DNA of 64,000 nucleotides from Gallionellaceae bacterium (GTDB taxonomy: Bacteria; Pseudomonadota; Gammaproteobacteria; Burkholderiales; Gallionellaceae), in NCBI GenBank assembly GCA_027448945.1, contig DAIDMQ010000028.1:62001-126000 (forward strand). Direction: 5' to 3'. The notes under the pieces are model-generated. The model was not told the origin of the DNA. It saw only the letters and a list, made by a program, of their open reading frames with translations, and searched no databases. Position 1 is the stretch's first letter, and every line of letters starts with the position of its first letter. Made by a program: the position numbers and the translations under genes. Shown in pieces: positions 1-64,000 of this stretch.

Positions 1-11
1 CGACGTTGATT

Positions 12-410
12 TCACATTATGTCGGCTAGGGTGCTGCCATCCAGCGTTGCCAAGAAGGCACTCTGTGCATTGAAGAAAAGTTTCCTGAGTCTGCATTTCG
101 GCATCAGTGGGCACACGTCATTCGTCGCACCTTCTTTCATGCACACGACCAACGCCAGATTGTTTTCCATCAAACGCACTACAGCTCCCACCGAGATGTC
201 TTTCGCGTCGAGTGCAAGCCGTATGCCGCCATTGCGACCGCGTTCGCTGATGATCAAGTTCGCTGCCACCAAGGCCATCACGACTTTCATCAGATGCGTC
301 TTTGAAATATCAAAAGCCTCCGAGACTTCGGAGATGGTCACCGCTTCATTCTTCTTTCCTAAATAGATCAAGGTGCGCAGGGCGATGTCAGTAGAGAGAT
401 TGAGTTGCAT
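12..410 (-). CDS. nsrR: Rrf2-family Fe-S transcriptional regulator, NsrR-like
   Basis: A 132-residue Rrf2-family protein. The N-terminal half is the winged helix (AFDISKTHLMKVV recognition helix around residues 32-44, then the wing SERGRNGGIRLA at 55-66). Three cysteines at 90, 100 and 106 match the [2Fe-2S]/[4Fe-4S] ligand cluster of this family. NsrR proteins sense nitric oxide through the cluster and derepress NO-detoxifying genes. This gene is divergent from a norCB operon starting 220 bases away, which is what supports NsrR over IscR or other Rrf2 members. The cysteine spacing (C-x9-C-x5-C) is slightly wider on the first gap than in Escherichia coli NsrR, so the exact subfamily is inferred from context. 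Confidence 0.8.
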   Translation of the reverse strand: MQLNLSTDIALRTLIYLGKKNEAVTISEVSEAFDISKTHLMKVVMALVAANLIISERGRNGGIRLALDAKDISVGAVVRLMENNLALVVCMKEGATNDVCPLMPKCRLRKLFFNAQSAFLATLDGSTLADIM

Positions 411-516
411 TCAGTCATTCCTTGAAATAAATCTGTCAATTGCATTTAGATAAAAAGTGCCTCGGTGTAATGCGAATGACACACACTTTTGCATCTACGA
501 ATTAGGCTTCCATAAT

Positions 517-537
517 ACATTCATTATTGTTGAATGT
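517..537. promoter_or_regulatory. Inverted repeat between nsrR and the nor operon
   Basis: A perfect 7-base dyad, ACATTCA and TGAATGT separated by 7 bases, sits in the divergent region about 90 bases before the first gene of the nor operon. The surrounding 100 bases are very AT-rich. Position suggests an operator for NsrR or another NO-responsive regulator. It does not match the classic NsrR half-site spacing, nor an FNR box (TTGAT-N4-ATCAA), so the assignment is inference. Confidence 0.4.
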
Positions 538-629
538 TACATATTATGAGTATATATTCTCCGGCAATGAATCATTTATTGTCTGCCGTAAGAGATGTCA
601 TGAACTATTACAAGGAAAGCTAAACAGCC

Positions 630-971
630 ATGATAGAACCAGCCAGTCTCGCTAATTTCTTCACCATATTCTTCTCTGCAGCAATGGTAATCATGCTGGG
701 CGCCTTATACGCGCTGCTTTTCGCTTATTCACGTCTCAAGCACGATCCCCGTCTCATGCCAGTGGCCTATCTTTCCTATATCGGGCTATTCGTCGCCACC
801 CTTTTTCTAGCTGACGCAGCCAATCTATTGAAGCACCCCTTATGGCCAGTCATCGTCGTACTCATGCTGGTGGGATATTTACTAGCACCCCATGCAATCT
901 GGCATCTGTGTGTAGGTACGCATGCAGAAGAACAAGAAAATACCGAGCTATTACCAAGCAAAAATCTTTAA
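630..971 (+). CDS. Small membrane protein, first gene of the nor operon
   Basis: A 113-residue protein with three clear hydrophobic segments (about 10-30, 45-64 and 70-92) and an acidic C-terminal tail. A good ribosome site (AAGGAAAG at 612-619) precedes the ATG. It ends 21 bases before norC and is surely co-transcribed with it. I do not recognise the family; small membrane proteins are found upstream of norCB in several denitrifiers and may help assembly or act as an accessory subunit, but no catalytic motif is visible here. Alternative: an unrelated membrane protein that merely shares the promoter. Confidence 0.7.
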   Translation: MIEPASLANFFTIFFSAAMVIMLGALYALLFAYSRLKHDPRLMPVAYLSYIGLFVATLFLADAANLLKHPLWPVIVVLMLVGYLLAPHAIWHLCVGTHAEEQENTELLPSKNL

Positions 972-992
972 CGTAAAACTAGGGAGAAAACC

Positions 993-1586
993 ATGGCGAC
1001 AAATCAGTGGTGGGCATCCGAGTCATTCTGGCGCAAGACAGCCATATGGGTGACAGGTGTTTCATTAATCGTATTGATGATCCTGACGGTGGACACATTG
1101 CCGCAGATCTCGGCAGGCTCTAAGCGCGTACCGGCTTATTCAGTCATTAATTACCGCATCGATTACGTCTTCGACGAGACGCGCAATGTTCAGGCACCCG
1201 TCATCGGCGTGAAAGAGCCATTGTTCGGCAAGGAGTTATCAGAAGCCGAAGCTGAGGCACTAGTGGCGCACGGAAAACTGACAGTACAGGCGAAGAACTG
1301 CATGGGGTGCCACACCTTGTTAGGGAACGGTGCTTACTACGCGCCAGACTTAACCAAAGCATGGCTAGATCAGTATTGGGGATCGAAAGAGGTGCGTGAA
1401 GAACTAATGGTCGATTTCATCAAAGACCCCTCCAATAAATTGCACAACAGCATCGGTCGTCGCATGCCAAAACTTGCCGTGACGGATGATGAGGCACATG
1501 CCGTAGTCGCATTCCTGAAGTGGATGTCCAGCATAGATACCAATGGCTTCCCCTATAACTTCAAACCCATCGAACAGGAGAATTAA
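993..1586 (+). CDS. norC: Nitric oxide reductase subunit C (cytochrome c subunit)
   Basis: The membrane-anchored cytochrome c subunit of cNOR, passing electrons to NorB. An uncleaved N-terminal anchor spans about residues 13-35. The heme c site is C103-M-G-C106-H107 in the NorC-typical context NCMGCHTLLGNGAYYAPDLT, and M158 (RRMP) is the likely sixth ligand. At 197 residues it is longer than the common ~150-residue NorC because of about 45 extra residues between the anchor and the heme domain. AGGGAG at 981-986 is the ribosome site. It lies 2 bases before norB, so the two are translationally linked. Confidence 0.95.
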   Translation: MATNQWWASESFWRKTAIWVTGVSLIVLMILTVDTLPQISAGSKRVPAYSVINYRIDYVFDETRNVQAPVIGVKEPLFGKELSEAEAEALVAHGKLTVQAKNCMGCHTLLGNGAYYAPDLTKAWLDQYWGSKEVREELMVDFIKDPSNKLHNSIGRRMPKLAVTDDEAHAVVAFLKWMSSIDTNGFPYNFKPIEQEN

Positions 1587-1588
1587 TC

Positions 1589-3037
1589 ATGGCGACGACA
1601 ATTGGAAGGTTGGATGGCGCCAACTTGAATGGCGGCCAAAAGCTGGCGGTGAAATATTTCTTCGTCGCGATGATCTTGTTCGGCGCACAGATATTGTTCG
1701 GCATGGTAGCTGGTCTGCAGTATCTGAAACCTGATCTATTTTATGGCGTGCTCGACTTCAGCGTGAACCGCATGGTGCATGTCAATGCGATGATTGTATG
1801 GATGCTCTATGGCTTCATAGGCTCGGTCTATTGGATGCTAGAAGAAGAATCTCAACACGAGGTGGTCGGCCTCAAGCTCGGCAATTTGATCTTTTACGTG
1901 CTGACTGCTGCAGTGACCGTAGTGGTACTGGTCTATCTATTCGTGCAGATCGGTCCTGGTGAACAGTCATCTATCTGGCTCATCAACGAAGGACGCGAAT
2001 ATATTGAAGCACCGCGCTGGGCTGACATCGGCATCGTGGTCAGCGTACTGGTGTTCTTCTACAACGTCGCTGCGACTTTCTCCAAAGGCAAGTACACCGG
2101 CATCGCAGGCGTATTGGTGCTAGACCTGCTGGCTTTGTTCGGCATCTATTTCGCAGGCATGTTCTACACCACCAACATATCTATCGATCAATACTGGTGG
2201 TGGTGGGTGATCCATCTTTGGGTGGAAGCGACTTGGGAAGTATTGGTTGCCTGCATCATGGCCTACGGTTTGATGAAGGTATTGGGGGTACGTCGCAAGA
2301 TCGTTGAGACTTGGTTGTATATCGAGGTCGCACTGATGTTTGGCTCTGGCATCCTAGGTCTGGGTCATCACTACTTCTGGATAGGGACACCGGAATACTG
2401 GTTCACCATCGGCGGACTATTCTCGGCGCTTGAGCCCATCCCACTAGTGGCGATGGTGGTGCACGCAGTGTTCGATGCGGGTGCCAAGCACATCAAGAAT
2501 TCCAACCACCCCGCTATGGCCTGGTTGATAGCACATGCCTTCGGCAACTTCTTCGGTGCCGGTGTGTGGGGCTTCATGCATACCCTACCGCAGATCAATC
2601 TGTATACCCACGGCACCCAATGGTCGGCTTCGCATGGTCATCTAGCCTTCTTCGGCGCTTATGCCACGATCATCATCGCTGTCTTCTATCTTGCGATGCA
2701 GCAATGGCGCGGCAAGGTTTGGATGGCGGGCGACCTACCGGGTAATGGCTGGAAATGGAAGTGGGCATTAGGCTTGCTGAACATGGGTATGGTCGGCATG
2801 ACTGTGGCGCTACTCATCTCAGGCTATGAACAATCGCAGATCGAACGTGCTATCGGGGGATCGACTTGGATGGGCTACTTCGCCGCTCAAGCACATCCTT
2901 GGTTCATGCAGGGCATGTGGTGGCGCGAGGTATTCGGCACGATGTTCGCCGCTGGCTTTGTAATATTGATGTGGGACTTATGGAGTATAGGCAAGCATGA
3001 GACCCGCCCCATGCAGGTGGCGGCCTCACAAGAGTAA
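1589..3037 (+). CDS. norB: Nitric oxide reductase subunit B (catalytic)
   Basis: The heme-copper-oxidase-family subunit that reduces 2 NO to N2O in the inner membrane. 482 residues, twelve predicted membrane helices. Key residues are visible: H64 for low-spin heme b; H209, E213 and E217 in the HLWVEATWEV segment and H260-H261 for the FeB site; E282; H349 and H351 (SHGHLAFFGAY) for the hemes. The FeB glutamates instead of the Tyr-His pair mark it as NOR, not an oxidase. Its short N-terminus and NorC partner make it cNOR rather than quinol-dependent qNOR. No norQD genes follow, so the maturation factors must lie elsewhere or be absent. Confidence 0.97.
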   Translation: MATTIGRLDGANLNGGQKLAVKYFFVAMILFGAQILFGMVAGLQYLKPDLFYGVLDFSVNRMVHVNAMIVWMLYGFIGSVYWMLEEESQHEVVGLKLGNLIFYVLTAAVTVVVLVYLFVQIGPGEQSSIWLINEGREYIEAPRWADIGIVVSVLVFFYNVAATFSKGKYTGIAGVLVLDLLALFGIYFAGMFYTTNISIDQYWWWWVIHLWVEATWEVLVACIMAYGLMKVLGVRRKIVETWLYIEVALMFGSGILGLGHHYFWIGTPEYWFTIGGLFSALEPIPLVAMVVHAVFDAGAKHIKNSNHPAMAWLIAHAFGNFFGAGVWGFMHTLPQINLYTHGTQWSASHGHLAFFGAYATIIIAVFYLAMQQWRGKVWMAGDLPGNGWKWKWALGLLNMGMVGMTVALLISGYEQSQIERAIGGSTWMGYFAAQAHPWFMQGMWWREVFGTMFAAGFVILMWDLWSIGKHETRPMQVAASQE

Positions 3038-3090
3038 CAATCTGTGTTTGCAGTACACCAGCCTAGCCGCACAACTTAATAATCAATATG

Positions 3091-3109
3091 TCCCCTCACG
3101 ATGAGGGGA
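3091..3109. other. Hairpin after norB
   Basis: Perfect 8-base arms TCCCCTCA / TGAGGGGA with a CGA loop, about 54 bases after the norB stop. No T-run follows, so it is not a typical intrinsic terminator. It may stabilise the norCB message 3' end or attenuate read-through into the following genes. Confidence 0.4.
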
Positions 3110-3145
3110 AGCGAGGCTTTGCTGAGCTTTTGTGGCGAGCCTTTC

Positions 3146-3271
3146 ATGGAGCAGTCCACCGAGAAAGAAGTACCGCGGTATATTTTTCACGTTCGTCACC
3201 GCTCTGAATTTTTGGCGCACTTGGTGGAGTTGGAGCGTAAACACCGATTGCATCAAGAGGTGAAGTCATGA
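3146..3271 (+). CDS. Possible 41-residue soluble protein after norB
   Basis: A short open frame between norB and the HPP gene, rich in charged residues and histidine (segments EKEVPRYIFHVRHRSEFL and ELERKHRLHQEV). The same frame is open upstream to an ATG at 3101 (56 residues), but that ATG lies inside the hairpin at 3091-3109, so the 3146 start is preferred. The amphipathic composition looks protein-like rather than random. I do not recognise it and the ribosome site is weak. Confidence 0.35.
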   Translation: MEQSTEKEVPRYIFHVRHRSEFLAHLVELERKHRLHQEVKS

Positions 3272-3310
3272 AAAAAACTGTAACTTATTCATTCTGTAAT
3301 AGCATCTAAG

Positions 3311-4258
3311 ATGGAAATTGTCAGGAAAATTGCAGGATTCTGGGGCGTGTCTTCCAATGCCACCGGTCACGCTGAAAAGCTCATCTCTGGCATCGGTGGA
3401 TTCATCGGTATTTTATTGACCATGTGGATCAGCCACCATTATCTCGGCGTGCAGGGCGCTGCACTGCTGGTGGCTTCGATGGGGGCATCGGCGGTATTGC
3501 TGTTCGCCGTGCCACATGGCGCTTTATCCCAACCCTGGGCGTTGCTGGGAGGCCATTTATTCTCTGCGTTGATCGGGGTGACCTGCGCGCAGGGTATCGC
3601 GAATCCGCTGATTGCTGCCCCGCTAGCCGTGGCACTAGCAATAATCGCAATGCATTATTTGCGTTGCACACATCCTCCTGGGGGAGCGACTGCGATTACG
3701 GCAGTCATCGGCGGCGCGCAAGTACATGCGCTGGGCTATCAGTTCGTGCTGACACCGGTATTGGTTAACGTGCTCATTATGCTGCTTGCTGCCATTACAG
3801 TGAATTACGCTTTCCCTTGGCGTCGCTATCCGGCCAGTTTCAAGCTGCAGGTCGTTAAATCCGACGTGCATAACAGGGTCGCAACAAGCCAGTTGATGCA
3901 CAACGATTTTGAATATGCCCTCAGAGAGCTCGGAACTTACGTGGATGTAAACGAAGCAGACCTGAGCAAAATTTACCAGTTGGCCGTCAAGCATGCCTGG
4001 CAACTATCCCTGCAGCCTGAACAAGTCACAGCCGGTCTGTATTACAGCAATGGTAAGTTAGGTAGTGATTTGTCGGTACGTAAAGTCATCGAGTTGATAA
4101 GTGAAGGGTCTGATGCTGAGGTGATATACAGGATTGTCGATGGTGATGGAGCGGGTGCGATACAAACGTCGACATTGCTGGAGTTTGATAATTGGCAGCA
4201 ATATGAAGTCATCATGAAAGAGCATTCATGGCACCGGATAAGGTCATTTGATAGTTAA
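3311..4258 (+). CDS. HPP-family integral membrane protein with unknown C-terminal domain
   Basis: 315 residues. Residues about 20-175 form an HPP domain: four to five hydrophobic helices and the signature RCTHPPGGATA at 118-128 (HPP at 121-123). Many bacterial HPP proteins carry C-terminal CBS domains; here residues 180-315 are instead a soluble region I do not recognise (ending with LLEFDNWQQYEVIMKEHSWH). Some plant and cyanobacterial HPP proteins have reported nitrite transport activity, which fits the location just after norCB, but transport of nitrite here is inference. There is no strong ribosome site before the ATG. Confidence 0.8.
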   Translation: MEIVRKIAGFWGVSSNATGHAEKLISGIGGFIGILLTMWISHHYLGVQGAALLVASMGASAVLLFAVPHGALSQPWALLGGHLFSALIGVTCAQGIANPLIAAPLAVALAIIAMHYLRCTHPPGGATAITAVIGGAQVHALGYQFVLTPVLVNVLIMLLAAITVNYAFPWRRYPASFKLQVVKSDVHNRVATSQLMHNDFEYALRELGTYVDVNEADLSKIYQLAVKHAWQLSLQPEQVTAGLYYSNGKLGSDLSVRKVIELISEGSDAEVIYRIVDGDGAGAIQTSTLLEFDNWQQYEVIMKEHSWHRIRSFDS

Positions 4259-4374
4259 CCCTACCTGCTTTAGGATTTTCATGGCGACACAGTAGTACCT
4301 GACTGTGAGTGATTAAGACACAAACTGGATAGTTAGAGAGTATGGAAGCATGCTACGTCTGAAGGAGAATTTTG

Positions 4375-4449
4375 ATGTTAATAGAGTTGTGTATTCTTAT
4401 AGTGCTGGTTGCTGTTGTTGTTATTGCAATACGACCACCACGCCAATGA
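4375..4449 (+). CDS. 24-residue single-helix membrane peptide
   Basis: A very short frame: MLIELC, then an uninterrupted hydrophobic stretch of about 16 residues, then the basic tail IRPPRQ. A strong ribosome site (AAGGAG at 4362-4367) sits 7 bases before the ATG, better than that of most genes nearby. The next gene begins 14 bases after the stop at a GTG, so the peptide may also serve as a coupling leader. Function unknown; small one-helix proteins of this kind often bind and stabilise membrane complexes. Confidence 0.55.
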   Translation: MLIELCILIVLVAVVVIAIRPPRQ

Positions 4450-4462
4450 AAAGAGTTCTTGC

Positions 4463-5071
4463 GTGAAATATCCTAGTTTCTTTGATGAAGTACCCAAGAT
4501 TAGTTTGTACGATCCGTTGGCAGAACTCCTTGGCGCAACAGAGCAGGGCATTCTGCAGTATGGATATTTTGATGCAGTGGGACTGGCAGGCCACTCCTGC
4601 CCGACGGTCGCCTCGGCCTATTGGGCAACCTATAAAGCCTTGTCAGCGCTCTATCCCGATTCGACGCCTGTGCGTGGCGATATACGAGTGGAGTTAAGAA
4701 GGGACAGCGCGAGCGGGGTCACGGGGGTGATTGCGAATGTTGTCAGCATGCTGACTGGTGCTATGTCCGACAGTGGCTTCAAGGGGATTGGTGGTCGTTT
4801 CGACAGGCGCGAGCGATTGTTTTTTGCTGTGGATATGCAAGGAGAAATCCGCTACACCCGGCTTGATACCAATCAGGCTGTTGAGGTCGCCTTCAATCTA
4901 CAACGCGTTCCGGCATCTCCGCGTCTGACTGGGTTACTTGCGAGTTGTTTGTCCAACACGGCAAGTCAAACTGAGACGACTGAGTTCCGGCAACTTTGGC
5001 AGGAACGTGTGCGTTGCATTTTACTAGACCATGGTAATGATCCGGCCGTATTTTCAGTTACCCAGATTTGA
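4463..5071 (+). CDS. FmdE-like (formylmethanofuran dehydrogenase subunit E family) protein
   Basis: About 202 residues from a GTG start. The segment AVGLAGHSCPTVASAYWATYKAL (cited in parts: GHSCP at 43-47) resembles the GHSCPG(L)-type motif of FmdE/Tra5-like proteins, whose Cys/His residues bind metal. A longer frame from TTG at 4409 would overlap the 24-residue peptide; I chose GTG 4463 because it follows AAAAGAG (4449-4455) and gives a family-like N-terminus (MKYPSFFDEV). No zinc-ribbon tail is present. Role in this NO-related cluster unknown; this family is not restricted to methanogens. Confidence 0.6.
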   Translation: MKYPSFFDEVPKISLYDPLAELLGATEQGILQYGYFDAVGLAGHSCPTVASAYWATYKALSALYPDSTPVRGDIRVELRRDSASGVTGVIANVVSMLTGAMSDSGFKGIGGRFDRRERLFFAVDMQGEIRYTRLDTNQAVEVAFNLQRVPASPRLTGLLASCLSNTASQTETTEFRQLWQERVRCILLDHGNDPAVFSVTQI

Positions 5072-5190
5072 TGTACACATGAAATGAAGTCCGGTCATTA
5101 CCGCCTTTTTACGATGATAAATTTTCAATCCTCAGCTTTGACTTCCACGGACTGACAAGTGACCTGAAGCAACTCACACTTTCAAACACT

Positions 5191-5598
5191 TCAAATACGT
5201 TTGCGCGACAAAAGACGAGTCGTCGCGCCCGCTATCACAAACCACACCACAGTACGCATACTCATCGCAAGAATTGTACGTTGCTCATAAGCGCCACCGG
5301 AATTAATGTACATCCCAAATGCAGCGAATATGAGTGTAGTTGTGGCGGAAATTGCCACAGCTAGCCAAACTGCCCAACTTTTTTGTAGCCATAATCCAAC
5401 GCCAGTTGCAATGTAGGCAAAGCCCGACAAGAAATTGAACCAGAGTACGAATGGCACGTAGTTTCCGGCTGCGGCAACCGCCTCCTCATTTCCCAGCAAC
5501 ACTGACCCACCTTCCTTGACTGTCATAACACCAAATAGGATTGCTACTATCGAGAGTGAACTTATCAGCCAGCCTCGGCGTTGTTTGATTGTGCTCAT
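5191..5598 (-). CDS. Four-helix membrane protein beside cytochrome c' genes
   Basis: 135 residues with four hydrophobic segments (about 10-26, 46-70, 76-98 and 110-128) and short basic ends. It is the last gene of a leftward run after two class II cytochromes (55-base gap). Family not recognised; it could be a quinone- or heme-associated small membrane protein or simply a DoxX-like membrane protein, but no diagnostic motif is visible. Confidence 0.65.
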   Translation of the reverse strand: MSTIKQRRGWLISSLSIVAILFGVMTVKEGGSVLLGNEEAVAAAGNYVPFVLWFNFLSGFAYIATGVGLWLQKSWAVWLAVAISATTTLIFAAFGMYINSGGAYEQRTILAMSMRTVVWFVIAGATTRLLSRKRI

Positions 5599-5652
5599 GC
5601 TTATGTCACCGTTCTCTCAAGTGGATACCGAACCCGAACAGTTCGACTTGGT

Positions 5653-6120
5653 TTATTTGGCTTCTTCAACGAAGCGATACATCTCATGGCATGCGATGCA
5701 GTTATTCATGGCAACACTCAGTTTGGTGACTACATGATTGCTGTCTTTTGATTTAGCCGCTTCAACTGCGATGTCATCAAATTTTCCTCGGGTATCAAAA
5801 CCGAGCGCTTTCATTTCAACGGGGAGCTTCCTGAACAATGAACCAGGTGTATCTGCCTCAGCCCCCATTCCAGATGCTCTGGCTGAGTTAATGACCGCAT
5901 CAAAATCTTTCGCGGAAGCCGCTGCTAATATGCCTTGCGAGCTTTGCAACCACACGCGCATCTCCAACAACAAGGCATTGCGTTCATCTTTACTCAACAT
6001 AACCGCCTGACGACCATCGTCTGATGGCTGCACATTGCCTACCGTGAATTTGTACCCTAATGCGGCAACGATAACGGACAGCACGGCAACCAAAATCCAA
6101 CTTAATTTACAGCTCTTCAT
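5653..6120 (-). CDS. Class II (c'-like) cytochrome c, membrane anchored
   Basis: 155 residues. The N-terminal hydrophobic segment (about 7-26) lacks a clear cleavage site, so it is probably an anchor. The heme site is at the C-terminus, C141-I-A-C144-H145, followed by only ten residues; this placement is typical of four-helix-bundle cytochromes c'. Cytochromes c' bind NO at the distal heme face and protect against nitrosative stress, which fits the norCB neighbourhood. Strong ribosome site AAGGAGA before the ATG. It follows a second class II cytochrome by 39 bases. Confidence 0.85.
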   Translation of the reverse strand: MKSCKLSWILVAVLSVIVAALGYKFTVGNVQPSDDGRQAVMLSKDERNALLLEMRVWLQSSQGILAAASAKDFDAVINSARASGMGAEADTPGSLFRKLPVEMKALGFDTRGKFDDIAVEAAKSKDSNHVVTKLSVAMNNCIACHEMYRFVEEAK

Positions 6121-6159
6121 GATATTTTCTCCTTGTGTGATGGCACACCAATAGCCGAT

Positions 6160-6597
6160 TTACTTGCTTGCGGTGCCGTAAAAATGTTCAACGAACTTAT
6201 CGCGGAAGGTCTGGTGGCAATTCAAACAGGTGGTTTGCACTCTCTGGAACGCATCGATGACTTTATGCCCGTCCTTCTCATGTGCGACATGCTCAAGTCC
6301 GTGTGCAGCCTCATGCGTCTCACCATCGAGTGCTTTGAACTTGGACATCTCGCCCCCCATGAACTTCATGATGCGCATCTTTTCAGAAACGGGCGGTTGG
6401 GGATGTGCCGCAATCAGTGGCGCGGTATTGGCCACCAACTCCCAATCTTCGCGTGAGATACCGTCGGTGATGACCTGCATATTCTTGCCCAACTCTTTCA
6501 TCACTTTCTGTAACTCTAGCGGCTCCGCGGCTTGTGCATAATTTACGGACAGTGCGAAGGTGATAATGGATGCGGCTAAGATTGACTGCTTCTTCAT
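6160..6597 (-). CDS. Class II (c'-like) cytochrome c, periplasmic
   Basis: 145 residues with a cleavable signal peptide (MKKQSILAASIITFALS...AQA-AE, cut near residue 23). Four-helix-bundle pattern with the heme site C124-L-N-C127-H128 (QTFRDKF after it) near the C-terminus, as in cytochrome c' and c-556. Probably an NO-binding or electron-shuttling periplasmic protein. First of three genes running leftward; it begins 26 bases after the TetR gene ends, so it may be read through from the exporter operon. Confidence 0.88.
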   Translation of the reverse strand: MKKQSILAASIITFALSVNYAQAAEPLELQKVMKELGKNMQVITDGISREDWELVANTAPLIAAHPQPPVSEKMRIMKFMGGEMSKFKALDGETHEAAHGLEHVAHEKDGHKVIDAFQRVQTTCLNCHQTFRDKFVEHFYGTASK

Positions 6598-6623
6598 GGT
6601 GACTCCGTGTGTGGGTAAAATAA

Positions 6624-7238
6624 TTAATTACGTGTTTTGACGCCGTGCAAGAAGATTGGGAATGTTTTTACTGCCTGCTGCTGGAGGGCGTGCTTGCCTC
6701 CAAATATCGATGACTGCATGACCAAGCCCTGAATCATGCCGATGTAGAGCACTGCTGCGCTTTGGCTATCAAGATTGTTCGGAACCAACAATTGCGCCTT
6801 AGCGGCATCAAGCAAAGCTGCGACCTTAGCCTCGTATCCCGAGATGATTCCCTCAATGAGTTGGCGCAACTTACCGTTCTTTTTGTGCAACAGCTCGGTG
6901 AACAGCAAGCGGGGAATAGCCGGATGTTTGCTGATAAATGCGATGTGTGCGAAGAACATGCGCTCGACCGCGTTCAACGGATCGGAGGCATCTGCTGCCG
7001 CTTTGTCCAGCACCTTCATTAGTCGTTCGCGCACCCATACGATGACGGCGAACCAGATGTCGTCCTTGGTCGCGAAGTGTCGAAAAATTGCGCCTTGTGT
7101 GAGGTTCATGGCATCTGCCATATCTTGTGTGGTGACGCTGTCCACACCCTTGTCGGCCGCCAGCTCCACCGCCACGCGGATGATCTCGCCTTGGCGCTCT
7201 TCTGAACTCATGCGCTTTTTTACTACTTCATGATTCAT
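6624..7238 (-). CDS. TetR-family transcriptional regulator
   Basis: 204 residues. The N-terminal helix-turn-helix is at about 15-60 (VTTQDMADAMNLTQGAIFRHF), followed by a helical ligand-binding domain with an HIAFISKHPAIPRLLFTELLH segment typical of TetR regulators of efflux systems. It is co-directional with and 24 bases downstream of the DevBCA-type exporter genes, so it is the likely repressor of that system. AAGGAGAG ribosome site precedes the ATG. Confidence 0.9.
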   Translation of the reverse strand: MNHEVVKKRMSSEERQGEIIRVAVELAADKGVDSVTTQDMADAMNLTQGAIFRHFATKDDIWFAVIVWVRERLMKVLDKAAADASDPLNAVERMFFAHIAFISKHPAIPRLLFTELLHKKNGKLRQLIEGIISGYEAKVAALLDAAKAQLLVPNNLDSQSAAVLYIGMIQGLVMQSSIFGGKHALQQQAVKTFPIFLHGVKTRN

Positions 7239-7262
7239 GACTTCTCTCCTTCGAATAAATCG

Positions 7263-7970
7263 TTAAACGTTTCTACCTTCGCCCGCTTCTTCATAAGTTC
7301 GCCCATCACGAATGTGATAAATGCGCTTGAATGTGGGGATGATCTTTTCATCATGGGTCACGACGATGATGGCAGTTTGATATTGCTCCGCCATCTGATT
7401 AAGGATGCGCACGACGTTGAGCGCGCGTTCGCTATCCAGCGGTGCAGTCGGCTCATCGGCAAGGATGACCGGCGGATGATTGGCCAGTGCACGCGCGATA
7501 GAAACGCGCTGTTGCTCGCCCCCTGATAGTTGAGAAACAGCCGCCTTGGAGCGGTGACCCACATCCAGTGCCGCCAACAATTCTTGGGCGCGGATACGCG
7601 AGTCGTTATTCGATACGCCCGCTAACATTGGCAGCAAAGCCACGTTGTCGGTAACATCTAGGAACGGAATCAGGTAAGGCGCTTGGAAGATGAAGCCGAT
7701 TCGGTCGCGACGTAGAGTGCGCAAATCTTCGATCTTCCATGCCTCGTCAAAAATAGTTTGCCCGCCCAAGGTCATGCGTCCATCGGTGGGTTCGATTACC
7801 GCGCCCAAGCATTTGAGTAGCGTGCTCTTGCCCGAACCACTGGGGCCGACCAAGCCCACGACCTCTCCTGGCCAGATGGTCATGTCTACTCCTTTGAGTG
7901 CATCCACGGCGGTATCACCCTCGCCGTAACGCTTCTTCAAATTCTCAATGTGAATGGCAGGTTCGGTCAT
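7263..7970 (-). CDS. ABC exporter ATP-binding protein (DevA/LolD type)
   Basis: About 236 residues from the ATG at 7970 (MTEPAIHIENLKKRYGEG). Walker A GPSGSGKST, Q-loop FIFQAPYLIPF, signature LSGGEQQR, Walker B VILADEPTAPLD and the switch histidine VVTHD are all present. The A in ADEPTAPLD replaces the usual G of DEPTG. The start overlaps the upstream permease stop region by coupling (TGA at 7972-7974, ATG at 7968-7970). A longer frame to 8036 exists but would overlap the permease and add a non-homologous leader. Powers the MacB-like permease encoded upstream. Confidence 0.93.
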   Translation of the reverse strand: MTEPAIHIENLKKRYGEGDTAVDALKGVDMTIWPGEVVGLVGPSGSGKSTLLKCLGAVIEPTDGRMTLGGQTIFDEAWKIEDLRTLRRDRIGFIFQAPYLIPFLDVTDNVALLPMLAGVSNNDSRIRAQELLAALDVGHRSKAAVSQLSGGEQQRVSIARALANHPPVILADEPTAPLDSERALNVVRILNQMAEQYQTAIIVVTHDEKIIPTFKRIYHIRDGRTYEEAGEGRNV

Positions 7971-7971
7971 C

Positions 7972-9162
7972 TCAGCCCCCAATCGCAGTTGCAGGGTCGA
8001 TGCGTAGTGCAGCACGAATTGCGAAAATGCTGGCAAGCGCGCACATGAGCATCACCAGTAAGAATCCCAAGACGGCATCGCCCGACAGCAGCAAAACATA
8101 TTTTGGAAACAGGGGGGCCCACAGCGTAGCCGATAGTTTGCCCACCAAAAATCCAATCAAACCCAAGCCCAAAGCTTGTTGCAGAATCATGCCGCTGATG
8201 GTGTTGTTGGTTGCTCCAATCAATTTGAGCACTGCAATCTCTCGCACCTTGTTCATGGTCATGGTGAATATGATGAAAGCGACGATGGCCGCGCTCACGA
8301 TGGCAAGTATCACGAGGAACATGAATATCTGCTTGGACGAAGTAGCAATCAGACGCGCTACCAAAATCTCGTCCATCTGGTCTTTGGAGTAGGCTTGCAG
8401 GTGTTTCCAATGCACGATCTGTTCAGATACTGCCGCTTCGCTACCCTGCACGGTGCGCACCAATATGGCATTCACGAAGCGACTAGAGGTCTGACTGGCT
8501 TGTATCGCCTCTAACAATCCAGGAACACCCGGGCGATTGAATGCCGGGTTGGCAGCCGTGCGCGCACGCTCATTCACGAGAGCGTCGTTGTCTTTGAGGT
8601 ACTGCACTTCCTGCGCGTCCTGAAGTGGTATGAAAATCATCGGATCGCCACCGGATGAGACCATGCGGCGCGTCAAGCCAACAACAGTATATTCATGGCG
8701 GCGGATGGCGACCGTGTCGCCTAGCACAAGACCCGTTTTGATGTCGGCCAGTGCTTCGTAGTGCGAACGGGTGATGGGGCGACCTGCGACAAGATAAGCA
8801 GGCTCACCCGGCTTACCCATCTCAAATCCCACCAGCATCACGCGTATCTCTTTGCTGTTGTGACGTATCTGCATAGTCAGGTAAGTGACATTGCCTGTTT
8901 CCCGTATGCCCGGTATACCAAGCAAATCTTTGGCCACATCATCATGCACACTGGAAGGTTCAGCATACGGGCCTAAAGTGTCCTGTTGCACCACCCACAG
9001 ATCGGCGCCTGCGTTCTCGATCAACACGCGCGCGTCATCCACCATGCCACGATAGACACCTGCCATGGTCAGCGTCACTCCAATCAGTAAACCCAAACCA
9101 ACGCCGGTGAAAACGAATTTTCCCCAGCCATGCAAAATGTCGCGGCTCGCCAGATTGATCAT
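7972..9162 (-). CDS. ABC exporter permease (DevC / FtsX-like)
   Basis: 396 residues with the MacB/FtsX layout: one N-terminal helix (about 15-37), a large periplasmic domain, and three C-terminal helices (about 275-300, 320-350, 360-385). The KVREIAVLKLIGATNNTI segment before the third helix is the cytoplasmic coupling motif of this family. It sits between the membrane fusion protein (3-base gap) and the ATPase, giving a DevB-DevC-DevA order. Substrate unknown; DevBCA systems export glycolipids or work with TolC. Confidence 0.9.
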   Translation of the reverse strand: MINLASRDILHGWGKFVFTGVGLGLLIGVTLTMAGVYRGMVDDARVLIENAGADLWVVQQDTLGPYAEPSSVHDDVAKDLLGIPGIRETGNVTYLTMQIRHNSKEIRVMLVGFEMGKPGEPAYLVAGRPITRSHYEALADIKTGLVLGDTVAIRRHEYTVVGLTRRMVSSGGDPMIFIPLQDAQEVQYLKDNDALVNERARTAANPAFNRPGVPGLLEAIQASQTSSRFVNAILVRTVQGSEAAVSEQIVHWKHLQAYSKDQMDEILVARLIATSSKQIFMFLVILAIVSAAIVAFIIFTMTMNKVREIAVLKLIGATNNTISGMILQQALGLGLIGFLVGKLSATLWAPLFPKYVLLLSGDAVLGFLLVMLMCALASIFAIRAALRIDPATAIGG

Positions 9163-9165
9163 GGT

Positions 9166-10329
9166 TTAGCGTTGCACCAATTCGGACACAACTTTGACTT
9201 TGAGGCCAGCGCGCAATGCCTGCTGGCTATACACGATCACCTCATCATCATCGCCTAGGCCATCCAGTATTTGCGTTCGGCCGTCCATAGTAGTGAGGCC
9301 GACTTTGACGGGCTTGAACGCTATCTTCCCAGCCTGCAAGACCCATACGCCATTCTGTTTATCTAATCGTTTAAGGGCGGCGCTGGGGATGCTGCGCGTG
9401 CCATTCAATTCCGGCAGCTTGAGCGTGACTTCCGCATATTCGCCGATGCTGGCTTGTGCGCTATTCAGCGAAACATTGACGATACGTTCTTCGGTTACCG
9501 CATCGCTCACCATATCGATGCGCTCAACCTTGCCCATAAGCGGGGCATGAGGCTGTGAGCGCAACACGATTTCTGCCACTTGTCCTACGCGAACCAATCC
9601 CGCTTGTTGTTGTGCAATGCGAGTTTCCACCCAAAGGTTGTTTGGTTCAAATACTTGAAAAGCAAGCTGTCCGCCAACAAGGGTGCTTCCGGGTTCTACA
9701 AGTCTTGCCGCGACCACGCCATTGATTGGGCTGAGTAAGAGTGTTTGCGCGCGCGCCTTACCAAAACCACGGGTATCAGCTTGAGCTCGCGCATATTCAT
9801 TGCGAGCGATGGCTAGATTCGCGGATGATGCCGCCAATGCCGACGTGGCTGCATTTTTCTCGTGCAGCTTTGCTTCGAGCATCTCTTGACTGACGTAACC
9901 GTTTTCGCTCAACTTTTGATACCTGGTCGCAGTTGCCGCGGTAGTTTTGAGGCGACTTTGTGCTTCACTGAGTTGCGCTTCTGCGGCTAGAATTACATTG
10001 GTAGTTTTCTCGACTACGCGCTGGCTACCCGCCAACTTTTCATCCAGATCAACAGGATCCATTTCGGCCAGCACCTGCCCCTCAACAACACTATCCCCTT
10101 GATCGACTAGCACGCTTTTCACCCGACTCGTCATGGTGGGCGCTAAGTTGTAACTATGCTGAGCCTTCACCGTGCCGATGCCGAACACACTATTTGCAAG
10201 ATTGCCGACTTGAACTTTTTCGGCCGTGATTTTGACCGGAGCTAGCGGCCCTTGAGTTACGACGACCCAAGCGAAAACAATTAGCAGCCCAAACACAACC
10301 GACAGTATTTTGATTTTTTGAGAAGACAC
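9166..10329 (-). CDS. HlyD/DevB-type membrane fusion protein
   Basis: 387 residues. N-terminal membrane anchor (about 8-26), a lipoyl/hairpin architecture with the long coiled coil at about 100-185 and a repeated barrel-sandwich segment (SPINGVVAARLVEPGSTLVGG near 205-225), then the beta-barrel domain. First gene of the leftward exporter operon; it should link the inner-membrane ABC permease to an outer-membrane channel. No TolC is encoded beside it, though one is present at 42.6-44.0 kb. Confidence 0.9.
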   Translation of the reverse strand: MSSQKIKILSVVFGLLIVFAWVVVTQGPLAPVKITAEKVQVGNLANSVFGIGTVKAQHSYNLAPTMTSRVKSVLVDQGDSVVEGQVLAEMDPVDLDEKLAGSQRVVEKTTNVILAAEAQLSEAQSRLKTTAATATRYQKLSENGYVSQEMLEAKLHEKNAATSALAASSANLAIARNEYARAQADTRGFGKARAQTLLLSPINGVVAARLVEPGSTLVGGQLAFQVFEPNNLWVETRIAQQQAGLVRVGQVAEIVLRSQPHAPLMGKVERIDMVSDAVTEERIVNVSLNSAQASIGEYAEVTLKLPELNGTRSIPSAALKRLDKQNGVWVLQAGKIAFKPVKVGLTTMDGRTQILDGLGDDDEVIVYSQQALRAGLKVKVVSELVQR

Positions 10330-10541
10330 GAAGCGAGACCAAGATAGTAATTGATTGCTATCTTAACAATGCAATGAGAACAATGCAACAATGTTCAAAG
10401 AGTGTTTATAAGTAAATGGTGACGGATCTAAAGTTGCATGACTGCTCTCCGCTCAGGAACGGTCATTCAAATTTCCCGATTCATCTAGAGGTTCAGCAAA
10501 ACACCAACGGCTGCTATGGCCGAGAACCTGCCTGACTGCTC

Positions 10542-10575
10542 CTCGGCCTTATGTGGAGCGATACATAAGGCCGAG
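10542..10575. repeat. Perfect 13-base inverted repeat
   Basis: Arms CTCGGCCTTATGT and ACATAAGGCCGAG at 10542-10554 and 10563-10575 with an 8-base loop. Neither side has a T-run, so it is not an ordinary terminator. It lies in the divergent region between the exporter operon and the ihfB-like gene. Could be an operator, an RNA structure or a remnant of a mobile element; the frame running over it (10516-10764) does not look like a protein. Confidence 0.6.
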
Positions 10576-10727
10576 CAGCCGCCTTTCATAATTGAAGGTG
10601 AGTTCATTCTGACTTCCCCACAAATTCCGTGCATGGATGTGTGGAGTCATTGTGGATATCCCGATAATTGTCTTTGCGATAAGCTAGATGGAAGGGCTGT
10701 GCAAATATTGAGCATCATGCATCAGAT

Positions 10728-10870
10728 AAAAAAATGCCCCCGTGCAATCGCACCGAGGGCATAACATCTTAACGGGGTGTCAAGATACACGTTTCAGGGA
10801 GGAGATTCGTGTAGTCAGCTCGCGCCAACTGTAACCTAGACTTAGCTCTGTTAAATTAGTTCCAATCTTG
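10728..10870 (-). ncRNA. Candidate small RNA with anti-Shine-Dalgarno loop
   Basis: Reading leftward, the segment ends in a strong hairpin (10734-10762, outer arms GGGCAT...ATGCCC in plus-strand terms) followed by seven T residues on the minus strand, a textbook intrinsic terminator. No minus-strand gene exists to its right that it could serve. Just upstream is a second hairpin, 6-base arms at 10786-10791 and 10808-10813, whose minus-strand loop reads AATCTCCTCCCTGAAA: an exposed CUCCUCCC, complementary to ribosome binding sites. This layout is typical of trans-acting sRNAs. The 5' end is not defined; I see no convincing promoter. Confidence 0.4.
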
Positions 10871-10962
10871 CTGATGATTAGTTTGATTGGCCCCTCATAT
10901 ATAATCGAAGCTTCAACTCTCCATGAATATAGCTGCAGAAGAATCAGCAGCTAGTGCCAGGT

Positions 10963-11247
10963 ATGACCCGTTCCGAACTCATCCAACAAATCTCCTCTCG
11001 CTTTCCTCAATTGACAGCTATCGATGTCGATATGGCCGTGCGGGTGATCATGGATTCGATGTCGAAAGCATTGGCTAGAGGAGGGCGCATCGAGGTGCGC
11101 GGATTCGGTAGCTTTGGAATCAATTACCGTCCACCACGTAAGGGGCGTAATCCCAAGTCAGGCGCATCGGTCATGGTATCGGCCAAATATACGCCACACT
11201 TTAAGGCGGGCAAGGAGCTGCGCGAACGTGTTGATAACATCGCCTAG
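10963..11247 (+). CDS. ihfB: Integration host factor beta-like DNA-bending protein
   Basis: 94 residues from ATG 10963 ([10 protein letters not shown]). It matches the IHF-beta pattern: RSELI at the N-terminus, [26 protein letters not shown] arm region (cited in parts) around residues 42-67, with the intercalating proline in RNPKSG, and [15 protein letters not shown] at the end. A GTG at 10954 would add three residues. The usual ihfB neighbour rpsA is not here; it stands alone at the edge of an accessory region, so it may be a second, element-borne copy. TATAAT at 10903-10908 may be its -10 box. Confidence 0.85.
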
Positions 11248-11590
11248 CTAACCATTTTCGCTCACCGCATCGAGTGCAGGCAGATCTATTTTTTTGAAAT
11301 TTTGTAGTTCAAAATCTGTAGCGTGCAGATTGTTGTGCGTATCTCTGCCAACCTTGATTTTCAAGCCGTTGGTTCGGTTGTTAAAAGTTCGACAGAGCGG
11401 GGGCGGATGTAAAAGCGACACGCAACAAATTCAGCGTTGAAAAATTCTTCATATAGTTCGCCTGATTGGAGTCATGCAGTGAATTTTAATAAGGCATTTA
11501 GACTGCAGCGATGAATTATTTTTTTAGGTTTTTTAGAGCATCTAGGTATACTAAACCCAGTAAGTTGCGGACTGAATCAAATCAACTTGA
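11248..11590. other. Gene-free stretch after ihfB-like gene
   Basis: About 340 AT-rich bases. I see no convincing open frame, tRNA or terminator; T-runs at 11288-11296 and 11519-11524 are not preceded by good hairpins. Confidence 0.5.
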
Positions 11591-11749
11591 ATGAAGGTCC
11601 ATGCATCGAATAACTTCATAGTTTTCTCTATGACTACTCAGATCGGTGTAGCAGAAGATTAAGTCGTAACGATTGCCTTAGAGCAACTGCTGCAAGCTAT
11701 CAAACCAAAACAGGTAGTGCAGGCAGGACCTACTGAACCTCAAGCGTAA
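11591..11749 (+). pseudogene. Possible short decayed gene with one in-frame stop
   Basis: A 52-codon frame from ATG 11591 to TAA 11747-11749 is interrupted once by TAA at 11660-11662. The second half reads like protein (IALEQLLQAIKPKQVVQ, then AGPTEPQA). It ends 17 bases before the next gene's ATG. Either a small gene with a nonsense mutation or chance; I do not recognise it. Confidence 0.25.
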
Positions 11750-11766
11750 GTCAGGAAAGGATAACG

Positions 11767-12018
11767 ATGTCTTGGATTACCATATTGACCTCACTGACAC
11801 TGGCGGCCATCACTGCAATCTTAGTGGTCATCTATGGATGGGAATTTTGGATGGCATTTGAGGTGGTGGTTGCTTTTTCATTGGGCCCCATTTTGCTGCT
11901 ACTGGCTATATTGATATGGTTGTCACCCGCAGAAGACCGAGCCGGCGTCTTGAAGGGTTTCAAGGTAGCATTTCGGATGGAATTGGCAGCACTCTTAAAT
12001 GCCCTTAGATTTAAGTAA
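11767..12018 (+). CDS. Small two-helix membrane protein, unknown
   Basis: 83 residues with two hydrophobic segments (about 4-24 and 28-53, many Trp/Leu/Ile) and a basic amphipathic tail (LKGFKVAFRMELAALLNALRF). A good ribosome site AGGAAAGG lies at 11753-11760. Not recognised. It sits alone in the accessory region between the ihfB-like gene and a leftward secreted-protein gene. Confidence 0.6.
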   Translation: MSWITILTSLTLAAITAILVVIYGWEFWMAFEVVVAFSLGPILLLLAILIWLSPAEDRAGVLKGFKVAFRMELAALLNALRFK

Positions 12019-12116
12019 GCAAGCTAGGCATCGTTGGTATGAAAGCTGAAGGTTTTGGCACCTGTTTGTTTGGATGGCCATCAACTTCTTGATGTCTCCA
12101 ATTCGCTTAAATGACA

Positions 12117-12136
12117 AAGCCGCCCGAAGGCGGCTT
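12117..12136 (-). terminator. Hairpin terminator after the secreted-protein gene
   Basis: Perfect arms AAGCCGCC / GGCGGCTT with a CGAA tetraloop, 21 bases past the stop of the leftward gene at 12158. On the minus strand the stem is followed by TTTGTCATTT, a moderate U-tract. Confidence 0.65.
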
Positions 12137-12157
12137 AGAGATGCGGCAGCTGTAATA

Positions 12158-12856
12158 TTATTTTGCTGCTGCGAGTGACTCGGCGGGAGCAATAGCGGAG
12201 GCTGCAACCGAGTCAGTATCCAGAACAAGATAGGTATTGATCCACTGATCTATCATCATCGTAAGCACAATATCCGAGGTAGCTTTGTTCTCCTTTTCTA
12301 GCTGGTATTTAAAGATGAGGTTATCGTTAAATTGAGGCTCTTTATCGTCGGACGTTGTCTTTTTCAATCTAGCATCAGAAGGCTTTAACATGGCAAAGCC
12401 GCATAACGACGACTGGCTATTGGATGAAAACAAGCCACCCAACGACGCCACACCACCACCAACAAAGCTTGCAACTGCTAAGCCAACTCCCTTGCCATCA
12501 GCTGGCGCAGACTTATCAGCATCCACCATCTTCAAATCACCAAGCAGCCAAAAATGAATTCCGACTGAAGCTCCTTCGAACGTATCAACAACCTTAAAAC
12601 CCTTTGCTTGAAGTCTCTCACGGATTATTTTGGTAGCGCCCTTAAAACCAGGATCAACAGTTGCCCATTCAACAGCTGCAACGTAAATGCCATTTTGGAG
12701 ATCCTTACTGTGCATGATTCTGTTATCGCCTTGAGGCTTGATCAAGTCGATCATAATCTTCTTGCCTTCAATCTCGACACCATTAATCTGCGCTTCTTCA
12801 GCAAGCGCCCCAAACGACAACATCACACCAACTAGTCCTGCCAATATCTTCCTCAT
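12158..12856 (-). CDS. Secreted protein of unknown family
   Basis: 232 residues with a signal peptide (MRKILAGLVGVMLSFGALA-EE, cut near 19). The middle has a glycine-rich hydrophobic stretch at about 122-143 (GVGLAVASFVGGGVASLGGLF) that could be membrane-active, and a single Cys after it. The C-terminus ends in an alanine-rich tail. The overall pattern (short beta-rich mature domain, Gly-rich helix) recalls outer-membrane or conjugation-associated lipoproteins, but there is no lipobox and I do not recognise it. Confidence 0.6.
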   Translation of the reverse strand: MRKILAGLVGVMLSFGALAEEAQINGVEIEGKKIMIDLIKPQGDNRIMHSKDLQNGIYVAAVEWATVDPGFKGATKIIRERLQAKGFKVVDTFEGASVGIHFWLLGDLKMVDADKSAPADGKGVGLAVASFVGGGVASLGGLFSSNSQSSLCGFAMLKPSDARLKKTTSDDKEPQFNDNLIFKYQLEKENKATSDIVLTMMIDQWINTYLVLDTDSVAASAIAPAESLAAAK

Positions 12857-13187
12857 GTACTTCCCTTAATTGCGTTAGTAAAAATTACTCGAACTCTTCA
12901 ACGTAAATCTGTTTGACGGGGAAGAGTTGTAAATATACACAGGCTAGATCAATAACCTCGAATTTTCGTAACGATTCGTTATCTTCGTTGAGTAGGCAAA
13001 TAAAACTTCGTGAACATCAGTTAATCAATAACTGCCTGAACGGTCTGGTTGGTCTAGCAATAAGCGTTGTGACTAGGTCGAACTTATTCGTAAACTAGCG
13101 TCCCACACACCCTATATATATTTGCCCGCAGACGATTTTTGACGCTATGTCTCAATCGTTGGTCAGATGAAATACGAAACCTAAACA
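12857..13187. other. Gene-free AT-rich stretch
   Basis: About 330 bases between two leftward genes. It contains only a 61-codon plus-strand frame (12913-13098) without a ribosome site or protein-like composition. The promoter of the secreted-protein gene is presumably in it. No repeat or RNA structure noticed. Confidence 0.5.
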
Positions 13188-13781
13188 TCAGTGCACGAGA
13201 AAATCTTCTGCTGGAGTAGAGCCAATCAAACACTTAATTCTGTGTGCCGCCAACTTAAATAGAACGTCAAACTCCTTAGTTACAGGATGTGCCTGGCAAA
13301 CCTCGAGCAGCTTGTCACTTTGGCTGCGTGCAAGCTGGATTGCATTCAGCGCATCTGAGGCATTAGTACTCATTAAACGGACGACATCCTCTTGAAGGCC
13401 TAACACGGTGAATTGGTTGTCGTCTCTTTTGTTCAGAATCTTCTCGGTTTCAGCTTGGATGTTGGAATCCGCAATGGTCATATTCATCTCATGATCCTGC
13501 ATCGCCATATTGCGCATGAACACCAGTGCGATGTTACTGAGGCTTTCCGATGATCGCTCTTGGATGGCTTTGTACTCTCCCTTTACTCCCTTAATAAGAG
13601 AATCGTGACCATCCGCCAGAATCAGAGCGTGGTGATAGCGGTAGCCATGTGCGATAGCAATCCTATAGCCAAGAAAGTAGCACTGCTCCTGCTCGATCTC
13701 CGGCAATGGCTTGCTGCGTACATCTCTGAATATTCGAGAGCAATCAAAGTGGCTATAACGTAAATCCAACTGCTGGTTCAT
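13188..13781 (-). CDS. Unknown protein, last gene of a three-gene operon
   Basis: 197 residues, soluble, mostly helical in appearance. A CYFLGYRIAIAHGYRYHHALILADGHDSLIKGVK segment (quoted only in part: HGYRYHHALILADGH near 45-59) and a long predicted helical region at 70-150 are the visible features. Its ATG overlaps the stop of a 57-residue gene (ATGA-type overlap at 13778-13781), so it is translationally coupled. Not recognised. Confidence 0.6.
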   Translation of the reverse strand: MNQQLDLRYSHFDCSRIFRDVRSKPLPEIEQEQCYFLGYRIAIAHGYRYHHALILADGHDSLIKGVKGEYKAIQERSSESLSNIALVFMRNMAMQDHEMNMTIADSNIQAETEKILNKRDDNQFTVLGLQEDVVRLMSTNASDALNAIQLARSQSDKLLEVCQAHPVTKEFDVLFKLAAHRIKCLIGSTPAEDFLVH

Positions 13782-13951
13782 TTTCTATCTCCATGCTCGA
13801 AATATTTACTCTGCAGAAAAATAATCTTGGGTATGCACGGAATATGTCTCGACCTCACAGCTGAGGCGAGGAGTTGCTTTAGCTGTTTTTCAGTTAGAAG
13901 AGGTTTATGCAGCAATGCTAGAAGATCATTCTTGTTGTGTTCATGAGCCAT
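13778..13951 (-). CDS. 57-residue unknown protein, middle gene of operon
   Basis: A short frame beginning MAHEHNKNDLLALLHKPLLT with a hydrophilic helical N-terminal half and a basic C-terminal half (RSRHIPCIPKIIFLQSKYF). GGTGA lies about 9 bases before the ATG; its TGA overlaps the ATG of the next gene and its start is 14 bases after the upstream gene's stop. Tight packing on both sides is the main evidence that it is real. Function unknown. Confidence 0.55.
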   Translation of the reverse strand: MAHEHNKNDLLALLHKPLLTEKQLKQLLASAVRSRHIPCIPKIIFLQSKYFEHGDRK

Positions 13952-13965
13952 ATGTATTGTTCACC

Positions 13966-14721
13966 TTAGGCTGCTTTGAGTAGCGGTTTAAACTGGGTTG
14001 TGGCTGGATATGTCGTCACCAATTGTTTTCCCTTACGCTGGTCTTCTGTGATGACTAACACCAGGTTCCGTCTTGCGCTAAGGAAGTAACGGCCTTCCGG
14101 TTTCCCTTGGCGCGCATATTTGGTTTTGGACCAAATACCATGCCGTACGACTTCTTGTAGTGAGGAGTCGGAGGCCGCGTTTCTCAGTCTTTTCCATGCG
14201 ACCTGAGCGATCTTGTCTTCTGCAGTATCAGACAGGAATCGGTCAGCGAACCGTTCCAATACGTGCTGGGTCACAAAGACTTCACCTAGCCCAGTTACCC
14301 TGACTGTTTCTAGGCGAGGTGCCTCTACAACAAGCTCTTCTTCGCATACGGGCGTAAATCCTTCAAACCAACGAGCGTCTTTTTCTACGCTGATCTTGCA
14401 TCCAGCAAATCTCGTGGTCAGGAAATTGGCATAGGGTATGAGGTGAGTCTTGTCTGATTCCTTGCGTTGGAGCTTTCTTATTGCACCTAGTGAGACGATC
14501 AGCTGAGTGTTGGCATTGCCGATGACGCCATGTCCAGCGACCTTCTTATCTTCCAGCAGGTGCTGAATGGCTGCCAGTTCGGCCGCTATATGAGCGTCAT
14601 CAATCTGTGCAGCAATACGCACCTTGAGTAACCCGCCGAGGCGGATCGAACTATTCGTCCAGTACACCAAGAACGTTCCGAATTGTGGCGTGGCAAGAGT
14701 ATGGGTTTTTAGGATGTGCAT
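13966..14721 (-). CDS. Unknown 251-residue protein
   Basis: Soluble protein whose C-terminal third contains HVLERFADRFLSDTAEDKI (about 153-172) and a basic beta-rich end (GRYFLSARRNLVLVITEDQRKGKQLVTTY, quoted as parts GRYFLSARRN and LVLVITEDQRKGKQLVT). The 'H-x-L-E/Q-R-F' start plus that end recalls small RelE/BrnT-like toxin or DUF4258 domains, but this is weak. AAGGAA ribosome site before the ATG. First gene of a three-gene leftward operon; an 86-base repeat copy lies 81 bases upstream. Confidence 0.6.
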   Translation of the reverse strand: MHILKTHTLATPQFGTFLVYWTNSSIRLGGLLKVRIAAQIDDAHIAAELAAIQHLLEDKKVAGHGVIGNANTQLIVSLGAIRKLQRKESDKTHLIPYANFLTTRFAGCKISVEKDARWFEGFTPVCEEELVVEAPRLETVRVTGLGEVFVTQHVLERFADRFLSDTAEDKIAQVAWKRLRNAASDSSLQEVVRHGIWSKTKYARQGKPEGRYFLSARRNLVLVITEDQRKGKQLVTTYPATTQFKPLLKAA

Positions 14722-14801
14722 TTTGTAAGGTTCCTTTCAACGATTTTATAAAAGTAGGGAGCTGTTCCTATTGGAGGCAGTTCACTCACATTACCTAAGT
14801 C

Positions 14802-14887
14802 GACGAAAAAACCTCGTTTTCGAATTTCGGATCCGAGTGCTCGTTTCTCTCTGTCTTTTTAAGACAGAGAGTGGTCTTTAATAGGAT
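14802..14887. repeat. Direct repeat copy 1 (upstream element with hairpin)
   Basis: About 86 bases shared with 15400-15486. It begins GACGAAAAAACCTCG, includes TTTCGAATTT and TCTCTCTGTCTTT, and ends TTAATAGGAT. Contains a perfect hairpin, arms CTCTCTGTCTT (14837-14847) and AAGACAGAGAG (14851-14861) with a TTT loop. It precedes the leftward gene ending at 13966 by 81 bases. Confidence 0.85.
14806..14820. promoter_or_regulatory. Short shared element AAAAAACCTCGTTTT, copy 1
   Basis: A 15-base sequence that occurs as its exact reverse complement at 15537-15551 and with its first 11 bases intact at 15404-15414. Relative to the start of the gene each precedes, all three copies read AAAACGAGG(T)6-like in the same direction. 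Candidate recombination site or operator for the recombinase locus. Confidence 0.5.
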
Positions 14888-14955
14888 GTTTTAGAGATGC
14901 ATTTTGTTAGGTATCCGTTCAGTAAATTTGTCCATGAATACCGATGTGTTTCTGG

Positions 14956-15336
14956 TCAGACGATCCACATCCACACCATGATCGCCAACACGAGCAAGGT
15001 GCTGATTCCCGCCCAGATCGCCGAACGTGTCTGCTCCGCTGTCCAGGTTTGATCGACGATTGGCCCAACTTCGATGACTTGATCGTCGGCGACCCTGATC
15101 TGCCGATCACCCAACTTGATTACACCCCCTCCGCTGATCACGTTTCCCCGAAAAGGCACGACCACCGAGCACCAGTTACCCGGCTCGATGGGGGTGGTGG
15201 TGATTCCTTTGATTTTTAAAAAGCCACAGCTATCGCTGCGTAATGTCAGGTGCGTTGGTTGGATCTCCAGTTCCCGTATGGCTCGGGCGGAGAGGACGAA
15301 CCACACCATTAGGAAGGTGAGCAGCAAAATAGCCAT
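14956..15336 (-). CDS. Unknown membrane protein with two end helices
   Basis: 126 residues: an N-terminal hydrophobic helix (about 1-19), a central soluble beta-rich domain (20-105) and a C-terminal helix (about 108-126). The layout, with both ends in the membrane and an intervening domain, resembles PH-like or YcxB-like small membrane proteins, but no motif is certain. Flanked by the two direct repeats, the second of which is 64 bases upstream of the ATG. Confidence 0.55.
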   Translation of the reverse strand: MAILLLTFLMVWFVLSARAIRELEIQPTHLTLRSDSCGFLKIKGITTTPIEPGNWCSVVVPFRGNVISGGGVIKLGDRQIRVADDQVIEVGPIVDQTWTAEQTRSAIWAGISTLLVLAIMVWMWIV

Positions 15337-15399
15337 GAGGACGGGTGACCGGTACCACTTGGTTTGATCGGTTTCGGGAGTGTGTAAATGCTTGGCGTG

Positions 15400-15486
15400 G
15401 ACGAAAAAACCTCGCTTTCGAATTTAGGAATCCGCATGTGCGATTCTCTCTGTCTTTCCAATACAGGGAGTGGTGGTTAATAGGAT
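15400..15486. repeat. Direct repeat copy 2 (upstream element)
   Basis: About 87 bases matching 14802-14887 with scattered changes; the hairpin is conserved but imperfect (TCTCTGTCTTTCC...ACAGGGAG), suggesting that the structure matters. Copy spacing is about 600 bases. Confidence 0.85.
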
Positions 15487-15551
15487 AAAAAGACAGAGCA
15501 CTCAAAATTTGAGTGTCTTAAATAGACAGGAAAATCAAAACGAGGTTTTTT
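15404..15551. promoter_or_regulatory. Candidate invertible switch between inverted repeats
   Basis: AAAAAACCTCG at 15404-15414 and its reverse complement CGAGGTTTTTT at 15541-15551 bracket about 126 bases immediately upstream of a FimB/FimE-like recombinase gene. In the fim system such recombinases invert a promoter segment between short inverted repeats. The segment also contains the palindrome CACTCAAAATTTGAGTG (15499-15515). Inversion here is inferred from layout only; a larger inversion using copy 1 (14806-14820) would flip the 14956-15336 gene as well. Confidence 0.4.
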
Positions 15552-15595
15552 AAGCAATCTCTGTAGAGTGATATTAGGCAGAGGCGGGAAGGGGT

Positions 15596-16279
15596 ATGAA
15601 ATCTTTCCGTAAAAGGCCTATTAAACGGAGAGTTGAGAAGATGGCACCACGTAGCAATGCGGTTTTGCAGTTCCCAATTCGGAATGTGCCAAACACCCTA
15701 AACCGGAAAGTTCCGCAGCGTCTAAAGAACGCAGACTATCGCAGCCGCGAATATCTGACTGAGGATGAGGTCAAGCAGTTGATGGAAGCGGCGGGACGAG
15801 TAGGGCGGCACTGTCACCGGGATGAAACCTTAATCCTGCTGGCCTATCGGCATGGTCTGCGTGTCACGGAACTGGTGAGTTTGCGTTGGGAGCAGGTTGA
15901 TCTCAAACAAGGACTGATACATGTGAACCGGTTGAAACAGGGTAACCCCAGTGTCCATCCAGTTCGCGGTCCTGAGTTACGAGCACTGCGCAGGCTACAA
16001 CGAGATTATCCAACGCTGCCATATGTGTTCAGCAGTGAACGCAAGGCACCACTGACCGATGATGCAATCCGCAAGATCGTGAGTCGGGCAGGGAAGGAAG
16101 CCAGGTTGCCGTTCACAGTGCATCCGCACATGTTGCGTCATGCCTGTGGCTACAAGTTGGCAAAGGCTGGACAGGACACGCGAGCTATCCAGCATTATTT
16201 GGGGCACAAGAATATCCAGCACACGGTTCGCTATACGCAGCTGTCGTCGGATCGATTTAAAGACTTTTGGAAAGACTAG
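15596..16279 (+). CDS. FimB/FimE-like tyrosine recombinase
   Basis: 227 residues, catalytic domain only, as in the FimB/FimE invertases (about 200 residues) rather than full phage integrases. Catalytic set visible: R89 (HGLRVTELVSLRW), K114 (RLKQG), H178-x-x-R181 (HPHMLRHACG), H204 (YLGHKNIQHT) and nucleophile Y213 (VRYTQ). The RLKQG...HPVRG and HPHMLRHACGYKLA...YLGHKNIQHTVRYT blocks are very close to FimB's. About 30 extra basic residues precede the domain. Short inverted repeats just upstream suggest a DNA inversion role; an alternative is a self-mobility function of the surrounding element. Confidence 0.85.
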   Translation: MKSFRKRPIKRRVEKMAPRSNAVLQFPIRNVPNTLNRKVPQRLKNADYRSREYLTEDEVKQLMEAAGRVGRHCHRDETLILLAYRHGLRVTELVSLRWEQVDLKQGLIHVNRLKQGNPSVHPVRGPELRALRRLQRDYPTLPYVFSSERKAPLTDDAIRKIVSRAGKEARLPFTVHPHMLRHACGYKLAKAGQDTRAIQHYLGHKNIQHTVRYTQLSSDRFKDFWKD

Positions 16280-16290
16280 GAGGAAATGAA

Positions 16291-16614
16291 ATGTTTAAAC
16301 GTAAGAAGAAATTCAAGCCATATCGTATGAAGCCAATCCGAGTTAAACCCTGGTGGGAAAAGGCAGGGATTCAAGTGATGCTGTTCCTAGGATTGGTGGG
16401 TTCACTATTAGCATGGATGGCGGATGCAATATTCAGTGCAATTGATAGCTGCGCTTCGTACACAAGTGGAGCCCACAGCGAACATGATATTGATTGGTTT
16501 GAATTCGGCAGCGGGACGAGCAGTAACCTGTTTAGTCAGGACGATGACGATATAACCAGAGGTCACTGGGATGTTACTTCAATCTATTACTCAATGTTTC
16601 ATACAGACGATTAA
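16291..16614 (+). CDS. Small single-pass membrane protein downstream of recombinase
   Basis: 107 residues from ATG 16291, preceded by AGGAGGA at 16279-16285. A very basic N-terminus (FKRKKKFKPYRMKPIRVKP), one hydrophobic helix (about 33-55), then an acidic Ser/Asp-rich tail (FSQDDDDITRG). Probably N-in with the acidic tail outside. Begins 12 bases after the recombinase stop, so co-transcribed. Not recognised. Confidence 0.6.
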   Translation: MFKRKKKFKPYRMKPIRVKPWWEKAGIQVMLFLGLVGSLLAWMADAIFSAIDSCASYTSGAHSEHDIDWFEFGSGTSSNLFSQDDDDITRGHWDVTSIYYSMFHTDD

Positions 16615-16865
16615 GTACCCCTTTCAAGCACCCGCGAGGCTCACCAACCTGATGAGTTCGATGCTTCAAAGATTCTTAAATTCGGAGCGATAAACCTGTG
16701 CTGTGTGAAGCACTGACAGCACTGACAGTGTGCGAGGTGCGGATGCTTGTTCTGGTCGGCGAAATGAATGCTCGATGGGATGCGGAGAAATAAGGCTTAA
16801 GAGATTGACTGTATAAAAAGAAATAGCAACGAAATTATCACAATCACAACTAAAGGAGAAGCGAA

Positions 16866-17315
16866 ATGGCATCAAACGACGTAAAAATTCACGCAATGCA
16901 AGTGCAAAAAGCTGACGGCAGCGCTGAAATTATCACGATTCATGTTTCTCAGAACGGATTGCAGCACGGGTTTTTTGAAGTGCGAGACTACCCCTCTACG
17001 GTAGCGGCGGAAGAGGCAGCAAAAGCCTTCGCTGAGTCATTGATAGATAATCCTTGGGTATCTCCTTTTGTGACCCACACCAGCGCTATTATGGGTGAGT
17101 ACGGCACCGCAGCTAAGCTGCGCCGCTTCGTGCTGAGCCTGTACAACGGACGCGCTTTCCCCTGCGATCTGAGCGACGTGAGAGGCATGGATAGAAAACA
17201 CTTCGAAATATTTAATGAGCTTGTGAGTAGCTATCACAAACTCGGCGAAAACGACCGCGAATTTATAATGCTGGCAGATCGTATCAAGAAAGAATTCCCG
17301 CGAAACGCTGATTAA
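16866..17315 (+). CDS. Unknown protein, accessory-element type
   Basis: 149 residues, soluble. The segment RRFVLSLYNGRAFPCDLSDVRGMD (quoted as parts FVLSLYNGRAFPCDL and DVRGMD, residues about 89-109) resembles a domain common in plasmid and conjugative-element proteins of unknown function (DUF7673-like, from memory). AAAGGAGA ribosome site 6 bases before the ATG. Stands between the recombinase operon and the nuclease gene. Confidence 0.65.
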   Translation: MASNDVKIHAMQVQKADGSAEIITIHVSQNGLQHGFFEVRDYPSTVAAEEAAKAFAESLIDNPWVSPFVTHTSAIMGEYGTAAKLRRFVLSLYNGRAFPCDLSDVRGMDRKHFEIFNELVSSYHKLGENDREFIMLADRIKKEFPRNAD

Positions 17316-17375
17316 GCAAAAAGATAGATGAATTTTTAAAGGGTTAAACTCGCTCAACTTCTCCATAATCTGGAT

Positions 17376-18824
17376 ATGACAAGACCCATCACCAAATCCC
17401 GTGTCCTTTCTGGACTTCGGTGTCCCAAGCGGCTTTGGCTGCAAACCTACCAGCAGGAATTAACGAAACCGTCCTCCACCTCACAGCTCGCCATCTCCAA
17501 CGGTATCGAGGTGGGCGGCATGGCGCAACTTAGATATCCGGGCGGGATACTGATTCCACACATTGACCAACCTGATGTGGCAGTTGTCGAGACTGCGTAC
17601 CTGATGTCTGACAATCCAACAGCGACATTATTCGAGGCCACCTTTACTTATGCCGGCGCGCTGGTGCGCAGTGACATACTGATGCCTATCGATGAGGGTT
17701 GGCGCATGATTGAAGTCAAGTCGTCCGGCAGCATCAAAGACCATCATCTCGTCGACTGTGCCGTTCAGCTATGGGTAGTGGAAGGTGCGGGTGTTAAAAT
17801 TCAGCGGGTTTGCATCGCCCACGTCGATAAGGGCTTTGTTTATGCTGGGGATGGCAATTATGACCACCTGTTCATCGAGAAAGATGTCACTGAGCAGGTG
17901 AGGGAGCTGTTGCCAGAAGTGCCGGCATGGCTGGCATCGCATCGCGAAATCCTGGCCAACCCGATGCCTGACGTGAGAATGGGGGCGCAATGCAAGCCGG
18001 ACTGTCAGTTCAAGTCACATTGTGAAAAGGCACTGCCGGAATATCCAGTGTCCATTCTGCCTAACGGACGTAAAGTCATCACCGATTTGCAAGAAGCCGA
18101 TATCGAAGATGTGCGGGATATTCCTGATGGTGTGCTCACCAATGAACGTCATATTGTCGTCTGGCAGGTAACGCGCACTAATCAGCCATTTATCTCCGGA
18201 GAACTTATATCCGAATTGGCCAAGCTGCCATACCCGCGCTTCTATTTGGATTTCGAGACAATCAACTTTGTGATTCCACGATGGGCTGGAACCCGGCCAC
18301 ACCAACAGTTGCCGTTTCAGTGGTCATGCCATGTGGAGCGCAGGGGGGAGGATCTGAGGCATTGTGAGTTTTTGGAGACTAGTGGAAACGCTCCGATGCG
18401 CGCCTTTGCTGAAAGTCTGCTTGCAGCAGCTGAGGAGGATGGGCCGATCATTGTTTATGGAAGTTTCGAAAGCACGATCATCAAGGGTCTCATCGTCTTC
18501 TGTCCAGACCTTGAAGGCCAATTGAACGATATCCTTGATCGTTTGGTGAATCTGCTCCCGTGGTTGCAGAACCACTATTACGATCCCGCCATGAAAGGTT
18601 CGTGGTCAATCAAGGCAGTGCTGCCGACTGTTGCGCCGCACCTCGACTACTTGCAATTGGAGGATGTGCAGAACGGCACACTGGCGCAGCTCGCTTATAT
18701 GGATATTATCAATCCTGAGACAGGGCAGGGCGTGCGTGAACAGAAGATCCACAATCTACTGAAGTACTGCGAGCTTGATACGCAGGCGATGGTGGAGGTA
18801 GTGAGGTTCTTTGTTAAGCCGTGA
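17376..18824 (+). CDS. DUF2779-like protein: Fe-S PD-(D/E)xK nuclease fused to DEDD exonuclease-like domain
   Basis: 482 residues with two apparent nuclease domains. N-terminal half: C16 (LRCPKRLWL), active-site D100 (RSDIL), E113-V-K115 (MIEVKSS), and C206/C210/C216 (CKPDCQFKSHC); four Cys with an EVK core is the arrangement of Cas4/AddB-type 4Fe-4S nucleases. C-terminal half: FYLDFETI with D292/E294, IIVYGSFE near 365 and YCELDTQAM near 465, an RNase H-like DEDD exonuclease pattern. Known as a widespread bacterial family of unproven role; its site at the edge of an island beside an integrase remnant fits DNA processing or defence. Confidence 0.8.
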   Translation: MTRPITKSRVLSGLRCPKRLWLQTYQQELTKPSSTSQLAISNGIEVGGMAQLRYPGGILIPHIDQPDVAVVETAYLMSDNPTATLFEATFTYAGALVRSDILMPIDEGWRMIEVKSSGSIKDHHLVDCAVQLWVVEGAGVKIQRVCIAHVDKGFVYAGDGNYDHLFIEKDVTEQVRELLPEVPAWLASHREILANPMPDVRMGAQCKPDCQFKSHCEKALPEYPVSILPNGRKVITDLQEADIEDVRDIPDGVLTNERHIVVWQVTRTNQPFISGELISELAKLPYPRFYLDFETINFVIPRWAGTRPHQQLPFQWSCHVERRGEDLRHCEFLETSGNAPMRAFAESLLAAAEEDGPIIVYGSFESTIIKGLIVFCPDLEGQLNDILDRLVNLLPWLQNHYYDPAMKGSWSIKAVLPTVAPHLDYLQLEDVQNGTLAQLAYMDIINPETGQGVREQKIHNLLKYCELDTQAMVEVVRFFVKP

Positions 18825-18900
18825 TCGGTTACCTAATTACGCTTTTTGGGGGAACTTGATGATCCAACTATCTCCATCATCCCGATTTCTATTCTGAATA

Positions 18901-19020
18901 TCAGCCATTTTTTGACGCCATGTCTTTGATGTCATCCTCATCAATGTGAAGGTAGCGCATCAAGGATTTGATGTCTTTGTGGCCTGTGAGGTCTTTTAAG
19001 ACATAGATGTCAAAATACTT
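18901..19020 (-). pseudogene. C-terminal remnant of a phage-type tyrosine integrase
   Basis: The minus strand reads KYFDIYVLKDLTGHKDIKSL, then MRYLHIDEDDIKDMASKNG and a stop at 18901-18903. LTGHKDIKSLMRYLH is the conserved His...Tyr region of tyrosine integrases (G-H and the nucleophile Tyr in RYLH). Upstream codons do not continue an integrase and the frame runs into a terminator at 19033-19057, so only the last 40 or so codons survive. It lies 155 bases from the 3' end of tRNA-Ser, the usual location of an island integrase. Confidence 0.75.
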
Positions 19021-19032
19021 TTCCCAAAATGA

Positions 19033-19057
19033 AAAAAGACCGCATCGTGGTCTTTTT
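19033..19057 (-). terminator. Intrinsic terminator downstream of tRNA-Ser
   Basis: Arms AAAAAGACC / GGTCTTTTT (9 bases each) with a GCATCGT loop; A- and T-runs make it work in both directions. It is 119 bases past the tRNA 3' end on the minus strand and may also stop read-through from the nuclease gene. Confidence 0.75.
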
Positions 19058-19085
19058 CTTTGCTGCAACTATTTCAAAAAATGCC

Positions 19086-19107
19086 ATTTGGGGACAATTT
19101 GGGGACA
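19086..19107. repeat. Tandem 11-base repeat ATTTGGGGACA
   Basis: Two adjacent copies of ATTTGGGGACA, 69 bases from the tRNA-Ser 3' end. Such TTTGGGGACA stretches are common next to phage or island insertions at tRNA genes, and may mark the old integrase start or attachment-side sequence. Confidence 0.5.
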
Positions 19108-19175
19108 GTGAAACGGTTGTGACTAGTATTTTAGGGTTATCTCATGTTATTTGCAGTTGAGATAACTCATTGATT

Positions 19176-19266
19176 TGGCGGAGAAGGGGGGATTCGAACC
19201 CCCGTTGGGATATTATCCCAAACACGCTTTCCAGGCGTGCGACTTAAACCACTCATCCACCTCTCC
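19176..19266 (-). tRNA. tRNA-Ser (GGA anticodon)
   Basis: A 91-base class II tRNA. Acceptor stem GGAGAGG (19266-19260) pairs with CTTCTCC (19186-19180), with discriminator G and an encoded CCA at 19178-19176. Anticodon arm GCACGCCTGGAAAGCGTG gives GGA (serine). A long variable arm (TTGGGATAATATCCCAA) and T-arm GGGGGTTCGAATCCCCC are intact. Its 3' end faces the integrase remnant, so it was probably an island attachment site. Confidence 0.96.
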
Positions 19267-19325
19267 GAAGGGCGCGCAGGATAAACTAGAACGTCTTTTA
19301 CTGCAATCTCAAAACGCTGTTTCTA

Positions 19326-20087
19326 TCAAAATTGATTGCGCCATGTACGCAAGGTGGTGAACACCCCCAGGGGTGAGTCATCGGCCAGGCCTCTATGCTT
19401 GAGTGTATCGATGATCTCGGGTTGGTCACAACGCAGGAATGGATTGGTATTGCGCTCCAATGCGATGCTGGAAGGCAGTGTGGGGAGATTTTGCTCACGC
19501 AGACTTTGCGCTGCTAGCGCTCTTTGTTGCAATGCACTGTTACTAGGCTCACAAGCTAATGCGAAACGGATGTTGGCCACTGTGTATTCATGGGCACAAT
19601 AGACTCTAGTCGCGCCCGGTAACAAACTGAGTCGCTCCAGGGAATGATGCAATTGCGCTAGCGTTCCTTCCTTGTTGCGGCCACAGCCAGCGCCGAACAA
19701 CACATCCCCGCAAAACAATATTTCGTCATTGTAATAAGCGATATGGTCATTCAGGTGTCCCGGCACCTCGATGATATTGAATGCCAGCTCGAAATCATCC
19801 AACACCACAGTATCGCCTTCGCGCAAGTTGTGGTTGATATATGGATTGTTCGGATGACTCCGTCCGTACACCCCTACGTTGTATACTCCGCGCAGTTGTT
19901 CTATACCACCGATATGATCGGCGTGCCTATGGGTGCAGAGTATGGAGCGTAGTTGCAAGCCCTGTGCTTCAAGGAAGCGCAGCACAGGAGTAGCATCACC
20001 GGGATCGACCACAACGGCAACGCTGTCGTTATGGATAGCCCAGATGTAATTGTCATTGAAAGCAGGGATGGCAGTAATCTTGAACAC
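19326..20087 (-). CDS. gloB: Hydroxyacylglutathione hydrolase (glyoxalase II)
   Basis: Hydrolyses S-lactoylglutathione, completing methylglyoxal detoxification. Metallo-beta-lactamase fold with the metal motif CTHRHADHIGG (about 53-63), later ligands in VPGHLNDH, LFCGDVLFGAGCGR and CAHEYT, and the C-terminal RCDQPEI / RTWRNQF substrate region. About 253 residues from a GTG start (MFKITAIPAFNDNYIW), which matches family length; a TTG at 20108 would add seven non-homologous residues. Divergent from the methyltransferase with only about 20 bases between starts. Confidence 0.93.
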   Translation of the reverse strand: MFKITAIPAFNDNYIWAIHNDSVAVVVDPGDATPVLRFLEAQGLQLRSILCTHRHADHIGGIEQLRGVYNVGVYGRSHPNNPYINHNLREGDTVVLDDFELAFNIIEVPGHLNDHIAYYNDEILFCGDVLFGAGCGRNKEGTLAQLHHSLERLSLLPGATRVYCAHEYTVANIRFALACEPSNSALQQRALAAQSLREQNLPTLPSSIALERNTNPFLRCDQPEIIDTLKHRGLADDSPLGVFTTLRTWRNQF

Positions 20088-20107
20088 GGTCGTTGAGGAC
20101 TTAAGCA

Positions 20108-20848
20108 ATGCCTGATTGTAAAGTAAGCGCGCAAAGTATGGCAGAATGGTTCGCCACCCCTCAGGGTGAGTATGTGTTGAGCCGTGAGCAGGCTTACTTC
20201 GATGCGACCGTCACGGACATCTTTGGCTTCAACGCTTTGCAGTTGGGCATGGAGACAGAGCCCTTGCTACGTAACAGTCGTATGCCACTGCGTTTGCGCG
20301 GGGGTGAACTGGTCGAGGCGGATATTCGTTTCTGCTTTGATGAAATCCCGCTAGCATGTGAGAGTATAGATCTGATAGTTCTGCCGCATGTCTTGGAATT
20401 CGCCGATAACCCGCATCAAATACTGCGTGAAGTGGAACGAATACTGATGCCTGAGGGCAATCTGCTCATCAGTGGTTTTAATCCTTACAGCTTGTGGGGT
20501 ATGCGACGCGCCATAGGGCGTAAGCAGGGCTATCCTTGGTGTGGTAATTTCATCGCATTGAAGCGATTGAGGGATTGGCTGGCCCTGTTGGGCTTCGTCG
20601 TGGTTGGAGTTAGTTATACCGCACATGTGCCACCGTTCAACCTGAGCTCTACGCTGGCGCGCTGTCGTGGCATAGAGATGAAGAGCGAGCGGTGGTGGTC
20701 CAGAAGCGGTGGGGTGTATTTCATCCATGCCCTAAAACGCGTACCGGGAATGCGTTTGATACAACCAAAATGGAACAACAAGCTGGTCGGCAATCTGATG
20801 CCGGCAGCTCCTAAATTGAATAACAACAAATCACATAAACAACAATGA
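20108..20848 (+). CDS. Class I SAM-dependent methyltransferase
   Basis: 246 residues. The family's glycine-rich SAM loop is poorly marked, but the acidic strand, [27 protein letters not shown] (quoted as parts [12 protein letters not shown] and [13 protein letters not shown]) and [15 protein letters not shown] segments are typical of methyltransferase domain-11 proteins. This gloB-methyltransferase-rnhA-dnaQ order is widely conserved in beta- and gammaproteobacteria. Substrate unknown. Its stop overlaps the rnhA start. Confidence 0.85.
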
Positions 20849-21300
20849 GTAAAAACGTAGTCGATATTTTCACCGATGGTGCCTGCAAGGGAAATCCCGG
20901 CATCGGTGGCTGGGGTGCACTGTTACGCAACAAAGGCGTGGAACGTGAACTATTCGGCGGCGAACGTGAGACCACTAATAATCGTATGGAGCTGATGGGA
21001 GCGATATCTGCCCTGGAGGCATTGAAGCGTCCTTGTCAAGTACGTTTGCACACCGACTCAAAATACGTGATGCAGGGCATCACCGAGTGGATAGACAACT
21101 GGAAACGTCGCGGCTGGAAAACTGCAGATAAGAAACCAGTTAAGAACGAGGATCTGTGGCGCAGGCTGGATACGGCGGTGACCCACCATGAGATCGAATG
21201 GATTTGGATCAAGGGCCACGCCGGCCATGAAGGCAATGAACGTGCCGACGTACTGGCAAACCGTGGCGTAGAAATGATATTGGAGAAGGCGGATGCGTAA
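20845..21300 (+). CDS. rnhA: Ribonuclease HI
   Basis: 151 residues; degrades the RNA strand of RNA-DNA hybrids. Active-site residues are in place: D in [17 protein letters not shown] (D10), E in [12 protein letters not shown] (E48), D in [14 protein letters not shown] (D70), H/D in [15 protein letters not shown] (H124, D134). Overlaps both neighbours by a few bases (ATGA with the methyltransferase; 8 bases with dnaQ), a compact operon. Confidence 0.97.
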
Positions 21301-21991
21301 GATCGTACTCGATACCGAAACTACCGGCCTATATCCCGAGCAAGGACATCGCATCATCGAGATCGCCGCGATAGAGTTGGAGGGTCGCCGCGTGACCCAG
21401 CGACACTTTCACCAATATCTGGACCCGGAGCGCGAGGTCGATGAGGGGGCGGCTAGGGTGCACGGTTTTACTTGGGATATGTTGCGGGGTCGTGCCAAGT
21501 TTGCGGACATCGCGTCTGGTTTTCTGGAATTCGTCGATGGCGCTGAGCTCATCATCCATAACGCGCCATTCGATATGGGCTTCCTCAATCACGAGCTGAG
21601 CCTGATGGGTCTACCGCCTTTACAGAATGAGGTGATGGACACGCTCAAAGTCGCACGCGACATGCATCCCGGCAAAAAGAACAGCCTGGATGCCCTTTGT
21701 AGTCGCTACGAGATCGACAATACCCACCGTACCTTACATGGTGCCTTGCTGGATACAGAGCTATTGGCTGAAGTCTATTTCGCAATGACTCGTGGTCAAA
21801 AGAGCTTATTGGGCGACGAAGATGTACCTGCTGTGCGCACTACAGCAACATTCAGCTTGGATGCATCTCGTCCCACTGTACGTGTGATTAAAGCCACTGA
21901 AGAAGAGTTAGATTTACATAGCCGGCAACTCACAGATATCGACAAAGCCAGCAAAGGTGCTTGTTTGTGGAAGACCTTCGAGAGCGTCTGA
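21293..21991 (+). CDS. dnaQ: DNA polymerase III epsilon subunit (proofreading exonuclease)
   Basis: 232 residues. DEDDh exonuclease motifs: Exo[21 protein letters not shown] (D7, E9), Exo[15 protein letters not shown], Exo[18 protein letters not shown] with the catalytic His. A C-terminal extension (185-232) is the region that binds the alpha subunit. Start overlaps the rnhA end, as in many proteobacteria where the two genes adjoin. Confidence 0.96.
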
Positions 21992-22035
21992 AACCGATCA
22001 CCCCATTCACCAGATTATAGAAAATCCTTATCACA

Positions 22036-23040
22036 ATGAAAATTGCTGTCTGTAGCACACAAGCCTATGACCGTCAGTTCTTTGATGCCGCCAATCAGGA
22101 TGGTCAACATCAACTGGATTATTTCGAAGTTACTCTTAACGAAGAAACACGCAACATCGTCACGGGTTATCCGGTGGTATGCGTGTTCGTCCAAGACACC
22201 TTGAATGCTGCTGTCTTACAAGCGCTGGCTGAGCAGGGCACCAAACTGATCGCTTTGCGTTGTGCGGGGTTCAATAATGTCGATATCCAAGCCGCTGCTC
22301 ATCTTGGATTGCATGTGGTGCGCGTACCTGCGTATTCACCCCATTCTGTGGCGGAACACAGTATCGCGCTGATGATGGGGTTGAACCGCCGTATCCCCAG
22401 AGCCTATAACCGGGTAAGAGATGGAAACTTTTCGCTTGATGGCTTGTTGGGTTTTGAACTGCGCGGCAAGACCGTCGGCATCATAGGTACAGGTCGCATT
22501 GGTTTGGCGGTCGCAGAGATACTTAAAGGCTTCGGATGCAAATTAATCGCGTATGATCCGCAACCCGATCCAACCTGCATCGCATTGGGGGTGGAGTTTG
22601 TGAGTCTGCCGCAACTTTATGCGGCAAGCGACATCATCTCATTGCATGCACCCCTGAATAAACATACCTTCCACCTGATCAATTCGGCAGCTGTGGGTCA
22701 GATGAAGCGCGGTGTGATGATTATCAATACCAGTCGCGGTGGCGTAATCGATACGGCTGCGGTGATTGCCGGCTTGAAGTCCGGTCGGGTGGGGGCGCTT
22801 GGGCTTGATGTATATGAGCAGGAAGGCGACCTGTTTTTTCAGGATCTTTCCAATCGCGTGATACAGGACGATATATTCGAACGGCTGTTGACCTTTCATA
22901 ATGTCCTGATCACCGGGCATCAGGGTTTTTTCACCCGTGAAGCCTTGACCAGTATCGCCCAAACCACGCTAGAAAATATCAGCCTGTTCGAGAGTTCAGG
23001 TGTATGTCAAAACGAAGTCACTATGGAATTATTAAGATGA
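22036..23040 (+). CDS. ldhA: D-lactate dehydrogenase-like 2-hydroxyacid dehydrogenase
   Basis: 334 residues; NAD-dependent interconversion of a 2-oxoacid (pyruvate most likely) and D-hydroxyacid. Rossmann motif GKTVGIIGTGRIGLAVAE (about 144-161), catalytic Arg in INTSRGGVIDT, Glu in LDVYEQEGDLFF and His in ITGHQGFFTREAL. The YEQEGDLFFQDLS segment is characteristic of fermentative LdhA. Stop overlaps the start of the flavoprotein gene. Confidence 0.92.
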   Translation: MKIAVCSTQAYDRQFFDAANQDGQHQLDYFEVTLNEETRNIVTGYPVVCVFVQDTLNAAVLQALAEQGTKLIALRCAGFNNVDIQAAAHLGLHVVRVPAYSPHSVAEHSIALMMGLNRRIPRAYNRVRDGNFSLDGLLGFELRGKTVGIIGTGRIGLAVAEILKGFGCKLIAYDPQPDPTCIALGVEFVSLPQLYAASDIISLHAPLNKHTFHLINSAAVGQMKRGVMIINTSRGGVIDTAAVIAGLKSGRVGALGLDVYEQEGDLFFQDLSNRVIQDDIFERLLTFHNVLITGHQGFFTREALTSIAQTTLENISLFESSGVCQNEVTMELLR

Positions 23041-24251
23041 AGGTAGATGTAATCATTATCGGTTCGGGCGCAGCAGGTCTGATGTGTGCCATCCAGGCAG
23101 GACAACGCGGACGCACAGTGGCATTGCTAGACCACTCCAAGAAGCTGGCCGAGAAAATCCGTATTTCCGGCGGCGGACGTTGCAATTTCACCAACATCAA
23201 TACCAAGCCGGAGAACTTTCTCTCTGAGAATCCCAATTTTTGCAAATCTGCGCTGTCCCGCTATACGCCGCATCACTTCATCGCGCTGATGAACAAACAC
23301 GGCATCGGCTACCACGAGAAAACGTTGGGTCAGTTGTTCTGTGATGACGAGTCCGAAGCAGTAATCGCCATGTTGCGCAGCGAGTGCGATGATGCCGGCG
23401 TGAAGCGTTTTATGAACTGCGAGATAGAATCTATCAAGCACACGCCTTACGCAGCAGAGCAGGCAGACGGTAAAAAAGCCAAGTTCTATGTCAGCACCTC
23501 GCGCGGCGAGTTCGAAGCCGTTTCACTGGTCATCGCCACCGGCGGCCTATCCATTCCCAAGACTGGCGCGACTCCCTTTGGTTATCACGTCGCCGAGCAA
23601 TTCAACGTGCCCATCACCAAACTCAAGGCTGGTTTGGTACCGCTAACATTTGCCCCCGACGATTGGAAACCGTATGCCGAATTGACGGGTGTTTCTTTTG
23701 AAGCCATCGTCACGGCGGGCAAACATGTGTTCCGCGAAAACGTGCTGGTCACGCATCGCGGCTTGAGCGGCCCGGCTATTTTGCAAGCATCATCCTATTG
23801 GCAACAAGGCGCCCCGCTGCACATCAACATGTTGCCAGATTTGGATATGGAAGAGGTATTTACGGCGGAAAAAGCCAACAAGAAATTGCTTAGTAACTTC
23901 CTCACCCAATGGTTCGCCAAGAGTTTTGCCGATGTGTGGTGCGTGCAATTCACTGCACGGACTCAGATCAAAAATCTGCCGCTCAATCAATACAACGACA
24001 AGCAGCGCAAAACTATCGCCGCCGCTTTGCATGATTGGCAAGTAACGCCGTCCGGGACGATGGGTTATGCCAAAGCCGAAGTGACTTGCGGTGGCATTGA
24101 TACTCGGGCGCTGTCGTCAAAAACGATGGAGTGTAACGATGTTGCAGGCTTATATTTTATCGGCGAAGTCGTCGATGTCACCGGGCAATTGGGCGGTTAC
24201 AACTTTCAGTGGGCTTGGGCCTCAGGCTACGCGGCAGGGCAGGCGGTCTAG
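23037..24251 (+). CDS. HI0933/YhiN-family FAD-dependent oxidoreductase
   Basis: 404 residues from ATG 23037 (MKVDVIIIGSGAAGLMCA), overlapping the ldhA stop as ATGA. FAD motif GSGAAGL at 9-15, the HI0933 signature KIRISGGGRCNFTN near 44-57, and the C-terminal GEVVDVTGQLGGYNFQWAWASG FAD-binding block (quoted as GEVVDVTGQLGGYNFQ). The family has poorly defined function (some members oxidise aminoacetone). Convergent with and overlapping the kinase gene end by 4 bases. Confidence 0.9.
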   Translation: MKVDVIIIGSGAAGLMCAIQAGQRGRTVALLDHSKKLAEKIRISGGGRCNFTNINTKPENFLSENPNFCKSALSRYTPHHFIALMNKHGIGYHEKTLGQLFCDDESEAVIAMLRSECDDAGVKRFMNCEIESIKHTPYAAEQADGKKAKFYVSTSRGEFEAVSLVIATGGLSIPKTGATPFGYHVAEQFNVPITKLKAGLVPLTFAPDDWKPYAELTGVSFEAIVTAGKHVFRENVLVTHRGLSGPAILQASSYWQQGAPLHINMLPDLDMEEVFTAEKANKKLLSNFLTQWFAKSFADVWCVQFTARTQIKNLPLNQYNDKQRKTIAAALHDWQVTPSGTMGYAKAEVTCGGIDTRALSSKTMECNDVAGLYFIGEVVDVTGQLGGYNFQWAWASGYAAGQAV

Positions 24252-25630
24252 GCTAACAGTCCGTCCAACCAAGCATTCCACGCGTGGTACTTATGCTGCA
24301 ATCTTGCTTGGTGGCGCTGCTCGGGGAGGATTAAATCAGCGTCACGCAGGCTACCTGGTGCAATGTCTGCTGCCAACATCGCCGCACCCAACAAGCTGGT
24401 TTCACTCTGAATCAAACGGTAGACAGGACAAGGTGCGCATAGGGCGATGCCTTGCTGCAACAGTTTCAAATTCGCTAGCCCTCCGGAAAGATAGACACGC
24501 TTTAAAGGCTTCTCTTGGTGGAAATCTTCCAAGATGCGCGCCACTCGAAAGATCACCGCTTCCAGCAATACTGTTGCAACCTCTTCTTCCTGCAGTGCGC
24601 TAACGTCCGCTGAAAATCCCTGTCCTATATCCTTTCTAAAATAGGGCGCACCTAATCCACTCGGTTCAGCCAGACTAAAAATGTCGAGTCTGGCCAGTCC
24701 TTCCAAGTCGCATTGTTCCAGATCATAGGGCGCGAGTGCGGCGGCGATGGAATTGAGCGTGCCTTCTTTGGCAAGATGGCATATTGCATCCTTGTCCTGA
24801 TACACCAATGTTCGCAGATAACCCTCTGGCGTTAAGCTTGCTACACTACTGTAGCGCACCACGAACCCTCCGGTTCCCAGATTGACCAAAGCCTCGCTGT
24901 TGTCAGTCGGTACGCTAGCAATCAGGGCAGCAGACTGATCAGCCAAACTGGCACTGAGTGTCAGCTGGTGCCCCAAACGAATGTCCAGTCCAGCGCTAGG
25001 CAGTATCTTGGGCAAAATGCAGCTGGGGATGTCGAAAAGATTGCAGAGCACTTCCGACCAGTTCAGGGTATCGATTTTCATGAGTTGGGTGCGCGCCGCC
25101 ATAGAGACATCGGTGACATGATGCCGGCCTTTAGTCCAGCGCCAAATCAAGAAACTCTCCAAGGTGCCAACCTTCCAACGTCCCTGCAGCAGAGCATCAC
25201 GATAGTCCGCATGCTGGTGCAGCAACACCCGTAACTTTGGCGCGAAATAATATGGGGTGAGGGGCAGCCCAGACAGTGCGCGTATCTTGTCCTGTTGTGG
25301 CATCAACTCGGCGCAACTCGCGGCACCTCTGCCATCCTGCCAGGAAATGAGCGGGGTGACTGGCACACCCGTGTTCGCATCCCACAACAAAAAGGAAGAG
25401 CGCTGGCTGCATATTCCCAACTTGTACATATTTGGATCTATACAGGATGCCAAGACCGTATCGACGACTGCGGCATACGCTAGGGCATCGCTTTCATACG
25501 TCGTGCCACTGACTAAAATAGTTGGTGCGGGGCGACTGACAATAGCTTGCAATTTTCCCTGCGCATCCAAGCGTGCGCCCTTGACCGCTGTCGTACCGAG
25601 ATCGAGCGCGATGCTGAATGTGTTGCTCAT
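24248..25630 (-). CDS. FGGY-family carbohydrate kinase, glycerol-kinase-like
   Basis: 460 residues. N-terminal phosphate loop ALDLGTTAVKG (about 8-18), WQDGRG, the second ATP domain loop LVNLGTGGFVV near 250 and a C-terminal YLSGGLANLKLLQQ motif. Somewhat shorter and more divergent than GlpK. Its position after glpD (4-base overlap) and a glycerophosphodiesterase argues for glycerol or a related polyol as substrate; sequence alone cannot separate glycerol from another sugar. Confidence 0.8.
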   Translation of the reverse strand: MSNTFSIALDLGTTAVKGARLDAQGKLQAIVSRPAPTILVSGTTYESDALAYAAVVDTVLASCIDPNMYKLGICSQRSSFLLWDANTGVPVTPLISWQDGRGAASCAELMPQQDKIRALSGLPLTPYYFAPKLRVLLHQHADYRDALLQGRWKVGTLESFLIWRWTKGRHHVTDVSMAARTQLMKIDTLNWSEVLCNLFDIPSCILPKILPSAGLDIRLGHQLTLSASLADQSAALIASVPTDNSEALVNLGTGGFVVRYSSVASLTPEGYLRTLVYQDKDAICHLAKEGTLNSIAAALAPYDLEQCDLEGLARLDIFSLAEPSGLGAPYFRKDIGQGFSADVSALQEEEVATVLLEAVIFRVARILEDFHQEKPLKRVYLSGGLANLKLLQQGIALCAPCPVYRLIQSETSLLGAAMLAADIAPGSLRDADLILPEQRHQARLQHKYHAWNAWLDGLLA

Positions 25631-27189
25631 GGCATACAGCGCACTAGTTCGGCCCGCATCCGTGCCTCATCCCAATTCAGTGTTGTGGCGACCCGCGTTG
25701 CAATTTGACTCAGCAATTCCGTATTGGGTCTACTCAGGATAAGCAAGGGCATGCGGCGGCGTAGCAGATCGTCCAGATGGATCACAGCTTCGTGGCGGGC
25801 GCACCATAACAGATCGGCCCAGATCAACGGCAACTCGGCGACGATGCGTTGGGCCAGATTGGCATCCGCCACGATGCTGTCGAGCACATCGGCGGCACGG
25901 CTTCCGTGTCTGCGCATCAGCCAATCTATACTGCGGTCATCCACCGCAAGCCGCTCACCCTGCTTGCGCAGGTTCGTTTGCCAAGCGGCGTAATCACCGG
26001 CAGGTGACCAAGGGAAGGCGCGTGCGAAAGTTGTACACGTTTTGTTCATACCCAGATTACTGCATACGCTATCGACGATATGCGCGGCATCGGTACGCGC
26101 AGAAGTGATCTTGCCACCGATGGAATGGTGTACGCCGTTCAGATCGCTGCGCAACTCCCAATCGCGCGAAAGTTGCGAGGGATGCTCCGCATCGCTGCGC
26201 TGCATCACACGCACACCGGCATAGCTGGCAACGACATCCGATACGCTCCAAACGCTGTCTAAATAGTGGTTCGCTGCCGAAAGCAGATAGTCGATATCGG
26301 CCCGATTAACTTGCACCTGATCCACATCGCCACGGTAATCATCATCTGTCGTACCCAGCAAGGTCATGTCGTACCAAGGGATGATGAAGAACACTCGGCC
26401 ATCTTGGGGCGCGGTAAGTAACAGGGCTTCTTTGCATCCGCTATTCGGTAGTACCACGTGCACGCCTTTGCTCATGCGTATCCAATTCTTACCGGTTTCG
26501 CTGTTACTCAACCATTGCCCAGCAGTGCTGACAAACTGGCGCGACTGAACTTTGATTTCAGTCACCGTGAGCAAATCTTGCACAATCGCACCCGTCGCCA
26601 GACCGTGCTCATTTTGGTAGCTCATGAGCTTGCATCGATTTACACAGACAGCACCCGCCGCTTGTGCACCCGAGATGAGTTCTAGTACCAGTCGTGCATC
26701 ATCAGTCTGCGCATCTCCATAGGTATAACCACCTCTGAGTCCATCGTGTTTAAGGAAAGGGAAGCGTAGCTCGAAGTCGTGCGCACTATAAGACAGATGA
26801 TTGAGCTCCTCGCCAGGCCAGCCGGCCAGTGCGTCGTACAACATCAGACCAGCTTTCATACGCAACATCCCAACTCGGCTTTCGCGATAGACAGGCACAC
26901 CAAAACGCAATGGCCAGACTCTATGCGGCGCGTAATCGAGATACATTTGGCGCTCCTTCAGCGCCTTTTTGACTAACTTGAAATCGTAACTTTCCAGATA
27001 GCGCAGGCCGCCATGGATCAATTTGCTAGAGGAAGAGGAGGTGGCGTCAGCCCAATCACCTTGTTCCACAATAGCGACGCGTAAGCCTCTTAGCGCCGCA
27101 TCGTATGCTGTCCATGCGCCATAGATTCCACCGCCACAGACCAGCAAGTCGTAGCTGCCCTGACTCAGCTTTGCAATGTCACGCTTCAT
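25627..27189 (-). CDS. glpD: Aerobic glycerol-3-phosphate dehydrogenase
   Basis: 520 residues; oxidises sn-glycerol 3-phosphate to dihydroxyacetone phosphate and feeds electrons to quinone at the membrane. FAD motif DLLVCGGGIYGAWTAYDAA (about 14-32), the family block SSSSSKLIHGGLRYLE, FFIIPWYDMTLLGTTDDDY substrate region and C-terminal DAO-C domain. Overlaps the upstream phosphodiesterase by 11 bases and the kinase by 4, so one operon. Confidence 0.94.
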   Translation of the reverse strand: MKRDIAKLSQGSYDLLVCGGGIYGAWTAYDAALRGLRVAIVEQGDWADATSSSSSKLIHGGLRYLESYDFKLVKKALKERQMYLDYAPHRVWPLRFGVPVYRESRVGMLRMKAGLMLYDALAGWPGEELNHLSYSAHDFELRFPFLKHDGLRGGYTYGDAQTDDARLVLELISGAQAAGAVCVNRCKLMSYQNEHGLATGAIVQDLLTVTEIKVQSRQFVSTAGQWLSNSETGKNWIRMSKGVHVVLPNSGCKEALLLTAPQDGRVFFIIPWYDMTLLGTTDDDYRGDVDQVQVNRADIDYLLSAANHYLDSVWSVSDVVASYAGVRVMQRSDAEHPSQLSRDWELRSDLNGVHHSIGGKITSARTDAAHIVDSVCSNLGMNKTCTTFARAFPWSPAGDYAAWQTNLRKQGERLAVDDRSIDWLMRRHGSRAADVLDSIVADANLAQRIVAELPLIWADLLWCARHEAVIHLDDLLRRRMPLLILSRPNTELLSQIATRVATTLNWDEARMRAELVRCMP

Positions 27190-27931
27190 AGTCTCTAAGT
27201 TTTAGCGCGTAACCGGGTATGTCGCTGATTAGTATGTCCACCCCCAGTTCCAACGCCTGACTTATCTCGGCTTCGCTGTTGCAGGTGTACACCGCAATGA
27301 GCTTGTTATGACTGCGCAGCAAGGCCGCCATTTCCACATCCAGTCGCGAGATGTGCAGGCAATAGCCATACAGGAAGTTGTTTTCTAGCAATACAGTACG
27401 TGCTTCCTCTATGCTTTGCTCTGGCTCCATGTTGTAGACCAAAGGGAAGTTAGGTGCGCAACTGTGGGCGAAGATGAGACTGTCCAGATTGAAAGAGGAG
27501 ATCAAGACTTCCTCACCATGATGCGCACCAACTTGTGCCAATGTCTGGCGCACTTTCAATTCATGACGAGACAAGGGCTCCCAATCACGATTTTTGATCT
27601 CCAACAGCAAACGTGTCTGGGCACGATAGCGTTCCAAAAAATCCTTGAGGCGCATCACAGTTTCCGAAGAAGCATGGGGATCAAAGTGTGCCGCGAAATT
27701 CATAGCCTGCAATTCAGCGTATTTGTAATCGTCTATATGTTTATCTGGCATGCCCAGCTTGTTGAGAAATCTGTCATGCCATAACACCGCGACATCATCG
27801 CTACTCATCTGAATATCGGTCTCCATACCATTGATATCCTCCTGCAGAGCAAAATCAAAAGCTGTACGGGTATTCTCTGCGGCTAGACGATTCGCGCCTC
27901 GGTGCGCGTATATATGTGTTTTTCTAATCAT
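27179..27931 (-). CDS. ugpQ: Glycerophosphodiester phosphodiesterase
   Basis: 250 residues, no signal peptide, so a cytoplasmic UgpQ-type enzyme that releases glycerol 3-phosphate from deacylated phospholipid head groups. Catalytic HRGANRLAAENTRTAF (H10, R11, E19), the metal pair METDIQMS, H52 in VLWHDRFL, and LLLEIK for the second glutamate. Feeds GlpD directly encoded downstream. Confidence 0.93.
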   Translation of the reverse strand: MIRKTHIYAHRGANRLAAENTRTAFDFALQEDINGMETDIQMSSDDVAVLWHDRFLNKLGMPDKHIDDYKYAELQAMNFAAHFDPHASSETVMRLKDFLERYRAQTRLLLEIKNRDWEPLSRHELKVRQTLAQVGAHHGEEVLISSFNLDSLIFAHSCAPNFPLVYNMEPEQSIEEARTVLLENNFLYGYCLHISRLDVEMAALLRSHNKLIAVYTCNSEAEISQALELGVDILISDIPGYALKLRDYEA

Positions 27932-27941
27932 GATGTCTCCT

Positions 27942-29126
27942 TCAATAAGCAGCGAGAGAGGTAATAAAATACTGCATCGCCGAACAAAGCTGTTCGTATC
28001 CGGGGTTGTACATCAGTCGCTGTATTAAACCGGTCTGCAAGTTCGCGGCGGAAATCTCACCAAATACAACTTCACGGGGATGGGTACGACAGGCAATGTA
28101 CTTATCCAACTCATGCGGGTAGTAGTGGTTGCAGTTCACGTAGTTACCCTGTACGCCATAGTATTCATCGTACGCTGGTAACACGATAGATAGATGTGAG
28201 GAACCGATGATGCGATGCTCGGGAAAAACGCTATACAACCAAGTGATGTGGGCATCCGGGTGTTTTGTAGCACTAATTTCGGGAGTGGTGCTATAGATTA
28301 ACAAGTGACTTGCTGGATGCCGCGCTCGACTCATTAAATCTATCGTTGCCAAAGTGTCCACAGTTACATCGTCTTCGCTAGCCGCTGCGAAAACAGGAAT
28401 CTGCAAAGTCAGTTCGGCAGCCGCAACGCGTTGAGTCAAAGCGTACATTTGAGCCGCACCATTCATGGTGAAGGATTCGTATTTGTAGCAGTCTATATCA
28501 GGTTGTATCGACACCCACTTGGTCTTGGGTAACAGACAACTATAAAGTTTGTGCAGCTTGGCATAAGCAGCACGTGGGGTAATTTTGAGAGCAGGCGAGT
28601 ACAGGAACAAGCCGCGCACCCTCGCGTCGTGCTGGCTTTGATGGATACTCAGCGTTGCCCCGGTGGAAAAGCCGCCCAAATAGACTTCATCTACTTGCTC
28701 TGCCAATCGATCAGCCCCGTAAGCCACAGCCTTGGCCCACTCTTGCCAAGTCACTTCCAGCAGATCACCGGGTTGTGTACCGTGTCCAGGCAATAAAATC
28801 GCCATCACCAGATAGCCTTGCGAGACAAAAAAATCCGCCAGATGTCTCATGAAATAAGGAGAGTCGGTCAAACCGTGTGTAAGTAAAATGCCACGCTTAT
28901 AGGGATGTTGGGCTCCGTCACACCTTGCCGGTTCGCGTAGAAAAGGCATATTACCCGAGACCACCGCTACGGCATTCTCAGTCCCTAACTTGGTATGTGC
29001 TTGACTCAACATACGTTGTGTAGCGAGAAGATATTTGTCGAAACTTAGCGTGGCATCACCAAACGTAGTGTTCAATCCAGAAGGTTGGTGGCGTGCGCAA
29101 AGTTGTGACAGTTCGAGAAGTGACAT
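27942..29126 (-). CDS. Alpha/beta hydrolase, lysophospholipase-like
   Basis: 394 residues, no clear signal. Oxyanion segment ILLTHGLTDSPYFMRHLADF (H84-G85), nucleophile elbow GGFSTGATLS with S154, acid candidate around AASEDDVTV and His in GSSHLSI. First gene of a leftward operon with the glycerophosphodiesterase, GlpD and kinase; this order suggests hydrolysis of acylglycerols or lysophospholipids, but the substrate is inference. Confidence 0.8.
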   Translation of the reverse strand: MSLLELSQLCARHQPSGLNTTFGDATLSFDKYLLATQRMLSQAHTKLGTENAVAVVSGNMPFLREPARCDGAQHPYKRGILLTHGLTDSPYFMRHLADFFVSQGYLVMAILLPGHGTQPGDLLEVTWQEWAKAVAYGADRLAEQVDEVYLGGFSTGATLSIHQSQHDARVRGLFLYSPALKITPRAAYAKLHKLYSCLLPKTKWVSIQPDIDCYKYESFTMNGAAQMYALTQRVAAAELTLQIPVFAAASEDDVTVDTLATIDLMSRARHPASHLLIYSTTPEISATKHPDAHITWLYSVFPEHRIIGSSHLSIVLPAYDEYYGVQGNYVNCNHYYPHELDKYIACRTHPREVVFGEISAANLQTGLIQRLMYNPGYEQLCSAMQYFITSLAAY

Positions 29127-29179
29127 AGACTGGATTATGAAGAAGTCTGCCGTGTTGGCAATCGAAATTCATGTTGTGA

Positions 29180-29185
29180 TAGAAT
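29180..29185 (+). promoter_or_regulatory. Probable -10 box of the tmRNA gene
   Basis: TAGAAT at 29180-29185; a TTGGCA at about 29155 is a possible -35 but the spacing (19) is long. Supports transcription starting near 29190, just before the acceptor piece. Confidence 0.4.
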
Positions 29186-29189
29186 CCAC

Positions 29190-29515
29190 AGCATTGTTGT
29201 GATCGGGACTTGTCCCGTGAAAACTCCGATTCAATAAGGGCTTGTTGGACGGCGGTTCAATTCCGCCCATCTCCACCATAAGTGCGTTGAAATATTCAGA
29301 GTGCTTATGCTGGGGATGACATGGCTTCGACAGTGAGCAGATAGGTTTTGGGGCGACACGTCAGGCGATCGACGTAAATGAAGCAAGCATGTAAATGCAA
29401 ACGATGAAAACTACGCTATCGCGGCCTAAAAAACCGTAAGCCGGGGCTGTTGAGCCTTGTCATACAACACAACTAGATGAGCCTCGGATGATAATGATTC
29501 CGAGGCTCATTGATT
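29190..29515 (+). ncRNA. ssrA: Circularly permuted (two-piece) tmRNA
   Basis: The tRNA-like 3' half comes first: T-arm GGCGG-TTCAATT-CCGCC at 29252-29268, acceptor strand CATCTCC at 29269-29275 and ACCA at 29276-29279. After about 32 intervening bases the 5' half begins at 29312 with GGGGATGACATGGCTTCGAC, whose first seven bases pair with CATCTCC (one G-U). The tag frame is GCA at 29397 to TAA at 29427-29429 and encodes ANDENYAIAA. Processing should remove the intervening loop, giving separate acceptor and coding RNAs. It rescues stalled ribosomes with SmpB and tags products for ClpXP. The exact 5' end and coding-piece 3' end are estimates. Two-piece tmRNA is known in alphaproteobacteria, some cyanobacteria and some betaproteobacteria. 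Confidence 0.93.
29477..29514. terminator. Terminator after tmRNA, bidirectional with gph
   Basis: 12-base arms ATGAGCCTCGGA (29477-29488) and TCCGAGGCTCAT (29499-29510), then TGATTTT. Serves the tmRNA on the plus strand and lies just past the gph stop on the minus strand. Confidence 0.85.
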
Positions 29516-29538
29516 TTGTGGCAACTAAATTATACAAG

Positions 29539-30219
29539 TTAATCGAGATAGTTAAGCAATTCCATCGGCTGATTAATACTGCCGTATGCTTGCCAGTTTT
29601 CCACCGAGACATCGTCACTGACGTAGCCATAATTAGCGATGATGCCGCGCATCACAACCGCATTTGCGGCTTGTATGTCACGCCTGTCATCCCCTATATA
29701 CAAACACTGGGCTGGTGCGAGTGCGATGAGCTCACATGCTTTAAGCATGGGATCGGGATGCGGCTTGGCATAGGCGCACGTATCTCCGCTGACGAGGCAG
29801 GCTACACGCTCTGCATAACCTAATCCCTGCATCAAGGGCACAGTGAAACGATGTGGCTTGTTGGTGACGATGCCCCAGACGATGCCGCGCTGCTCCAATG
29901 TACTGATGAGCTCGGGCATACCTTCGAACAAGCGAGTATTTGCGCAAATGTGGGCCGTGTAATGGTCTAGGAATATATCGCGTAAAGCTTCGAACTCCGG
30001 ATGCTCGGGCGTGATATTCATTCCTGTCTTGAGCAGACCAGCCGAGCCATGCGAGGCTTGTGGACGCAGCAACTCCAAGGGGAGGGGAGGCAGTGAGCGC
30101 GTGGCACGTACATGATTAAGTGCCGCAGCCAAATCGGGTGCTGTATCAGCGAAGGTACCATCCAGATCGAATAGCACACCCTTAACGATAGGGCAGCCCA
30201 CACTCAATCCTTGCGACAC
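29539..30219 (-). CDS. gph: Phosphoglycolate phosphatase (HAD hydrolase)
   Basis: 226 residues from a GTG start overlapping the ubiG end by 16 bases. HAD motifs: [17 protein letters not shown] (nucleophile and acid Asp), [10 protein letters not shown] (motif II/III region) and [17 protein letters not shown] (motif IV). The F in GTFADT replaces the usual L/V of GTLVDS-type motifs. Gph clears 2-phosphoglycolate from DNA repair and oxygenation reactions. Pairing with ubiG is common in betaproteobacteria. Confidence 0.9.
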
Positions 30220-30899
30220 GCGATCATGTAGTTCACGTCTGTGTCTTTGCCCAAACTGTATACCTTGCTGATTGGGTTGTAGCTCATGCCGATCAGGTCG
30301 ACAACGTTCAGCTTGGCATTGCGACTAGCCTGCGCCAACTCGGATGGCTTGAGGAACTTGGCGTAGTCATGCGTGCCACGCGGCAACATATTGAGTACGT
30401 ATTCCGCACCTATGATGGCGAGTAAATAGGATTTGGGATTACGGTTGAGTGTAGAGAAGAACACCCAGCCACCCGGCTTGACCAAGTCAGCACAGGCTTG
30501 GATGACGCTAGCCGGATTCGGTACGTGCTCCAGCATCTCCAGACAGGTAACCACGTCATACTGTTCAGCTTGCTCAGTCGCCAGTGTTTCCACAGCCACT
30601 TTGCGGTATTCAACCTTCTGATTGCTTTCTAGCAGGTGCAACTTCGCGACCTGTAATGCCTTGTCTGCCAGATCTATGCCGGTCACATCTGCGCCCAACT
30701 TAGCCATGCCTTCCGACAAGATACCGCCACCGCAGCCCACATCGACTACTTTTTTACCCGTCAAACTAACATGACGGTCAATATAGCCCACACGCAATGG
30801 ATTGATGTCGTGTAAGGGCTTGAATTCACTATGCGGATCCCACCACTTATGGGCTAATTGTGAGAATTTTTCGATTTCGACAGGATCGACGTTGGACAT
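30204..30899 (-). CDS. ubiG: Ubiquinone biosynthesis O-methyltransferase
   Basis: 231 residues from ATG 30899 ([20 protein letters not shown]). SAM motif [19 protein letters not shown] near 47-65, [13 protein letters not shown], and [20 protein letters not shown], all typical UbiG. Catalyses both O-methylations in ubiquinone synthesis. A longer frame reaches 30959 but the added residues do not match the family. Divergent from gyrA with about 150 bases between. Confidence 0.95.
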
Positions 30900-31049
30900 G
30901 GCGTGTGTAGGTAAATTAAGCAAGGTCGCGACTTTAACAAACCTTGGCACAAGCGCCAAATAGTCCTATATATGTAGGGGTAGTTCGGGGGGGGTGGGCT
31001 GTGGTAAACTCACCCGCTGTTTTTAGCCATAATAATTACACCGGATACC

Positions 31050-33614
31050 ATGGATCAATTCGCTAAAGAAACACTCCCCGTCAGTCTGGAAGAAGAGATG
31101 CGCAAGTCCTATCTGGACTATGCAATGAGCGTCATCATCGGCCGCGCTTTGCCCGATGTGCGCGACGGCTTAAAACCCGTACACAGGCGCGTATTGTTCG
31201 CGATGCACGAGTTGTCCAACGATTGGAACCGCGCTTACAAGAAGTCTGCGCGTATCGTCGGCGACGTGATCGGTAAATATCACCCCCACGGTGACACTGC
31301 TGTATACGACACCATCGTTCGTATGGCTCAGCCATTCTCACTGCGTTACACACTGGTGGATGGTCAAGGTAACTTTGGTTCTGTGGATGGTGATAACGCA
31401 GCGGCGATGCGTTATACCGAAATCCGCATGTCGCGCATCGCGCACGAATTGCTGGCTGATTTGGATAAAGAGACCGTGGACTTCGGGCCTAACTACGACG
31501 GCTCTGAACACGAGCCACTAGTGTTCCCAACTCGCTTCCCGAATCTGTTGGTGAACGGTTCATCCGGTATTGCCGTGGGTATGGCGACCAACATTCCGCC
31601 GCACAATCTGAACGAAGTAATCGACGCGTGTCTGGCATTGTTGGCGAATCCGGGATTGAGCATAGATGAATTGATCGAATATGTACCCGCACCAGATTTC
31701 CCGACTGCAGGTTTCATCTACGGTCTATCGGGCGTAAAAGAGGGATATCGCACCGGTCGTGGTCGTGTGGTGATGCGTGGCCGTACCCATTTCGAAGATA
31801 TTGGCAAAGAACGTGAAGCCATCATTATCGATGAGTTGCCCTATCAGGTGAACAAGGCGAATTTGCTGATTAAAATTGGCGAGTTGGTTCGCGAAAAGCG
31901 CATCGAAGGTATTTCTGAAATCCGCGATGAATCGGACAAATCCGGTATGCGCGCGGTCATCGAGTTGAAGCGCGGCGAGAATGCCGACGTGATCCTCAAC
32001 AAGTTGTACAAAGACACCCAGTTGCAGGACAGCTTCGGCATCAACATGGTCGCCATCATCGATGGCCAGCCCAAGCTGCTCAACCTCAAACAAGTCATAG
32101 ACGCATTCCTGCGCCATCGCCGCGAAGTTGTGACACGCCGTACCATCTTTGAATTGCGCAAGGCCCGTGAGCGTGGCCATGTGCTTGAAGGCTTGGCAGT
32201 CGCTTTATCCAACGTGGACGAGATCATCGCCCTGATTAAAGCGGCTCCATCCCCAGCTGATGCAAAACGTAGCCTGATGTCCCGGGGCTGGCGCTCATCC
32301 TTGGTCGAAGACCTACTCAGCCGCGTCAGCGATGCATCACGTCCTGATGGTTTGTTGCCAGAATTTGGCCTGAATGGCGCAGGCAATAGCCGTGGCTATC
32401 ATTTGTCAGATGCGCAAGCACAAGCAATCTTGGAGCTACGTCTGCAACGTTTGACAGGCTTGGAACAAGATAAAATCGTCGGCGAATACCGCGAAGTGAT
32501 GGACAAGATCACCGATTTGCTCGACATATTGGCCAAGCCAGCACGTGTGACTCAGATCATCTCCGATGAATTATCGGCAGTGAAAAGCCAGTTTGGCGAC
32601 AAGCGTCGCAGTGAGATCATTACTCATACTCATGATATGAGCATGGAAGACCTGATCGCGCCTGAAGACGTGGTGGTGACACTGTCCCACAGCGGTTACA
32701 TGAAGGCACAGCCTTTAGCCGAGTACCGTGCGCAGAAGCGCGGCGGACGCGGTAAGCAGGCGACTGCAACCAAAGATGACGACTTCATCGACAATCTTTT
32801 CATCGCCAACACTCACAACTACATCCTGTGTTTCTCTAACATGGGGCGTGTGTATTGGCTCAAAGTTTATGAGTTGCCACAAGGCAGTCGTGCATCGCGC
32901 GGTCGTCCTATCGTCAACCTGTTGCAATTGGAAGCTGGCGAGAAGATCAATGCGATCTTGCCTGTGGTCGAATTCTCAGAAGACAAGTTTGTGTTTTTCG
33001 CCACCGCCAACGGAACAGTGAAGAAAACACCCCTGGTCGATTTCTCACGTCCTATGAAGCGCGGCATCATCGCCATCAATTTGGACGAAGGCGATTTCCT
33101 GATCGGCGTGGCACTGACCGATGGTAAGCATGACGTGATGCTGTTCTCTAATGGTGGTAAGGCAGTGCGCTTCGATGAAGAGGATGTTCGTGCGACAGGC
33201 CGTGCCTCACGCGGTGTACGTGGTATGAAGTTGGCTGAGAAGCATCAAGTCATCTCATTATTGGTTGCGGAAGATGAAGAACAGAGTGTATTGACCGCGA
33301 CCGAGAACGGTTACGGCAAGCGTAGTCCTATCGTCGAGTACACCCGTCATGGCCGTGGCACTCAAGGCATGATTGCGATTCAGACTTCTGAACGTAACGG
33401 CAAAGTGGTCGCTGCGACATTGGTTAAACCGGAAGACGAAATCATGCTGATTGGCTCTAGCGGAGTATTGATACGCACCCGCGTCAGTGAAATCCGTGAG
33501 ATGGGCAGAACAACTCAGGGCGTGACCCTGATGAACGTGGAGAAGGGTGACAAATTGGTCAGCCTGAGCCGTATCGCCGATCCAGAAGAGGAATCCGAGC
33601 AAGAACAGGATTGA
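31050..33614 (+). CDS. gyrA: DNA gyrase subunit A
   Basis: 854 residues. Breakage-reunion domain with catalytic Y122 ([12 protein letters not shown]) and the quinolone-region [11 protein letters not shown], where residue 83 is Thr instead of the Ser of E. coli and D87 is kept; the C-terminal half has the six beta-pinwheel blades, with the GyrA box QKRGGRGKQ near 561. The acidic tail ([11 protein letters not shown]) is usual. Introduces negative supercoils with GyrB. Confidence 0.98.
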
Positions 33615-33740
33615 GCAGCCAGAATTAGATAGTCAGGATGCAGAAAACTCAATGCACCGTTTGTAGCTGAATCTTGCATCCACAATCCTGAATCCTGAAT
33701 CCTGGTTAAAAAATTACTTATCAAGTGGAGGTTGCATAGC

Positions 33741-34823
33741 ATGACCATCTATAACTTCAGCGCAGGACCGGCAGTATTGCCTAAAGAGGTGTTGTTGCAA
33801 GCCCAGGCAGAAATGCTGGATTGGCACGGTAGCGGTATGTCAGTGATGGAGATGTCACATCGCGGCAAAGAGTTCATCAGCATTGCCAACCAGGCCGAGG
33901 CCGATCTGCGTGAGTTGATGGCGATTCCAGCTAACTACAAAGTGTTGTTTCTGCAGGGCGGGGCACACATGCAGTTCTCCATGATTCCGCTCAACCTATT
34001 GCGCGGCAAGCTGTCAGCCGATTATGTCAATACCGGCGAATGGTCCAAAAAGGCTATCTCAGAAGCAAAAAAATTCAGCTATGTGAACGTAGTCGCGGAC
34101 AACTCAGATAAAAAGTGCAGCTATGTACCCGACTTCAAAACTTGGAAGTTGGACAAAAATGCAGCCTATCTGCATTTCACTCCCAATGAAACTATAGGTG
34201 GTGTCGAATTTAATTGGGTACCTAATACGGGTGATGTACCCCTGGTCGCAGACATGTCCTCTAATATTCTGTCGCGTCCGGTCGATGTATGGAAATACGG
34301 GCTGATTTATGCTGGCGCACAAAAGAACATCGGTCCAGCGGGTTTGACCTTGGTGATCGTGCGCGATGATCTGATCGGTCATGCCGATCCTCGTTTGCCA
34401 ACCATGATGGATTTCAAAACTCATGCCGACAACGATTCCATGTACAACACACCACCGACCTTCGGCATCTATATGGCGGGTCTGGTGTTCCAGTGGCTGA
34501 AGCGCAATGGCGGCATAGGCGTGATGGAGCAACGCAATATCGCTAAGGCTGACATACTGTATGGCGCAATCGATAGCAGCGACGGCTTCTACCATTGCCC
34601 GGTCAATGTGGCTGACCGCTCGCGTATGAACGTACCATTCACCCTGAGGAGCACAGAGCTGGAAACAGCATTTCTGAAACAAGCTGATGCACGTGGTTTA
34701 TTGCAACTCAAGGGACATCGCTCAGTAGGTGGTATGCGCGCTTCTTTATACAATGCGATGCCTATAGAAGGCGTGCGAGCCTTGGTTGATTTTATGGCTG
34801 AATTCGCTCAAGCAAACGCATAA
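33741..34823 (+). CDS. serC: Phosphoserine aminotransferase
   Basis: 360 residues from ATG 33741, with GGAGG at 33727-33731. PLP lysine K195 in [20 protein letters not shown]-terminus and [13 protein letters not shown]-terminus are SerC signatures. Makes phosphoserine (and the pyridoxine precursor). First gene of a run serC-serA-pheA-lipoprotein-hisC-aroF with gaps of 0-60 bases, likely one operon. Confidence 0.96.
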
Positions 34824-34825
34824 CG

Positions 34826-36016
34826 ATGCCCCATCTCTACCGTGTCCTTACGCTGAACAAGATTGCCGCTGTCGGACTGAAACGTCTGCCAGCCGAACGT
34901 TACGTCGCGGCCACTGATATGACGCATCCAGATGCGATCTTGGTGCGTTCGCAAGATATGCACGAGATGGATATCCCCGACAGCGTGGTCGCAGTGGCGA
35001 GGGCAGGGGCGGGAACCAACAATATACCTGTCGCCAAACTTAGTGCTCGCGGCGTACCCGTGTTTAATGCTGCTGGTGCAAATGCCAATGCAGTCAAAGA
35101 ATTGGTTATTGCCGGCATGCTGCTTGCGGCACGTAACATCGTGCCGGCGTTGGGCTTCACGTCAGGACTGCACGGTGATGATGCTGCTTTGCACAAGCAG
35201 GTAGAAGAGGGCAAGAAACACTACGCCGGCATAGAACTGCGCGGCCGTACCTTGGGTATCATCGGTTTGGGTGCGATTGGTCGTTTGGTTGCAGACACTG
35301 CGCTAGGTTTGGGGATGCGTGTCTATGGTTACGATCCAGAGATTACCGTAGAAGCAGCTTGGAGCTTGTCTTCACAAGTGAAGAAGGCGCAAAGCATAGA
35401 AGAGTTGCTCAAGCACAGTGATTTTGTCACTTTACATGTACCTTTGCTCGACGCCACGCGTGGCTTAATCAGTGCGGAACGTATTCATGCCATGAAATCG
35501 GGTAGTGTGCTGCTGAATTTTTCTCGTGATGCCATCGTCGATGTCGATGCAGTTTTGGCTGGTCTGGCAAGTAAACATCTGCGTCATTATGTATGCGACT
35601 TCCCCGCGCAGAAGTTACAGGGACAAGCCCATGTGGTGACCTTGCCGCACCTGGGAGCTTCGACCGAAGAGGCAGAAGATAACTGTGCCGTGATGGTGGT
35701 AGAACAACTGCGGGAATATATAGAGCACGGCAACATCAGCAACACGGTGAACTTCCCCAATCTGACGATGCCGCGTGAATCCAGATTTCGCCTAGCTATT
35801 GCCAATGCCAATGTGCCCAATATGCTGGGGCAGATATCGACCGCTTTGGCGCAGGCTGGCGTCAATATCAGCAATATGATGAATAAATCGCGCGGTGAAA
35901 TGGCGTACACCTTGGTGGACACTGATACCGCGATACCCGCAAACCTGATTGCGCAACTCACCGCTATACCAGGCGTGTTGATGGTGCGTGATCTGCCATT
36001 GCTAGAGGCAGCATGA
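34826..36016 (+). CDS. serA: D-3-phosphoglycerate dehydrogenase
   Basis: 396 residues; first committed step of serine synthesis. Substrate domain, then Rossmann fold RTLGIIGLGAIGRLVADTA (about 144-162), catalytic His in TLPHLGASTEEAEDN, and a C-terminal ACT-like domain (about 320-396, ANVPNMLGQISTALAQAGVN) for serine feedback. Starts 2 bases after serC. Insertion of serA between serC and pheA differs from the more common serC-pheA order. Confidence 0.94.
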   Translation: MPHLYRVLTLNKIAAVGLKRLPAERYVAATDMTHPDAILVRSQDMHEMDIPDSVVAVARAGAGTNNIPVAKLSARGVPVFNAAGANANAVKELVIAGMLLAARNIVPALGFTSGLHGDDAALHKQVEEGKKHYAGIELRGRTLGIIGLGAIGRLVADTALGLGMRVYGYDPEITVEAAWSLSSQVKKAQSIEELLKHSDFVTLHVPLLDATRGLISAERIHAMKSGSVLLNFSRDAIVDVDAVLAGLASKHLRHYVCDFPAQKLQGQAHVVTLPHLGASTEEAEDNCAVMVVEQLREYIEHGNISNTVNFPNLTMPRESRFRLAIANANVPNMLGQISTALAQAGVNISNMMNKSRGEMAYTLVDTDTAIPANLIAQLTAIPGVLMVRDLPLLEAA

Positions 36017-37077
36017 GTGATAAGTTAAAAGAATGCCGCGATCAGATCGATCGCATCGATAACGAGATGGTGGTCATGCTCAATCAGCGTGCCGCACTGG
36101 CGCAACAGATCGGTCACCTCAAGGATAACGGCGTAGTGCTGCGTCCAGAACGTGAGGCGCAGGTACTCAAGCGCCTGCAAGCTAGCAACACAGGTCCTTT
36201 GAGCGACGATGCCATCGCTGCCTTATTTACAGAAGTGATGTCGCAATGCCGCGCACTTGAGTCACCTTTGTCTGTCGCATATTTAGGACCTGAGGGGACT
36301 TTTACCGAAGCGGCGACCTTAAAGCGTTTCGGTAGCGCGGTGCAAGGTAAAGCCTGTCTGAATATCGACGAAGTGTTTCGCGCAGTCGAATCAGGCTCAG
36401 TGAACTACGGTGTTGTGCCAGTTGAAAACTCCACTGAGGGTGCGGTCGGTAGGACTTTGGATCTGCTGATGCAAAGCAATCTTCAGATTTGCGGTGAAGT
36501 TAAGCTGCCCATACACCAATGCCTGTTGGCCCAGCAGTGTGAGACCGTTTCAATCAAGACCGTCTATTCACACCCACAATCGTTGGGTCAGTGCCAAGGC
36601 TGGTTGAATGCGCATCTGCCGCATGCTGCACGAATACCCGCCTCCAGTAATGCCGAGGCGGCAAGATTGGCCGCTGAGAATCCCAATAGTGCAGCTATCG
36701 CCGGTAGTCAGGCAGCTGCACATTTTGGTCTGACGGTATGCGAGGAGAACATCGAGGACGATGCTAGAAACACCACGCGCTTCTTGGTATTGGGCAAGCA
36801 GGAAGTCGCAGCATCAGGCACAGACAAGACCTCTTTAGTCATATCTGCTCCCAACCGTCCAGGTGCGGTACATGAATTATTGGCACCATTGGCTAAGCAT
36901 GGTGTATCCATGACCAAGTTGGAATCCCGTCCGGCACGCTCAGGACTTTGGGAATATGTGTTCTATATGGATATCGAAGGTCACCAACACGATGTCAAAG
37001 TAGCTGTGGCATTGGCCGAACTCAAGCACGTCGCAGCCTTCGTCAAGGTATTGGGCTCTTACCCGGTAGCACTTTGA
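36013..37077 (+). CDS. pheA: Bifunctional chorismate mutase / prephenate dehydratase
   Basis: 354 residues. Chorismate mutase domain 1-90 (CRDQIDRIDNEMVVMLNQRA), prephenate dehydratase domain about 95-275 (VAYLGPEGTFTEAA, VVPVENSTEGAVG with the catalytic Thr, NTTRFLVLG) and ACT domain with ESRPARSGLWEYVFYMD near 303-319 for phenylalanine inhibition. Overlaps serA by ATGA-type coupling. Confidence 0.96.
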   Translation: MSDKLKECRDQIDRIDNEMVVMLNQRAALAQQIGHLKDNGVVLRPEREAQVLKRLQASNTGPLSDDAIAALFTEVMSQCRALESPLSVAYLGPEGTFTEAATLKRFGSAVQGKACLNIDEVFRAVESGSVNYGVVPVENSTEGAVGRTLDLLMQSNLQICGEVKLPIHQCLLAQQCETVSIKTVYSHPQSLGQCQGWLNAHLPHAARIPASSNAEAARLAAENPNSAAIAGSQAAAHFGLTVCEENIEDDARNTTRFLVLGKQEVAASGTDKTSLVISAPNRPGAVHELLAPLAKHGVSMTKLESRPARSGLWEYVFYMDIEGHQHDVKVAVALAELKHVAAFVKVLGSYPVAL

Positions 37078-37280
37078 TGAGTCGATTACTGAGCCTCATC
37101 GGGATGTTTGTTTTGCTGACACTTGGAGCTTGCGCGGATCCATATCGCAACTTGTACGAGGGCGCGCAACACCGGGAAGGACGGGTAGACCAACCCATAC
37201 CGGCACGTCCATCTGAGCAACAAGTGCCTTATGACGAGTACAAGCATGAGCGCGAAAAACTACAGAATCACGAACACTAA
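37077..37280 (+). CDS. Small predicted lipoprotein between pheA and hisC
   Basis: 67 residues from ATG 37077, overlapping the pheA stop. Lipoprotein signal with lipobox LTLGAC (Cys about 19), then a charged proline-rich mature peptide (YRNLYEGAQHREGRVDQP, VPYDEYKHEREKLQ). Function unknown; a small lipoprotein in an amino-acid operon is unusual and may be a recent insertion. Confidence 0.75.
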   Translation: MSRLLSLIGMFVLLTLGACADPYRNLYEGAQHREGRVDQPIPARPSEQQVPYDEYKHEREKLQNHEH

Positions 37281-37328
37281 TTTTAATATAAACAAATAGA
37301 TAAGAAATACTTTTAAACTGATTTCTAT

Positions 37329-38432
37329 ATGAATTACTCCGAACTGGCCCCAGCTTATATACGCGCTATCGCACCTTACCAACCGGGAAAACCAATCTCC
37401 GAACTTGAACGAGAACTGGGCATCACCGACATCGTTAAGTTGGCCTCTAACGAAAATCCTCTGGGTGCAAGTACCAAAGCTATCGCGGCGGCACGTGCGG
37501 CTTTGGATGAAATTGGCTTGTATCCGGATGGCAATGGTTATGCATTGAAGGATGCCTTAGTCCGGCGATATGGCGTGGCGATAGACCAAATCGTATTAGG
37601 CAACGGCTCAAATGATTTACTAGAATTGGCTGCACGTGCTTTCCTGACAGTGGGAGACAAAGCGGTCTACTCCGACCATGCCTTCGCCGTCTATGCACTA
37701 GCTACTCAGGCGGTAGGGGCGACAGGCATCAGCGTCAAGGCGCAAGCATTCGGCCATGATCTTGATGCGATGCAAGCTACTGCGGTTAGGCAGGGCGCCA
37801 AGATCATCTTCATCGCCAACCCAAATAATCCAACGGGCACCTTCCTGAGTGGCACCGCCTTACATGATTTCTTGAGCAAGCTACCCGAGAATATCTTGGT
37901 GGTCTTGGATGAGGCGTACAACGAATATCTGCCTGAAGACAAACGCTATGACAGCGTCGCTTGGTTAAATGAATTCCCCAATCTCATCATCTCGCGCACC
38001 TTTTCCAAGGCTTACGGCTTGGCATCGCTACGTGTAGGGTATGCTTTGGGTCATGCCAGTGTTATCGACATGCTCAACCGGGTACGCCAACCATTCAACG
38101 TCAACAGCATGGCGCAAGCCGCTGCTGTGGCTGCTTTGCAAGACAGAGATTTCGTGCAACAGACTTTCGAGTCCAACTTGCGCGGCATGGAGCAGCTCAC
38201 GCAAGGATTAAAGAGTTTAGGTCTGAGTTACATTCCTTCGTTTGGTAATTTTGTCAGCTTCCATGTGGTCAATGCGGCGCGTATCTATCGACGTTTACTA
38301 GAAGAAGGCGTCATCGTTCGCCCCATAGGTAACTACGCGATGCCTGATTACTTAAGAGTCAGCATAGGGTTACAGATACAGAATGAAAAATTTTTGAATG
38401 CATTGAAGAAAATATTAGGAGAGCAGCAATGA
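37329..38432 (+). CDS. hisC: Histidinol-phosphate aminotransferase
   Basis: 367 residues, fold type I PLP enzyme; PLP lysine K227 in SRTFSKAYGLASLR, substrate and cofactor residues in LASNENPLG, NPNNPTG and DEAYNEY. HisC next to pheA and aroF is common because the enzyme can also transaminate aromatic oxoacids. Overlaps aroF by 4 bases. Confidence 0.93.
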   Translation: MNYSELAPAYIRAIAPYQPGKPISELERELGITDIVKLASNENPLGASTKAIAAARAALDEIGLYPDGNGYALKDALVRRYGVAIDQIVLGNGSNDLLELAARAFLTVGDKAVYSDHAFAVYALATQAVGATGISVKAQAFGHDLDAMQATAVRQGAKIIFIANPNNPTGTFLSGTALHDFLSKLPENILVVLDEAYNEYLPEDKRYDSVAWLNEFPNLIISRTFSKAYGLASLRVGYALGHASVIDMLNRVRQPFNVNSMAQAAAVAALQDRDFVQQTFESNLRGMEQLTQGLKSLGLSYIPSFGNFVSFHVVNAARIYRRLLEEGVIVRPIGNYAMPDYLRVSIGLQIQNEKFLNALKKILGEQQ

Positions 38433-39445
38433 TCATCATCATGGGTAGAGAAGTTACCGACGAACAAATCGGTACTGTCGTTAAAAAGCTGGAAGCAGCC
38501 GGCCTGAAAGCCAACATCTCGCGCGGTATCGAGCGTACTGTCATCGGCGCGATTGGGGACGAGCGTGTCCTGAATGAAGAGATGTTCACACCTTTGCCCG
38601 GCGTTGAATCCGCGATGCACGTCACCAAGCAATACAAGATCGTTTCACGCGAATCTCACAAGCAAAACACCATCGTTGACATCGGCGGCATCCCATTGGG
38701 CGGTAACCAAATCCAAGTCATCGCGGGTCCTTGCTCGGTAGAAACCCAGCCCCAGATGGACCTCTCTGCACAATATGTACACGAAGCCGGCTGCCGTTTG
38801 ATGCGCGGTGGCGCGTTTAAGCCCCGCACCAGCCCATACGCTTTTCAAGGCAAGGGCGAAGAAGGTCTGACCATGTTCCGAAGCGCGGCTGAGAAATACA
38901 AGCTGCCTATCGTCACCGAACTGATGGATGCACGCCAACTCGACACTTTCCTGGAACACGACGTAGACGTGATCCAGATTGGTACCCGCAATATGCAAAA
39001 CTTCGATCTGCTCAAGGAAGTCGGCCGTTGCAACAAACCCATCATTCTTAAGCGCGGTATGTCGGCAACCATCAGCGAATGGCTGATGGCAGCCGAATAC
39101 ATCGCGGCAGGTGGTAACCACAACATCATCTTCTGTGAACGCGGCATTCGCACTTTCGAGACTTACTACCGCAACGTGTTGGACGTGACCGCGATTCCCG
39201 TGCTGAAAAAAGAAACTCACTTGCCCGTTATCGTCGATCCTTCACACGCAGGTGGCAAAGCGTGGATGGTTGCGGCATTATCGCAAGCGGCAGTTGCCGC
39301 AGGCGCTGATGGTCTACTAATCGAGATGCACCCGAACCCCTGCGAAGCGTGGTGCGATGCCGACCAAGCGCTGACACCTCAAGAGTTGAAGAACTTGATG
39401 GGGACGTTGGGTGGGATTGCAAAGGCGATAGGGCGTACGCTTTAA
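38429..39445 (+). CDS. aroF: 3-deoxy-7-phosphoheptulonate synthase (DAHP synthase, type I-beta)
   Basis: 338 residues: an N-terminal ferredoxin-like regulatory domain (1-70, MIIIMGREVTDEQIGTVVKKL) and a KDO8PS-like barrel (about 80-338) with IAGPCSVET, GAFKPRTSPYAFQG, RGMSATISEW, VDPSHAGGKAWM. First step of aromatic amino-acid synthesis; this domain set is the Thermotoga/Bacillus class rather than the E. coli AroFGH class. Last gene of the cluster, before a bidirectional terminator. Confidence 0.95.
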   Translation: MIIIMGREVTDEQIGTVVKKLEAAGLKANISRGIERTVIGAIGDERVLNEEMFTPLPGVESAMHVTKQYKIVSRESHKQNTIVDIGGIPLGGNQIQVIAGPCSVETQPQMDLSAQYVHEAGCRLMRGGAFKPRTSPYAFQGKGEEGLTMFRSAAEKYKLPIVTELMDARQLDTFLEHDVDVIQIGTRNMQNFDLLKEVGRCNKPIILKRGMSATISEWLMAAEYIAAGGNHNIIFCERGIRTFETYYRNVLDVTAIPVLKKETHLPVIVDPSHAGGKAWMVAALSQAAVAAGADGLLIEMHPNPCEAWCDADQALTPQELKNLMGTLGGIAKAIGRTL

Positions 39446-39469
39446 GTCGACTAGCTCAGTTATAAACCT

Positions 39470-39499
39470 AAAGAGGCAGGCCCTGGGGTCTGCCTCTTT
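39470..39499. terminator. Bidirectional terminator between aroF and exporter operon
   Basis: Arms AAAGAGGCAG (39470-39479) and CTGCCTCTTT (39490-39499), with a T-run at 39497-39500 on the plus strand and A-run on the other. It overlaps the last bases of the leftward permease gene. Confidence 0.8.
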
Positions 39500-40719
39500 T
39501 ATTGGTATCTCAAGGCTTCTATCGGGTCCAATTGAGCGGCTTTGCGGGCGGGGTAATAGCCAAAGAAGATACCCACCGTGGCGGCGACACTGAATGCAAT
39601 GAAGACTGAGTTACCCGAGATGATGACCGCCGTGCCAGTGATTGCATCTACCATCAGCGCACCACCTATCCCCAGCAATAACCCTATGGTGCAACCCAAC
39701 ACCGAGATAATGATGGCTTCCATCAGAAATTGCAGCAGGATGTCTCGCTGCCTCGCACCTATGGCCATGCGAATACCGATTTCGCGGGTACGTTCGGTGA
39801 CAGACACCAGCATGATATTCATGATGCCTATACCACCAACAAGCAGGGATACCGAGGCGATGGCACCCAATAACAGCGACATCACACGCGTGCTTTCTGC
39901 TGCAGAGTCGGCTGCAGCAGTCAGGTTACGTAGATAGAAGTCGTTATCCATCCCCTCCCTGATACGGTGACGCTGGCGTAGTAATTCGATCATGCTGCGC
40001 TCTACCTGAGGCATGACCTCTTCGCTGCTGGTCTGCACCATCATCATGCGCACCGAACCCGGGAACTGTGTGCCAAAAACTTGCCGCTGGGCTGTGGTCA
40101 GCGGAACGATGACGGTATCGTCCTGATCGCGTCCATCCATGCCTTGACCTTTGGCAGCCAAGGTACCCAGGACGATAAACGGGCTTTGACGGATACGAAA
40201 GGTCTTGCCGACCGGGTCATCATCTCCAAAGAGATTTTCCGCAGCAGTCTTGCCTATCAGTGCAACACGGGTCGCCGAACGCACATCCGAATCGGTGAAG
40301 GCAGCCCCAGATGAGATATTCCAAGAGCGGGCATCCAGATATTGCGGCGTAGTACCTATGACAGAGGTGCTCCAGTTGTTTGCGCCGTAAATAACTTGTG
40401 CACTGCCGGGTTGTATGGGAGCGACTGCCTGTACACCGTGCAACTCAGAGATAGCATCGGCATCGCTAACGTTCAAGGTATAGCCGCCCCCGCCCCCCGA
40501 GCGTACACCGCCTGCCGAGGTACTACCGGACAACAAAATAAATAGATTGCTACCCATGGCGGCGATGGATTGCTTGACGGCATATTGCGCGCCTTGGCCT
40601 ATGGACATCATTAACACCACAGCGGCCACACCAATCACCATACCCAACATGGTAAGCAGGGTACGCATGCGGTTAGCACCCATTGCACGCCAAGCTTCAC
40701 CTAGCATCATCCAAGTCAC
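39499..40719 (-). CDS. MacB-like ABC permease
   Basis: 406 residues: N-terminal helix (about 18-42), periplasmic domain and three C-terminal helices with EIGIRMAIGARQRDILLQFL. In E. coli MacB the permease and ATPase are one chain; here they are separate genes. Starts by overlapping the ATPase stop by 4 bases. Exports a peptide, glycolipid or macrolide-type substrate; substrate unknown. Confidence 0.92.
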   Translation of the reverse strand: MTWMMLGEAWRAMGANRMRTLLTMLGMVIGVAAVVLMMSIGQGAQYAVKQSIAAMGSNLFILLSGSTSAGGVRSGGGGGYTLNVSDADAISELHGVQAVAPIQPGSAQVIYGANNWSTSVIGTTPQYLDARSWNISSGAAFTDSDVRSATRVALIGKTAAENLFGDDDPVGKTFRIRQSPFIVLGTLAAKGQGMDGRDQDDTVIVPLTTAQRQVFGTQFPGSVRMMMVQTSSEEVMPQVERSMIELLRQRHRIREGMDNDFYLRNLTAAADSAAESTRVMSLLLGAIASVSLLVGGIGIMNIMLVSVTERTREIGIRMAIGARQRDILLQFLMEAIIISVLGCTIGLLLGIGGALMVDAITGTAVIISGNSVFIAFSVAATVGIFFGYYPARKAAQLDPIEALRYQ

Positions 40720-41420
40720 GATGCCGCCTCTGCGTGGCTAGCAACATCGCTGACGATATAACCATCATGGAAGCGCACTTGGCGCTGGGCATGGGCTGCG
40801 ATGTCGTCTTCGTGAGTGACCAACACGATGGTGATGCCATCGCGGTTCAGGATCTCGAACAATGCCATGATCTCGGCACTGGTATGGCTATCCAAATTTC
40901 CTGTTGGCTCATCAGCCAAAAGTAGGCTAGGGCGGTTGACTAGCGCACGTGCGATTGCAACGCGCTGTTGTTGACCACCTGAAATTTGGCTGGGTAAAGA
41001 ATAGGCCTTGTCTGCCAGCCCGACCTTTTCCAACAAAGCCAAGCCGCGTTCCTTGCGTTCAGCCGTTTCCACACCACAATAGATCAAGGGCAGGGCAACG
41101 TTGTCGAGTAAGTTCATACGCTGCAAGAGATTGAAGCCTTGGAACACAAATCCTATGGTGCGATTACGCAGCAGGGCCAACGCATCTTTATCCAGTTCGG
41201 CGACCTTGCGACCAGCCAAACGATAGAGTCCGGATGATGCACTATCCAAACAGCCCAAGATGTTCATAAAAGTAGATTTTCCCGATCCGGATGGACCCAT
41301 GATGGCGACAAACTCGCCCTTACTGACAGTCAGACTCACATCCTTGAGTGCAGGAAAGTCTCCCGCGCTAGTCGCGTAAAATTTACTCAAGCCTTCGATG
41401 TGAATGACTTCTTCAGTCAT
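40716..41420 (-). CDS. MacB-like ABC ATPase
   Basis: 234 residues; Walker A GPSGSGKST, Q-loop FVFQGFNLLQRM, signature ISGGQQQRVAIARAL, Walker B LLADEPTGNLD, VTHEDD switch. Overlaps both neighbours by a base or a few, a tightly coupled operon TolC-MacA-ATPase-permease (42.6 down to 39.5 kb). Confidence 0.95.
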   Translation of the reverse strand: MTEEVIHIEGLSKFYATSAGDFPALKDVSLTVSKGEFVAIMGPSGSGKSTFMNILGCLDSASSGLYRLAGRKVAELDKDALALLRNRTIGFVFQGFNLLQRMNLLDNVALPLIYCGVETAERKERGLALLEKVGLADKAYSLPSQISGGQQQRVAIARALVNRPSLLLADEPTGNLDSHTSAEIMALFEILNRDGITIVLVTHEDDIAAHAQRQVRFHDGYIVSDVASHAEAAS

Positions 41421-42595
41421 CAGAACATTCTCCGCTGCGGTGCTGCCGCGCTGGCTTTGGATTTGTCATCCGAATTGCCCTCGCCAATCACAATCTGGTC
41501 GCCAGCCTTGAGTTCACCTGCAACCACCTCAGTGTTGCGGTTATCGGTGATGCCGAGTTGCACACTGACAGGTAACAATTGTTTGTCTCGGATGACAAAT
41601 ACTTTACCGCTGTAGCCCGCGCGCTTTCCTGGATTCGCTTTCTCCTTGGGTTTGGTGTCTACGTAGTTCTCTGGCTTGAAACGCAATGCGGCATTGGGTA
41701 TCAGCAAGACGGCTTTACTTTCCGCTACTGCGATGCTCACGTAGGCGGTCATGCCAGGCAGCAATATCTGCTCAGGATTCTCTACATTGATTACAACATC
41801 ATAGGTCACCACGTTTTGCAGGGTAGTTGGGTTGAGGCGCACCCGTCTGACCACGCCATGGAAGTTAAGATTTGGAAATGCATCCACAGTGAATCGGACT
41901 GGCAACCCCTCATGTATGCTGCCTATATCGGCTTCTGCAAAGTTGGCATCTATCTGCATATTAGATAAATCTTGCGCAATCTTGAACAGGGTTGGGGTCT
42001 GCAAACTTGCGGCGACAGTCTGTCCGACATCAACTGACCTATCAACCACAACGCCGGAGACGGGTGAACGTATGACGGTATAAGCCAAATTGGCCTTATC
42101 TTTTTCAACGGCGGCCATTGCCAGCTTTAATGCTGCCTCAGCAGAGCGCTTGGCCTGTATAGAGTTATCCATATCCAGACGAGAAACATATTCCTGAGCA
42201 TATAAGCCGCGGTTACGTGCCTCATTGGCGGTTGCCAGGTCCAACATCGCTTGTGCGCTTTGTACGTTGGCATGACTTTGTTTCTGTTGTGCGGCGAGCA
42301 GTGCATCATCCAACTCCAGCAACACCTGACCTTTTTCGACCTTGCTATTGAAGTCCACATAGAGCTTTTTAACTGTACCTGAGACCTGAGTACCAACATT
42401 CACTAAAGACACCGGATTGATGGTGCCGTTGGCTGAGACGGTTTTGCTCACATCGCCATTTTCCAGTTGTTGCGTCCTGTATTGCTGTTCCAATGGCAGT
42501 TGATTGAGTCTTTGGTAGCCGTACCAAGCGGCCGCGACTAGCACTGCTAGCAACATGGTCCATAATAATTTTGAGCGGAATAGATTCTTCATCAT
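41420..42595 (-). CDS. MacA-like membrane fusion protein
   Basis: 391 residues, anchor at about 8-25, lipoyl and barrel domains (VGTQVSGTVKKLYVDFNSKV, TVIRSPVSGVVVDRSVDVGQ), a coiled-coil hairpin between. C-terminal SDDKSKASAAAPQRR tail. Start overlaps the TolC stop by 4 bases. Bridges the inner-membrane pump and the outer-membrane channel. Confidence 0.92.
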   Translation of the reverse strand: MMKNLFRSKLLWTMLLAVLVAAAWYGYQRLNQLPLEQQYRTQQLENGDVSKTVSANGTINPVSLVNVGTQVSGTVKKLYVDFNSKVEKGQVLLELDDALLAAQQKQSHANVQSAQAMLDLATANEARNRGLYAQEYVSRLDMDNSIQAKRSAEAALKLAMAAVEKDKANLAYTVIRSPVSGVVVDRSVDVGQTVAASLQTPTLFKIAQDLSNMQIDANFAEADIGSIHEGLPVRFTVDAFPNLNFHGVVRRVRLNPTTLQNVVTYDVVINVENPEQILLPGMTAYVSIAVAESKAVLLIPNAALRFKPENYVDTKPKEKANPGKRAGYSGKVFVIRDKQLLPVSVQLGITDNRNTEVVAGELKAGDQIVIGEGNSDDKSKASAAAPQRRMF

Positions 42596-44025
42596 GGTGC
42601 CTTCACAGGGGTGATTTCGGTAACTGCGATAGAGGTCTCTTCAGACAATCTTTGTATTAGATCGCCGTCCAAATTTCCCATCGCTTGTGCCAGGGTGGCG
42701 CGACTAATGTTCCAATTCAATCGCGCCTGTATGTTTTGCTGACGTGCATTGGCCAGTAAGCTTTGCGCGTTCAACACATCCAGCATGAGGCCCACACCTG
42801 CATGGTAACGACCCAGCGCCATCTGTTCCGACTGTGATGCGCTGCGCACCAAATCGGATGTGGCATGCAAAGCCTGTGTGGCTGTCGTCAGATTTTGATA
42901 GGCGGTCCAAACATCGAGTGCGACTTGTAAGTTAAGTTTGTCCAGTTGCGCCTGTTTGACATCGGCTTGCGCTTCGGCAGAGCGAATACGATAGGTAGGA
43001 GCATAACCAGAGAAAATGGGCACACTTAAATTCACTCCCAAAGTCGAACTATGCCCCCAAGGGCTACCCGAAATACCTTGGTAACTGGTCGTGGCACCAA
43101 AACTAAGACTGGGTCGACCGGAAGCGCGCGCAGCGTCAGTACTCGCTTGGGCTGCTTGTAACTGTGCTGCCGCCGCCTGAAGATCGGGACGTTGCTTGCG
43201 TGCCTGCTCAATCAGAGCATGCACATCTTGTTCGAAACTGTCAGGCACATCTTGATCATGCTCGGCAATCAAGGTCACAGGATAACCAGCCTCTAGTCCG
43301 AGTAGATTAGCCAGAGTACCTTGGATATTGCGATGTACTCCCTCTGCCGTAATGCGGTTCAATTTGGCTTGAGAGTAGGCTGTCTGTGCGGAATATTTAT
43401 CAGCGGGAGTAGCGCTACCCGCTAGATATCGAGCATTCGCAGCGGCAAAGCTGGCATGCGCCGCAGTCTCTGCCAGTTTCGCAGAATCAACTGCCGCCAG
43501 TGTCGCCTGACTCTGAAAATAGGCTTGCACCACAGCCAAAAAAATCGCTTGAACCGTGCTGTCCTGTGTATATCCTGCTGCCGCCAATAGCTGTTTGGCA
43601 CTCTCCAAATTCGCCGCACGCGCACCAAAATCAAAGATTAAATAGGAAAGTGATAATCCTGCATTGCGTTGGTTATAGACATTCCCATTCGCAGGCCAGT
43701 TACGACTTAATCCTGCACTCAGCGCCAGACTAGGTAAATAGGCAGCCCGATTTATACCCACTTGTGCTGCTTGTACGCGTGCGCTGGCCCAAATTTCGCG
43801 AGTCTGTGGGTTGTTACATAACGCCAGATTCACACTATCAAATAAATTTAGCGCATGTTTGGGTGAAATATCTTGGCAGGGGTCACCCTGAGCCTCGTTC
43901 AAACGCAAAGATGGCTTGAGGGGAAGGGCGTCTTGCGTGCCCAGCGGATCGTCACTGGCTGAGGCTATAATGCTACAAAGCGCTATGAGCACGCTGAATA
44001 TATAACGATAGTGGCAAATATGCAT
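42592..44025 (-). CDS. TolC-like outer-membrane efflux protein
   Basis: 477 residues with a signal peptide (MHICHYRYIFSVLIALCSIIASA) and two OEP domain repeats: first LALCNNPQTREIWASARVQAAQVG, second VHALIEQARKQRPDLQAAAAQLQAAQAS (each cited in part). First gene of the leftward MacAB-TolC-type operon. Would also be able to serve the DevBCA-like exporter at 7-10 kb, which lacks its own channel. Confidence 0.9.
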   Translation of the reverse strand: MHICHYRYIFSVLIALCSIIASASDDPLGTQDALPLKPSLRLNEAQGDPCQDISPKHALNLFDSVNLALCNNPQTREIWASARVQAAQVGINRAAYLPSLALSAGLSRNWPANGNVYNQRNAGLSLSYLIFDFGARAANLESAKQLLAAAGYTQDSTVQAIFLAVVQAYFQSQATLAAVDSAKLAETAAHASFAAANARYLAGSATPADKYSAQTAYSQAKLNRITAEGVHRNIQGTLANLLGLEAGYPVTLIAEHDQDVPDSFEQDVHALIEQARKQRPDLQAAAAQLQAAQASTDAARASGRPSLSFGATTSYQGISGSPWGHSSTLGVNLSVPIFSGYAPTYRIRSAEAQADVKQAQLDKLNLQVALDVWTAYQNLTTATQALHATSDLVRSASQSEQMALGRYHAGVGLMLDVLNAQSLLANARQQNIQARLNWNISRATLAQAMGNLDGDLIQRLSEETSIAVTEITPVKAP

Positions 44026-44310
44026 GAAAGAACTGCGTTGAAATATTAGTGAGATTGTAGTCGCTTGAGGCTAGTAAATATGAGGTTTTTTGTAAAAATG
44101 AAGCGTTAAAATTATCAGAATCACACACAAGATGTAACAGTATCGTTGCCTAATTGTTAAAAAGTGTTGGATAATCCCCTCCGTCCGGAATTGGCAATCT
44201 CGTTGAATCGTCTTCGGTGTCGCGTATTAAAGCGTGGCTAGGTAAGTCGGATCTTGCGATTGTGTCACTGGGCTAAGAGCAAAAATCTTACATTCAATCG
44301 AGGAAAAAAT

Positions 44311-44628
44311 ATGAAATATATCATCGCAAGTTTGGCAGTTGCAGCAGGTCTGATGGTTGCTGGTACAGCATTGGCTACAGATATGCCTGCTGAAGGTAAG
44401 AAGAAGTGCGGCGCATGCCACGCTATCGATAAAAAGGTAGTCGGTCCAGCATGGAAAGATGTTGCAGCTAAGTACGCTGGTAAAGCTGATGGTGAAGCGA
44501 CTATCGCTGCAAACATCACTAAAGGTGGTTCTTTCGGCTGGAAGTTCGGCTCTATGCCTCCTAAAGGTATGGGCGCAACTGACGCTGAGATCAAGTCTTT
44601 GGCTCACTTCATCGTTGGCCTGAAGTAA
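44311..44628 (+). CDS. Class I cytochrome c (c551/c552 type)
   Basis: 105 residues. Signal peptide ending ALA-TDM (about 22), heme site KKCGACHAID (C34, C37, H38 approximately) and Met ligand in GSMPPKGMG. An electron carrier for cytochrome cd1, cNOR or oxidases. Ribosome site GAGG at 44300-44303 and a strong terminator after the stop, so it is a single-gene transcript. Confidence 0.95.
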   Translation: MKYIIASLAVAAGLMVAGTALATDMPAEGKKKCGACHAIDKKVVGPAWKDVAAKYAGKADGEATIAANITKGGSFGWKFGSMPPKGMGATDAEIKSLAHFIVGLK

Positions 44629-44644
44629 TTGCCAATAGCATGAC

Positions 44645-44671
44645 AAAAAGCCGGCGCAAGCCGGCTTTTTT
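44645..44671 (+). terminator. Terminator after cytochrome c gene
   Basis: AAAAAGCCGGC - GCAA - GCCGGCTTTTTT, a perfect GC-rich stem with T-run 17 bases after the stop. Confidence 0.92.
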
Positions 44672-44899
44672 ACGTCTGTAGCTTTGCAGTACGCACACTC
44701 AAACAAATCATTAATCTTATGGCTTCACTCAATATAACTTTTCAATCTTGAGGATCATTGAGTACTGCGACAAGTCGCCGCAACGATTTCCGGAGGACTG
44801 GCTTAACCGCCAGCCATCGGAAAAACTGGTAGCATGAAACCCGTCCCTTGGAATACGAAAAACCGGGAGGAAGGTCAATTTGAATACTGAGGAAAAAAT

Positions 44900-45364
44900 A
44901 TGAACAGAAGAGAATTATTGTTAAGTGGTTTAGCAGTGGCGGGTAGTTCCTTGATGGGCACCGCGATGGCTCAGGGGCATAATCACGATATGGCAGCCCA
45001 CGATATGTCCACACATGAGCATCATCACGATGCGCCTTATGCCGCCTTGGCTTTAGCGACTTCGGATTGTTTGCAAAAAGGTCAGGCGTGTCTGAGTCAC
45101 TGCCTAGTATTGTTGGGCGACGGCGATAAAGCGATGGCAGGCTGTGCACAAAGCGTGAATCAGATGATGGCCTTGTGCGGCGCGTTGCAGCAACTGGCAA
45201 ACCAAAATTCTAAACAGTTGTCGCGCGTGGCAGCGATTGCGATGGACGCCTGCAAGCAGTGTGAAGATGAATGCAAGAAGCACGCGGACAAACATGAAGT
45301 GTGTAAAGCGTGTGGTGAAAGCTGCGCGGCTTGTTATAAAGAATGCAAAAAAGTAACCATCTGA
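44900..45364 (+). CDS. Csp1-like copper storage protein with Tat signal
   Basis: 154 residues. N-terminal twin-arginine signal (NRRELLLSGLAVAGSSLMG...MAQ), then a His/Asp-rich linker (GHNHDMAAHDMSTHEHHHD) and a four-helix bundle with 13 cysteines (DCLQKGQACLSHC, AMDACKQCEDECKKH, VCKACGESCAACYKEC). That Cys count and layout match the periplasmic Cu(I)-storing Csp1 family, in which the helix core binds many Cu(I) ions. Own ribosome site (GAGGAAAAAA) and terminator. Confidence 0.9.
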   Translation: MNRRELLLSGLAVAGSSLMGTAMAQGHNHDMAAHDMSTHEHHHDAPYAALALATSDCLQKGQACLSHCLVLLGDGDKAMAGCAQSVNQMMALCGALQQLANQNSKQLSRVAAIAMDACKQCEDECKKHADKHEVCKACGESCAACYKECKKVTI

Positions 45365-45382
45365 TTTTTCTCTGCATCAAAT

Positions 45383-45412
45383 AAAACGAGCTGTGGTTGG
45401 GCTCGTTTTGTT
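45383..45412 (+). terminator. Terminator after the copper protein gene
   Basis: Arms AAAACGAGC (45383-45391) and GCTCGTTTT (45401-45409) followed by GTTT. Confidence 0.8.
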
Positions 45413-45430
45413 TACTGTGAGTGTATATAA

Positions 45431-46069
45431 GTGCCGATAACAACATCCCAATTTTCTGAAGGTGTGCCACCGATACAACGCATCGCGTTGATCGCTTTTG
45501 TATTGTGTGTGCATCTTGCGGTATTGGGTTCGTGGGCGAGTGCAAAACAAACCCTACAGACTCCGCATGAAATGTCGGTAAGCATGATGATGCCTGTATC
45601 ACCACAAGTTTCACCTGCTCCGCCCGAGCCCGCAGCACCCACGATTGTTCCTGCCAAGCCACAGGTGCAAATACATGAGCAAGCAATGCCGCAACTCCTT
45701 GCCGTACCCGATAACGCCGTCGCTCCTGCGCCTATCGCTGTACCTGATGATGCTGTGCCAACGACCCCGTCTTTACCCGATCGCGAACCGGATTTTCAAG
45801 CGATGTATCTCAATAATCCCAAGCCTTCTTACCCTATGGCAGCACGCCGCATGGGCTGGGAAGGGAAAGTCATCGTTAGTGTCGAGGTGTTGGCAAATGG
45901 TACAGCGGGACAGGTGAAATTACATCAAAGCAGCGGTCACGATGCCTTGGATAAGGCTGCCATGCAAGCAGTGCTTAGTTGGAAGTTTGTTGCTGCACGC
46001 CATGCCGGGCAGTTGATCAATGAATGGTTTTTAGTCCCTATCCCTTTTATTTTGGAAGAACACGAATGA
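45431..46069 (+). CDS. tonB: TonB energy-transducing protein
   Basis: 212 residues from a GTG start. Membrane anchor at about 17-38 (IALIAFVLCVHLAVLGSWAS), a Pro/Ala-rich periplasmic spacer (PAPPEPAAPTIVPAKP) and the C-terminal TonB domain with NPKPSYPMAARRMGWEGKV and LVPIPF. Transduces the proton gradient to outer-membrane receptors. Followed with overlap by exbB and exbD. Confidence 0.92.
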   Translation: MPITTSQFSEGVPPIQRIALIAFVLCVHLAVLGSWASAKQTLQTPHEMSVSMMMPVSPQVSPAPPEPAAPTIVPAKPQVQIHEQAMPQLLAVPDNAVAPAPIAVPDDAVPTTPSLPDREPDFQAMYLNNPKPSYPMAARRMGWEGKVIVSVEVLANGTAGQVKLHQSSGHDALDKAAMQAVLSWKFVAARHAGQLINEWFLVPIPFILEEHE

Positions 46070-46722
46070 GTCTTTTTGCTGCTACAGCCTCCCCAATCGT
46101 TAATGGCACATTAGCTGTGCTGATTATCTTTTCCATAGTCACTTGGTCGATTGCCTTGATTAAGTTGTACCAACAATGGCGTGATAATCAAGCGGATAAA
46201 GCCTTTGTCAATGCGTTTTGGGCGGCTAAAGAGTGGCAACGTGCGGCTCAACTATGTGAAGAGATGCGCGGCAAACACGCATATCTCGCGCAATCAGGTT
46301 TCGCTGAGTTAAGAGATGCGCAACAGCAAAGTGGCGCGATGCAACACTTAGGTTCGCCACAAGATGGCTTGGAGCGCAGCCTGCGTCAGACTGTGCAGAA
46401 TTTGCAGCGTCAATTGGAAAGTGGCTTGGCAACTTTGGCCAGCATCGGTTCGACTGCGCCCTTCGTCGGACTGTTTGGCACGGTGTGGGGCATCATGCAT
46501 GCGCTGCAAGACATCAGTGCCACAGGTTCGGCGAGTCTGGATGTAGTCGCAGGCCCCATAGGTGAAGCTTTGATTGCCACCGCCATCGGCATCGCAACAG
46601 CTTTACCTGCTGTATTGGCCTACAATTTTTATTTACGTCGCATGAGATTGTCTGTGGCTGATTTGGAAAATTTTGCGCACGACTTTATGCGTTTGGCAGC
46701 GAAGCACGACTATAAAATCTAA
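46066..46722 (+). CDS. exbB: ExbB proton channel subunit
   Basis: 218 residues from ATG 46066, overlapping the TonB stop (ATGA). Three helices (about 10-30, 125-150, 165-190), with GSTAPFVGLFGTVWGIMHAL and EALIATAIGIATALPAVLAYN, the MotA/TolQ/ExbB signature. Confidence 0.94.
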   Translation: MSLFAATASPIVNGTLAVLIIFSIVTWSIALIKLYQQWRDNQADKAFVNAFWAAKEWQRAAQLCEEMRGKHAYLAQSGFAELRDAQQQSGAMQHLGSPQDGLERSLRQTVQNLQRQLESGLATLASIGSTAPFVGLFGTVWGIMHALQDISATGSASLDVVAGPIGEALIATAIGIATALPAVLAYNFYLRRMRLSVADLENFAHDFMRLAAKHDYKI

Positions 46723-46734
46723 TGGTGACTCAGT

Positions 46735-47142
46735 ATGGCATTCCAAAATAATTCCAATCAAGAAATGATGAGCGAAATCAACGTCACGCCCTTGGTGGAT
46801 GTGATGTTGGTGTTGCTTGTAGTGTTTATCGTGACCGCACCATTACTGACCCAGGCAGTGGGTGTTAAATTGCCCAAGACCGTAGCAACGGGAGCGTCTG
46901 CGCCTACCAAGCAAAAGACCTTGAGTATTGATGCAAAAGGTGAGGTGAGGTTAGGCGATATCGTGGTGAAGGATGATGAACTTCAACAACAACTGACCGT
47001 ATTAGTAGAGGCACAAAAAAACTTTGAGTTGCACGTACATGCCGATGCTACCGTGCCTTATGGACGTGTGGCGCAAGTCATGTCGATTGCGCAAAAGGCG
47101 AAAGTCGATAAGCTGTCTTTTATGAGTATCGCTGACAATTAA
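46735..47142 (+). CDS. exbD: ExbD proton channel subunit
   Basis: 135 residues. Cytoplasmic N-term, one helix with the essential Asp (EINVTPLVDVMLVLLVVFI), then a periplasmic domain. Completes the TonB-ExbB-ExbD motor encoded in order. Confidence 0.94.
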   Translation: MAFQNNSNQEMMSEINVTPLVDVMLVLLVVFIVTAPLLTQAVGVKLPKTVATGASAPTKQKTLSIDAKGEVRLGDIVVKDDELQQQLTVLVEAQKNFELHVHADATVPYGRVAQVMSIAQKAKVDKLSFMSIADN

Positions 47143-47179
47143 TACTAGTCGTTCGTATCTCCCTTGATTGGAGTTCAAA

Positions 47180-48295
47180 ATGAAAGTCGGTATCCCAAAA
47201 GAGATCAAAACCAATGAATATCGTGTTGCATTAGTACCTAGTGGGGCGGGGACTTTAGTCGCAGCAGGTCATGTGGTGCTAATAGAAACAGGCGCGGGAC
47301 TCGGAAGCGGCTTCACCGATGCGCAGTACGAAGCAATGGGTGCGTACATCGTTCCCAGTGCTGAAGAGGTCTGGAATTTGGCGGATCTGATCGTGAAAGT
47401 CAAAGAGCCGGTAAAGTCCGAGTGGCCACTTATCCGTCCGGGACAAGTGGTCTTTACCTATTTCCATTTCGCCTCCAACGTAGCGTTGACTCGCGCACAC
47501 ATCTCATCGGGGGCCGTTTGTATCGCATACGAAACAGTCTCCTTGCCCAATCACGAACTACCGCTACTGACACCGATGTCAGAGGTTGCTGGCCGCATAG
47601 CGGTGCAGGAAGGAGCGAAATATCTGGGAAAACTTTATGGTGGGCGTGGTGTTCTGCTCGGTGGAGTGCCAGGTGTGCCGCCCGGTAAAGTTGTCGTTCT
47701 GGGTGGAGGTACGGTAGGTGTACATGCAGCAAAAATGGCTGCTGGACTAGGCGCTCAAGTTATCATTTTGGACATATCACTAGAGCGATTGCGTTACCTG
47801 AGTGATGTGATGCCAGCTAACGTACAGATGGTATTTTCCAATAGGCACAATATTCTTGAACAAATTGCAACTGCCGATCTGATTGTGGGGGCAGTATTGA
47901 TACCAGGTGCACTCGCACCCAAGTTGGTTAACAAAGAAGATCTTAAAGTCATGCGCACTGGTACCGTACTAGTGGATGTCGCAATTGACCAAGGTGGATG
48001 TTTCGCCACCAGCCACGCAACCACACACGAGCAGCCAACTTATATCGTCGATGGGGTTGTGCATTATGCGGTGGCCAACATGCCAGGTGGACTACCTATG
48101 ACTAGCACTTTGGCATTAACCAATGCGACACTACCTTATGTCTTACAGTTGGCGAATCTGGGTTATCAAAAAGCACTCAAATCTTCACCAGCCTTGATGC
48201 AAGGGTTGAATATCATTCACGGTATAGTCACCCATCAGAAGGTCGCCGAGGCATTCGGATTCGCTTATCATCCCGCTGAAGCCTGTCTCGATTAG
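47180..48295 (+). CDS. ald: Alanine dehydrogenase
   Basis: 371 residues from ATG 47180 (MKVGIPKEIKTNEYRVALVP). Substrate residues R15 and K (VKVKEP), H96 in FHFASN region, Rossmann GKVVVLGGGTVGVHAAKMA near 168-186, and DVAIDQGGC. Reversibly deaminates L-alanine to pyruvate. GATTGGAG before the start; ends at a bidirectional terminator. Confidence 0.95.
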   Translation: MKVGIPKEIKTNEYRVALVPSGAGTLVAAGHVVLIETGAGLGSGFTDAQYEAMGAYIVPSAEEVWNLADLIVKVKEPVKSEWPLIRPGQVVFTYFHFASNVALTRAHISSGAVCIAYETVSLPNHELPLLTPMSEVAGRIAVQEGAKYLGKLYGGRGVLLGGVPGVPPGKVVVLGGGTVGVHAAKMAAGLGAQVIILDISLERLRYLSDVMPANVQMVFSNRHNILEQIATADLIVGAVLIPGALAPKLVNKEDLKVMRTGTVLVDVAIDQGGCFATSHATTHEQPTYIVDGVVHYAVANMPGGLPMTSTLALTNATLPYVLQLANLGYQKALKSSPALMQGLNIIHGIVTHQKVAEAFGFAYHPAEACLD

Positions 48296-48318
48296 CAATT
48301 TTTTTGGGCACTGAAAAC

Positions 48319-48346
48319 AAAAAAGCACGCCGAAGCGTGCTTTTTT
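48319..48346. terminator. Bidirectional terminator between ald and helicase
   Basis: AAAAAAGCACGC - CGAA - GCGTGCTTTTTT, flanked by A- and T-runs; serves the two convergent genes. Confidence 0.93.
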
Positions 48347-48366
48347 CGTACTAACCAAACGCTAGC

Positions 48367-50073
48367 TTATCGGCTGTTACCACCGAAACCACCGCCGTTG
48401 CCAGCACGGTTACCGCCAAAGCCACTTGGACGGTCGCCAGTGCGACGAGGTGCACTGTTGCCACCACCACGGTTTTCACCGAAGCCGCGACCGCTATTAT
48501 TGCTGAAACTACGCTCTTGCGTGCGTGCTTGACCGCCGAAACCTTGGCTGTTATTACCAAAGCTTTGACCTGTGCGCTGTGCACCAAAACCTTGACCTTC
48601 ACGGCGAGGAGCGGGTGTATGGCGGCTGTCAGGCGCTTTGTGATGCGGGGCTGCAGTGTTAGCACCGAAGCCAGCTGAACGATTACCGAAGTCACGATTA
48701 CCTCCACCAAAGCCACCAGCGTTACTGCGGTTACCGCCTTCGCGATTACCTGCATAGCCGCCTTCACGGTTGCCGCCTTCGCGATTGCCAGCATAACCAC
48801 CGCTGTTACCACGATTGCCACCGAAACCACCACCATTGCCGCCACCAAAACCACCGCTACGACGTGGGCCGCGATCATTGGAAGGAGCGCTGGTACGCAG
48901 TTTGAACTTAGGCTCCAGACCTTCAATCGTGTGCATCTTGATGGTTTGTTCTGTGTAACGCTCGATACGCTTGAGCATCTGTGCATCACGGTTAGACGCG
49001 AAGGAAATCGCGATACCGTTAGAACCACCACGACCTGTACGACCGATACGGTGTACATAGTCTTCGGCAAACTTAGGCAGATCGAAGTTAATCACGTGAG
49101 TGATACCGCGTACGTCGATACCACGAGCTGCAACGTCAGTCGCAACCAAGATGCGAACTTGACCGTTACGCAAGCTCACCAAAGTGCGGTTACGCTCACG
49201 CTGGCTCATATCGCCATGCAGTGCTGCTACAGAATGTCCTTGTGCAGACAATTGATCAGCGATGGTATCTGCATCACGTTTAGTCGCAGTAAAGACCACA
49301 GCTTGGTTCAGTTCCGCATCGGACAACAGATGGTTCAACATCTTGTTTTTATGCGCAACGTCATCAGCAAACATCATGCGTTGCTCGATGTTCTCATGCT
49401 TAGCCTTAGCTGCAGAGATAGAAAGACGCTTAGGTGACTTCAATAGGCGGGAAGCCAGATTGCCGACTACGCCATCCAAAGTCGCCGAGAACAACAGCGT
49501 TTGACGTGTTGTTGGAGTTGCAGCAGCGATACGCTCTACGTCATCAACGAAACCCATGTCCAGCATGCGATCCGCTTCGTCCAAAATCAACATTTCCAAA
49601 CGAGAGAAGTCGATACGACCGCGTTCCAGGTGATCAATCAGACGGCCTGGTGTTGCCACCAAGATGTCGACCTGACCAGACAACATACGGTTCTGAACTG
49701 GATAAGGCATACCACCCAAGATACTGATGATCTTGAAACGCATATTCTTGCCATATTTGCTCGCTGCATCGCAAACCTGCTGAGCCAGTTCACGTGTAGG
49801 TGTAAGCACCAGAACGCGTGGACCTTTGCTACCAGGAATTGTAGAGGGTGTGGAAAGACGTTGCAGCGCAGGCAATATGAATGCTGCAGTTTTGCCGCTA
49901 CCGGTTTGTGAAGAAGCCATAAGGTCTTCACCAGCCAATACCAGAGGAATAGCCTCAGATTGGATCTGTGTTGGTTCTGTGTACCCCGTCTCTGCAATCG
50001 CCTTCAAAATAGACGCGTGCAAATTTAGAGTTTCAAATGTACTTTTTGTTGTAGCTGTAATTACTTCAGACAT
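48367..50073 (-). CDS. DEAD-box RNA helicase with Gly/Arg/Asn-rich tail (RhlE-like)
   Basis: 568 residues. Helicase core 1-380: Q motif (GYTEPTQIQ), ASSQTGSGKTAAF, PTRELA, DEADRMLDMGF, SATL, ARGIDVRG, HRIGRTGRGG. The tail (about 395-568) is an RG/RN/GG-rich low-complexity region with imperfect repeats (NREGG and YAGNREGG units), typical of RhlE and of proteins that bind RNA and phase-separate. A long untranslated leader (50074-50428) with two hairpins precedes it, as in other cold-inducible helicase genes. Confidence 0.95.
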   Translation of the reverse strand: MSEVITATTKSTFETLNLHASILKAIAETGYTEPTQIQSEAIPLVLAGEDLMASSQTGSGKTAAFILPALQRLSTPSTIPGSKGPRVLVLTPTRELAQQVCDAASKYGKNMRFKIISILGGMPYPVQNRMLSGQVDILVATPGRLIDHLERGRIDFSRLEMLILDEADRMLDMGFVDDVERIAAATPTTRQTLLFSATLDGVVGNLASRLLKSPKRLSISAAKAKHENIEQRMMFADDVAHKNKMLNHLLSDAELNQAVVFTATKRDADTIADQLSAQGHSVAALHGDMSQRERNRTLVSLRNGQVRILVATDVAARGIDVRGITHVINFDLPKFAEDYVHRIGRTGRGGSNGIAISFASNRDAQMLKRIERYTEQTIKMHTIEGLEPKFKLRTSAPSNDRGPRRSGGFGGGNGGGFGGNRGNSGGYAGNREGGNREGGYAGNREGGNRSNAGGFGGGNRDFGNRSAGFGANTAAPHHKAPDSRHTPAPRREGQGFGAQRTGQSFGNNSQGFGGQARTQERSFSNNSGRGFGENRGGGNSAPRRTGDRPSGFGGNRAGNGGGFGGNSR

Positions 50074-50201
50074 GTTGCTTCCTTTTTATCAAAGGGAACT
50101 AAAGTCGCACGCTCAGGGATATACATTCAGCATTAAGCTGTATGTAATTCGTTCAAGCATATCGAACTAAATAGTTCACTTGGGTAAGCGCAGGTAGTAA
50201 G

Positions 50202-50282
50202 CCACCCCTAGTGGGTGGAGGATAGACCGGCGCACAAAACATCGTTGCTAACCGGAAAACCCTAGTACCTATAAGTGCTAGG
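50202..50282 (-). promoter_or_regulatory. Structured leader of the helicase gene
   Basis: Two hairpins lie in the 355-base gene-free region upstream of the helicase: CCACCC-CTAGT-GGGTGG at 50202-50218, and an 8-base stem CCTAGTAC / GTGCTAGG (one G-U) at 50261-50282 with a CTATAA loop. Helicases that unwind RNA often have long structured 5' leaders used for autoregulation or cold induction; here this is inferred from location. No small ORF was found in the region. Confidence 0.45.
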
Positions 50283-50428
50283 CGGTTGAGTTTATATAGA
50301 CAGGCGCGATTTGAATACGCGCGAGAGATAGGTCAGATAACGATGAACTAAATGCCACTGTGTGTGGCAAGCCGCGCATTATATGCAAATAAATAATTAA
50401 AGCTAGTTAAATCTTTATGCCTGACAGC

Positions 50429-50908
50429 TTAACCAGCCGCGTTCACCTTATGTACGTTCCAACAAACCACCCCCCATATTGCAAAATCCTGCTCGGGTCT
50501 GACTAAAATCTCTGGGTAATCTGGATGAGCAGCACGCAAGACTGTGCCTTGAGTGGTATAGCACAATTGCTTCACCGTGAATTCCCCGTCAAGCACTGCG
50601 ATAACTATCGTACCGTGTGCAGCAGGCGCAGCACGATCAACGACCAACAAGTCACCATCATAGATGCCCATACCGCGCATCGACTCACCCGTTACACGCA
50701 TGAAGAAAGTCGACTCGCGGTGTTCGATCAAGTGCTCATCTAAACTCATATGGTCTTGTATCTCATCGCTCAATGGAAATGGCAGACCGGCCGATACTGC
50801 ACAGCGTAGTAGCGCTCGTTGACGGTGGAATAGCTCTTTATTCGGGTAGGTCAATGAGAGTAAGGATGCTGGTGTGGCACGACGTTGGTTGGTTTGATTG
50901 CTAACCAT
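50429..50908 (-). CDS. umuD: UmuD-like self-cleaving S24 protein
   Basis: 159 residues. Autoproteolysis site A40-G41 (VSAGLPFPLSDEIQDH), catalytic S76 (GESMRGMGIYDGD) and K113 (FTVKQL), no DNA-binding domain; all point to UmuD, the regulatory subunit of error-prone polymerase V. Starts 4 bases after the lexA stop, so it is in the LexA operon. No umuC follows: the next gene is 350 bases away and is the helicase. The partner polymerase must be elsewhere or the gene may have another role. Confidence 0.88.
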   Translation of the reverse strand: MVSNQTNQRRATPASLLSLTYPNKELFHRQRALLRCAVSAGLPFPLSDEIQDHMSLDEHLIEHRESTFFMRVTGESMRGMGIYDGDLLVVDRAAPAAHGTIVIAVLDGEFTVKQLCYTTQGTVLRAAHPDYPEILVRPEQDFAIWGVVCWNVHKVNAAG

Positions 50909-50912
50909 TTAT

Positions 50913-51506
50913 CTATCTCCGGTATTTACGTATCAAGCCTACCAATACCCCGAATATCTCCATACTCCCTTGTGGTCTGATTACTGGGAATGCAGGATTA
51001 GCAGGGCGCAATATGAATTGGCCTCGCTCTTTATCCAGAGTCTTGAGGGTAAATTCGTTATCTACGATGGCAACGACGATGTCACCCATATTGGCCGTCA
51101 TGCGTTTTTCCACAACCGCGACATCGCCATCATGGATGCCAGCATCTATCATGGACTCGCCTTTGACAGTAATCAGAGTAGTTTTAGACGGTGTGTCGAT
51201 GAGCATATCGTCGATAACAAAATATTCCCCCTCATTCGATATCGCTGCTGTCGGCATGCCGGCTTGGACAGTTGATTCAGCCAATGGGCGCGCAAAGAAG
51301 TTGCGTGTAGGCACCCAAACCGCATCCGGTGTGCGCTCCAAAAATCCAGCTGCGCACAAACGGTCAAGGATAGCTTTGACCCAGGACTTGGAAGTGATGC
51401 CCAGCACTTCGCAAAGTTTTGCGTAAGACGGGATGCTTTTCCATTCCGCGTAATAATCCTGAAGCTTGCTTAGATACTCAGTATCTTTGGGGTTGAAATC
51501 AGTCAT
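50913..51506 (-). CDS. lexA: LexA repressor, atypical DNA-binding domain
   Basis: 197 residues. C-terminal S24 domain with cleavage pair A82-G83 (TVQAGMPTAA), S118 (GESMIDAGIHDGD) and K155 (EFTLKTLDK). The N-terminal winged helix (about 1-70, PSYAKLCEVLGITSKSWVK) differs clearly from E. coli LexA. The start region carries GAAC-N4-GTTC boxes, the operator type known from Gram-positive LexA (DinR). SOS regulator of itself and the coupled umuD gene. Confidence 0.92.
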   Translation of the reverse strand: MTDFNPKDTEYLSKLQDYYAEWKSIPSYAKLCEVLGITSKSWVKAILDRLCAAGFLERTPDAVWVPTRNFFARPLAESTVQAGMPTAAISNEGEYFVIDDMLIDTPSKTTLITVKGESMIDAGIHDGDVAVVEKRMTANMGDIVVAIVDNEFTLKTLDKERGQFILRPANPAFPVIRPQGSMEIFGVLVGLIRKYRR

Positions 51507-51521
51507 GACGCATTACCTACA

Positions 51522-51533
51522 GAACGAACGTAC
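51522..51533. promoter_or_regulatory. Second, imperfect SOS box before lexA
   Basis: GAACGAACGTAC: GAAC-N4-GTTC with one mismatch (GTAC). Located 16 bases from the lexA start codon and 13 bases from the perfect box. Confidence 0.55.
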
Positions 51534-51546
51534 TGCAAACTTTAAA

Positions 51547-51558
51547 GAACGAACGTTC
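51547..51558. promoter_or_regulatory. SOS box (GAAC-N4-GTTC) upstream of lexA
   Basis: GAACGAACGTTC within the longer dyad AAGAAC-GAAC-GTTCTT (51545-51560), 41 bases before the lexA ATG. A perfect match to the core of the Bacillus-type LexA box (CGAAC-N4-GTTCG); no E. coli-type CTGT-N8-ACAG box is present. Confidence 0.75.
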
Positions 51559-51606
51559 TTTTGTCAACAAATAATCTGTGCGGCGGAGCGATGGTGATGG
51601 GAGAAA

Positions 51607-51957
51607 TTAGTACTCAGTGTATTTCTTGGAACTACCACGAACTTTATCAGCCGGATACTTCTCCGCATTCAATATTAGTTTATCTTGGGCAGCGGCCATA
51701 AGATCAACTCCGAGGGTATCGGCAAGACGAATTAGATAGAGTAAAACATCAGCCATCTCATAACTAACCTCAAGTCTGGTTTCGTAACTTAGTTGAGAAG
51801 ACTGCTCAGTAGTCAGCCATTGGAAGTGCTCAAGCAACTCCGCAGCCTCTACCATCAAGGCCATGCTGAGATTTTTGGGTGTGTGAAATTGTCCCCATTC
51901 GCGCTCTGTAGCAAAAGTACGCAATTTATCACGCAATATCTGCAGATCAGAGCTCAT
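51607..51957 (-). CDS. MazG-like nucleotide pyrophosphohydrolase (dCTPase type)
   Basis: 116 residues; all-alpha NTP pyrophosphatase with the metal motifs EAAELLEHFQW (E37, E40-like) and EVSYEMADVLLYLIRLAD (E, D). Single-domain members of this size hydrolyse dCTP and modified nucleotides (dCTPP1/RS21-C6 group). House-cleaning enzyme near lexA, consistent with but not proof of a DNA-damage link. Confidence 0.85.
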   Translation of the reverse strand: MSSDLQILRDKLRTFATEREWGQFHTPKNLSMALMVEAAELLEHFQWLTTEQSSQLSYETRLEVSYEMADVLLYLIRLADTLGVDLMAAAQDKLILNAEKYPADKVRGSSKKYTEY

Positions 51958-51970
51958 GGGTTTAGCTTAA

Positions 51971-53617
51971 CTATAGAGAGTTACGCTGCTGATAATGATG
52001 GATCAATCCGTTGGTCGATGCATCGTGTGGAGTCATAGCGGCGGAAGCAGGCAATTCTTTTAATATCTTCGCTGCCAGTTGTTTACCTAATTCCACACCC
52101 CATTGATCAAAAGGGTTGATATTCCAAATCACGCTCTGCACGAACACCTTATGTTCATAAATGGCGATAAGCATCCCTAAAGTATGTGCATCTAGTTGGT
52201 CCACAAGTAGTGTATTGGTTGGTTTATTACCTAAGAATACCTTGTGCGGAAGTAAGGCTGACAATGCCGGCTCTGACATTCCTTGCGCTTCGAGTTCTGC
52301 CCTCGCTTGTTGCTCTGTCTTACCCACCATCAGGGCTTCGGTTTGCGCGAAACAGTTGGCAATCAGGATGTCGTGGTGTTCACCCAAGGGGTTTTGACTA
52401 CGCATAGGTGCGATGAAATCGCACGGTATCAAACGCGTACCCTGATGTATCAGTTGATAGAAGGCGTGCTGACCATTGGTACCAGGTTCGCCCCAGACTT
52501 CCATACCCGTATCGTAGTCAACAGTATTGCCTTCTCGATCCACGCCTTTGCCATTACTTTCCATATCCAACTGTTGCAGGTAAGCTGCAAAGCGATGCAT
52601 ATATTGGTCATACGGAAACACTGCATTTGACTCGGCATGGAAAAAGTTACCATACCAAACACCCAACATCGCCATCAATACGGGGACATTCTTATTTAAA
52701 GGGGCATGGCGAAAATGCTCATCCATCGCGTAGGCTCCGCCTAGCAATTCTTCGAACTTATCCATGCCCAAGAACAAGGCAATAGGTAAACCAATCGCTG
52801 ACCACAAGGAATAGCGTCCACCTACCCAGTCCCAAAACTCAAAGACATTATCAGGATTGATACCGAATTTTGCTGTTGCATCAAGATTGGTCGAAACTGC
52901 CGCAAAATGTTGTGCAACCGCTTGATCATTTCCTAGTTGTTCTACCAGCCATACGCGTGCTGAACGTGCATTAGTCAAAGTCTCTTGAGTGGTGAATGTC
53001 TTGGAACTGACCACAAAGAGGGTGGTTTCTGCGCTGACCTTTTTAAGAGTCTCGCATAAATGACTGGCATCGATGTTGGAAACAAAGTGCACACGCAAAT
53101 CTTGAGATGCGAAAGATTTAAGTGATTCACAAACCATCAGCGGGCCCAAGTCAGAGCCACCTATACCGATGTTTACAATGTCAGTGATACGTTTTCCCGT
53201 ATAGCCCACATGCTTACCGCTACGAACCGCATCGCTGAAGCGACGCATCAAACCTAGTACTCGACGGACATCGGGCATTACATCCTTACCATCCACTAAA
53301 ACCGGACAATCGGAACGATTGCGCAAAGCAGTATGCAACGCTGCGCGGCCTTCGGTGCTATTGATTTTATTGCCTGCGAACATACCTTCGATATGTGCAG
53401 ACAAACCAGCTTGCTTAGCCAAATTCATCAGCAAACGTACAGTCTCGTCATTAATGCGATTCTTCGAGTAATCGAACAGCAAGTGATCAATACGCACCGT
53501 GAATTTTTCAAATCGCGCAGCATCATCTTGAAACATCTGGCGCATATGTTGAGTGTGCAAGATATTGTGATGCGCGCTGAGTTCTTGCCAAGCTGGGGAT
53601 AGGGTAAGTTTTGACAT
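51971..53617 (-). CDS. pgi: Glucose-6-phosphate isomerase
   Basis: 548 residues from ATG 53617 ([17 protein letters not shown]). Family blocks [26 protein letters not shown], the catalytic Glu in [14 protein letters not shown], and [10 protein letters not shown] / HHDILIANC near the end. Longer upstream frame overlaps glgB and is not homologous. Co-transcribed after glgB (19-base gap): converts fructose 6-phosphate to glucose 6-phosphate for glycogen synthesis. Confidence 0.96.
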
Positions 53618-53636
53618 GGTGAACGGCAGTACTTTG

Positions 53637-55799
53637 TTAGGCCTTGGAAACCAGAATGACACCAGCCAATGGTGGCACAGTAATCTCGGCAGAGTAAGGT
53701 TGATCCATCCATGGCGTGGGTTCGGCTTGAATAGTCTTGCCATTTCCCATATTGCTACCCGAGTAATATTCAGAATCACTATTGAATATTTCTCTATAGC
53801 CGCCCATAGCAGGCAAACCAATACGATAGTGTGTGCGTGGAATAGGGGTCAGATTGAGTGCGACCGTTACACTAGAACCATCTCTGGCCTTGCGTTGATA
53901 AGACAACACTGAGTGACTGGCATCATTGCAGTCCAGCCATGAAAATCCTTCATGGGCAAAATCCAACTCATGAAGGGCTGGGATGTCGCGGTAAAGTTTA
54001 TTCAGATCATGCGTCAGATTTTGCATGCCACGATGGACTGTTTCCCCCAATTGCCACCATTCCAACTCCCACTTGGATTGCCATTCACGACCTTGAGCAA
54101 TCTCATTGCCCATGAAGTTCAATTTTTTGCCCGGATTAGTCATCTGATACGTCAGCAATAAGCGCAGATTGGCGAACTTCTGCCAGCCATCACCAGGCAT
54201 CTTGGAGAGCAAGGAGCCTTTACCGTGGACGACTTCATCATGTGAGAACGGCAAGATAAAGTTCTCGGTATAAGCATAAACTTGACCGAAAGTCAGCTCA
54301 TTATGGTGATACCGTCTATGGATAGGGTCATGCTTGAAGTAACCCAGGGTATCGTTCATCCAACCCATGTTCCATTTAATGGAGAAGCCCAATCCACCCA
54401 TATAAACTGGACGCGATACGCCCGGCCATGCAGTAGATTCTTCGGCCATGGTCAGAGCACCCGGGAATTCTTCATGCACCATGATGTTCATTTCGCGCAG
54501 GAAGTCGACTGCATCCAGATTCTCACGACCACCATACTTATTGGGTATCCATTCACCAGCTTTGCGGGAATAGTCGAGATACAGCATGGACGCCACAGCA
54601 TCTACGCGTAGTCCATCGAAATGGAATTCTGACAACCAATAGTGCGCACTGGACATCAAGAAGGACTTCACTTCGTTGCGTCCAAAGTTGAAGATGTGCG
54701 TACCCCAGTCCTGATGGAAACCTAAACGGGGATCCTCATGCTCATAAAGTGCTGTGCCATCGAAACGAGCCAATGCCCAACTGTCTTGCGGGAAGTGTGC
54801 CGGGACCCAGTCTAAGATGACACCGATACCTGACTGATGGCAGGTATCAATCAAATGGCGTAACTCATCTGGAGAACCCAAACGGCTGGTAGGCGCAAAA
54901 TAGCCGGAGCACTGATAACCCCATGATTCATCGAGTGGATGCTCGGTGACAGGCATCAACTCTATATGGGTGTAGCCCATATTTTTAACATAGGGAACCA
55001 AGTCCAAGGCTAGTTCTTTATAGCTATAGAAACGGCCATCTGGATGACGTTTCCATGAACCAGCATGCACCTCATAAATATTGACTGCGGAATGCATCCA
55101 GTCCCATTGACCGCGCATTTTCATCCACTCAGCATCTTTCCAAACATGCTTTACCTCGGGTGCCACCAATGCAGCGGTTCCCGGACGCAACTCATATCCC
55201 TGAGCATACGGATCGGTCTTTGTTAACAGGTGGCCAGTATCGCGATTGCGTATCTCGTACCGATATAATGCATTTTTAGCAACTTCTGGTATGAACAACT
55301 CCCAGACACCGCTACCACCGTGAGAGCGCATAGGATGCAAACGTCCATCCCATTGATTAAACTCTCCAACCACACTTACGCGTTCTGCGTTCGGCGCCCA
55401 AACCACGAAGCGCACACCTTTTACACCGCTCATCTCGATTGCGTGAGAGCCGAGTACTCGATAGCCCTGGCGCAACTTTCCTGCGCTGAAGAGATATAAG
55501 TCTTGAGGAGTTAAATGGGGAGGGAATTGATAGGGATCATAAATCTCGCGCTTCAGCTCACCTTCGTTAATACAAAGTCGGTAGGGACGTTGTGGCTCTT
55601 TTTTGCCACGCCACTCGAAAACACCAGAAGGGTGAAGACTCTTTAAAAATTGATTACCATCTTCGCTAATCAAGGAAACTTGTGTGGCATATGGCTGATA
55701 AACACGGATGACCCACTCTTGGACTTCTTGATGCAATCCCAATACAGCAAAAGGATCATAAAGGCGAGCTTGCAACAACGATTCAATCAACTTATCCAC
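53637..55799 (-). CDS. glgB: 1,4-alpha-glucan branching enzyme
   Basis: 720 residues. N-terminal CBM48 ([20 protein letters not shown]), GH13 barrel with DWVPAHFP, the nucleophile Asp in [15 protein letters not shown], acid Glu in [10 protein letters not shown] and [14 protein letters not shown], and C-terminal beta domain. Makes the 1,6 branches of glycogen. Divergent from glgC by 87 bases. Confidence 0.97.
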
Positions 55800-55886
55800 T
55801 TAGGCTCCCGTTTGTTCTTGTCTAGTCGGGTAATTGTAAACGATAATGACTACGCTACGACAGAGTAAATACAAGGGAGATATGAA

Positions 55887-57212
55887 ATGAATGCGGAATT
55901 GGGTTATTTGCAAAAAAAATACCACGTTGCTTCAGGAGATCCGGCGCCACGCTTCGTAAGTCGAATTACAAAAAACACATATGCGATGGTCCTTGCAGGC
56001 GGTAGAGGGAGTCGATTGCATCAATTAACAGATTGGCGTGCTAAACCCGCAGTACCCTTCGGTGGCAAGTTCCGTATCATCGATTTTGTACTTTCCAATT
56101 GCGTCAATTCAGGCATCCGTCGTATCGGAGTTGCCACACAATATAAGTCCCACAGTCTGATTCAACATATCCAACGCGGTTGGTCATTTTTAAATGGTCA
56201 ATTCGGCGAATTCGTAGACTTGCTTCCCGCACAACAACGCGTCAGCGAAGATCACTGGTATCAAGGTACCGCAGATGCTGTTTTCCAAAATTTAGATATC
56301 GTCCGTGAGTCCAAATGTGACTTCGTTTTGATATTGGCTGGTGATCATATCTATAAGATGGATTACGGCAAATTGTTAGCTTTCCACGTTGAAAGCAAAG
56401 CCGATATGACGGTTGCATGCTTGGAAGTCCCTCTTGCAGAGGCAACAGGTTTTGGTGTGATGGGCGTGGACCAAGATTCACGCGTAGTCAAGTTCGTTGA
56501 GAAACCAGCGAACCCACCTTCTATACCTGGCAATCCGGAAATGGCACTGGCCAGCATGGGTATCTACGTATTCAACAGTCAATTTTTGTATGAGCAGTTG
56601 ATACGTGACGCAGATGATCCAAAATCCAGCCATGACTTCGGTAAGGACTTGATTCCACATATGGTCGAGAAATATCGTGTGTTTGCACAAAGCTTTGAAC
56701 AAAGCTGTGTAGGCATGGGTGACGACAAGCTCCCGTACTGGCGCGATGTAGGAACGATTGATTCTTACTGGGGGGCCAGTATGGAATTGACCAAAGTTAT
56801 TCCTGATTTGAATATGTATGACCAAGACTGGCCGATTTGGACTCACCAAGAGCAACTCCCACCAGCAAAATTCGTCTTTGACGAACCAGACCGCCGAGGC
56901 ATAGCAGTTGACTCACTTGTATCCGGTGGCTGCATCATCAGCGGTTCTACAGTACGTCACTCGTTATTATTCTCCGATGTGCGAGTGAACAGCTATTCCA
57001 CCATTGAAGACTCCGTGCTGCTACCGAATGTAGATGTGGGGCGCTACGTCACTTTGAAGAAGGTGATCATAGACAAAAATTGCAAAATCCCAGAAGGCAT
57101 GAGCATCGGTGTTAATCCTGAAGAAGATCGCAAGCGTTTTCACGTTAGTGCAAACGGTGTTACCCTCGTCACCCCAGAAATGCTGGGACAAGTCGTACAC
57201 AGCATCCGCTAA
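55887..57212 (+). CDS. glgC: Glucose-1-phosphate adenylyltransferase
   Basis: 441 residues; makes ADP-glucose, the committed step of glycogen synthesis. Nucleotidyl motif [20 protein letters not shown] (about 35-54), [41 protein letters not shown], and left-handed beta-helix C-terminal repeats. Followed by GH57 and malQ in the same direction with a hairpin in between. Confidence 0.97.
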
Positions 57213-57226
57213 TCCTTCCGCAAACA

Positions 57227-57252
57227 AATCCTGCTGTTGTGCAGCAGGATTT
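57227..57252 (+). terminator. Terminator or attenuator between glgC and GH57
   Basis: Arms AATCCTGCTG and CAGCAGGATT with a TTGTG loop, then TCTGTTC. Weak T-run; probably partial termination inside the glg operon. Confidence 0.55.
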
Positions 57253-57266
57253 CTGTTCTAGTCATT

Positions 57267-58979
57267 ATGAAAAAATCTGTAGACCTTGTATTCCTCTGGC
57301 ATATGCATCAGCCTGATTACCGCGATTATTCGACCGGTGATTTTGTGCTGCCTTGGACCTATTTGCATGCCATTAAAGATTACACCGATATGGCATACCA
57401 CTTGGAGCACCATCCCAAGATACATGCAATATTGAACTTCGTACCCATCCTGCTAGATCAGCTTGAGGACTACGTCGATCAATTCTCGACTGGAAAATTG
57501 CGCGACCCATTGTTACGTTTGCTAGCTCATAATAATGTCAACGAACTTACTGCCGATCAACGTGAGCATGTGCTAGATGCGTGCTTCCGTTGTAATCACA
57601 GCAAGATGATAGAGCCGTTCCCCGCCTACAATCGCCTGATGACCATCTTTCAAAGCCTGCAAGGGCAGGGCGATGCGGTGCAGTCTTATATGTCTGGACA
57701 GTTCATGGCTGACCTATTAACTTGGTATCATCTGTCTTGGTGCGGAGAGAGCGTCAGAAGGGAATACCCTCTAATAACACGCCTGATGCATAAGGGAGAA
57801 GGTTTTACTTATCAAGACCGCAAGGAATTGCTGGAACTGATTGGCAAGCTGGTCACCAACGTCATTCCTAGATATCGTAAGTTGGCAAAATCTGGACAAA
57901 TCGAGATATCTGCCACGCCGCACTATCATCCGCTAGCGCCGTTATTGATCGACTTTGCTAGCGCGACGGAAGCGATGCCGGACGCACCTCTACCTGTTTC
58001 TTCTATTTATCCTGGTGGTAGGGAGCGTGTCGCCCAGCACATTATCAAAGCCAAGCAAAGTCACAAGGCACGCTTTGGTGAAGAACCAAAGGGAATGTGG
58101 CCGGCAGAAGGTTCTATCTCCAATGAGACGCTTACTGTTATGGCCGAACAAGGCTGTCATTGGGCGGCCAGCGGACAAACGGTGTTGGTCAATAGCTTAC
58201 GCAAGCATGATCTGCCCTATGACAACCGTTCCGAATATCTTTACCGCCCTTACCAAATAGCAAGTGAGGGTGATGCGATTAGTTGCTTCTTCCGAGATGA
58301 CAACTTGTCCGATCTCATCGGCTTCGAATATGCGCGCTGGGATGGTAAGGATGCAGCCCACCACTTTGTGACTCAGGTCGAGGAAATCTGCAAACACACT
58401 CCGATTGGCGAGTCCCCAGTAATCAGTGTCATTTTGGATGGCGAGAATGCTTGGGAGTATTACCCATACAATGGATTTTATTTCTTGGACCATCTCTATA
58501 CCGAAATCGAACATCACACCAAAATTCATACCAGCACCTACAGCGACTATCTAAAGCTCGCACCATTACGGACTGATACCGCGAGGACTAAAATACTGCC
58601 TGACATTGTTGCAGGGAGTTGGGTATATGGGAACTTCTCAACATGGATAGGTTGCCGAGATAAGAATAATGCTTGGGATTTGCTATGCGCTGCCAAGATT
58701 AGTTACGACCAAGCGATGGCGAGTGGCAAACTAAGCCAGAGTGAGAAAATCGCAGCTGAGAAGCAACTTTGCTCTTGCGAAAGTTCTGATTGGACTTGGT
58801 GGTTTGGCGACTACAACCCTTCATTATCGGTTGCTAGCTTCGACAGACTATATCGCCACAATCTACGTGAGTTGTATCGTCTGATTGGTCAGCCAGCCCC
58901 TCATAATCTTTCCGAGCCTGTGAGTCTAGGTAGCGTCAGTACAGAAGTAAGCGGGGCGATGCGCCGCGCCTCGGAATAA
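57267..58979 (+). CDS. Glycoside hydrolase family 57 amylase/glucanotransferase
   Basis: 570 residues from ATG 57267. GH57 motifs: WHMHQPDYRDY (H12-H14), SATPHYHPLAPLL, GMWPAEGSISNE (catalytic Glu in the middle), VILDGENAWEYYPYNG (acid/base Asp). Acts on alpha-glucans; whether it hydrolyses or transfers is not readable from sequence. Located between glgC and malQ, so in glycogen breakdown or remodelling. Confidence 0.92.
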   Translation: MKKSVDLVFLWHMHQPDYRDYSTGDFVLPWTYLHAIKDYTDMAYHLEHHPKIHAILNFVPILLDQLEDYVDQFSTGKLRDPLLRLLAHNNVNELTADQREHVLDACFRCNHSKMIEPFPAYNRLMTIFQSLQGQGDAVQSYMSGQFMADLLTWYHLSWCGESVRREYPLITRLMHKGEGFTYQDRKELLELIGKLVTNVIPRYRKLAKSGQIEISATPHYHPLAPLLIDFASATEAMPDAPLPVSSIYPGGRERVAQHIIKAKQSHKARFGEEPKGMWPAEGSISNETLTVMAEQGCHWAASGQTVLVNSLRKHDLPYDNRSEYLYRPYQIASEGDAISCFFRDDNLSDLIGFEYARWDGKDAAHHFVTQVEEICKHTPIGESPVISVILDGENAWEYYPYNGFYFLDHLYTEIEHHTKIHTSTYSDYLKLAPLRTDTARTKILPDIVAGSWVYGNFSTWIGCRDKNNAWDLLCAAKISYDQAMASGKLSQSEKIAAEKQLCSCESSDWTWWFGDYNPSLSVASFDRLYRHNLRELYRLIGQPAPHNLSEPVSLGSVSTEVSGAMRRASE

Positions 58980-58996
58980 TTTATCCCAAATTCATT

Positions 58997-60493
58997 ATGC
59001 AAAATCATCGTGCCAGCGGCATATTGCTACACCCCACCTCTTTGCCTGGCCCATTTGGATCCGGGGACTTCGGTGCTAGTGCATTTCAATTCATAGATTG
59101 GCTAAAACAGTCAGGTCAAACCTATTGGCAAATGTTGCCATTGGGTGAGATCGGACCTGGGAACTCTCCGTATATGAGTTGCTCTGCATTCGCTGGCAAC
59201 GTGTTAATGATCGATCTGGAAAATCTTGCCAAGCAGGGCTGGCTCAACGAAGAGGATTTATTACCTCATCCAGATTTTGACGTTCACCACATCGACTTTA
59301 ACACGGTCATTCCTTTTCGATTAGATCGCCTTAAACGTGCTTCGGCACGTTTTTTCGCAAAACATGATGACCCTCTGCACGATGACTACTTGGCTTACTG
59401 TATAGCTGAACATGCTTGGCTACATGATTACGCATTATTTAAGACCATAGAACACCATCAGGGTGGTTGTGTTTGGGGTCATTGGCCTGTCGATTTAGCT
59501 CAACGAACCCCCGAGTCGCTCGAGAGAGTCAATATAGGATTTAGTACTGATATCGCTTTTTGGAAATTCTGTCAGTGGAACTTCTCACGCCAATGGTCCA
59601 TGTTGAGAGCGCATGCCCATAAGAATGGAGTGCGTATCGTTGGCGATGTCCCCATCTTTGTTGCTTACCAAAGTGCGGACGTCTGGGCAAATCAGGACTT
59701 ATTCAATTTAAATGCAGCTGGGAATCCTACCGTAGTGGCTGGCGTGCCTCCTGATTACTTCAGCGAAACAGGGCAGTTGTGGGGCAACCCACTGTACCGC
59801 TGGGATAAACACGAAGAGACTGGCTATGCTTGGTGGACAGCTAGATTAGGCCATGCTTTACAACAATTTGACCTAGTGCGCATAGATCATTTCCGTGGTT
59901 TTTCAGAGTATTGGGAAGTTCCCGCAGATGCGCTGACCGCAATCGATGGTAAATGGATGCCGGGACCAGGGGCTAAATTGTTTGAGGCCTTCAAGCAAGC
60001 TTTTGGCCATTTGCCTATCATTGCAGAAGATCTGGGGCTAATCACGCCAGACGTCATCGAGCTTAGAGATCAGTTTGCTCTGCCGGGGATGCGCATCCTT
60101 CAATTTGCATTTGGTGATGGTGAAACCAACTACTTCTTACCCCATCACTATATTGCCAACACCATCGCATATACCGGCACACATGATAACGACACCACTT
60201 TAGGATGGTGGCAAACCTCGTCGGATCATGAAAAAGATTTTGCATGTCATTATTTGCACAGTGACGGAACTGCCATACATCATGACATGATCAAGGCACT
60301 TTTAGAATCTGCCGCCAACACTGTCATTTTCCCGATGCAGGATATCCTTGGCCTAGATGGGGCGCATCGCATGAACTTCCCTGGCTTGGCTAAAGGAAAT
60401 TGGGCGTGGCGTTTCATTTGGGATCAGATCGATGCTGATTACGTCAGCACATTCTCAAAAATCACCGCCGAGCACGGTAGGTTTAATCATTAG
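58997..60493 (+). CDS. malQ: 4-alpha-glucanotransferase (amylomaltase)
   Basis: 498 residues, GH77. RASGILLHPTSLPGPFGSGDFG at the N-terminus (cited in part: SGILLHPTSLPG), catalytic Asp in VRIDHFRGFSEYWEVP, Glu in IIAEDLGLITPDV and Asp in YTGTHDNDTTLGWW. Rearranges maltodextrins from glycogen degradation. Last gene of the rightward glg run, followed at 60.5 kb by phage-related sequence. Confidence 0.96.
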   Translation: MQNHRASGILLHPTSLPGPFGSGDFGASAFQFIDWLKQSGQTYWQMLPLGEIGPGNSPYMSCSAFAGNVLMIDLENLAKQGWLNEEDLLPHPDFDVHHIDFNTVIPFRLDRLKRASARFFAKHDDPLHDDYLAYCIAEHAWLHDYALFKTIEHHQGGCVWGHWPVDLAQRTPESLERVNIGFSTDIAFWKFCQWNFSRQWSMLRAHAHKNGVRIVGDVPIFVAYQSADVWANQDLFNLNAAGNPTVVAGVPPDYFSETGQLWGNPLYRWDKHEETGYAWWTARLGHALQQFDLVRIDHFRGFSEYWEVPADALTAIDGKWMPGPGAKLFEAFKQAFGHLPIIAEDLGLITPDVIELRDQFALPGMRILQFAFGDGETNYFLPHHYIANTIAYTGTHDNDTTLGWWQTSSDHEKDFACHYLHSDGTAIHHDMIKALLESAANTVIFPMQDILGLDGAHRMNFPGLAKGNWAWRFIWDQIDADYVSTFSKITAEHGRFNH

Positions 60494-60547
60494 TTATCAA
60501 TCATAAGGTTTATGACCACCGGCTTTATCCGGTAAGTAAAATCACAA

Positions 60548-60760
60548 TCACATTAGAAAGAGAAGCGATGAAGAAGTACGGGTATTACAGGGAGCCCGCA
60601 CTGATTGCCACTTCAGTGAGGTGAAACAAAATACGCATAATGTATAGTCTTTACAAGCCTTTAGCATGGTTTTTGGCGTATTTTGAACGCACGAATCTAT
60701 ACCGAGTTTTGCCATGTTCATGATTTTCCGAGCTCCTGTCAAAGTTGTTTGGGTTTTCAT
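60548..60760 (-). pseudogene. Phage ORF cut by the dif junction
   Basis: 70 residues. Starts MKTQTTLTGARKIMNMAK by ATGA overlap with the previous gene's stop, so its beginning belongs to the phage-like operon. The frame crosses the dif-like site at 60630-60657 (codons for KACKDYTLCVF) and its C-terminal 30 or so residues are encoded by sequence outside the element. It looks like a gene that lost its 3' part on integration. Original function unknown. Confidence 0.6.
60630..60657. other. Left dif-like site with degenerate XerD arm
   Basis: XerC arm AATACGCATAA (60630-60640) and central TGTATA (60641-60646) match dif, but the right arm GTCTTTACAAG does not match TTATGTTAAAT. This half-good site is what a phage attP/dif hybrid looks like after XerCD-dependent integration. 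Confidence 0.7.
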
Positions 60761-61113
60761 ACTGGCCTCAATTCCGCCTTTTTCGGCCTTCTCACTAGCA
60801 GTTGAGGCCCACGCCTAGCCATCACCACCACGAACGGGAATTTGACCTCCCAGTAACCGTTTTCGAGCTGTTGACCGAGCAAGCGACCCTCAGCGAGTAG
60901 GGCGCGGATTCTGCGCGGGGTGACGCACATCTCCTTTGCGGCCATCGAGACGGTGAGCCATGTCTCTAAACCTCCTTTGCGGCGGTTCTCTCGCCTGTTG
61001 AATTCGTAAACGTCAGGGTAGGAGGGCGGTATCTGCGTGACGGCGTACTTCACCCCGTTTTGCTCGATGTACTCGGTCTTCCTCCGACCATCTGGCTTGT
61101 CTTGTGCTTTCAT
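60757..61113 (-). CDS. Phage-like DNA-binding (excisionase-type) protein
   Basis: 118 residues; the segment TWLTVSMAAKEMCVTPRRIR (about 53-72) reads as a helix-turn-helix of the excisionase/MerR-like kind, followed by a short beta part (GYWEVKFPFVVVMARRG). Coupled by ATGA to genes on both sides. GC-rich, unlike the glycogen genes. Confidence 0.6.
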   Translation of the reverse strand: MKAQDKPDGRRKTEYIEQNGVKYAVTQIPPSYPDVYEFNRRENRRKGGLETWLTVSMAAKEMCVTPRRIRALLAEGRLLGQQLENGYWEVKFPFVVVMARRGPQLLVRRPKKAELRPV

Positions 61114-61553
61114 CGTGTGCCTCCAATGCGTCTAGGTTGAGCTTCTAGGGGTTTCTGCTTCTCGATGGGTCTACGCCTTCGGTCAGGGAAGCTCACGACC
61201 GTAGCGGCCGTTTTAGCCCGTCCAGCGCGTGCGTACATCTGCCGCCACAGGCGAGCCTCAGCGAACGCATAGGCGACCTGTTCGAGATAGACACGGTCGA
61301 ACCATTGGCCGCTGGGGTTGTAGAGCTTGCCGTTGTAGATGCGCCAGCCTTCCCACTCGATGCCTGGCACAGCGAAGCCACGCAGGACGCGCAGCATCCT
61401 GTAGGCCATCCACGGGATACGGGCGCCGCCTGTCTCCCAGTTCTGAATGGTGCGGGCAGTAACGTCCAGTTCCTTGGCCGCTTGTAGTCGGGTGAGGCCT
61501 GATTGCTTGCGCAGATCCGCGAAGTCTTGCGCGGTGATGTGGCGGCGGCTCAT
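61110..61553 (-). CDS. Phage HTH regulator (DUF3653-like)
   Basis: 147 residues from ATG 61553. N-terminal helix-turn-helix (SGLTRLQAAKELDVTARTIQ, 18-37) plus the WEGWRIYNGKLYNPSGQWF block (about 70-88) typical of a phage family (DUF3653-like) found in filamentous-phage-type elements. Coupled by ATGA to the next and previous genes. A related protein is encoded at 62507-62941 on the other side of the dif site. Confidence 0.75.
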   Translation of the reverse strand: MSRRHITAQDFADLRKQSGLTRLQAAKELDVTARTIQNWETGGARIPWMAYRMLRVLRGFAVPGIEWEGWRIYNGKLYNPSGQWFDRVYLEQVAYAFAEARLWRQMYARAGRAKTAATVVSFPDRRRRPIEKQKPLEAQPRRIGGTR

Positions 61554-61828
61554 AGCGTGCCCCCCTTCATGCGCTGGGCGCGTAGCGCTTGCAGCTTGTG
61601 CCACAGCGAATCCGTGCCGACGAGGTCGCCATAAACCGCCTTGCCTTGGTTGATGGCGCGCAAGGTGCGGTTGCGGTCGTGCTCGATAGCCGCGAGGACG
61701 TGCAGGAATTCGCAGTCATCCATCACCAGCCGGTGCAGCCCATCGGCAGGACGTCGGAACGCATTGCGCAGGTTCTTCACAGCAGCCCGAACGGGCGCGC
61801 TGGTGTAAATCATCGGGCGGCGGTTCAT
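61550..61828 (-). CDS. Unknown phage-like protein
   Basis: 92 residues from ATG 61828; basic, helical (APVRAAVKNLRNAFRRPADG, FLHVLAAIEHDRNRTLR). Coupled to both neighbours through 4-base ATGA overlaps. Not recognised. Confidence 0.6.
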   Translation of the reverse strand: MNRRPMIYTSAPVRAAVKNLRNAFRRPADGLHRLVMDDCEFLHVLAAIEHDRNRTLRAINQGKAVYGDLVGTDSLWHKLQALRAQRMKGGTL

Positions 61829-61935
61829 CTTGCACCCCCAAACCCCAAACCTTCGACCTGCGACACTTCCCATGCAGCTTCACGGTTCATGTCGGCGCAA
61901 TCGGGGCGGCCGATTGCCAACCCCGCCGACACCAT
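61825..61935 (-). CDS. 36-residue phage-like peptide, first ORF of coupled operon
   Basis: Starts MVSAGLAIGRPDCADMNREA with GAAGG 5 bases before the ATG. Its TGA overlaps the ATG of the next gene. The open frame extends to 62301 but that part is low-complexity and lacks a start. Real status rests on the coupling pattern. Confidence 0.45.
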   Translation of the reverse strand: MVSAGLAIGRPDCADMNREAAWEVSQVEGLGFGGAR

Positions 61936-62254
61936 GAACCTTCGGAACGGCGCAAGGCGGCACTTGCGCGAGGTACTCAGGGTTTCAAACCGCTGGCAGG
62001 GAAACGGCAACGGCTGCGTGCTTGTGGCGGTGTGGCTAGCGCCACACACCACCACAAGGCAACGCAAGGTCTGCGCGTGTTTAAGGCTGTAAAGGGTACG
62101 GAAAGTTGCTTTTTGAACCACCCCCCAAAAGGCCCGTTTCTTGAAATACAAGGTGGAATAGTTTTTAAGCCCCCAAAAACACCCAAGCGGCATTGCGCCG
62201 TATGGTTTTTGAGTGGGTCCGCTTTTTTGGGTCCGATTCTCAGTTTTGGGAATT

Positions 62255-62281
62255 AGTTGCAGTGGTACTAGCACTGCAACT
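62255..62281. repeat. Perfect hairpin near dif
   Basis: 10-base arms AGTTGCAGTG / CACTGCAACT with a 7-base loop (GTACTAG). In the gene-free 61936-62506 stretch, which also contains a G/C-run rich segment (62120-62180). Could be a phage origin or operator. Confidence 0.6.
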
Positions 62282-62380
62282 GTGCGGGACGCTGCCGCCA
62301 CAGTAGGGGAGATACCGAGAAGATTTGTTACGTTAAACGCGAAACCATACCGCGAACCGTGCCGAGGTTCACGCCCCTGA

Positions 62381-62408
62381 ATTACGCATAATGTATATTA
62401 TGTCAAAC
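62381..62408. other. XerCD dif site
   Basis: XerC arm ATTACGCATAA (62381-62391), central TGTATA (62392-62397), XerD arm TTATGTCAAAC (62398-62408). The core GCATAATGTATATTATGT is identical to the core of E. coli dif. Probably the chromosomal dif (or a restored one after phage integration), which would place this region at the replication terminus. Confidence 0.88.
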
Positions 62409-62506
62409 CCTGAATGCTTTTTGCTGCTTGCCGTTGCTGCCTTGCTTTTCCTCGCCTCGCCTCGATCTGCGCGCCGTTAATCTCCCGCCCATTTTGGACT
62501 ATCAGC

Positions 62507-62941
62507 ATGGGCGAACAATTCCGCGACCTTGTAGCATTCTGCCAGCTTCCTGCTGGCTTTGCTTCTTTCCCTCAATTCTTGGGCGTGTCCCGCCAAACAT
62601 GGGCGCGCTGGCGATCTGGTGAGACTCCGCCGCCAGCCGCTGTGCTGCAGCTTCTTTCGTTCATGGCGCATGGTGACTTTGCCCAGCTTTGGGGCGATGC
62701 GTGGGAAGGCTTCCACATGGGGAAAGACGGCAAGATTTACGCGCCTTTCCATGGCAACCGTGGGTTCTCTCCCGATCAGATTAAGTATATGTTTTTCGGC
62801 TTCCAACGGCTGCACACGCTGGAACGTGAGAACGCCGCGCTGCGCAGTGAAATAGACCGCCTAGAATCGGCTTTAGAGAGTGCCGCAATTGTTAGGCCTC
62901 AACATGCAGGCGCGCCACATCTAAGGCTGGTGAATGTTTAG
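62507..62941 (+). CDS. Phage HTH regulator (DUF3653-like), second copy
   Basis: 144 residues from ATG 62507. HTH segment FPQFLGVSRQTWARWRSGET, then WEGFHMGKDGKIYAPFHGNR corresponding to the WEGWRIYNGKLY block of the protein at 61110-61553, and a C-terminal coiled coil (LERENAALRSEIDRLESAL). It reads away from dif, mirroring the left-hand operon. Overlaps the toxin gene end by 4 bases. Confidence 0.75.
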   Translation: MGEQFRDLVAFCQLPAGFASFPQFLGVSRQTWARWRSGETPPPAAVLQLLSFMAHGDFAQLWGDAWEGFHMGKDGKIYAPFHGNRGFSPDQIKYMFFGFQRLHTLERENAALRSEIDRLESALESAAIVRPQHAGAPHLRLVNV

Positions 62942-63219
62942 CGATTCTGTGAGTCGCGCAATACCGCAACGATCACAATTGAATTTGACTTTACTCTATA
63001 AAACAATGTGTACGGGTATTTTTTAAGCACCAGTTCTCTAACGCCTTCACGCCTTCCAATATGCCCCATCAAGGGGAAGCCGCATAATCCACGCGCCGCC
63101 GTGCGCAATTCGTTCATTACAGCCTGCGCCGCCCTGGTGTTGTCCCCAGCGATATAGTCGTATATCGATTCAACATGCCGCTGTGAACGCTTAGACCAAT
63201 CAAGCCGCTTTTTTTGCAT
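62938..63219 (-). CDS. RelE/ParE-family toxin
   Basis: 93 residues from ATG 63219 (MQKKRLDWSKRSQRHVESIY). YIAGDNTRAAQAVMNELR, FPLMGHIGRREGVREL and YPYTLFYRVKSNSIVIVAVL are the standard ParE/RelE toxin pattern. Pairs with the antitoxin just upstream; the two genes overlap by 20 bases. Confidence 0.9.
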   Translation of the reverse strand: MQKKRLDWSKRSQRHVESIYDYIAGDNTRAAQAVMNELRTAARGLCGFPLMGHIGRREGVRELVLKKYPYTLFYRVKSNSIVIVAVLRDSQNR

Positions 63220-63439
63220 GCTTGCTCTGTCCAATTTTCTGCCAAAAAATATCATCTGAGATTACGCGACCCGCTTCGATATCGGCAATCCCCGCGTCTA
63301 TTTCTTTTAACACATGCTCCTCATATGCTAGCTGATTTTTAACGGCTTGCTTTACGATGTCCTCGGCTGTGCGGTGCGATGATGCTACCTTCTCTAGCCT
63401 CTTGATGATGCTGGGTGCAAGTGTGATTGTTGCATTCAT
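63200..63439 (-). CDS. Antitoxin of the ParE-type module
   Basis: 79 residues from ATG 63439, ribosome site GGAGG 5 bases before. An N-terminal ribbon-helix-helix-like beginning (NATITLAPSIIKRLEKVAS) and an acidic helical tail (VLKEIDAGIADIEAGR) for toxin binding. The overlap with the toxin start couples translation. Confidence 0.87.
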   Translation of the reverse strand: MNATITLAPSIIKRLEKVASSHRTAEDIVKQAVKNQLAYEEHVLKEIDAGIADIEAGRVISDDIFWQKIGQSKHAKKAA

Positions 63440-63486
63440 GGTGCCCTCCAAGGCGTTACGATGTGGCCTAGATTCTACGCTAAATC

Positions 63487-63627
63487 TTAAACCGTAACCG
63501 CTTGGCTTGGCTTTAAGCTTGATGGATTAATAGCCGCTACCTGCCTGTTTAATCTGAATACTTCTGCCACCGCGTATATGGCAAGGCCACCAATTATGCA
63601 CAAGGCGGTATATTGGGCGCGTGTCAT
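63487..63627 (-). CDS. 46-residue single-helix membrane protein
   Basis: From ATG 63627 by ATGA overlap with the previous gene's stop. One hydrophobic helix (TALCIIGGLAIYAVAEV) and a polar tail. Could be a small holin-like or phage membrane protein, given the tail-like gene before it. Longer upstream frame is not coding. Confidence 0.5.
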   Translation of the reverse strand: MTRAQYTALCIIGGLAIYAVAEVFRLNRQVAAINPSSLKPSQAVTV

Positions 63628-63947
63628 GTGCCTGCTGGGTATGTCGGTTGAACGGGCAACACTGTGCTGGTGGTGTCTGCGCCGCTGATGATTGCGCGCA
63701 ATGCTGCCGTGTATGTCTGCCACGATGCAGGATATGCAACACCTGCTTTAATACACCGGACCGCCACTATGTCGGTTCTATCTAGCTCTGCCTTTGCTTG
63801 CTCTTTTAGCGTAGGCAGTATTTCTGCAAAACAAAACCCCTTCTCTACTTCTATAAATCCCCGTGCTAGTAGACCGTCTATTTCCGTAAGGTCGGCACTG
63901 TCACAAAAATTGAAAGCCCTACTGTTTATATGCGCAAAAAATCTCAA
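63624..63947 (-). CDS. Phage tail-protein-like fragment
   Basis: 107 residues from a TTG start with AAGGA at the right distance. C-terminal PASWQTYTAALRAIISGAD matches the ending of tailed-phage tail-fiber or assembly proteins (YPxSWxxYRxALR type). The N-terminal part (FFAHINSRAFNFCDSADL) is not recognised. It suggests a second, tailed-type prophage at the window edge. Confidence 0.55.
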   Translation of the reverse strand: MRFFAHINSRAFNFCDSADLTEIDGLLARGFIEVEKGFCFAEILPTLKEQAKAELDRTDIVAVRCIKAGVAYPASWQTYTAALRAIISGADTTSTVLPVQPTYPAGT

Positions 63948-64000
63948 TTTCTTAGTCCTTTCTATATTTGAATCTAAATGCCCATTTTGCTTTTAATACA

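What the first reader, a model, noticed from the sequence alone, without database searches (positions are those of the whole stretch)
29190..29515. Circularly permuted two-piece tmRNA with an ANDENYAIAA tag
The tRNA-like 3' half with ACCA precedes the 5' half, the 7-bp acceptor stem can be rebuilt from the two, and the tag ends in IAA instead of the near-universal LAA. Permuted tmRNA is rare outside alphaproteobacteria and the L-to-I change touches the ClpX recognition end.
Basis: partly seen in the sequence, partly recalled or inferred. Interest (0 to 1): 0.75.

Follow-up and report, generated by a model that had tools for sequence, protein, structure and literature searches.

The report
Two-piece tmRNA replacing one-piece tmRNA
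This bacterium of the iron-oxidizer family Gallionellaceae rescues stalled ribosomes with a two-piece tmRNA of an already known kind; what is interesting is that many of its relatives carry the ordinary one-piece gene at the same chromosomal spot, so one form appears to have displaced the other.

Summary
Window 29160-29509 (+) is a circularly permuted, two-piece tmRNA gene (Rfam beta_tmRNA, 146 bits; ARAGORN tag ANDENYAIAA). The seven-pair acceptor stem, split between the two RNA pieces, is conserved; one relative keeps it through three double changes. It is the only ssrA found in the genome, which also has one SmpB and one SspB.

As first framed it is ordinary. Permuted tmRNA is an established betaproteobacterial form (11,946 of 97,179 curated tmRNAs). 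Tags ending AIAA or AMAA were found in 102 of 120 loci of a capped scan, and this exact tag occurs in four one-piece tmRNAs.

The more interesting point lies outside the finding. Among 158 Gallionellaceae genomes, 14 carry the permuted gene and 112 pass the standard model's cut-off (five by partial matches). In the window's genus the permuted gene sits, inverted, where relatives keep the standard gene. Other genomes hold both, or the permuted gene plus a standard fragment. The permuted gene looks like a self-contained cassette of about 350 bp that occurs at unrelated sites. I read this as repeated displacement of one-piece by two-piece tmRNA; an ancestral pair with losses remains possible, and donor and vehicle are unresolved.

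The parts
29180..29185 (+). Probable -10 box TAGAAT (TG one base upstream of it)
   Evidence: TANAAT at this place in 13 of 13 Gallionellaceae permuted genes aligned, while the flanks upstream differ. The consensus scan found no + strand promoter.
29192..29278 (+). 3' (acceptor) piece of the tmRNA: leader hairpin, T-arm 29251-29267, 3' acceptor strand CATCTCC 29268-29274, discriminator and encoded CCA 29275-29278
   Evidence: Rfam RF01850 and RF04321 alignments; letters checked. The 5' end is approximate, inferred from where conservation begins.
29279..29311 (+). Intervening sequence (33 nt) expected to be removed; folds as a hairpin on top of the acceptor stem
   Evidence: Position between ACCA and GGGGATG; fold; 30-36 nt in 13 Gallionellaceae genes.
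29312..29509 (+). 5' (coding) piece: 5' acceptor strand GGGGATG 29312-29318, TTCGAC motif, mRNA-like domain, 3' hairpin 29478-29509
   Evidence: Rfam RF01850; letters checked.
29397..29429 (+). Tag reading frame GCA...TAA = ANDENYAIAA, resume codon GCA
   Evidence: ARAGORN; letters checked.
29539..30219 (-). gph-like phosphatase gene, convergent with the tmRNA; anchor of the ssrA locus
   Evidence: ORF; a homologue lies beside the standard ssrA in 17 of the 23 same-genus standard loci fetched with flanks. The gene name is recalled.
30204..30959 (-). ubiG-like methyltransferase gene, part of the conserved locus
   Evidence: ORF; synteny. Name recalled.
31050..33614 (+). gyrA, part of the conserved locus; used for the host tree
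   Evidence: ORF; GyrA tree. Name recalled.

Best explanation
The locus is a working, single-copy, two-piece tmRNA gene of the betaproteobacterial permuted kind. One transcript starts just after the -10 box. Cutting out the 33-nt intervening sequence (inferred: RNase P at 29312 and 3'-end processing at the encoded CCA, 29278) leaves an acceptor piece and a coding piece. These re-form the alanine-type acceptor stem (G3.U70), are charged with alanine, bind SmpB, and tag stalled chains with ANDENYAIAA for ClpXP. In this genome it stands in place of the one-piece ssrA. In Gallionellaceae a compact permuted ssrA cassette has been gained at several sites, coexisted with the one-piece gene, and in several lineages outlived it. 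Shown here: the gene, its stem, its being the only ssrA found, the locus and the intermediates. Inferred: processing, function, and the direction of the history.
For: Identity. Sole ssrA found in a 99.98% complete genome; one SmpB, one SspB. Distribution: the permuted models pass their cut-offs in the same 14 of 158 family genomes (RF01850; RF04321, where of 14 control genomes only Caulobacter rings); standard RF00023 passes in 112 of 158, five of them partial matches (G042, G128, G079, G151, G010). Same locus: the permuted gene lies next to gph, or to the gene beside it in G062, in all 6 permuted-bearing genomes of the window's genus (in G032 split by a contig break); the standard gene lies next to gph in 17 of 23 loci examined, of 51 same-genus genomes with a standard match. 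Standard and gph are co-directional in those 17; the permuted gene is convergent in the 6. Intermediates: standard plus permuted in G127, G155 and G146 (G146's standard lacks 2 bases at a contig start), with G151's standard cut by a contig end and G119's split over two contigs; standard fragment plus permuted in G010 (nt 1-156 left), G140 (nt 1-89) and G149 (nt 294-345). Cassette: between unrelated contexts DNA similarity usually runs from about -12 to +330-355 of the gene; six genomes of genus g14 carry it at five places.
Against: No transcript data: cleavage, charging and tagging are inferred. The relatives that I could name are MAGs, so an intact standard gene could lie in an assembly gap; several relatives have contigs that break inside ssrA. 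G031 keeps a 33-nt standard 3' end on a small contig. In 6 of 23 same-genus standard loci no gph was found beside the gene. The pattern could also be an old standard/permuted pair with many losses: permuted and standard genes differ by similar amounts between some genera. The donor is unresolved.
Confidence: 0.8

Rival explanations
1. Ancestral pair (rival to the history only, not to the identity of the gene): the Gallionellaceae ancestor already held both standard and permuted ssrA, and lineages lost one or the other. No transfer within the family is needed.
For: Gallionellaceae permuted genes form one clade (100, 96). Permuted identity between genera g12 and g14 (0.948-0.960) is like that of the standard gene (0.930-0.957). 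A permuted gene at the same locus is also seen in some Rhodocyclaceae (L155 with the same convergent layout).
Against: Close relatives in g14 carry the cassette at sites with no shared flank beyond about 125 bp. Only 4 of 15 genera have it. G062's permuted gene is 0.941-0.969 identical to those of other genera but 0.889-0.920 to its own genus; the maximum of 80 standard g1-g14 pairs is 0.932. Against that, a standard g1-g10 pair reaches 0.965 and the core tree puts G062 with its genus.
Confidence: 0.35
2. Misbinning: the permuted genes are contamination from other Betaproteobacteria in MAGs.
For: The relatives that I could name are MAGs; PMC11915505 warns of misbinned tmRNAs (section 12 part 1).
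Against: The window's gene lies about 1.5 kb from gyrA inside a 126-kb contig, and its GyrA is 93-95% identical to those of three other permuted-bearing members of the genus. Twelve further genomes carry copies 88-91% identical to the window's, six of them (G031, G062, G068, G072, G010, G127) on contigs that also hold family gph or ubiG genes. The neighbours in G140, G146, G149 and G155 were not checked for family origin.
Confidence: 0.03
3. The permuted gene is a decayed or regulatory copy, not a working tmRNA.
For: No expression data.
Against: All 7 acceptor pairs are kept in 51 of 51 parsed genes (of 55), with three double changes in G068; the tag frame is intact in all 13 Gallionellaceae genes called by ARAGORN (G032's is split by a contig break and was not called); it is the only ssrA found in this genome.
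Confidence: 0.04

Closest known systems
Betaproteobacterial two-piece tmRNA, Rfam RF01850 (Rhodocyclaceae-type: Dechloromonas, Azonexus, Accumulibacter; names from record titles)
   Same: Gene order, split acceptor stem with G3.U70, short intervening sequence, tags such as ANDERFAIAA and ANDERFAMAA, and in some members the same ubiG-gph neighbourhood.
   Different: Gallionellaceae genes form their own clade, 0.63 identical on average to the Rhodocyclaceae-type genes over a 193-column core. They encode CCA, as 6 of 38 other parsed genes do, and they occur patchily beside or in place of a standard gene.
Permuted ssrA on phage contigs (IMG/VR) and on Cupriavidus plasmids
   Same: Same permuted layout; a phage contig (L282) and a Cupriavidus plasmid gene (L362) are the closest single matches to G127's gene outside the family (0.71).
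   Different: Of the genes used in the tree nearly all tags end in LAA; identity to the family averages 0.62 (phage) and 0.70 (one plasmid gene); their branching relative to Rhodocyclaceae-type genes is unresolved.
Standard one-piece tmRNA, Rfam RF00023, of other Gallionellaceae
   Same: Often the same locus, and the same expected job.
   Different: Not permuted; about 369 nt; tags seen are ANDE[KTNR]Y[AS]LAA; co-directional with gph where both were seen; an island-type integrase follows it in 14 of 54 genomes examined.

Membership tests
beta_tmRNA (RF01850) | Score above the curated cut-off over the whole model | tested here: met
   146.3 bits against 84, model 1-331
tmRNA_permuted (RF04321) | Permuted tRNA-like domain above the curated cut-off | tested here: met
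   138.1 bits against 47
Two-piece tmRNA | 7-bp acceptor stem formed between the two pieces, G3.U70 for alanine charging | tested here: met
   7/7 pairs, invariant G.U in 51 of 51 parsed genes (of 55), compensatory changes in G068
Two-piece tmRNA | Tag frame with resume codon and stop, ending in hydrophobic-Ala-Ala | tested here: met
   29397-29429 ANDENYAIAA
Two-piece tmRNA | Transcript cut into two mature RNAs | not testable with these tools
   Needs RACE or RNA-seq ends
Two-piece tmRNA | SmpB partner in the genome | tested here: met
   One PF01668 hit, 188.5 bits
Standard tmRNA (RF00023) | Score above the cut-off | tested here: not met
   Best own-genome score 35.1 bits against 47, and that hit is this same gene

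The most novel reading that the evidence does not exclude
A small mobile permuted ssrA cassette, carried at times by recombinase-bearing islands, phages or plasmids, repeatedly invades genomes and displaces the one-piece ssrA. Permutation may be favoured because the gene no longer ends in the 3' sequence that islands integrate into, so the rescue gene stops being an integration target. Two-piece tmRNA would then be an integration-proof allele, which would explain why so odd an arrangement keeps spreading. Support is weak. An integrase homologue lies within 600 bp downstream of 14 of 54 standard genes and 0 of 13 permuted ones in the family (Fisher p = 0.055), and the integrase queries were themselves taken from standard loci, which biases the count. 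Serine recombinase genes lie about 0.5-1 kb upstream of the permuted gene in G010 and G119. I lowered this from 0.12 to 0.10 on rechecking for those reasons.
Probability: 0.1. Interest if true: 0.8.

Novelty: new member of a known kind. Interest (0 to 1): 0.45.

Why it matters
The gene itself adds a well-supported member to a known class. The family around it matters more: relatives show standard only, both, standard fragment plus permuted, and permuted only. That makes a question usually argued from distant lineages directly testable: how can a one-piece rescue RNA be replaced by a two-piece one, and why? The listings that I saw from six searches of the held papers (titles and abstract starts, and not all hits were listed) showed no report of this in Gallionellaceae. 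Sharkady and Williams 2004 was not held, and I did not look for Mao et al. 2009, so priority is not claimed.

Tried and rejected
The IAA end as a marker of unusual proteolysis was rejected: it is common in both gene forms. Close descent from the sampled Rhodocyclaceae-type genes is not supported, but neither is a phage origin: the well-supported splits of the core tree only separate the Gallionellaceae genes and the Rhodocyclaceae-type genes from the rest, and the phage/plasmid group itself is unsupported. My first permuted-gene tree included unalignable flanks and had absurd branch lengths; I use it only for the monophyly of the Gallionellaceae genes. An independent acquisition by G062 looked likely from identities, but the core tree joins it to its genus and a standard g1-g10 pair is as similar; left open. 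A viral scan with a family-specific pattern found nothing. The phage-collection match covers only 34 bases and is ignored. Missing standard ssrA in some relatives was partly an artefact: 8 candidates were scored per genome, and several assemblies break inside ssrA. The acceptor-pair script failed and was redone, where 4 of 55 genes could not be parsed and were left out. One search counts genomes once and replaces the Gallionellaceae numbers; for other taxa one search gave an integrase after 2 of 41 standard and 0 of 31 permuted genes. The sigma-70 scan did not find the -10 box; I rely on conservation. In the core tree only genes with an ANDE tag were used and 5 identical rows were dropped (69 to 64).

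Full report
WHAT IS THERE. ARAGORN and Rfam agree on a circularly permuted tmRNA gene on the + strand. Reading 5' to 3': a conserved TANAAT box (29180-29185); a leader hairpin; the T-arm (29251-29267); the 3' acceptor strand and an encoded CCA (29268-29278); a 33-nt intervening sequence; the 5' acceptor strand (29312-29318); the mRNA-like domain with the tag frame (29397-29429); and a strong 3' hairpin (29478-29509). The precursor folds much better than shuffles (z = -5.9), with the intervening sequence as a hairpin on the acceptor stem.

IS THE TWO-PIECE STEM REAL? I parsed the two acceptor strands in 51 of 55 permuted genes (13 Gallionellaceae, 38 others, mainly Rhodocyclaceae-type; 4 did not parse). 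All 51 keep seven of seven pairs and the G.U third pair. One relative (G068) has GGGCCAG/CTGGTCC instead of GGGGATG/CATCTCC: three pairs changed on both sides and still pair. Cleavage, charging and tagging are inferred from the known system; they were not tested.

WHOSE GENOME? The window is bases 62001-126000 of a 126,192-bp contig of a 2.45-Mb, 42-contig, 99.98% complete genome. So the family is Gallionellaceae. Genus g1 is probably Gallionella; that is inferred, as no g1 record was named.

IS IT THE ONLY ssrA? RF00023 has 14 matches in the own genome, none over its cut-off. The top two are this gene, six others were opened and are tRNAs, and six were not opened. A relative's standard ssrA has no DNA match at E <= 0.001. 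RF01850 has one hit. There is one SmpB and one SspB.

THE TAG. ARAGORN confirms a tag ending AIAA or AMAA in 102 of them (62 standard, 40 permuted). Rhodocyclaceae-type two-piece tmRNAs carry FAIAA; Accumulibacter genes carry FAIAA or FAMAA. The exact tag ANDENYAIAA occurs in four standard tmRNAs and in no held paper. The ClpXP structural paper says that mutating the antepenultimate leucine raises KM modestly and that Ala-Ala dominates (PMC7652416, passages).

DISTRIBUTION. In 158 Gallionellaceae genomes, RF01850 and RF04321 each pass their cut-off in 14, the same 14; they lie in 4 of 15 genera. RF00023 passes in 112, five of these by partial matches. Some misses are artefacts, since 8 candidates were scored per genome and several contigs break inside ssrA. 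In an even sample of 399 genomes of the order, an exact pattern hit 11: 8 in one other family (f21), 1 in f10, 2 in this family.

LOCUS AND DISPLACEMENT. Of 51 same-genus genomes with a standard match, I fetched 23 with flanks. In 17 of the 23 the standard gene sits beside gph (gyrA-ubiG-gph-ssrA order) and is co-directional with it; in 6 no gph was found. The same neighbourhood is seen in some other Betaproteobacteria of both gene forms (L097 and L187 standard, L155 permuted), though not in most of the other permuted loci examined. In all six permuted-bearing genomes of the window's genus the permuted gene lies at this place and converges on gph or the gene next to it; in G032 a contig break splits it. 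G062 differs in insertion point from G068: beyond a cyclase-domain gene rather than before it. Elsewhere in the family, G127 and G151 have the permuted gene about 280 bp downstream of the standard one (G151's standard is cut by the contig end). G155 and G146 have both genes on different contigs. G119 has a standard gene split over two contigs, its 3' half about 2 kb from the permuted gene. G010, G140 and G149 show only fragments of the standard gene. That is a graded series consistent with displacement.

CASSETTE. Between genomes with different neighbours, DNA similarity usually starts near -12 and ends near +330-355 of the gene. Closer pairs share more (G146/G155 from -125; G149/G155 to +378; G010/G119 from -884 to +404). 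In six genus-g14 genomes it lies at five places. In G010 and G119 serine recombinase genes (Pfam Resolvase and Recombinase) lie about 0.5-1 kb upstream, with one small ORF between. A P4-type tyrosine integrase homologue lies within 600 bp downstream of 14 of 54 standard genes but of 0 of 13 permuted genes (p = 0.055, not significant, and the queries came from standard loci). Outside the family the same search gave 2 of 41 and 0 of 31.

RELATIVES. A permuted-gene pattern matches 83 stretches of viral contigs; ARAGORN calls a tmRNA in 74 of the 80 held. Four of these contigs were examined. L282, L296 and L345 carry phage genes such as a PHROG exonuclease, PhoH-like and single-strand binding proteins, the exonuclease being adjacent to the tmRNA in L296 and L345 and within 1 kb in L282; L312 has single-strand binding and DNA-binding proteins. 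I call them T4-like from memory. Four Cupriavidus plasmids match at 67-73% over 58-67% of the gene, with no gene listed there in PLSDB's incomplete table. I opened three; ARAGORN finds a permuted tmRNA with a plausible tag in two (L362, L363). The core tree supports Gallionellaceae genes as one clade (96) and Rhodocyclaceae-type genes with two viral contigs as another (94), with the other phage and plasmid genes unresolved. Identities are nearly tied: for G127's gene 0.71 to a phage contig and to a plasmid gene, 0.69 to the best Rhodocyclaceae-type; for the window's gene 0.70, 0.68 and 0.68. By eye the mRNA-like domain looks Rhodocyclaceae-like, while the encoded CCA and spacer look phage/plasmid-like. 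I do not name a donor.

VERDICT. The finding is real, and correct as a two-piece tmRNA. Its stated reasons for interest (rarity, IAA) do not hold. The family-level replacement pattern is the part worth following.

Noticed in passing
L121, L137, L163, L153, L090, L109 (permuted tmRNA genes of Accumulibacter and other Rhodocyclaceae-type genomes): The intervening sequence between the encoded CCA and the 5' acceptor strand is only 4 nt (24-49 nt in the other Rhodocyclaceae-type genes parsed). It is unclear whether so short a spacer can be cut at both sides, or whether the RNA stays in one permuted piece.
   Followed up: partly
L361, L362, L363 (Cupriavidus plasmids NZ_CP016951.1, NZ_CP080769.1, NZ_CP017753.1): Stretches like permuted ssrA on plasmids, not listed in the gene table; ARAGORN gives a plausible tag in L362 and L363, not in L361 (typed conjugative). 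The L362 copy has acceptor strands GGGCCTG/CAGGTCC, resembling the unusual stem of G068.
   Followed up: partly
L282, L296, L345 (IMG/VR contigs): Phage-borne permuted tmRNA genes lie next to (L296, L345) or within 1 kb of (L282) a PHROG_298 exonuclease gene.
   Followed up: partly
L211:9600-9900 (G127): A second copy of the last 15 bases of standard ssrA, about 200 bp past the gene and just before the permuted gene, looks like an attachment-site scar of a lost island.
   Followed up: partly
L276:6-38 (G031 contig C118): A small contig begins with the 3' end of a standard ssrA (33-base match) plus a terminator-like sequence, in a genome whose ssrA locus holds the permuted gene; a fossil or a contig break.
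   Followed up: partly
L117 (PBMB01000002.1, labelled Chloroflexi): A permuted tmRNA with tag ANDESYAMAA in a MAG labelled Chloroflexi; sequence unlike the beta type, possibly misbinned.
   Followed up: no
G041, G051, G006, G119, G120 ssrA loci: Assemblies break inside the standard ssrA (contig ends at nt 86-163) in five genomes, hinting at strain-level variation or integrations within ssrA.
   Followed up: no
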